Of a stretch of 25,097 bases of DNA, positions 1 to 25,097 are shown in pieces. The stretch is from assembly GCA_946479475.1 (NCBI GenBank), contig CAMLGG010000051.1, positions 1 to 25,097 on the forward strand. Direction: 5' to 3'. How positions within the stretch are numbered: the first letter of the stretch is position 1; each line of letters begins with the position of its first letter. Under the pieces are notes generated by a model. It had not been told where the DNA came from. It saw only the letters and a program-made list of their open reading frames with translations, and did not search any database. The stretch comes from an uncultured Ideonella sp. (GTDB lineage: Bacteria; Pseudomonadota; Gammaproteobacteria; Burkholderiales; Burkholderiaceae). Both the position numbers and the translations under genes were made by a program.

Positions 1-474
1 GTCGACGTTCTCGAGCACGGCCTTGCCGCTGCCGAGGTGGTCGATCAGGCGGCCCGGGGTGGCGACGAGGATGTCCAGCGGGCTGCGCAGGGCCTTCAGT
101 TGCGCGCCGTAGGGCACGCCGCCGACGACGCTGGTGACGGCCAGCCACTGCACGTGGCGGCCATAGTCCGCCGCGGCCTTGCAGACCTGCATGGCCAGTT
201 CGCGGGTGGGCACCAGCACGAGGATGCGCGGGCCGCGCACGACGCCGCGCTGCGGCTTGTTGGCCGGGTCCTTGCGGGCCTCGAGGATGCGCATGAGCGC
301 CGGCAGCACGAAGGCTGCGGTCTTGCCGCTGCCGGTGCTGGAGCACACGCGCAAGTCCTGGCCGGCGAGCGCCGCGGGGATGGCGCGGGCCTGCACTTCG
401 GTGGGTTGTTCGTAGCCGGCGGTCTTGAGCGCGCGCAGCAGAGCCTCGTCGAGGCCGAGCGATTCGAAAGTCAT
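1..474 (-). CDS. DEAD-box ATP-dependent RNA helicase, N-terminal fragment (partial at window edge)
   Basis: The reverse strand encodes 158 residues of RecA-like domain 1 of a DEAD-box helicase before the window ends. Visible motifs in order are a Q motif region (GYEQPTEVQARAIP, about residues 20-33), Walker A/motif I (SSTGSGKTAAF, about 45-55), motif Ia (VPTRELAMQ) and motif Ib (ATPGRLIDHL, about 138-147). The DEAD box itself and domain 2 lie outside the window. The start at 474 puts ATG directly before the helicase core with almost no N-terminal extension, as in RhlE/DbpA-type bacterial enzymes. These proteins unwind short RNA duplexes in ribosome assembly and mRNA turnover. The gene is divergent from the TonB receptor. 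The exact subfamily cannot be fixed from this fragment. Confidence 0.93.
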   Translation of the reverse strand, partial: MTFESLGLDEALLRALKTAGYEQPTEVQARAIPAALAGQDLRVCSSTGSGKTAAFVLPALMRILEARKDPANKPQRGVVRGPRILVLVPTRELAMQVCKAAADYGRHVQWLAVTSVVGGVPYGAQLKALRSPLDILVATPGRLIDHLGSGKAVLENVD

Positions 475-832
475 CGGTGAAAAGTCCTGGCTGCCGAAGG
501 CCTGGTGCCTCGGCATGCGGTGGGGCTTGGAAAAACATCGCCGCCGACCGCGCCCGTGACAGCCTTGTTGAAAGGCATCGCGGGACTTCGAGGACTTCAC
601 CTGCGCCGGCCGCGGCTGCAAGGCCCGGAACCGGTCGGAAAAGCAGAGAAGGTCAGAGGGGATGAACGAACTTGCGGCGGGCCACTGCCCGAGCGCAATC
701 CGGCATTCTAGCGTAAACCCTAGCGATCGTCCACTGGCCCCGCATCCTGTTCGTTCTGCCAGGCGCAGCTTGCCGCAAGCGAGCCCTCGCGGCCTTGGCC
801 CAAAATCCGCCGCGCTCTCCCGACCCGACACC
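475..832. other. Divergent intergenic region (358 bp) between helicase and TonB receptor
   Basis: No gene is supported here. The segment must carry the 5' leaders and promoters of both divergent genes. I see no convincing -35/-10 pair, Fur box or terminator. An in-frame ATG at 662 would extend the receptor by 57 residues, but that extension places the signal peptide internally, so the stretch is treated as non-coding. Confidence 0.6.
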
Positions 833-3121
833 ATGCCTTCGACTCGCTCCCCTGGCCGGGCGGACCGCACCCGAGCGTCCGCCACCCCGTTCCGCGCCTG
901 CCGGGCCCATGGCCTCGTTGCCGCGGGCTGGTTGCTTGCAAGCGCGACGAGCGGCTGGGCACAGCAGGCGCCGGCTCCTGCGGCCGCGCCCGCCTCGGCG
1001 CCGCCGGCACAGCGGGTCGAGGTGACGGGCACGAGGCAGAGCGACACCGAGGAGCGCCGGCGGTCCACCGCGGCCAGGATCATCGTCGGCCGCGACGAGA
1101 TCGAGCGCTTCGGCGATGCCAGCCTGGGCGAACTTCTCAAGCGCCTGCCCGGCGTCACGATCGGCGGCGCGCCCGGGCGCGGCGGGCAGATCCGCATGCG
1201 GGGACTCGGCAGCGGCTACACGCAGGTCCTGCTCGACGGCGAGCGCGTGCAAGGCGGGCTGTCGCTGGATTCGATAGACCCGGACATGGTCGAGCGCATC
1301 GAGATCCAGCGCGCCCCCACCGCCGAGACCGGTGCCCGGGCCATCGCAGGGACCATCAACATCATCACCCGCGAGGGCTTTCGCAAGAAGCTGAACGACC
1401 TCAAGCCGTCGCTTTCGATCGAGAACGGATCGATCTCTCCCGGAGTCAACTGGACCCGCGACGACAAGCTGGGCGACATGGCCTACAACGTCACGCTCGG
1501 CGCCTGGGGCGGGCGGCGCGAGGACGAGAGCCTGTCGACCACGACGGCCGCCGACTACGGCATCGTCGAGTCCGGCGAAACCTCCAACCGCCGCAAGGGG
1601 CTCAACGCCAGTGCTCGCCTGCAATGGCCGCTGGGCGAAGGCGAGTCGCTGATGCTGATGCCCTTCCTGGTCTTCTCCGAGGGCAGGGGATCGGGCCGCT
1701 CGGTGGCCGATTTCAGCGGCGAGCTTCCCGAAGGGCTGCAGCCCTACGACAGCAGCCGCAGCGACAACGACAGCCGTTTCATGCTGGCCCGGCTCAATGG
1801 GTTGTGGCGTCAGCGGATCGGCGAGGGGCGCATGGAGTGGCGAGGCGGCGCCGCGGCATCGCAATCGCGCAGCGATTCCTTGCGCCGGGAGTTCCAGGGA
1901 GCAGAGGCGCTGGCGCCGCTGCGCGAAACGAGCGACTCGCGCGAGCGCAACGGCCATCTCAATGCGAAGTACAGCCTTTCGCTGGGTCAGGACCACGGCC
2001 TGGTCACCGGCGCGGAGATGGACGTCGCCCGGCGCACCGAGTCGGCCCGAGGCACCTTGCTGGATGCTTCTTCGGGCGGCCCGCTGCTCGACCCGGACAC
2101 GGGGCTGCCCGTCTACGACAGCCGGGATGATCTGGTCGCCTCGACCCGGCGCCTGGCCGTTTACGCGCAGGACGAATGGAACGTGACCCCCCGATGGGCC
2201 GCCCACGCGGGATTGCGCTGGGAGGGCATCACCACCGAAAGCGAAGGTGCCGCGACGAGCGGCGATCGACGCAACGTCTCCAGCGTGTGGACGCCGCTGC
2301 TGCATGCGGTCTGGCGGCCCGAACCGAAGAGCCGGGATCAACTGCGCCTGAGCCTGACCCGCAGCTACCGGTCGCCTTCGCTCCAGAGCCTTCTCGGGCG
2401 CTACAGCGTCTCCTCGCGCTTTCCCGAGGGGCAGAACCTGGCCAGCAGCCCCGACCGCGCGGGCAACCCCGACCTGCGGCCCGAACTGGCCACCGGCATC
2501 GACGTGGCGTTGGAGCGCTATCTCGCCGGCGGCGGGCTGCTCAGCGCCAGCCTGTTCCATCGCCGCATCACGGACCTGATGCGCACGCTGGTGACGCTGC
2601 AGGACGCTCCCGGCTTCGACGAGCAGCGGTGGGTGGCGCGGCCGGAGAACGTCGGCAAGGCCACCACCCAGGGCATCGAGCTGGAAGCACGGGTGCGCCT
2701 CAACGAGCTCTTCGACGAAGCGCCGGCCGTGGACCTTCGTGCCAACCTCAGCCTGTTCCGCTCCTCGGTCGACAGCGTGCCCGGCCCGAACAACCGGCTC
2801 GACCAGCAGCCCCAAGGCACGGCCAACGTCGGCGCCGACTACCGCTGGCCCGGCACGCCGCTCACGGTCGGCGGCAACTTCAACATCACGCCGGGCTACA
2901 CCACTCGGCTTTCCGAAACCCAGTGGATCGTGCAGTCGCCCAAGCGCGTGCTGGATGCCTACGTGCTTTGGAGCATCAACCCGGGCATGCGCCTGCGCAT
3001 GACCGCCAGCAACCTGCTGCACCAGGGCAACGAGACGGCGAGCGTGGTGGACGACGAGACGGGCACGACGCAGAGCCCCAGTTTCGTCAACTGGCGGCTG
3101 CAGCTGGAGCTGAAACTCTGA
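833..3121 (+). CDS. TonB-dependent outer-membrane receptor
   Basis: The 762-residue product is a TonB-dependent receptor that would import an unidentified ligand through the outer membrane using ExbB/ExbD/TonB energy; none of those genes is nearby. Residues 1-43 form a long signal peptide with a basic n-region, a hydrophobic core (GLVAAGWLLA) and a likely cleavage site after GWA43. A plug domain follows at about 60-180, including RVEVTGTR, LLKRLPGVTIGG, RMRGLGSGYTQVLLDGER and the run IERIEIQRAP-type segment ending in GTINIITR. The remaining 560 residues are barrel-like, with conserved receptor phrases such as RSPSLQSLLGRY and NPDLRPELATG. The chain ends in RLQLELKL rather than the usual terminal aromatic. 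ATG 833 is chosen because it is the start that leaves the signal peptide N-terminal; no good ribosome binding site precedes it. The 3' end overlaps the opposite S4-domain gene by 35 bp. Confidence 0.93.
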   Translation: MPSTRSPGRADRTRASATPFRACRAHGLVAAGWLLASATSGWAQQAPAPAAAPASAPPAQRVEVTGTRQSDTEERRRSTAARIIVGRDEIERFGDASLGELLKRLPGVTIGGAPGRGGQIRMRGLGSGYTQVLLDGERVQGGLSLDSIDPDMVERIEIQRAPTAETGARAIAGTINIITREGFRKKLNDLKPSLSIENGSISPGVNWTRDDKLGDMAYNVTLGAWGGRREDESLSTTTAADYGIVESGETSNRRKGLNASARLQWPLGEGESLMLMPFLVFSEGRGSGRSVADFSGELPEGLQPYDSSRSDNDSRFMLARLNGLWRQRIGEGRMEWRGGAAASQSRSDSLRREFQGAEALAPLRETSDSRERNGHLNAKYSLSLGQDHGLVTGAEMDVARRTESARGTLLDASSGGPLLDPDTGLPVYDSRDDLVASTRRLAVYAQDEWNVTPRWAAHAGLRWEGITTESEGAATSGDRRNVSSVWTPLLHAVWRPEPKSRDQLRLSLTRSYRSPSLQSLLGRYSVSSRFPEGQNLASSPDRAGNPDLRPELATGIDVALERYLAGGGLLSASLFHRRITDLMRTLVTLQDAPGFDEQRWVARPENVGKATTQGIELEARVRLNELFDEAPAVDLRANLSLFRSSVDSVPGPNNRLDQQPQGTANVGADYRWPGTPLTVGGNFNITPGYTTRLSETQWIVQSPKRVLDAYVLWSINPGMRLRMTASNLLHQGNETASVVDDETGTTQSPSFVNWRLQLELKL

Positions 3122-3320
3122 CCGTCATGTCGCCGAGGCGGACCTGGCGTCCGCCGCGGATCTTCGCCGTCTTGCGCAGTTCGACCTCCCCGTCCACGGT
3201 GACCTGACCGTCGACGATCAGCTGCCGCGCGCTGCCGCCGCTGGGCGCGAGGCCGGTGGCCTTGAGCAAGGCATCGAGGGCGATGAAGTCGCCGCGCAGT
3301 TCGAAATCGATCGTGGGCAT
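3087..3320 (-). CDS. Small S4-domain RNA-binding protein (YbcJ-like)
   Basis: A 77-residue protein that is essentially one S4 RNA-binding domain. It begins MPTIDFELRGDFIALDALLK and contains the S4 core SGGSARQLIVDGQVTVDGE, followed by the basic turn RKTAKIRGG. Size and layout match the stand-alone YbcJ-type S4 proteins, which bind structured RNA, probably rRNA, in the cytoplasm; the precise role is not established. ATG 3320 is preferred over upstream GTG codons because the S4 family starts here. The last 35 bp overlap the end of the TonB receptor gene on the other strand. Confidence 0.85.
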   Translation of the reverse strand: MPTIDFELRGDFIALDALLKATGLAPSGGSARQLIVDGQVTVDGEVELRKTAKIRGGRQVRLGDMTVRVSAPAAAAS

Positions 3321-3354
3321 GGTGCGCGATTGTCGCCTCGTGGTCTCGCGGGGG

Positions 3355-3384
3355 TTGACAGCCTGTCGAGGCTTGTCGCACAGT
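3355..3384 (+). promoter_or_regulatory. Candidate sigma-70 promoter upstream of the tiny ORFs and rsgA
   Basis: TTGACA at 3355-3360 matches the -35 consensus in all six positions. Eighteen bases later CACAGT (3379-3384) is a poor -10 with three matches. A start near 3391 would give a leader of about 40 nt to the AAGGAGG element. The weak -10 keeps confidence low. Confidence 0.3.
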
Positions 3385-3442
3385 GCGCGCCTCGCATCGC
3401 GGTTCTCGCGGTGCACCCCCCACCAACCGCAAGGAGGCAGCC

Positions 3443-3499
3443 ATGGATGAAGTCGTCACCACCCGCCTTGCGGTTCGCCGGCATCGCGCCTGCCGCTGA
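3443..3499 (+). CDS. Possible 18-residue small ORF behind a strong ribosome binding site
   Basis: ATG 3443 lies 5 nt after a near-perfect Shine-Dalgarno (AAGGAGG, 3431-3437), the strongest I noticed in the window. The frame gives MDEVVTTRLAVRRHRACR and stops at TGA 3497-3499. A second ATG at 3447, in another frame and 9 nt from the same Shine-Dalgarno, opens a 29-residue frame (MKSSPPALRF...) ending at 3536. Neither product is recognised. It could be a leader peptide for rsgA, a remnant gene, or chance. Only the ribosome binding site and the TTGACA upstream support it. Confidence 0.2.
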   Translation: MDEVVTTRLAVRRHRACR

Positions 3500-3661
3500 T
3501 CCCTCCCCGCTGAGCTTCAGCACCCCGGCTGCCTGACGCCGGTCGATCCGCTCCCCACACCTCGTCATGCCCTGGCCTCGCCAGGGCGGCCGCGTGCGCA
3601 CGCCTTTCCCGGCCCGCGCCGCTGGCCCGTGTTTGCTCCCCGCTGCGGATCACCCGTCATC

Positions 3662-4738
3662 ATGTTCGACACGATCGATTTCCAAGCCCTGCGTCGCATC
3701 GGCCTCAGCCAGGCCCTCGTCGCGCAGATGTTCAACCTCCGGACCGAGCCCGCCGATCGCCTGATGCGGGTCACCGAAGTGCAGCGCGATCGCCTGCGCC
3801 TGCACGATGGCGAATCCGAGCACGTCGCACAGGTCTGGCCGACGCTCAGGATCGCCTTGCAGATGCAGGGCGAGTCGCTCGTGGTCGGCGACTGGGTCTC
3901 GGCACGCCGGGACGAGCCGCCCGGCGACGTGTGCTGGGCGGCCGCCCGCGTGCCGCCGGTGAACCACCTGGTGCGCCGCGACAGCAGCGGCAACCGGCAG
4001 GTCCTGGTCAGCAACGTCGACACGGCGCTGCTGGTCATGGGCTGCGGCCAGGATTTCAACCTGCGCCGCCTCGACCGCTACCTGGCCCTGGTTCGCCTGG
4101 CTGGCGTGGCGCCGGTCGTCGTGCTGAGCAAGGCCGACTTGCTCGCCGACCGTGGGGCAGGCCGCGTCGATGCCGTGCGCCGACACCTGAGCGGTCAGGT
4201 CGACGTCGTCGCCTTGAACGGTCAGGAGGAGGCCAGCGTGGAAGCCCTCTCGCCGTACCTCGGCGAAGGGCAGACGCTGGTGCTCCTCGGCTCCAGCGGC
4301 GCCGGCAAGAGCACGCTGACCAACACGCTGACCGGCTCCGCCGCGCAGGTCACGGGCGGGGTGCGGCGAGGCGACGAGCACGGCCGCCACACCACGACGA
4401 CCCGGTCCATGCACCGCTGCCCCTCGGGCGCCTGCATCATCGACACGCCGGGCCTGCGCGGCCTGCAGGTCGATGCCGACGAGGCGCAGATCGATGCGGT
4501 CTTCGACGACATCTCGCGGCTGGCGCCGCTGTGCCGCTTCCGCGATTGCCAGCACGAGGACGAGCCGGGATGCGCCGTGCGCCCGCGCGTGCCGGCGGGC
4601 CGCCTGCTCAGCTATCACAAGCTGCAGCGCGAGGCGCAGCGTCACGAGATGACGTATCTCGACCGCCAACGCCAGGCCGCCGAATGGAAGGCTCGCGGGC
4701 GCTTCGCGAAGGCCGTCAGCCGGGCCAAGCGCGGCTAG
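3662..4738 (+). CDS. rsgA: Ribosome small-subunit-dependent GTPase RsgA
   Basis: A 358-residue circularly permuted GTPase that assists late 30S subunit maturation. An N-terminal OB-fold occupies roughly residues 35-110. The GTPase motifs appear in permuted order: G4 SKAD at 156-159, G1 GSSGAGKST at 210-218, a G2-like threonine run after GRH at 243-247, and G3 DTPG at 261-264. A C-terminal zinc motif follows with C291, C296, H298 and C304, typical of RsgA/YjeQ. ATG 3662 gives the family's usual length; an upstream in-frame start at 3629 would add 11 unrelated residues. The gene is flanked by opposite-strand genes, so it is probably monocistronic apart from any leader ORF. It converges on the peroxiredoxin gene, 19 bp away. 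Confidence 0.95.
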   Translation: MFDTIDFQALRRIGLSQALVAQMFNLRTEPADRLMRVTEVQRDRLRLHDGESEHVAQVWPTLRIALQMQGESLVVGDWVSARRDEPPGDVCWAAARVPPVNHLVRRDSSGNRQVLVSNVDTALLVMGCGQDFNLRRLDRYLALVRLAGVAPVVVLSKADLLADRGAGRVDAVRRHLSGQVDVVALNGQEEASVEALSPYLGEGQTLVLLGSSGAGKSTLTNTLTGSAAQVTGGVRRGDEHGRHTTTTRSMHRCPSGACIIDTPGLRGLQVDADEAQIDAVFDDISRLAPLCRFRDCQHEDEPGCAVRPRVPAGRLLSYHKLQREAQRHEMTYLDRQRQAAEWKARGRFAKAVSRAKRG

Positions 4739-4745
4739 GAGCGGC

Positions 4746-4787
4746 CAGGAGTGGAGGTCAGGGCCTGGCCCCGGCCTTCCACTCCTG
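4746..4787. terminator. 10-bp perfect inverted repeat at the rsgA/peroxiredoxin convergence
   Basis: CAGGAGTGGA (4746-4755) is the exact reverse complement of TCCACTCCTG (4778-4787), with a 22-nt GC-rich spacer. The right arm lies inside the last codons of the peroxiredoxin gene and the left arm just after the rsgA stop. The position suits a bidirectional transcript end or mRNA-stabilising hairpin, but neither side has a T-run, so intrinsic termination is uncertain. Confidence 0.4.
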
Positions 4788-5306
4788 CACCGCCTTCATG
4801 GCGGCACCGACGTGGCCGTCCGGATCCATGCTGGTGTAGGTCAGCAGGACCTTGCCCTGCGGGCTGATGACGTAGGAGATGCGGTTGGCCATGTCAGGCT
4901 TGATGGCCAGGCCGGCGTCGTACTGCCTGATGACCTTGGCACCCGGGTCGGCGGCCACGGCGAACTGGTTGCGGCAGGCCTCGACCGAGAACTTCTTCAA
5001 GGTCTCGATGTCGTCGTTGGACATGCCGATCACCGTCGCGCCGAGGGCCGCGAACTTCGGCGTGGCCTCGGCGAACTGGTGGGCCTCGACCGTGCAGCCG
5101 CTGGTGAAGGCCTTGGGGTAGAAGTACAGGACCACCGGGCCCTTCTTCAGCGCATCGGCCAGGGCGAACCGGAAGCCCTGGCCGCCGAGGGCGGCGTCGG
5201 CGCTGAAATCGGGCGCGGCCGCGCCGACGGCGAGGGCTGCGTGGGCAGCGGGCAGCGCGAGCGCGAGGGCGAGCGCGGCGGCGAGGGCAGGGAAATGGGT
5301 CTTCAT
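4758..5306 (-). CDS. Exported peroxiredoxin (AhpC/TSA, BCP/PrxQ-like)
   Basis: A 182-residue thiol peroxidase predicted to act in the periplasm. Residues 1-23 form a clear signal peptide (MKTHFPALAAALALALALPA, then AHA). The thioredoxin-like fold carries the peroxidatic motif P64-x3-T68-x2-C71 in YPKAFTSGCTVEAHQF. Typical PrxQ/BCP enzymes have a second cysteine five residues later; here that position is His76. The only other cysteine is C111 in SVEACRNQ, which could be the resolving residue, or the enzyme could use an external thiol. It would reduce hydrogen peroxide or organic hydroperoxides. It lies 31 bp behind the NTF2-like gene on the same strand and is probably the last gene of that operon. 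Confidence 0.9.
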   Translation of the reverse strand: MKTHFPALAAALALALALPAAHAALAVGAAAPDFSADAALGGQGFRFALADALKKGPVVLYFYPKAFTSGCTVEAHQFAEATPKFAALGATVIGMSNDDIETLKKFSVEACRNQFAVAADPGAKVIRQYDAGLAIKPDMANRISYVISPQGKVLLTYTSMDPDGHVGAAMKAVQEWKAGARP

Positions 5307-5337
5307 CGGGATTCCTTGTGGGCGGAGGGCTGCGCGG

Positions 5338-5802
5338 TCAGGGCTTCTTGCACTCGCAGGCGTCGCTGCCCATGTCGAGCACGATGCGCCAGACGCCGGG
5401 GGACTCCTGGCGCCAGACGGAGTTGAAGCGGCCGACGAGCTGGCCGGAGGGGTCGCGCACCGGCCCGCTGCTCATCGCGAGCTGGCCGGTGGTCATGACC
5501 AGGACCTGGTCGGGCTCCCAGGAGAACGGGGCCTGGGAGCCTTCGAAGAACTTCTTCCACGCGGCGACCACCGCCTCCGGCCCGCGCAGCGGCGCCTTGC
5601 CGCCCTGGAAGACGGTGTCGGCGGACAGGAACTTCGCGAAAGCGCCGATGTCGCGGTCGGCCATGCTCTTGGCGAAGGCGCGCTCGGTGTCCCACACGGC
5701 CTGGCGAAGCGGGTCGCCCGCCGCACCTGCATCGGCCTGGGCGGCAACCGTCAGCGGTACGAGGGCGAGGCCCAGGAGGGCGGCAAGTCGGCGCGGCGTC
5801 AT
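5338..5802 (-). CDS. Exported NTF2-like protein (DUF4440/SnoaL-like)
   Basis: A 154-residue protein with a signal peptide (MTPRRLAALLGLALVPLTVAA, cleavage probably near AQA) followed by one NTF2-like alpha+beta cone domain. The helix-rich start DTERAFAKSMADRDIGAF and the later strands GRFNSVWRQ and VWRIVLDMG are typical of DUF4440. These proteins bind small ligands or act as steroid-isomerase-like folds, and their function is usually unknown. The C-terminus holds two cysteines (DACECKKP). ATG 5802 is preferred because upstream codons in this frame do not form a signal peptide. The gap to the peroxiredoxin is 31 bp and to the upstream exported protein 56 bp, which supports co-transcription. 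Confidence 0.82.
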   Translation of the reverse strand: MTPRRLAALLGLALVPLTVAAQADAGAAGDPLRQAVWDTERAFAKSMADRDIGAFAKFLSADTVFQGGKAPLRGPEAVVAAWKKFFEGSQAPFSWEPDQVLVMTTGQLAMSSGPVRDPSGQLVGRFNSVWRQESPGVWRIVLDMGSDACECKKP

Positions 5803-5858
5803 GGGGCACCCGGATGTGGTGGAGAGCCCGCCGTTGTACCAGCAAGCCGAAGGCCGCG

Positions 5859-7052
5859 TCAGGGTCCCGGCCCGAGCTGCTCGAGCTGCTGCTCCGCCTC
5901 CTGCACATCCTTGCCGTACTCGGCCAGGTAGCGGTTGCGCTCCTCGCTGGTCCACTCGGCATCGGAGAAGGCACTCAAGGGATAGCTGCGCGTCCGCCAG
6001 ACGGCGCCGGACCGGCGGGGCATCAGCGCACGGTCCGGGAAGGCGTCGGGCTTGAGCAGGAAGGCGTCGACGTCGCGCAGCGTCAGCGGGAACTCCGGCT
6101 GGCCATCGCGCAGGAGCTTGCCGAAGACCTGCAGGCGGATCTGCTGCGGGCCGGTCTGCAGCTCCTCGTTGAACGTGACCAGGGCGAAGGGCCGGCCGTT
6201 CGCATCATCGATGCGGCCGCTGGCCACGTAGCGGCCCGCCTTGAACACCTGCACCGGCAGGTACAGGGCGAGGGAGCCGTCCTCGAGCGTCTCGCGGATG
6301 GCGCCTGCCCAGTTCGCCGGCGCTTCGGGCGAGTAGATGATGTCGAAGTAGGCGTAGCCGGCGTGGTCGCCCGACTGCAGCGCCAGCTCGACGCGGATCA
6401 CGCCGTCGATCTCGGCCAGGCCCTGCGTGGCCGGCTGCAGGCGCAGGCTCAGCACGTTGTCGCCGGCTTTCGCGTCGCCGTTGCGGCCGTCGTCGGTGAA
6501 GCTCACCGCCATCGGGCTCACGCGCGATGCGCGCAGGCCGGTGGCGCCCTCGTGCGCGATGGCACGCGGCACCTCCAGGGGCAGCGTGCGGCCCTCGGCA
6601 TCCACCGCCGACACGGTGAACAGCACGCTCTCGTCGCCCTGGACGAAGACACGCTCCTGCGTGGTCCGCAAGGTCAGGCCCTCGATGACGGTGCCGCCCG
6701 GTTCTCGCAGGGGCCGCTCCTCGACGATCGGGTCGTTGGGGCGGACCTGGTCGGGATGCTCGGCGATGGGGCGCGACTCGTGCGGGTAACGCGTGGCCTG
6801 GCGGTAGCTGTCCAGGGTTCGCCTGGCACGCTTCAGGCGCTCGCGCCAGAGCTCGCGTTCGGCTTCGCTCGCTGGAGCCGCCACCCGCAGAGGGCGGGCC
6901 GCGGACGCGCTGGCCGCGACAGGCGCGACCGCCACCTGCGCCTGCGGCTCGGCCGGGAGCGCGGCGGCAGGCTCGTCCGCGGGCCAAAGCGCGAAGGCCA
7001 GCAGGGCGGCTGCCCCTGCAGCCGCGCCAGCCGCCATCCACCTTCCGTTCAC
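5859..7052 (-). CDS. Exported beta-rich protein, choice-of-anchor X-like
   Basis: A 397-residue protein of unknown function. It begins with a hydrophobic signal or anchor (residues 5-23), then a Pro/Ala linker to about 58 and a charged helix (ASEAERELWRERLKRARRTL). A characteristic segment around 86-112 (TRYPHESRPIAEHPDQ) follows. Residues 120-330 look like two Ig-like beta-sandwich units. The first ends in a possible Ca-binding loop DDGRNGDAKAGDN (187-199), a pattern I associate with choice-of-anchor X proteins; that assignment is from memory and moderate. The C-terminal 30 residues are a charged helix (ERNRYLAEYGKDVQEAEQQL). It begins 29 bp after the end of the upstream secreted protein, so the two are probably co-expressed and may work together at the cell surface. 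Confidence 0.72.
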   Translation of the reverse strand: MNGRWMAAGAAAGAAALLAFALWPADEPAAALPAEPQAQVAVAPVAASASAARPLRVAAPASEAERELWRERLKRARRTLDSYRQATRYPHESRPIAEHPDQVRPNDPIVEERPLREPGGTVIEGLTLRTTQERVFVQGDESVLFTVSAVDAEGRTLPLEVPRAIAHEGATGLRASRVSPMAVSFTDDGRNGDAKAGDNVLSLRLQPATQGLAEIDGVIRVELALQSGDHAGYAYFDIIYSPEAPANWAGAIRETLEDGSLALYLPVQVFKAGRYVASGRIDDANGRPFALVTFNEELQTGPQQIRLQVFGKLLRDGQPEFPLTLRDVDAFLLKPDAFPDRALMPRRSGAVWRTRSYPLSAFSDAEWTSEERNRYLAEYGKDVQEAEQQLEQLGPGP

Positions 7053-7081
7053 TTCAGCGCCCTACGATGCTGCGCGTCGGC

Positions 7082-7978
7082 TCACCTGGCGTTCGCCTCC
7101 ATGTCCGCGCGCACCTTGCTCACGATGCCGGCCCAGTTGCCGTTCGTGTAGTGGTTGTACGACTCCTTGTCGTCACGGAAGGCGACCGAGTGGTAGCCCC
7201 ACTTGGCCTTGCCGTTCTCGGTCTTGGCGGTCCCGAGCGAGAGGTAGTTGCAGAACCAGTCGTTGGGGTTGCAGAAGGACCCGCCGCTGCTGCCCGAGAC
7301 GCCGCCGCTGGAGTGGTAGGCGATGGCCTCGTCGTCCTGGCCCGGCAGGACGAAGGAGTACAGCGTGCCGTTGGCCCCGGCGTACATGTTGAACCAGGTC
7401 GCGCGCGTGGCGCTGTGGTCGTACATCGCCCGGGCCGTGGCGGTCTTCAGGTCCGACACCAGCGGCTCGCTGATGGCCCAGTCGCCGGCATCGGCCAGCT
7501 CCGAGCCGCCGGCCGCCCCGCCGGCCACGTCGACCCACTTGATGTTCCAGCCGGTCTGCGTGCCGCCTGCATTGCCGCAGCTGCCGTCGGCGGCCGGGCT
7601 GGCGTTCTTGATGTAGCGCGTGGTGCCGCCGTAGAGCGACAGCGCGTAGCCGATCTGCAGGTCGCCGGCGCTGTGCACCGCCACGTAGCACCAGTTGGTG
7701 CCGGTGCAGTAGCAATCCAGCGCGTTTCGGATCAGGTAGTTCTGGTCGGACACATGGTTGTAGCCGTCCCAGTTGACCGACTTCTTGTTGACCCCGGCGT
7801 TGACGCTCGACGGGCCCCAGTAGCGAAAGTCGGCGTAGTTGCCGATCTGGCCGCCGCCGGTGCGGCCGTTGATCCACAGCGAGTGGTTGGTCGCATGTGC
7901 GATCGCGGCGAAGCCGACGGCCGCGACGGCCAGCCACGACAGAACCGGCCGCACCTTCCGAATCTTCCACGGGCCCAT
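7082..7978 (-). CDS. Secreted Cys/Trp-rich protein with a lipase-like serine motif
   Basis: A 298-residue secreted protein. The signal peptide spans about 1-29 (LSWLAVAAVGFAAIAHA). The mature part is rich in W, Y, N and G, with six cysteines (89, 91, 97, 134, 236, 243) that suggest disulfides. The segment CYVAVHSAGDLQIGYALSLYGG puts Ser103 in a V-H-S-A-G context like an alpha/beta-hydrolase nucleophile elbow with the first Gly replaced. A later stretch, LPGQDDEAIAYHSSGG (D215/D216, H222), resembles the acid-plus-serine region of secreted lipases. I infer a possible hydrolase, not a proven one. ATG 7978 has a good AGGAGA ribosome binding site; an upstream in-frame start at 8044 would bury the signal peptide. 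It leads the probable operon that runs to the peroxiredoxin. Confidence 0.72.
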   Translation of the reverse strand: MGPWKIRKVRPVLSWLAVAAVGFAAIAHATNHSLWINGRTGGGQIGNYADFRYWGPSSVNAGVNKKSVNWDGYNHVSDQNYLIRNALDCYCTGTNWCYVAVHSAGDLQIGYALSLYGGTTRYIKNASPAADGSCGNAGGTQTGWNIKWVDVAGGAAGGSELADAGDWAISEPLVSDLKTATARAMYDHSATRATWFNMYAGANGTLYSFVLPGQDDEAIAYHSSGGVSGSSGGSFCNPNDWFCNYLSLGTAKTENGKAKWGYHSVAFRDDKESYNHYTNGNWAGIVSKVRADMEANAR

Positions 7979-8094
7979 GCTCGTCTCCTGTCCTGTTGAA
8001 ATAGCACGATCGTTCGAAAACGTGCCCGCACACTTTGCTATCAAGCAGGACGGGAGACGGAGCGGGGAATCCCGGAAACCGGGCGATCAGCTCC

Positions 8095-10122
8095 TCAGGG
8101 CAGCTTCAGGACGTTCTTCAGGAAGAGCACGGTGGCGTAGAACTGGTAGTCGGCGTTCTCCTTGCGGACGAAGCCGTGGCCCTCGTTCTCGGCCCGCAGG
8201 TACCAGACCGGCGTGCCATTGGCGCGCGCCTTCTGCACGATCTGCTCCGCCTCGGTCCAGGGCACGCGCGGGTCGTTGCGGCCCTGCACGACGAACAGCG
8301 GCTTGGTGATCCTGGAGGCGTTGGTCAGCGGCGAGATGCGTTCGAGGATCTCGCGCATCGCCGGGTCTCGCTCGTCGCCGTACTCCACGCGCCGCAGGTC
8401 GCGCCGGTAGCTCTCGGTGTTGTTGAGGAAGGTGACGAAGTGGGAGATGCCGACCACGTCGATCGAGCCGGCGATGCGGTCGGCGTAGTGCTCCGAGACG
8501 GCCAGGCTCATGTAGCCGCCGTAGCTGCCGCCGATCACCGCGACGCGGCTCGCGTCGAGCCGGGGCTGGGTCGCGATCCAGTCGAGCAGGGCGCCTATGT
8601 CCTTCACCGAGTCTTCGCGCTTCGGCCCGTTGTCCAGCTCGAGGAAGGTCTTGCCGTAGCCGGCCGAGCCGCGCACGTTGGGCTGGATCATCGCGATGCC
8701 CAGCTCTTCGACGAGGTAGTTGTAGCGGTTGAGGAAGCCGAACTGCGCCTGGGATTCGGGGCCGCCGTGGATGAAGATGAGCACCGGCCGCTTGCCGGTG
8801 AAGCGCGGCGGCGGGACCGTGAGCAGGCCTGAAATGGTCCGGCCGTCGAAGCTCTTCCAGCGCACCAGCTGCTGCGGCGCGAAGCGGGACGGATCGACCC
8901 CCGGCGGCGCGTAGGCCCTGGTCCACTGCTGGACCTTGCCGCTCGCCGGATCGAGGCTGTAGATCTGGCTCGGGCCGGCCGAGCTGTTGAGCGCCAGCGC
9001 CAGCTCGCCGCGCTTCTTGTCGAAGCGCATGGTGCCGAGGTTGCCGGCGGGGATGGCGGGCGCGGGCAGTTCCTTCAGCGTCCTCGCGTCGACCAGGTGC
9101 AGGCGGCCCTGGCCATCCTCGTTGACGTTCAGCGCGGCCAGGCGGCCATCCTCGGACAGGCTGCCGCCGGCCACGTCCCAGGGGATGTGCGAGGTGACGC
9201 GGGTGGTGCTGCCGCTGGCCAGGTCGAGCCTGACCAGCTCGTTGAACTCGCCGGCCCGGTCGCTGATGACGAACAGGCCGGTGTTGTCGCGCGTGAAGCC
9301 GGCCGCCAGGTAGGTGGACTTGGGCTGCCCCGGCGCGGGCAGCAACTGCCGGCGCTGCCCGCTGGCCAGGTCGAGCAGCCACACCTGCGACTCGGTGGCG
9401 GAGACGTAATTGGTCAGTGCAATCTGCCTGTTGTCCCAGGAGACGACGCTCGCTCCCCAGCCGCCGCCCGGCAGCTCGGCCAGCGGGCGGCGGGACGCCG
9501 GCTGCATCGGGTCGACCAGCGACAGCGTGGTGACGATGCTGGCGCGGCTTGCGCCGGCTGCCGTGCGGTCGATGGGGACCGAGGTGTAGAGCAGGCGGCT
9601 CGGCTGGCCTGCCTCGTCGTGCAGCCAGCCTTCGAGGTTGTGGCGCTGGTCGGGGTCGGTCAGCAGCGTGGTGGCCTTGCTGTCCAGGTCCATGCGGTAG
9701 AGCTGGCTGACCTCGTTGCCGCCGGTGGCGCGCTCGAAGACGATGTAGCGGCCATCGCGCGGTTCGTACTGGCCGCTGGTCACCGGCTCGGCCGACTCGG
9801 TCAGGCGCTCGGGCTCGGCGAGCGGCGAGGTGAGGCGGAACAGCTGCGGCGTGCTGGCACCCGCGGCGCGGTGGGCCACCAGCATCTCGCGCCGGGCGGG
9901 ATGCCAGTCGACGAAGACGTGGCCGCGGAAGTCGGTGTAGCGGTCGACGGCCGCGACCAGGCTTCGCGGCACCGGCGGCACGCCCTCGACGTGGAGCTGG
10001 GGATTGGGCGCGACGGTGTCTGGCGCGGAAGGGGTGCCCGGCCCTGAGGCGCAGGCCACCAGGGTGAGGGCGACCAGGCAGGACGCCAGGCGGCGGCTCG
10101 GATGGCGGATCGGATTCGGCAT
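8095..10122 (-). CDS. S9-family (prolyl oligopeptidase-like) serine peptidase, lipoprotein
   Basis: A 675-residue peptidase with a lipoprotein signal (LVALTLVAC, lipobox LVAC with Cys24), so it is probably anchored in a membrane facing the periplasm. Residues 60-400 form a beta-propeller-like region with repeated YTS, SGQ and LYRMDL-type blades. The C-terminal alpha/beta-hydrolase domain contains FIHGGPE, the nucleophile GGSYGG (Ser533), the acid GRNDPRVP (Asp617) and His649 in ENEGHGF, the complete S9 triad order. It should cleave short peptides, perhaps after Pro or with aminopeptidase-type specificity. ATG 10122 gives a proper lipoprotein signal. A TATAGT box on the minus strand (10181-10186) may be its -10. 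It is divergent from the DUF808 gene and 116 bp upstream of the secreted lipase-like gene. Confidence 0.92.
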   Translation of the reverse strand: MPNPIRHPSRRLASCLVALTLVACASGPGTPSAPDTVAPNPQLHVEGVPPVPRSLVAAVDRYTDFRGHVFVDWHPARREMLVAHRAAGASTPQLFRLTSPLAEPERLTESAEPVTSGQYEPRDGRYIVFERATGGNEVSQLYRMDLDSKATTLLTDPDQRHNLEGWLHDEAGQPSRLLYTSVPIDRTAAGASRASIVTTLSLVDPMQPASRRPLAELPGGGWGASVVSWDNRQIALTNYVSATESQVWLLDLASGQRRQLLPAPGQPKSTYLAAGFTRDNTGLFVISDRAGEFNELVRLDLASGSTTRVTSHIPWDVAGGSLSEDGRLAALNVNEDGQGRLHLVDARTLKELPAPAIPAGNLGTMRFDKKRGELALALNSSAGPSQIYSLDPASGKVQQWTRAYAPPGVDPSRFAPQQLVRWKSFDGRTISGLLTVPPPRFTGKRPVLIFIHGGPESQAQFGFLNRYNYLVEELGIAMIQPNVRGSAGYGKTFLELDNGPKREDSVKDIGALLDWIATQPRLDASRVAVIGGSYGGYMSLAVSEHYADRIAGSIDVVGISHFVTFLNNTESYRRDLRRVEYGDERDPAMREILERISPLTNASRITKPLFVVQGRNDPRVPWTEAEQIVQKARANGTPVWYLRAENEGHGFVRKENADYQFYATVLFLKNVLKLP

Positions 10123-10229
10123 CGGTGGGCTCGTGGCTTGCTTGTCGGAAATCTGCTCGCATGGGTGGCGAGGCGCGTCGACTATAGCCAGCGCCTCTAA
10201 CATGCCGGCTTTTCCACCCCGTCTGCCTC

Positions 10230-11135
<906 letters not shown>

Positions 11136-11181
11136 CAAGGCATCCCGCCCGGCACCGACAGTGCGGATCGATTTCCGCCCG

Positions 11182-11210
11182 CTGTCAACCAAGCACCCGG
11201 TTCCTAGAGT
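11182..11210 (+). promoter_or_regulatory. Candidate promoter of the small gene at 11254
   Basis: CTGTCA (11182-11187, 4 of 6 matches to TTGACA), a 17-nt spacer and TAGAGT (11205-11210, 4 of 6 matches to TATAAT). Transcription would start near 11217, about 37 nt before the ATG with its own GGAG ribosome binding site. Confidence 0.35.
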
Positions 11211-11253
11211 TATGGCCATACACCGGTGCCGGTGGGCGAGGATGGAGAAAGCG

Positions 11254-11562
11254 ATGGACATCTGTCTTGAAGCCTCACAACCTTCGATGCGACAGCGTTA
11301 CGCCCTGCGTTTCCAGTCGCTGTTCAACCAGGGCCGCGCGATGGAGTTTCCTTGCGACGAGCAAGGCCACGTCGACCTGGATGCCCTGAGCGAACGGGCT
11401 CGAGAGAACTACCTCTACGCCCGCGCCGTGATCGGCTTCGAGTTCGCGCAGCCGTCATTGACCCCCACGGCCCCCTGCCAGGGGCCTGCCCCCCAAGGGG
11501 GCTCGCGCAGCGGACCGGCAGAGCCGGATCCGCGCACGCCCTGGGTTGGCCAGCACCAGTGA
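11254..11562 (+). CDS. Small protein of unknown function with a repeat-derived C-terminal tail
   Basis: A 102-residue soluble protein. ATG 11254 is chosen because GGAG lies 6 nt upstream; an alternative ATG at 11242 overlaps that site. The first 65 residues (MDICLEASQPSMRQRYALRF, then SLFNQGRAMEFPCDEQGHVD and LDALSERARENYLYARAVIG) look like an ordinary helical, charged bacterial protein. From about residue 70 the sequence turns into a Pro/Gly/Ala tail, and the DNA there is a series of GC-rich hairpins (11469-11527). I infer that the ancestral gene ended near FAQPS and now reads through an intergenic repeat. The function is unknown. Confidence 0.65.
   Translation: MDICLEASQPSMRQRYALRFQSLFNQGRAMEFPCDEQGHVDLDALSERARENYLYARAVIGFEFAQPSLTPTAPCQGPAPQGGSRSGPAEPDPRTPWVGQHQ
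11469..11527. repeat. Tandem GC-rich hairpins (REP-like element)
   Basis: Three adjacent perfect inverted repeats: GGCCCC/GGGGCC with 6-nt loop (11469-11486), GCCCCC/GGGGGC with loop CAA (11488-11502) and CCGGC/GCCGG with loop AGA (11515-11527). This spacing resembles the intergenic palindromic elements scattered in Burkholderiales genomes. Only one copy is in the window, so repetition in the genome is inference. It lies within the 3' part of the small ORF, upstream of dusC. Confidence 0.5.
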
Positions 11563-11599
11563 ACCGCAGGAGCGGCGGCAGGCGCGCTATCGTGGCGCC

Positions 11600-12568
11600 A
11601 TGCGACTGTTTCTTGCCCCGATGGAGGGGCTTCTCGATCACCATCTGCGCGACATCCTGACGCGCGTCGGCGGAATCGACCGCTGCGTCAGCGAGTTCAT
11701 CCGCGTCACCGACACGTTGCTGCCCGAGCGCGTGTTCTTCCGCATCCTTCCTGAACTGGCCAACGCAGGCCGCACGCCTTCCGGTGTGCCGGTGCGGGGT
11801 CAGCTTCTCGGCTCGGATCCCACCTGCCTGGCGGAGAACGCCGCGCGCCTGGCCTCGCTCGGCCCCACCGGCGTCGACCTGAACTTCGGCTGCCCGGCCA
11901 AGGTCGTCAACCGGCACGGCGGCGGCGCGGCGTTGCTCGACGATCCCGAGCTGCTCCATCGCATCATGGCCGCCGTCCGCAGGGCGGTGCCGGCGCCGCT
12001 GCCGGTCTCGGCCAAGATGCGCCTGGGCACCGAAAGTGCCTCGCAGGCAGAGGACTGTGCGCTGGCACTGGCCGAAGGCGGCGCAGGCGAGATCGTGGTG
12101 CACGCGCGCACCAAGCGGGACGGCTACCGGCCGCCGGCGTACTGGGAGCGCATCGCCGAGCTGCGCTCGGTGGTGAGCGTGCCCCTGGTGGCCAACGGCG
12201 AGATCTGGACGGTCGACGATGCCCTGCGCTGCCGCGAGGCCAGCGGTTGCGCCGACCTGATGCTGGGCCGCGGCATCGTGGCCGACCCCGGACTGGCGCT
12301 CGCCGTGCGCGCTGCGCTGGGCGAGCCTCGGCCCGATGGAGCCGCGCTCGACTGGCACGGCCTGCTCGGGCTGCTGCGCCTGTTCTGGCTCGGCCTGGAG
12401 CGCCACATCACCCCGCGCCACCGGGCCGGGCGGCTGAAGCAGTGGCTGAACTTCCTGCGCCGCCGCTTCCCCGAAGCCGAAGAGGCCTACCAGCGCTGGC
12501 GCACGCTCAACGACCCGGCCAAGATGCGCCAGGCGCTGTTTCAGGCCTGCTCGTCGAACGAGGCCTGA
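11600..12568 (+). CDS. dusC: tRNA-dihydrouridine synthase, DusC type
   Basis: A 322-residue FMN-dependent enzyme that reduces uridine to dihydrouridine in the tRNA D-loop with NADPH. The TIM-barrel domain starts at once with LFLAPMEGLLDHHLRDIL, the typical DusC opening. The catalytic cysteine is C98 in DLNFGCPAKVVNRHGGGA. The FMN-binding segments VSAKMRLG, IVVHARTK and LVANGEIW follow, then DLMLGRGIVADPGLA. The C-terminal helical tRNA-binding domain (about 245-322) has the subgroup phrase GRLKQWLNFLRR. DusC modifies U16 in Escherichia coli; I assign DusC over DusA/DusB from the start and C-terminal domain. The 3' end overlaps the HDOD gene by 28 bp. Confidence 0.93.
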   Translation: MRLFLAPMEGLLDHHLRDILTRVGGIDRCVSEFIRVTDTLLPERVFFRILPELANAGRTPSGVPVRGQLLGSDPTCLAENAARLASLGPTGVDLNFGCPAKVVNRHGGGAALLDDPELLHRIMAAVRRAVPAPLPVSAKMRLGTESASQAEDCALALAEGGAGEIVVHARTKRDGYRPPAYWERIAELRSVVSVPLVANGEIWTVDDALRCREASGCADLMLGRGIVADPGLALAVRAALGEPRPDGAALDWHGLLGLLRLFWLGLERHITPRHRAGRLKQWLNFLRRRFPEAEEAYQRWRTLNDPAKMRQALFQACSSNEA

Positions 12569-13428
12569 AGGTCGCTGCTCCAGTCCTCGAGATCGTCGTC
12601 GCTGGCGCCTAGCCACTCGAGCGAGCGGGCGCCATGGCTGCGCCAGTCCGCGTCGGCCGCCAGGCCCTCGTGCCGCCGCATCAGGTGCTCGGCCACGTGC
12701 AGGGATGCGACGAGGTGGTGGACATCCGGATCGGCCGAGGCATCGCCCACCATGTCGAGGTCGTGGTGGCGCCGGATGGCGCTCATCACCGTCGGGCCCA
12801 GGTGCCACAGGCGGGCCACGAGCGCGCCGACGACGGCGTGGTCGGTGCGGTGGTTGGCGTTCTCGGTGGCGATGAAGGGGCGGTCGACACGGGCGTGGGC
12901 CTCGGCCATGGTGCCGGCGTAGCCGCGCAGGCTTTGCAGCATCACCGGCATGCCGACGTGGGAGAACAGCCCGCAGGTGTGCGCCACGTCGGGCGTGAGG
13001 CCGGGCAGCCGGCGCGCGAGGAAGGCCATCGCCGTCGCCCGCTTGGACGAGCGCTCCCAGAAGCGGGCGAGTTGCGGGCTGCGGACCGGCAGGGCGCGTC
13101 GGGCGATGTAGTGGCGCATCTCGCCGGCGGTGCGGTCCAGGCCCAGGCGGTTCATGGCCTGGCCCACGGTGTGCACCGGCATGTCGCCGCGGTAGAGCGC
13201 GCTGTTGGCCACCTTGAGCAGGGCCGCCGACATCGCCACGTCGCGCGAGGCGACGTGGGCGACCTCGGTCAGGTCCGGCTCGGCCGCGGCCAGGGCCTGC
13301 TGGACCCGGGCCAGCGACTCCGGGCAGGGCGGGATGACGATGGTCCGCAGGGGGCCGCTGGCAACGGCGCGGTCCAGCTCCCGTTCGATGGTCCGTGCGG
13401 CCGATGCCGGCGTGGCGACGGCGGTCAT
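12541..13428 (-). CDS. HDOD-domain protein
   Basis: A 295-residue cytoplasmic protein built on an HDOD domain (about 30-235), a degenerate HD-type metal hydrolase fold used as a signalling or scaffold module. Typical phrases are IPPCPESLARVQ, LLKVANSALYRG, HTCGLFSHVGMPVML in the position of the HD core GLLHDIG, and the closing AIRRHHDLD. The normal metal ligands are partly absent, as is usual for HDOD. The C-terminal 60 residues are acidic and variable. ATG 13428 has an AGGAA ribosome binding site. The gene is divergent from the GGDEF/EAL gene, and HDOD proteins are often linked to c-di-GMP pathways, so a shared regulatory role is plausible. Its stop lies inside the end of dusC. Confidence 0.9.
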   Translation of the reverse strand: MTAVATPASAARTIERELDRAVASGPLRTIVIPPCPESLARVQQALAAAEPDLTEVAHVASRDVAMSAALLKVANSALYRGDMPVHTVGQAMNRLGLDRTAGEMRHYIARRALPVRSPQLARFWERSSKRATAMAFLARRLPGLTPDVAHTCGLFSHVGMPVMLQSLRGYAGTMAEAHARVDRPFIATENANHRTDHAVVGALVARLWHLGPTVMSAIRRHHDLDMVGDASADPDVHHLVASLHVAEHLMRRHEGLAADADWRSHGARSLEWLGASDDDLEDWSSDLQASFDEQA

Positions 13429-13548
13429 GGCCGATTCCTGGGTGTCATGGACTGGCCATCGGCCATCCCGCACGCGGCTGCATCCGGGAAGTCCCGTAGC
13501 CGGCATGCATCAATGACGTTTCGCTGGTCGCAATTGCGTAGGAAGTCC

Positions 13549-13575
13549 TTGATTTATCGCCCGCGCGGCCGATAG
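13549..13575 (+). promoter_or_regulatory. Weak candidate promoter of the EAL gene (sigma-28-like -10)
   Basis: GCCGATAG at 13568-13575 differs from the flagellar sigma-28 -10 consensus GCCGATAA by one base. The -35 region TTGATTTA (13549-13556) is only a partial match to TAAAGTTT at the expected 11-nt spacing. The same bases can also be read as TTGATT-16-GATAGT for sigma-70. The GTG start lies about 55 nt downstream. Confidence 0.25.
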
Positions 13576-13629
13576 TTCCGGCTTCCGTGCCCCTGCCCGA
13601 CGGGCCCGAGGACCCAGGTCCTTCCTAAC

Positions 13630-15900
13630 GTGTATCCGCTGCTCACCAACTCGCTGGTCAATGTCATCGTCGGGCTGGCCCTGATAGTGGCCTGGCGCCG
13701 CCATCGCGAGCAGGCCTTCCTGCACGCGCTGGGCATCGCCACGCTGATGCAGTCCCTCACGCCGGTCGGTTATGTGTGGTGGGGCACGGTGTCGGGGACC
13801 TGGCGCATCGCCCCCGGCACGGTGATGGCGATCGCCGCCGCAGGCTGCCTGCTCCTGCTGACCGTCGGCGCCGCGGGACTGGCGGGCCGCGCGATCACGC
13901 GGCGGCAGCAGGTCGTGTTCCTGGCGACGCTGCTCGCGGCCTACGCCCTGCTGGTGCCTTGGAGTCTGCATGCAGCCCACGTGCTCACCGCCGTCATGAA
14001 CCTGGTGGTCGGCCTGGTCGCGGCCTGGTGGCTGTGGCGCCAACCAGCGGCGGAGCGCATCAGCGGCGGGCTGCTGGTGCTGCTGGGGATCAACCAGTTC
14101 ACCTTCCTCCTCGTCCCCGAGGGCGGCGCCGAGGCCCAGGCCCGCATCGGCCTGGTGCTGCGCGTGGCGCTGGGGATGGCCCTGCTTTACGCGGCCCTGC
14201 GCCGGAGCAGCCAGTCGGCGCAGGCCATGCGCGACCAGTACCTGCGCATGATCGAGAAGTCGCAGTTCGGCGTGATCGTGATCCAGGACGATCGCGTGCC
14301 CTATGCCAACCCGGCCGCGCACCGCATCTACGACCTGCCGCGCGAGCGCAGCTTCCCGCTGCCCTGGCGCAGCCGGCTGGTGAGCGAGCCCGACCAGCAG
14401 CGGGCGCTCGAGCGCCATCGCGCCACGCTCGCCGGCGAGATCGAGCAATCGATGTGGGAGGGCCCGCGCGACAGGCATGACGGCCGGCGCATGTTCCTGC
14501 GCTTCGCCTCGTGGCGCATCGACTGGGACGGCCGCCCGGCCGAGCAGGTGATGGTGATCGACGACACCGATCATCACGACGCGACCGAGGCGCTGCTCTA
14601 CCAGGCCACCCACGACGCCCTGACCGGCCTGCCCAACCGCAGCGCGCTGCTGGGCCGCCTCGGCACCTTGTGCGGCGAAGGCCGGCCGTTTGCGTTGCTG
14701 CTGATGGACGTGGACCGCTTCAAGCTCTTCAACGAGGCGCATGGCCCGTCGGTGGGCGACGAGGTGCTGCAGGCCCTGGCGGTGGCCTTGCGCGGGGCGG
14801 CGCCGCTGCCCGCGGAGGTGATGCGCCTGGGCGAGGACGAGTTCGCGCTGCTGCTGCCCCTGTCGGCCGCGACGGTCGATGCCGGCGTGGCGGCCTGGGC
14901 CCTGGCGGGCCGGGTCCGCGAGCGACTGTGCGAGCCGCTGGAGCTCGCCCAGCACCGCTTCTACGTCGACATGTCGATCGGCATGTCGCTTCATCCCGCT
15001 TCGGGCCAGGAGCCCGAGGGCCTGCTGCGCGCCGCCCAGGCCGCCATGCACGAGGCCAAGCGCCTGCCGGGCCTTTCGATCCGGCTGGCCGAGGCGGGAT
15101 TCGAGCGTGGCTCCGGGGCTTCGCTCCAGGCCGAGCAGGCCTTGCGCGCGGGCCTGCACAACGAGGAGTTCGTGCTCGTCTACCAACCCAAGGTCGCCGC
15201 CGCGGACGGCCGGGTGACCGGCTTCGAGGCGCTGGTGCGCTGGCAGCGGCCGGGCGTCGGCCTGGTCAGCCCGGCGGATTTCATCCCGGCCGCGGAGCGC
15301 ACCGGCATGATCGGTGCGCTGGGGGCCCTGATCCTGGACAAGGCCTGCGGCCAGGTCGCCGCGTGGCTGGCCGCCGGCGAGCCGGTGGTGCCGGTGGCGG
15401 TCAACGTCTCGCCGCTGCAACTGCTGGATCCCGACTTCGCTTCGCTGGTGGCCCGCGCCATGGCACTGCACCGCGTGCCGGCCTGGGCGCTCACGATCGA
15501 GATCACCGAGACGGCGGCCGCAACCCACCTGGAGGCCGCGCGCGAGCGCATCGCCGAGTTCGGGGCGCTCGGCCTGAAGGTGGCGCTGGACGACTTCGGG
15601 GCGGGCGTCTCGTCGCTGAACATCCTGCGCAGCCTGCCGCTGCACACGGTGAAGATCGACCGCCTGCTGATCGACCCCATGCCGGCCGCGGACGCCGTGG
15701 CCGTGGTGCGTGCGGTGTGCCAGTTGGCCCGCGCGCTGAAGCTGAGCGTGGTGGCCGAGGGCGTCGAGACCCCGGACCATGCGGACGCCGCCTCGGCCGC
15801 CGGTTGCGACGAACTGCAGGGCTACCACTTCAGCCGGCCGCTGCCGCCGGCCGAAGCGATGGCCTGGCTGCGAAGCCGCCAGGCTGTCCTGACCGCTTAG
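13630..15900 (+). CDS. Membrane PAS-GGDEF-EAL protein, probable c-di-GMP phosphodiesterase
   Basis: A 756-residue inner-membrane signalling protein. About six hydrophobic segments span residues 5-190, followed by a PAS-like domain (about 200-315, MIEKSQFGVIVIQDDRVPYA). The GGDEF domain (about 325-485) opens with HDALTGLPNR, but its signature reads GEDEF (401-405) and no RxxD inhibitory site precedes it, so cyclase activity is doubtful. The EAL domain (about 498-745) keeps the catalytic set: EAL 533-535, N592, E624, DD 654-655 in LDDFGAG, K675, E710 and QGY 730-732. The expected net activity is hydrolysis of c-di-GMP. The start is GTG 13630 with no clear Shine-Dalgarno. It overlaps the GlcG-like gene by 4 bp at its stop and is divergent from the HDOD gene. 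Confidence 0.93.
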   Translation: MYPLLTNSLVNVIVGLALIVAWRRHREQAFLHALGIATLMQSLTPVGYVWWGTVSGTWRIAPGTVMAIAAAGCLLLLTVGAAGLAGRAITRRQQVVFLATLLAAYALLVPWSLHAAHVLTAVMNLVVGLVAAWWLWRQPAAERISGGLLVLLGINQFTFLLVPEGGAEAQARIGLVLRVALGMALLYAALRRSSQSAQAMRDQYLRMIEKSQFGVIVIQDDRVPYANPAAHRIYDLPRERSFPLPWRSRLVSEPDQQRALERHRATLAGEIEQSMWEGPRDRHDGRRMFLRFASWRIDWDGRPAEQVMVIDDTDHHDATEALLYQATHDALTGLPNRSALLGRLGTLCGEGRPFALLLMDVDRFKLFNEAHGPSVGDEVLQALAVALRGAAPLPAEVMRLGEDEFALLLPLSAATVDAGVAAWALAGRVRERLCEPLELAQHRFYVDMSIGMSLHPASGQEPEGLLRAAQAAMHEAKRLPGLSIRLAEAGFERGSGASLQAEQALRAGLHNEEFVLVYQPKVAAADGRVTGFEALVRWQRPGVGLVSPADFIPAAERTGMIGALGALILDKACGQVAAWLAAGEPVVPVAVNVSPLQLLDPDFASLVARAMALHRVPAWALTIEITETAAATHLEAARERIAEFGALGLKVALDDFGAGVSSLNILRSLPLHTVKIDRLLIDPMPAADAVAVVRAVCQLARALKLSVVAEGVETPDHADAASAAGCDELQGYHFSRPLPPAEAMAWLRSRQAVLTA

Positions 15901-16313
15901 GCCCCGGGGGGCACCACGGCGTGGACGCCGGCGCGCGCGACCTGCGCGTCTTCAGCCGACTTCACGCCGCTGACACCGACGGCGCCTATGAGGAAGCCGG
16001 CGGAGATGATGGGCACGCCGCCTTCGAGCAGGCCCTCGAGGCCCGGGGCGCTCAGGAAGGCGGTCCGGCCCTGGTTGATCATCTCCTCGTACATGCGCGA
16101 CTCGCGCCGGCCCAGGGCCGACGTGCGGGCCTTGGCCATGGCCATCTCGGCGCTCATCGCCGGCGCGCCGTCGAGCCGGTACAGGCCCAGGAGGTGGCCG
16201 CCGTCATCGACCACGGCGATCGAGACCGCCCAGTGGTGGGTCCAGGCGGTCGCGCGCGCGGCTTCGAGGATCTTGACGACGTCGACGTGATCGAGGCAGG
16301 GCTTCTGATGCAT
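15897..16313 (-). CDS. GlcG/HbpS-like (heme-degrading-type) protein
   Basis: A 138-residue single-domain GlcG/HbpS-family protein. Family landmarks are the central strand AVSIAVVDDGGHLLGLYRLDG, the helix AMAKARTSALGRRES and the Gly-rich core GGVPIISAGFLIGAVGVSG, ending with SAEDAQVARAG. Members bind heme or cobalamin, or accompany glycolate oxidation, often as octamers; a biochemical role cannot be chosen from sequence. No signal peptide is visible with the ATG at 16313; the longer frame upstream lacks similarity. It converges on the EAL gene with a 4-bp overlap and lies 95 bp downstream of the alpha/beta hydrolase on the same strand. Confidence 0.9.
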   Translation of the reverse strand: MHQKPCLDHVDVVKILEAARATAWTHHWAVSIAVVDDGGHLLGLYRLDGAPAMSAEMAMAKARTSALGRRESRMYEEMINQGRTAFLSAPGLEGLLEGGVPIISAGFLIGAVGVSGVKSAEDAQVARAGVHAVVPPGA

Positions 16314-16408
16314 GACTGCTGAATTGGTGGGTGGAGCGGAAAAGGTCGAAGTATCGCCAACCTCGGGTACGGCACGGCCGTGCCGGCCGATCGGACCTGA
16401 AACAATCG

Positions 16409-17266
16409 TCAAGATCCCGGGGACAGGATGAAGTGGCGCAGGGCGGCGAAGGCAGTCTCCGGGTCGTCACGCCATGCCCCATGGCCGCACCCGGGGTAGA
16501 CCTGCAGCTGGGCCAGGGCCGGGGGCAGGGCATCGAGGATGTCCTGGCTGTCGGCCGGCGGGCACACCGGGTCCTCTGCCCCGGCCATCACCAGCACCGG
16601 GCAGCGGGCTGCGGCCAGGCCGGGCAGCAGGTTCATGCCCTGCATCTCGTGGACGATGAAGTGGCGCAGGATCTCCAGCCGGTAGCGGGCGCGCAGGCGG
16701 CCTTCGGGGCTGGCCGGCGGGCGGGTGTTGTAGAGCGGGTGCACCTCGCGCAGGTAGGCCTCGGTGTGGGCCTCGGAGGGGTCGAGCCAGAAGGTCTCGG
16801 CGAGCCTTCGAGCGGCCGGGCCGCCGAGGCGCTCGAAGACGGGAAGCTTGCGTTCGAGGTTGAAGGCCGCCGAGGTGGAGGAAAGGATCACCTTGGCGGC
16901 GTGGCCGGGATGGCGCGCGATGTAGCGCTGCGCCACGAAACCGCCGAAGGATTGCCCGAGCACGATGGGCTTGACGATGCCGAGCGCGTCGCACAGGCGC
17001 ACCACGTCGTCGGCCCAGGTGTCCAGCGTCCACTCCTGCGCGGGCCGCTCGTCGCTGCGGCCGTGGCCGCGATGGTCGTAGGTGACGATCTGGGCGATGT
17101 CGGCCAGCTGCGAGAACGCAGGCTTGAAGCCGGTGTGGTCGAAGCCCGGGCCGCCGTGCAGCAGCAGCAGCGTCGGCTTGTCCTTCATCGTGGCGCCCTC
17201 GGGCACGAGGCCGAAGCCGTCCACGTCGACGAACAGGCGCACGCCGGGGGAGATCTCGATGCGCAT
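16409..17266 (-). CDS. Alpha/beta hydrolase, proline iminopeptidase-like
   Basis: A 285-residue cytoplasmic alpha/beta hydrolase. The oxyanion motif is HGGPGFDHTGF, the region YDHRGHGRSDE precedes the nucleophile, and Ser sits in VLGQSFGGFVAQRY. The acid is Asp in MAGAEDPVCPP and the His is in YPGCGHGAW. The HGGPG plus GQSxGG arrangement matches the proline iminopeptidase (S33) branch, though many members hydrolyse esters or lactones instead. ATG 17266 with AGGAC upstream starts right before the first strand (MRIEISPGVRLFVDVDG); a longer in-frame opening upstream is low-complexity Arg/Pro and is rejected. It follows the ParA gene by 106 bp. Confidence 0.92.
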   Translation of the reverse strand: MRIEISPGVRLFVDVDGFGLVPEGATMKDKPTLLLLHGGPGFDHTGFKPAFSQLADIAQIVTYDHRGHGRSDERPAQEWTLDTWADDVVRLCDALGIVKPIVLGQSFGGFVAQRYIARHPGHAAKVILSSTSAAFNLERKLPVFERLGGPAARRLAETFWLDPSEAHTEAYLREVHPLYNTRPPASPEGRLRARYRLEILRHFIVHEMQGMNLLPGLAAARCPVLVMAGAEDPVCPPADSQDILDALPPALAQLQVYPGCGHGAWRDDPETAFAALRHFILSPGS

Positions 17267-17372
17267 GGGCGGTCCTGGGTGGGTTGGGGCAAGGCGGCGC
17301 GCGGCGCCGGCCCGCAGCATACCGACCCTTCGGTGCCCGGCGGCGCGGCGGGGCCGGCGCGGGCCCCTGCGA

Positions 17373-18176
17373 TCAGGCCCTGGCCGTGCGTTTGCGCCCT
17401 GGGGCGGGCGCCGCATGCAGCGCATCGTGCAGCGCGACGAAGGCCTGCGTGAGCGGATGGCGCGCATCCATGTGGATCATGGGCAGCGCTCGCTCGTGGG
17501 ACTCCTTGACCTTCACGCTGGCGCCCAGGTAGGGTTGCAGCACGGGCAGGCCCTCGTCGACCAGCTCCTGCACCGTGCGCTGCGGCAGGTTGGCCCGGGC
17601 CTGGAACTGGTTGACGACGATGCCGTCGACCTTCAGCGCCGGGTTGTGGTCGGCCTGGATCTCCTGCACGTTCTCCAGCAGCGAGTACAGCGCGCGGCGC
17701 GAGAAGTCGTCGCAGTCGAACGGGATCAGGCAGCCCTCGGCGGCGATCAGCGCCGAGCGCGTGTAGAAGTTGAGGGCCGGCGGCGTGTCTATCCAGATCG
17801 CGTCGTAGTCCTGGTCCAGCGCCGCCAGCGCGTCGCGCAGCTTGTAGATCTTGTAGCGCGACTCCAGCTTGCCGTGCAGTTCCTCGAGTTCGGGTTGCGA
17901 GGGCAGCAGGTGCAGGCCCTCGAACGGCGTCTCGACGATGTAGTCGCCGGTGGTGCGGGCGCGCACGCTGAACTTCAGCGTCTGGTCGAAGAAGTCGGCC
18001 GCGCCGGATTCGAGGCCGTCGGCCGCCTCGCCCAGCAGGTAGCGTGTCGAATTGCCTTGCGGGTCTAGATCGACCACCAGCGTGCGCCGGCCCTGGCTGG
18101 CGCCTATCGCGGCGAGGTTGCAGGTGATCGTCGACTTGCCGACGCCGCCCTTCTGGTTGAAAACGACACGACGCAT
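17373..18176 (-). CDS. ParA-family ATPase (orphan)
   Basis: A 267-residue deviant-Walker ATPase. It starts directly with the P-loop MRRVVFNQKGGVGKST (signature lysine 9 and K14), followed by the A' motif VVDLDPQGNSTRYLLG and Walker B-like AIWIDTPPALNFYTRSAL. The later segment GCLIPFDCDDFSRRALYSLL matches ParA/Soj-type proteins, as does VVNQFQARANLPQRTVQEL. Such ATPases position DNA or protein cargo by nucleoid-bound ATP cycling. No parB or plasmid genes are nearby, so this is not a chromosomal parAB locus; the cargo is unknown. ATG 18176 is the family start. The C-terminal tail is basic (PGRKRTARA). Confidence 0.93.
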   Translation of the reverse strand: MRRVVFNQKGGVGKSTITCNLAAIGASQGRRTLVVDLDPQGNSTRYLLGEAADGLESGAADFFDQTLKFSVRARTTGDYIVETPFEGLHLLPSQPELEELHGKLESRYKIYKLRDALAALDQDYDAIWIDTPPALNFYTRSALIAAEGCLIPFDCDDFSRRALYSLLENVQEIQADHNPALKVDGIVVNQFQARANLPQRTVQELVDEGLPVLQPYLGASVKVKESHERALPMIHMDARHPLTQAFVALHDALHAAPAPGRKRTARA

Positions 18177-18285
18177 GGCAACTCCCGGCACGATGAAGCG
18201 ATGCCGGGATTGTGCACTGCAACATCGCCCACCGGCCAATGAGTCCGGCTGGACGACGCTGCGCTGCGTCAAGCCGGGGCGGGGT

Positions 18286-18735
18286 TCAGTCGCCGGTGGA
18301 GCGCCAGACCAGCACCGGCACCTCGCTGTGGGCAAGCACGCGCTGGGTCTCGCTGCCCAGCAGCAGGCTGGCCAGGCCGCGCCGGCCGTGCGAGGCCATC
18401 AGGATCAGGTCGCAGTTCAGGCGCCGGGCCGCCTGGCAGATGGCCTCGTGCGGATGGTCGCTGAGCTCGGCCACGGTGGCGCACTCGACCTTGGCCTCGT
18501 CCGCCGTGCGGCGCACGAAGTCGAGGTAACGCTGGGCATGCAGCTGCGCGTCCTGGGCGAAGTGGTCACGCGTCTCGTCCAGGGCCGCCGCGCGATAGCT
18601 CAGGAGGTGGAACTCCGGCATGGCGTGGATCGCGGTCACCCGCGCCCCGTGCTGGCGGGCCAGCTCTATGCCCTGGAAGACGGCCCTTTCGGACAGGCGA
18701 GAGCCGTCGGTCGGCAGAAGGATGTGCTTGAACAT
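18286..18735 (-). CDS. Universal stress protein (UspA family)
   Basis: A 149-residue single Usp domain. It opens MFKHILLPTDGSRLSERAV, with strand 1 and the adenine-binding Asp. The nucleotide loop near the C-terminus reads ASHGRRGLASLLLGSETQRV, matching the family G-x2-G-x9-G-S signature except that the first Gly is Ala. The chain ends in the usual VPVLVWR strand. The ATP-binding type is therefore likely. Usp proteins support survival during starvation or stress and occur as dimers. It lies 109 bp downstream of parA and is separated from the next gene upstream by an intrinsic terminator, so it is probably transcribed on its own. Confidence 0.93.
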   Translation of the reverse strand: MFKHILLPTDGSRLSERAVFQGIELARQHGARVTAIHAMPEFHLLSYRAAALDETRDHFAQDAQLHAQRYLDFVRRTADEAKVECATVAELSDHPHEAICQAARRLNCDLILMASHGRRGLASLLLGSETQRVLAHSEVPVLVWRSTGD

Positions 18736-18796
18736 GGCGCACTCCTTGGCTGAGGGGGAGACTTGATCGTAGGCCCGCGGGGACAGGCCTTCAAGC

Positions 18797-18824
18797 AAAA
18801 AAAGCGCCCGGGGATGCCGGGCGC
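18797..18824 (-). terminator. Intrinsic terminator of the polyglycine-hydrolase-like gene
   Basis: Read on the minus strand, an 8-bp perfect stem (GCGCCCGG / CCGGGCGC) with a 5-nt loop is followed directly by seven T residues. It starts 30 nt after the stop codon of the gene at 18855 and lies 62 nt upstream of the usp start. Confidence 0.9.
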
Positions 18825-18854
18825 CAGGTCGGAGCAGGGAGCGTCGGGGATGGC

Positions 18855-20822
18855 TTACCAGGTCTTCAGCGCCTCCCGGATCTCGTCGCGGTACAGCTCG
18901 TTCGCCGCGTTGCTGTAGGCGTTGGTGTAGGTCGTGTCGTCGGCGCAGCCCCAGCAGCTCACCGGCGTGTCGGAGATGAGGCGGCCGAAGGCGTAGTCGC
19001 GGTAGGTCTGGCGGCCCAGGCTGTAGATCGGCAGGCGGATCAGGCCGGTGCCCGAGCGGACGATCACCTTGGTGCCGCAAGCGCCGTTCGCATCAGGCAG
19101 GCAGGTGCCGTAGCTGCCGCCCTTGCCCCAGGTGCGGATCAGCGAGCCGAACTGCGCCGCGATCGCCGACTTGCCCTGCTTGGCGGCCTCGTCGTTGATG
19201 ATGGCCTGCAGCGCGGCGCTGGCGCCGGAGGCGGGGTTGGCCGATTCCAGGAACTCGCTGCGGGCGTTGTTGGTGTTGGTCAGCAGCGTGTTGTTCCAGA
19301 CGCCCTCGTAGATGTGGGCCAGGTCGGCGGCCGTGGTGTCGTTGCGGCGGTTCGCCGGGTCGTACTTCTGGGTCTGCAGGTTCCAGTAGGCGCAGCCGAT
19401 GTTGTGGCGCAGCGTGGTGCCCGTGAGGCCGGCCGCGGCGGCGGTGGTGTTGAAGGGCGTGAAGCTGCCGCCATAGCGCAGGACGGTTCCGCGGGTCGTG
19501 CGGTTGTCGGAGATCGACATCATCTGGTCCAGGCCGGTCTCGAAGTTGTAGTTGTTCATCTGGTTGGCCGCGACTTCCTTGGCCGGATCCGGGCAGGCGT
19601 CCTTGCCGGCGTTCACGTCGTACTGGTAGTAGACGAAGGCGGAGTTCAGCACGTCGTTGCCGGCCTCGACCTGCTTCATCGAATGCAGCAGGTGCAGCGA
19701 CTTCAGCGAGCTGGCGGTCTCGGCGCGGCGGCCGCCGTTCAGGTCCACCTTGACCGGGCCGCTGACCTGCTTGAGGTAGGACTCGAAGATGCCCTTGGTC
19801 GGATTGCCGTTGGCGTCCAGGAAGGTCTTGCCCAGCAGGTCACGCATGCGGCGCGTCGACGAGTTGGCGTTGTCGATGAACACGGCGTCGTAGCGGCGGG
19901 TGCCGTTGCCGTCGACGTAGGTCGTGATGTCGACCGGGCGGGAGGCGACCTGCAGGCCGTAGTTGTTCAGGTCGGCCATCGAGGCGAAGCCGTACTGGTA
20001 CCACCAGGCCGAGGCGTCGGCGCCGGTGTTCTTCACCATGATGAAGTTGTAGCTGCCGCTGGCCTGGCGCTCGAGCTTGACGATGCGGCCCTGGAACGAA
20101 CTCAGCTTGCTGGCGATCGAGGCCGGCGTCTGGTTGAGCCACCACTGCCAGGTCTTGGCGTCGCTGCCGGTGTTGGCCACGAAGGCGGCGGTGTACTTCT
20201 TGACGCCACCTTCGGTGTAGCTGTCGATGTCGATCATCCGATGGCCGGTGTTGCTGATGTGGGTGCTGATCTGGGACGAGCTGACGCCCATCAGGTAGCT
20301 CCACGCACGAGCCGCGCCGCCGGTGTTCGACACCATGACCACGGCGAAGCGGATCTGGCCGCCGCCGGCGTCGTAGGGCTCGACCTCGATCAGGCGGCCG
20401 TTGTTCGCGCTGAGGTAGCTGCTCACCTGCGCGGCCGTCAGGCCGTAGTACCACCACCAGCCCGGCACGGCGTAGGCGCCGCTGTTGGCGACCATGCGCA
20501 CCGAGAAGCGCGGCACGCCGTTGCTGACCGAGTAGACCTCCAGGTCCGTCAGGCGGGCGCCGTTCTGGTTGATGTAGGTGCCGATCTGCGCGGCGGTGAC
20601 GTTGGTGTACGTCCACCAGCCGGTCGGCACGTTGACCGAGTGGTCGTCGGTCATCGCATTGGCGTCGAGGTTCTCGACACCCATCATCTGCTCTTGCTGG
20701 CCGTCGGCGGCGAGCGCCATCTCTTCGGCACGGGCCTGGCCCTGCACCATCATCCCGGCGGCCGCGGCGATCGCGGCCAGCACCAGCTTGGAACGGGACG
20801 GGTGGGCAATTCGGGTCTTCAT
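18855..20822 (-). CDS. Secreted tandem-repeat serine hydrolase, class A beta-lactamase fold (polyglycine-hydrolase-like)
   Basis: A 655-residue exported protein. The signal peptide covers about 1-32 (LVLAAIAAAAGMMVQGQARA). Residues 66-320 hold about five tandem repeats of roughly 47-55 residues, each with a W/Y start, a TAAQ-type helix, a (G/N)-R-hydrophobic turn and a closing strand ending in N-(T/S)-G; they match the bacterial tandem repeat (BTRD1-like) type. The C-terminal domain (about 325-655) has class A beta-lactamase signatures: S371-S-L-K374 (SxxK), S438-D-N440, E506-G-V-W-N510 (E-x3-N of the omega loop) and K567-G-G. Six cysteines may form disulfides. This is the layout of polyglycine-hydrolase-like proteins, so a protease or peptide hydrolase role is more likely than antibiotic resistance. 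ATG 20822 has a GGAGAG ribosome binding site. An intrinsic terminator follows. Confidence 0.85.
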   Translation of the reverse strand: MKTRIAHPSRSKLVLAAIAAAAGMMVQGQARAEEMALAADGQQEQMMGVENLDANAMTDDHSVNVPTGWWTYTNVTAAQIGTYINQNGARLTDLEVYSVSNGVPRFSVRMVANSGAYAVPGWWWYYGLTAAQVSSYLSANNGRLIEVEPYDAGGGQIRFAVVMVSNTGGAARAWSYLMGVSSSQISTHISNTGHRMIDIDSYTEGGVKKYTAAFVANTGSDAKTWQWWLNQTPASIASKLSSFQGRIVKLERQASGSYNFIMVKNTGADASAWWYQYGFASMADLNNYGLQVASRPVDITTYVDGNGTRRYDAVFIDNANSSTRRMRDLLGKTFLDANGNPTKGIFESYLKQVSGPVKVDLNGGRRAETASSLKSLHLLHSMKQVEAGNDVLNSAFVYYQYDVNAGKDACPDPAKEVAANQMNNYNFETGLDQMMSISDNRTTRGTVLRYGGSFTPFNTTAAAAGLTGTTLRHNIGCAYWNLQTQKYDPANRRNDTTAADLAHIYEGVWNNTLLTNTNNARSEFLESANPASGASAALQAIINDEAAKQGKSAIAAQFGSLIRTWGKGGSYGTCLPDANGACGTKVIVRSGTGLIRLPIYSLGRQTYRDYAFGRLISDTPVSCWGCADDTTYTNAYSNAANELYRDEIREALKTW

Positions 20823-20948
20823 GAAAGTCTCTCCGGGTCTCTGGGTTGGAAGGTCGGGGATAGCGGTTCGGGGTCCGAGGGGTCACGTTGTCGTGCCGCC
20901 CTACTTGACAATTCGCGGCCCTTCGCCGGGACCGGACAGGACGATCCC

Positions 20949-20976
20949 CCTACGCTTAGGCCCCCCGGATGGGGGG
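20949..20976. promoter_or_regulatory. Palindrome cluster upstream of the tandem-repeat hydrolase gene
   Basis: CCCCCC-GGAT-GGGGGG (20961-20976) is a perfect 6-bp inverted repeat, directly preceded by CCTA-CGCT-TAGG (20949-20960). A weaker CCGCC/GGCGG repeat lies at 20983-20997. The 190-bp gap separates the kinase stop from the hydrolase start. The palindromes could be an operator, or a weak transcript end for the kinase operon; no T-run follows. Confidence 0.35.
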
Positions 20977-21012
20977 AACCATCCGCCGACGTGGCGGCGG
21001 CGACCTGGAGGC

Positions 21013-23898
21013 TCAGAGCACGATGGCGACCGGCTTGGGCGCCTCGGTGCCGGCGAGCTCGCGATAGCGGTCGCGGGCCTGCCGCTCCACGGCCTCGGCC
21101 TCATCGGGCCGGCCGGAGGCGCGCAGCCACTGCGCGCGGACGATGGCCGCCAGCGGCTGCTCGGGATGCGCAGCGGCATGGTGGTCGCGCAGCAGCTTCT
21201 CGGCGCTGGCGATCGGCGCCTGCGCCCGCTCAGGCTCACCCGCGGCCAGCCAGGCCAGTGCTTCGGTGAGCTGGGCGCGGGCGATGCCCAGCTGGCCCAT
21301 CGCCCCGAAGGAGGCACCCGACTCGCGCCAGGCCTCGACCGAGGCGTGCGCGGCCTCGGCGCCCTCACGGGCCCTGCCGAGCGCCGTCAGCGCGCCTGCG
21401 CGCAGCATCATCGAGCTGGCGTGTCGCGTGTCCCTCTGGCCCGCGGCGTCTTCCTGGGCGATGAGCTCGTCGAGCCAGTGCAGGGCCTCGGCCGGCTTGC
21501 CGTTGACCAGCAGCGCCGAGGCGAGGCGGCGGATGAAGCCCCGGGCCTCGGAAGCCGACAGCGTCGAGCCCGGCCGCCGCGCCAGGCGCACCGACTCGCG
21601 CGCCACCGACTCTGCGGCCGGCCCGCGGCCGAGGCGGTTCAGCGCCATCACCTCGAACGACAGGTTCAAGGCGGTCTCGCTGTCCTCCGGCCCGTAGACG
21701 TAGCGCGAGCGCTCGACGTTGTTCGCGAACACCTCGTCGGCGCGGCGGTAGTTGCCGCTGTCGAGATAGGCCATGCCCAGGGTGCGGTTGGCCTGCACCG
21801 ACAGGGTGTTGTGCGGCCCCGCCAGGAGGTCGAGCTCGCCCACGGCTCGTTCCAGCGTGCGGATCGCCTCGGGGAACAGGCGCAGCTGCCATTGGGTGTA
21901 GCCGACGTCCGCGCGCAGCGTGGCAGCGCCCATGCCCTCGGTGCGCCAGTCCTTCTGCAGCAGGGGCTCGAGCTCGCGCAGCGCGGCGCGCGCCTCCTCG
22001 TGCCGGCCCTGGCTGGCCAGCGAGGTGGCGATGCGCACCCGGGTGATGGCCACTTCGAAGCTCTCGGCGCCGTGGCGGGCGGCGAGCACCGGCAGTTCGG
22101 CCTGCAGGGCCTTGCGCCCTTCCTCGTAGCGGCCCAGGTCGAGGAGGTTGTCGGCCGTCGACAGGCGCAGCGTCGTCAGCTCGTCCGCGGCCCCGCGGCC
22201 CAGGCCCTGCAGCATCGGCCGCGCCGCGGCCAGCGTGGCGAGCGAAGCCTCGTGCTGGCCCAGCGACTTCTGCACGTCGGCCAGCGCCAGCAGCGCGCGC
22301 GCATGCTCCAGGCTGCCTTCGCCATGGCTGCGGCCCATCGTCGCGACGCGCGCCTGCGCCAGGGGCAGCGCGCGCTTGCCGTCGCCGAGCTTGAGGTAGA
22401 GGTCGACCAGCACGCCGCTCATCGCCGCATGGAGATCGGGCTCGCCGCCCAGCTTGGCCTGCAGGTCGCGCTCGCCGCGGGCCAGCAGGTCGCGCACGGT
22501 GAGCTCGCGGCCCTGGGCGCGAGCCGGGTCGGCCTCGTTGAACAGGCCGACGAGGAAGTCCTGCACCGCGTGGGTCCGGGCCCCCTCGCGCCGCGCGGCC
22601 GCGGCCTGGTCCAGCGCGACCGCCAGGCCGACCAGCAGGCCGCCCGTGGCGAGCGCCATGCCGGCCACCGGCAGCTTGTGACGCTGCACGAACTTGGCAG
22701 CGCGGTAGCTCCAGCTGGGAGGGTGGGCGTGGACCGGCCGGTTGCGCAGCCAGCGCTTGAGATCCTGCTTGAAGGCCTCGGCCGACGGGTAGCGCTCGGC
22801 GGGGCTCTTGCGCAGCGCCATGAGGGCGATGTTGTCCAGGTCCCCGCGCAGCTGGCGCCGCAGGACGGCCGGGCGCGACGCGCGGTGCGCGGCGGCGCTC
22901 TCGGTGGCCGTCATGCGGCTGGGCTTGGTGGGCTGGGTGCCCAGGATCGCTTCCTCGAGCGCGCCTCGCGTCTCGCGTGGGAGCCGGTAGGGCCGCTGGC
23001 CGGTGCAGAGCTCGTAGAAGACGACGCCGAGCGAGTAGACGTCGGACGCGGTGCCGATGGCCTGGTGGGCGATCTGCTCGGGCGAGGCGTAGTCGGGCGT
23101 CAAGGGCGCATGGGCCCACTCGGTGCGGACCGGCGCCTCGGCGGCTTCGCCCTCGTCCAGCAGCGTGGCGATGCCGAAGTCCAGCAGGCGGACCTGGCCG
23201 TCGAGCGTGACGAAGATGTTCGAGGGCTTGAGGTCGCGGTGCACCACCAGCCGGGCGTGGGCGTACTGGATGGCCTCCAGCACCTGCAGGAACAGGTCGA
23301 CGCGGGCGCGCAGGGGCAGCTGACGCGAGTCGCAGTAGACCGTGATCGGCTGGCCCTCGACGTACTCCAGCGCCAGCCAGGGCTGGCCGTCCTCGGTGAT
23401 GCCGGCGTCGTAGAGCCGGGCGATATGCGGATGCTCCAGCGTGGCGAGGATGTCGCGCTCGCGCTCGAAGCGATGAGCCAGCGCAGGTTGGCGCAGGATG
23501 GCGCTGTGGGGCAGCTTCAGGGCCACGGCGCGCTGCAGCGTGCCATCGACCCGCTCCGCCAGCCACACCGTGCCCATGCCGCCCTCGCCGAGCTGCCGCA
23601 GCAGGCAGTAGGGGCCGATGCGGCGCGTGCCGGGCGCGGCGTCGGCCAGGCGGGCCTCGGCGGCCTGGCCGGCGAGCTGGGGCAGGGCGTCCAGCACGTC
23701 GAGCGGGCCGGCGACCGTGGCGCCCCCGGCGTCTTCCACGGCCATCTCCTGCAGCATGGCCTCCAGGCGCGGGCGCAGGGTGGCATCGACCGTCCCGAGC
23801 TGCTCCAGCCAGGCGGCACGGTCTTCGGGCGGCAGGTCCAGCGCCTGGTCCAGCAGCTCGGACAGGCGAGCCAGCTCGGCGCGGGCGAGCGAAGACAT
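21013..23898 (-). CDS. Transmembrane Ser/Thr protein kinase with TPR-like C-terminal region (PknS-like)
   Basis: A 961-residue kinase. A helical N-terminal segment (1-90) precedes a Hanks-type kinase domain (about 95-380): Gly loop GEGGMG 104-109, VAIK-type Lys128, Glu147, HRDLKPSN with Asp222, DFG 240-242 and SPE 272-274. All catalytic residues are present, so it should be active. One transmembrane helix follows at about 409-429 (LPVAGMALATGGLLVGLAVA). The 530-residue C-terminal part consists of helical pairs with TPR spacing (for example HARALLALADVQKSLGQHEA), probably periplasmic and sensory. ATG 23898 begins one base after the sigma factor stop, so the two genes are translationally coupled. 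Kinases linked in this way to ECF43-type sigma factors (PknS, PknT) activate them by phosphorylation. Confidence 0.92.
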   Translation of the reverse strand: MSSLARAELARLSELLDQALDLPPEDRAAWLEQLGTVDATLRPRLEAMLQEMAVEDAGGATVAGPLDVLDALPQLAGQAAEARLADAAPGTRRIGPYCLLRQLGEGGMGTVWLAERVDGTLQRAVALKLPHSAILRQPALAHRFERERDILATLEHPHIARLYDAGITEDGQPWLALEYVEGQPITVYCDSRQLPLRARVDLFLQVLEAIQYAHARLVVHRDLKPSNIFVTLDGQVRLLDFGIATLLDEGEAAEAPVRTEWAHAPLTPDYASPEQIAHQAIGTASDVYSLGVVFYELCTGQRPYRLPRETRGALEEAILGTQPTKPSRMTATESAAAHRASRPAVLRRQLRGDLDNIALMALRKSPAERYPSAEAFKQDLKRWLRNRPVHAHPPSWSYRAAKFVQRHKLPVAGMALATGGLLVGLAVALDQAAAARREGARTHAVQDFLVGLFNEADPARAQGRELTVRDLLARGERDLQAKLGGEPDLHAAMSGVLVDLYLKLGDGKRALPLAQARVATMGRSHGEGSLEHARALLALADVQKSLGQHEASLATLAAARPMLQGLGRGAADELTTLRLSTADNLLDLGRYEEGRKALQAELPVLAARHGAESFEVAITRVRIATSLASQGRHEEARAALRELEPLLQKDWRTEGMGAATLRADVGYTQWQLRLFPEAIRTLERAVGELDLLAGPHNTLSVQANRTLGMAYLDSGNYRRADEVFANNVERSRYVYGPEDSETALNLSFEVMALNRLGRGPAAESVARESVRLARRPGSTLSASEARGFIRRLASALLVNGKPAEALHWLDELIAQEDAAGQRDTRHASSMMLRAGALTALGRAREGAEAAHASVEAWRESGASFGAMGQLGIARAQLTEALAWLAAGEPERAQAPIASAEKLLRDHHAAAHPEQPLAAIVRAQWLRASGRPDEAEAVERQARDRYRELAGTEAPKPVAIVL

Positions 23899-23899
23899 G

Positions 23900-24427
23900 C
23901 TATTGCAGGACGGCCTTGAGCAGCAGCCGCGCCTTTTGCCAGTCGCGCCGCACGGTCCGGTCCGTGATGCCGAGCGCCTGGGCGATGGAGACCTCGTCGA
24001 GCCCGGCGAAGCAGCGCATCTCGACGATGCGGGCCAGGCGGTCGTCGACCTGCGCGAGCTCCTCGATCGCATCGTGGATGCGCACCACGTCGTCGTCCTT
24101 GACCGAGATCGACTCGGCGATGTCGGTGTTCAGCGTGACGTGCAGCTGGTCGCCGCCGCGGCGCTCGGCGTGGCGCTGGCGGACGAAGTCGATCACCACG
24201 AAGCGCATGACGCGGGCGGCATAGGCGAGGAACTGGCCCTGCGTCATGCCGCCCAGGTCGCTCTGGTGCTGGAACCTGAGATACGACTCGTGCACCAGCG
24301 CCGTGGTGTCCAGCATGGTGATGTTCTCGCTGCGGCGCAGGCGCGAGCTCGCCAGGCGGCGCAGGTCCTGGTACATCTGCCGGAACAGTTCGTCGGGCGT
24401 GTCCGGCGCCGGGGCTAGGGGGTCCAT
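23900..24427 (-). CDS. ECF sigma factor, ECF43-like, paired with a Ser/Thr kinase
   Basis: A 175-residue extracytoplasmic-function sigma factor. Region sigma-2 spans about 12-88, with TALVHESYLRFQHQ and the -10-binding helix FLAYAARVMRFVVIDFVR. A linker follows, then region sigma-4 at about 115-172 with helix-turn-helix EVSIAQALGITDRTVRRDW. Where ordinary ECF sigma factors have the acidic DAED motif, this one has D40-T-T-A, as in kinase-dependent ECF43 sigma factors in which a phosphothreonine replaces the missing charge. No anti-sigma factor is adjacent, which agrees with that mode. The gene starts 42 bp after an ABC permease gene and ends one base before the kinase start. A clear Shine-Dalgarno is not visible. 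Confidence 0.92.
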   Translation of the reverse strand: MDPLAPAPDTPDELFRQMYQDLRRLASSRLRRSENITMLDTTALVHESYLRFQHQSDLGGMTQGQFLAYAARVMRFVVIDFVRQRHAERRGGDQLHVTLNTDIAESISVKDDDVVRIHDAIEELAQVDDRLARIVEMRCFAGLDEVSIAQALGITDRTVRRDWQKARLLLKAVLQ

Positions 24428-24469
24428 GGGCGGGCAGTATGCCGCCGCAGGGAGCCCGTTCCTATGCGG

Positions 24470-25097
24470 TCAATCCAGGGTCTGGCGATAGCGCTTGAGG
24501 GCCACGACGCCTGCCACCAGCAGGAAGGCCAGCATGGGCCACAGCTCGGGCAACAGCTCCGCCGCGCCGTTGCCCTTGAGCAGGATGCCGCGGACGATGC
24601 GCAGGAAGTGCGTCAGCGGCAGCACCTCGCCTATCGCCTGCGCCCATTCCGGCATGCCGCGAAAGGGGAACATGAAACCCGAGAGCAGCATCGAGGGCAG
24701 GAAGAAGAAGAAGGTCATCTGCAAGGCCTGCAGCTGGTTCTTCGCGAGGGTGGAGAAGGTGAAGCCCACGCCGAGGTTGGCCAGCATGAACACGCCGATC
24801 ATCGCCACCAGCAGCCAGAAGCTGCCCTCCATCGGGATCCGGAACAGCAGCGCCGCCGCGCCGAGGATCACGCCCAGCTGGATGTAGCCGATGACGATGT
24901 AGGGCAGGATCTTGCCGAGCATGACCTCGAAGGGCCGCACCGGCGTGGCCAGCAGGTTCTCCATCGTGCCGCGCTCGCGCTCGCGCGTCATGGCCAGGCC
25001 GGTCATCATCACCATGGTCATCGTCAGGATGGTGCCGATCAGGCCGGGCACGATGTTGTAGCGCGACAGGCCCTCGGGGTTGTAGCGGCGGTGGATG
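24470..25097 (-). CDS. ABC-2 type transporter permease, C-terminal part (partial at window edge)
   Basis: The frame stays open from the right window edge to TGA 24470, giving 208 residues of an ABC-2 permease (YhhJ/YbhR/YbhS-like). The cut end reads IHRRYNPEGLSRYNIVPGLI, the periplasmic segment conserved before the permease core. At least five hydrophobic segments follow, with the signature TRERERGTMENLLATPVRPF on the cytoplasmic side and PLTHFLRIVRGILLKG before the last helix, ending KRYRQTLD. Such permeases export drugs or unknown compounds with a separate ATPase, which would lie outside the window. It is upstream of the sigma factor on the same strand (42-bp gap), so they could share a transcript. 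Confidence 0.9.
   Translation of the reverse strand, partial: IHRRYNPEGLSRYNIVPGLIGTILTMTMVMMTGLAMTRERERGTMENLLATPVRPFEVMLGKILPYIVIGYIQLGVILGAAALLFRIPMEGSFWLLVAMIGVFMLANLGVGFTFSTLAKNQLQALQMTFFFFLPSMLLSGFMFPFRGMPEWAQAIGEVLPLTHFLRIVRGILLKGNGAAELLPELWPMLAFLLVAGVVALKRYRQTLD

Follow-up and report, generated by a model that had tools for sequence, protein, structure and literature searches.

A gene that couples a repeat domain to a beta-lactamase-like domain, and that lies next to a kinase and a sigma factor, raises the question of whether its product protects against antibiotics or does something else, and of what turns the gene on. Such a gene is found in a contig of an uncultured Ideonella sp. 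(CAMLGG010000051.1), of which we analysed a stretch of 25,097 nucleotides, here called the window. A preliminary description had read the product, P0002, as a secreted protein of five tandem repeats (residues 66-320) fused to a class A beta-lactamase-fold hydrolase with an intact catalytic set, a combination known from fungal polyglycine hydrolases. The gene and the main parts of its product are as follows.

18855..20822, minus strand: gene for P0002, a BTRD1-barrel plus class A/PBP-A-type serine hydrolase (open reading frame, 655 amino acids)
20727..20822, minus strand: Sec-type signal peptide, residues 1-32, with a basic start, a LVLAAIAAAAGMM core and an ARA cleavage site (by eye)
20469..20624, minus strand: repeat 1, residues 67-118 (prediction, borders by eye)
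20313..20468, minus strand: repeat 2, residues 119-170, the richest of the five in invariant columns (15 of 52)
20160..20312, minus strand: repeat 3, residues 171-221
20016..20159, minus strand: repeat 4, residues 222-269
19863..20015, minus strand: repeat 5, residues 270-320
18858..19862, minus strand: serine hydrolase domain of class A/PBP-A fold, residues 321-655 (Pfam and structure matches)

P0002 is a real and conserved hydrolase of two domains, apparently an exported one. Third-codon-position GC of the reading frame is 0.96, and 445 of the 7998 candidate proteins scored are related to P0002 at E <= 0.001 (120 of these matches are listed). Both Pfam families that had been suggested as a check pass their cut-offs, BTRD1 (PF17660) with 34.3 bits in four stretches (cut-off 23) and Beta-lactamase2 (PF13354) with 45 bits (cut-off 22), and a galactose-oxidase-like match stays under its own (24 against 25 bits). 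A phmmer search against PDB returns a single match, a photolyase at E 0.23. No segment exceeds 1.5 in a 19-residue hydropathy scan, hence no membrane segment is seen. Cysteines 410 and 477 are kept in all 77 rows of the hydrolase alignment and cysteines 574 and 582 in 76, which would fit an exported, disulphide-bonded protein. Among the relatives, P0042 and P0016 carry one name, Ideonella sp. DXS29W, on contigs of equal length, and may be paralogues. Elsewhere in the window, two minus-strand open reading frames (7082-8044 and 5859-7052) have coding-like composition and no Pfam match at E 1e-5.

The five tandem repeats are borne out, with five EHEE units predicted within residues 69-317. With predicted models, the sole clear structural match of this N-domain is 7tpu, the fungal polyglycine hydrolase Fvan-cmp; Foldseek aligns full-length P0002 to it over 690 columns including gaps (E 8.4e-9), and identity across the barrel is 14%. 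The two proteins share the barrel fold and the domain order, and in both a C-terminal serine beta-lactamase-fold domain with SxxK stands behind the barrel. The proposed likeness to polyglycine hydrolases holds for this N-domain but not for the catalytic domain, which is of another class: polyglycine hydrolases have a class C-like site that includes a Tyr150 analogue, with part of the third motif missing, and they show no nitrocefin activity (PMC9912923), whereas P0002 has SDN and KGG at the motif places in lieu of a class C-type, Tyr150-bearing site. P0002 is also bacterial, with a sigma-kinase module adjoining. By membership it is not a polyglycine hydrolase, though it may work like one. In the portions of the open-licence literature available to us, we found no experiment on a bacterial protein that joins the barrel to a beta-lactamase fold.

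The catalytic residues named in the preliminary description (S371xxK374, S438DN440, E506xxxN510 and K567GG) all lie at the positions it gave. SxxK, SDN and KGG do follow one another as in class A, and the fold is that of class A as well. The set is not intact, however: E506 and N510 form a real ExxxN string, yet not the catalytic one.

19701..19712, minus strand: nucleophile motif S371-x-x-K374 (S371-SLK-374), in 77 of 77 rows
19503..19511, minus strand: S438-D439-N440, in 77 of 77 rows
19380..19382, minus strand: N481, best match to the Glu166 position of class A, with Asn in 73 of 77 rows
19293..19307, minus strand: E506-GVW-N510, in the helix past the omega loop, not the Glu166 motif (profiles, predicted helices)
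19116..19124, minus strand: third motif K567-G-G, K in 75 of 77 rows

The third motif of class A beta-lactamases usually reads KTG or KSG; it is KGG in P0002 and KSG in the distant relative L012, and G569 is invariant (77 of 77 rows). Two relatives, P0029 and P0042, lack the third-motif lysine and retain SxxK and SDN.

The position of Glu166 was placed with sequence profiles and predicted helices, and the registers of NF033103, Beta-lactamase2 and, weakly, hhalign contradict E506-N510 as the Glu166/Asn170 pair. On NF033103, P0002 residues 358-519 align with profile positions 25-173, and the class A locus L030 has Ser70, Ser130, Glu166 and Lys234 at positions 38, 98, 134 and 202 (of five loci tried, a script found Glu166 in L030 alone, and two gave no motif at all). 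E506 then falls near position 160, about 26 positions beyond Glu166, if the last 13 positions are gap-free. Beta-lactamase2 also speaks against E506 under the same no-gap assumption, with P0002 349-521 on profile positions 3-159 and L030 97-313 on 1-213, the Glu of L030 being at 217. In the predicted helices of P0002, SDN lies between 427-436 and 440-449, the omega region spans about 464-497, and E506 sits inside the helix 498-509. E506 is found in 75 of the 77 rows (D or A in the other two) and N510 in 65; L012, which has SxxK, SDN and KSG, shows I in place of E506 (by eye).

Within residues 464-497 P0002 has no Glu. A Glu does occur there in 24 of 77 rows, at column 483 (6) or 488 (18) and in none at 481. 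N481 is the best register for Glu166 but not a proven one, because the class A alignments are weak: when the C-domain is compared with 25 class A sequences by hhalign, N481 falls opposite Glu166 and Q485 opposite Asn170 at a probability of 0.5% and E 0.12, and the profile of 25 class A sequences reaches a best E of only 0.048 among 121 hydrolase-family proteins and on P0002 aligns around the nucleophile only, leaving the omega loop unaligned. Column 488 is acidic in 61 of 77 rows (43 Asp, 18 Glu) and could provide a base of its own; conservation points to residue 488 and the invariant His473 and Tyr479 as candidates for deacylation. With E506/N510 misassigned, the reading as beta-lactamase-like with an intact set fails.

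P0002 shares the fold and the SxxK/SDN/third-motif order with class A beta-lactamases (TLA, PER, GES, TEM and LRA-5 entries), but it lacks Glu at the Glu166 place, has KGG where they have KTG or KSG, and carries a big N-domain. On the class A profile NF033103 (cut-off 200) it fails with 20.5 bits, against 343.9 for the positive control L030. PBP-A of Thermosynechococcus (PDB 2j7v and related entries) is 17-18% identical to P0002, has no repeat barrel and is a shorter chain (264-274 residues). The available part of PMC11189452 lists its active site as Ser61-Lys64, Ser122-Asn124, Leu158 and Lys219-Asp222, without the Glu166; by that list Ser122 and Leu158 are 36 residues apart, the same spacing as from Ser130 to Glu166. 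Since PBP-A, so described, also lacks Glu166, the chemistry of P0002 resembles that of PBP-A. The catalytic domain is as in PBP-A and the barrel as in polyglycine hydrolases.

Directly upstream of the hydrolase gene and on the same strand are a sigma factor gene and a kinase gene, and the intergenic regions hold further candidate elements.

23900..24427, minus strand: ECF sigma factor, ECF43-like, with D40-T-T-A43 replacing the acidic DxxD/DAED motif
21013..23898, minus strand: Hanks-type Ser/Thr kinase, PknS-like, with C-terminal TPRs and one hydrophobic segment near residue 470
20949..20960, minus strand: palindrome CCTAAGCGTAGG, 10 bases ahead of the element below, possible regulator site
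20909..20938, minus strand: candidate ECF promoter TGTCCGGT-N15-CGAATTG (conservation), with TAGG following at 20900-20903
18803..18825, minus strand: intrinsic-terminator-like hairpin and T-run, just past the hydrolase stop codon

The sigma factor passes TIGR02999 (148.5 bits, cut-off 126.15), and two marks of ECF43 are found, an adjoining Hanks-type kinase and a Thr motif in region 2.2. The kinase frame opens at 24072 with a likely start at 23898, directly past the sigma gene (by eye). In the accessible parts of PMC13147305 and PMC8999054, ECF43 members carry QTTA or STTA, with the Thr phosphorylated by the partner kinase. The TTA of region 2.2 is thus common to EcfK-PknS, EcfP-PknT and the window pair, but the window has DTTA, retaining the first acidic residue (D40) of DxxD, and four relatives have DTTA or DTTS. 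Like PknS, as far as it is described in the accessible part of PMC13147305, the window kinase has an N-terminal kinase domain, one hydrophobic segment and C-terminal TPRs. The candidate target differs: one secreted hydrolase here, and a type VI secretion system or polymyxin resistance in the parts of the EcfK-PknS and EcfP-PknT reports available to us.

The hydrolase is found at 13 loci in genome contigs, with record titles of Ideonella, Piscinibacter, Rubrivivax, Vitreoscilla, other Burkholderiales, a beta proteobacterium, Methyloglobulus and Methylomonas; one locus, L013, is from an unplaced proteobacterium and its match is limited to residues 52-385. Taking class, family and genus as those of the Ideonella alba genome G001, a family profile detects the gene in 1 of 274, 5 of 299 and 5 of 16 genomes, respectively; at the sensitivity of this search its distribution is patchy. 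Plasmid and phage collections hold no hydrolase relative at E 1e-5. The sigma-kinase pair lies directly upstream in 4 of the 13 loci (L001, L002, L004 and L005), L003 shows a kinase tail at the contig end, and in two Piscinibacter loci (L008:5559-6428 and L010:3694-5004) the hydrolase comes after a Tll0287-like/HAMP protein and a different Ser/Thr kinase. In the other six loci, several of them on short contigs, the pair is not seen directly upstream; in L011 the opposite strand holds a weak match to a kinase. A second, divergent sigma-kinase pair lies on the opposite strand just past the first at L004:1-1140 and L005:1540-3862.

The element TGTCCGGT-N15-CGAATTG, followed five bases on by TAGG, is identical in the window and five loci, and the rest of the kinase-hydrolase intergenic region has mostly drifted. 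The end of the window copy is 86 bases upstream of the hydrolase start codon. Every one of the five locus-bearing genomes has exactly one exact copy. Allowing up to two mismatches gives 21 sites in these genomes against 14 for the reversed pattern; five of the 21 are exact and none has one mismatch, so no wider regulon is visible. By eye, the region upstream of the sigma gene holds no shared element. Across the genus, the element, the hydrolase and a close sigma factor (at least 70% identity: 70, 71, 72, 88 and 90%; next best match in any genome 57%) are in the same 5 of 16 genomes, each of the five hydrolase-bearing genomes having 2 to 6 sigma matches, the close one included. Because the element was chosen from the five loci themselves, only three points add evidence: it is missing from the other 11 genomes, it has a single exact copy per genome, and it is present in the window. 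The sigma and hydrolase genes are linked, and their shared presence can be simple linkage. The exact element is absent from three other hydrolase-bearing genomes (G003, with a different kinase upstream, and G005 and G008, with no module in view). In all 10 relatives examined in which no such module is seen, the best site within 500 bases around the gene start (starts partly approximate) differs at 3-7 of 15 positions; the switch is thus not required everywhere that the hydrolase occurs. The link to a kinase/sigma module that the preliminary description suggested is strengthened by the pair in four loci, the shared element and the genus co-occurrence.

At the place of the palindrome, L001, L003, L004 and L005 have a related site, CCCCTA-N4-TGGGGG. 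The palindrome, CCTA-N4-TAGG, was considered as a terminator of the kinase gene, but it is not followed by a T-run. Across five genomes the related pattern CCCCTA-N4-TRGGGG is found in 0-4 rows per genome, compared with 0-2 when the pattern is reversed, so a regulator site is possible. One terminator-like hairpin was found against an average of 1.4 in shuffles of the region, so the support for the hairpin is its place after the stop codon.

Taken together, the barrel, the PBP-A-like site and the kinase, sigma and element context indicate that P0002 is probably a peptide-cutting enzyme triggered by a signal, and not one that confers antibiotic resistance; we put the chances at about even that it is, specifically, a serine peptidase that is secreted and whose gene is switched on in response to a signal. 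By analogy with ECF43, the TPR region of the membrane kinase would detect a signal from the envelope or from outside, and the kinase would phosphorylate the next-door sigma factor at a Thr of DTTA. The activated sigma factor would then read TGTCCGGT-N15-CGAATTG, as footprinting supports, and the hydrolase gene would be transcribed as far as the downstream hairpin. The protein would exit the cytoplasm through Sec, its predicted five-repeat barrel would hold the target, and Ser371 with Lys374, Ser438 and Lys567 would, from the motifs, attack a flexible peptide bond. Lacking Glu166, it would resemble PBP-A and the fungal proteases in its behaviour rather than a beta-lactamase. A peptide rich in small residues, part of a protein linker or of a muropeptide, is the likely substrate.

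Two rivals are narrow forms of the peptidase reading. A periplasmic DD-peptidase of the PBP-A kind, trimming the cell's own peptidoglycan with a barrel that places it on the wall and a kinase-sigma pair that answers wall stress, is unlikely: Pfam finds no wall-binding domain in P0002, the hydropathy scan shows no membrane segment, the nearest barrel is that of a protein-cleaving protease, and a gene in 5 of 299 family genomes is unlike a housekeeping wall enzyme. We think it somewhat more doubtful still that P0002 is a true equivalent of polyglycine hydrolases, cutting Gly-Gly linkers in secreted proteins of another organism for defence or competition. The barrel fold and domain order of 7tpu favour this, and the known ECF43 pairs, in the parts of their reports available, control answers to an amoeba predator or polymyxin; but the site is of class A type with SDN and KGG rather than class C type with a Tyr150 analogue (PMC9912923), and near the gene there is no known target.

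The remaining rivals depart from a peptidase altogether. That P0002 is a non-catalytic binder, or a penicillin sensor feeding the kinase, is improbable. Its gene does adjoin that of a membrane kinase whose TPR region is probably outside, and the third-motif Lys is missing in 2 of 77 rows, but SxxK and SDN are invariant in all 77, the pattern of an enzyme, and the gene has a candidate promoter element of its own and a hairpin behind it. Least credible, and very improbable, is a class A beta-lactamase protecting against beta-lactams. The fold, two of the motifs and the acid of column 488 (61 of 77 rows) agree with one, and the source names some relatives among the matches listed 'beta-lactamase class A'; against it stand the NF033103 score of 20.5 bits at a cut-off of 200, the missing Glu at the Glu166 place and the lack of nitrocefin activity in polyglycine hydrolases with the same barrel (PMC9912923).

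Returning to the signal-triggered peptidase, its fullest form is tentative and, in our estimate, doubtful: a one-enzyme regulon in which a phosphorylation-activated ECF sigma factor would serve a single promoter for a secreted peptidase whose catalytic subtype would be new, its barrel and Glu166-less PBP-A-type domain having been joined independently of the fungal class C-type fusion.

BTRD1 barrels also occur with other catalytic domains. A single-repeat Pfam BTRD1 probe, known to miss carriers, detects BTRD1 in 5 of 398 genomes of the phylum, and frames from three of the five were examined: one has five BTRD1 repeats and Peptidase_M23, one has five and Peptidase_C70, and one has two BTRD1 repeats behind a TAT-signal-like start that is under its cut-off.

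L072:1036-2868: BTRD1 barrel with Peptidase_M23
L070:412-1710: BTRD1 barrel with Peptidase_C70 (papain-like)

P0002 likewise joins BTRD1 to a peptidase domain, but the catalytic domains are unrelated and the order is reversed in the M23 case. The same probe recovers 3 of 8 known carrier genomes and none of 200 genomes of the order, a known carrier among them, and its counts are therefore not used for abundance.

The function of the barrel has been posed as a question, and among predicted structures the barrel is mostly bacterial (PMC9912923). Its presence on a different catalytic domain here, and on M23 and C70 elsewhere, points to substrate targeting and suggests that it is a mobile targeting part for exported hydrolases, an idea made testable with barrels alone. 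Because this hydrolase family lacks a Glu at the position of Glu166, a name like 'beta-lactamase class A' should not be taken as resistance without an assay. For kinase-activated sigma factors the locus offers a small system, with one sigma factor and one candidate target promoter, and if the one-enzyme regulon is true, the barrel would be a general peptide-targeting module used with at least three unrelated hydrolase folds (serine beta-lactamase, M23 and C70).
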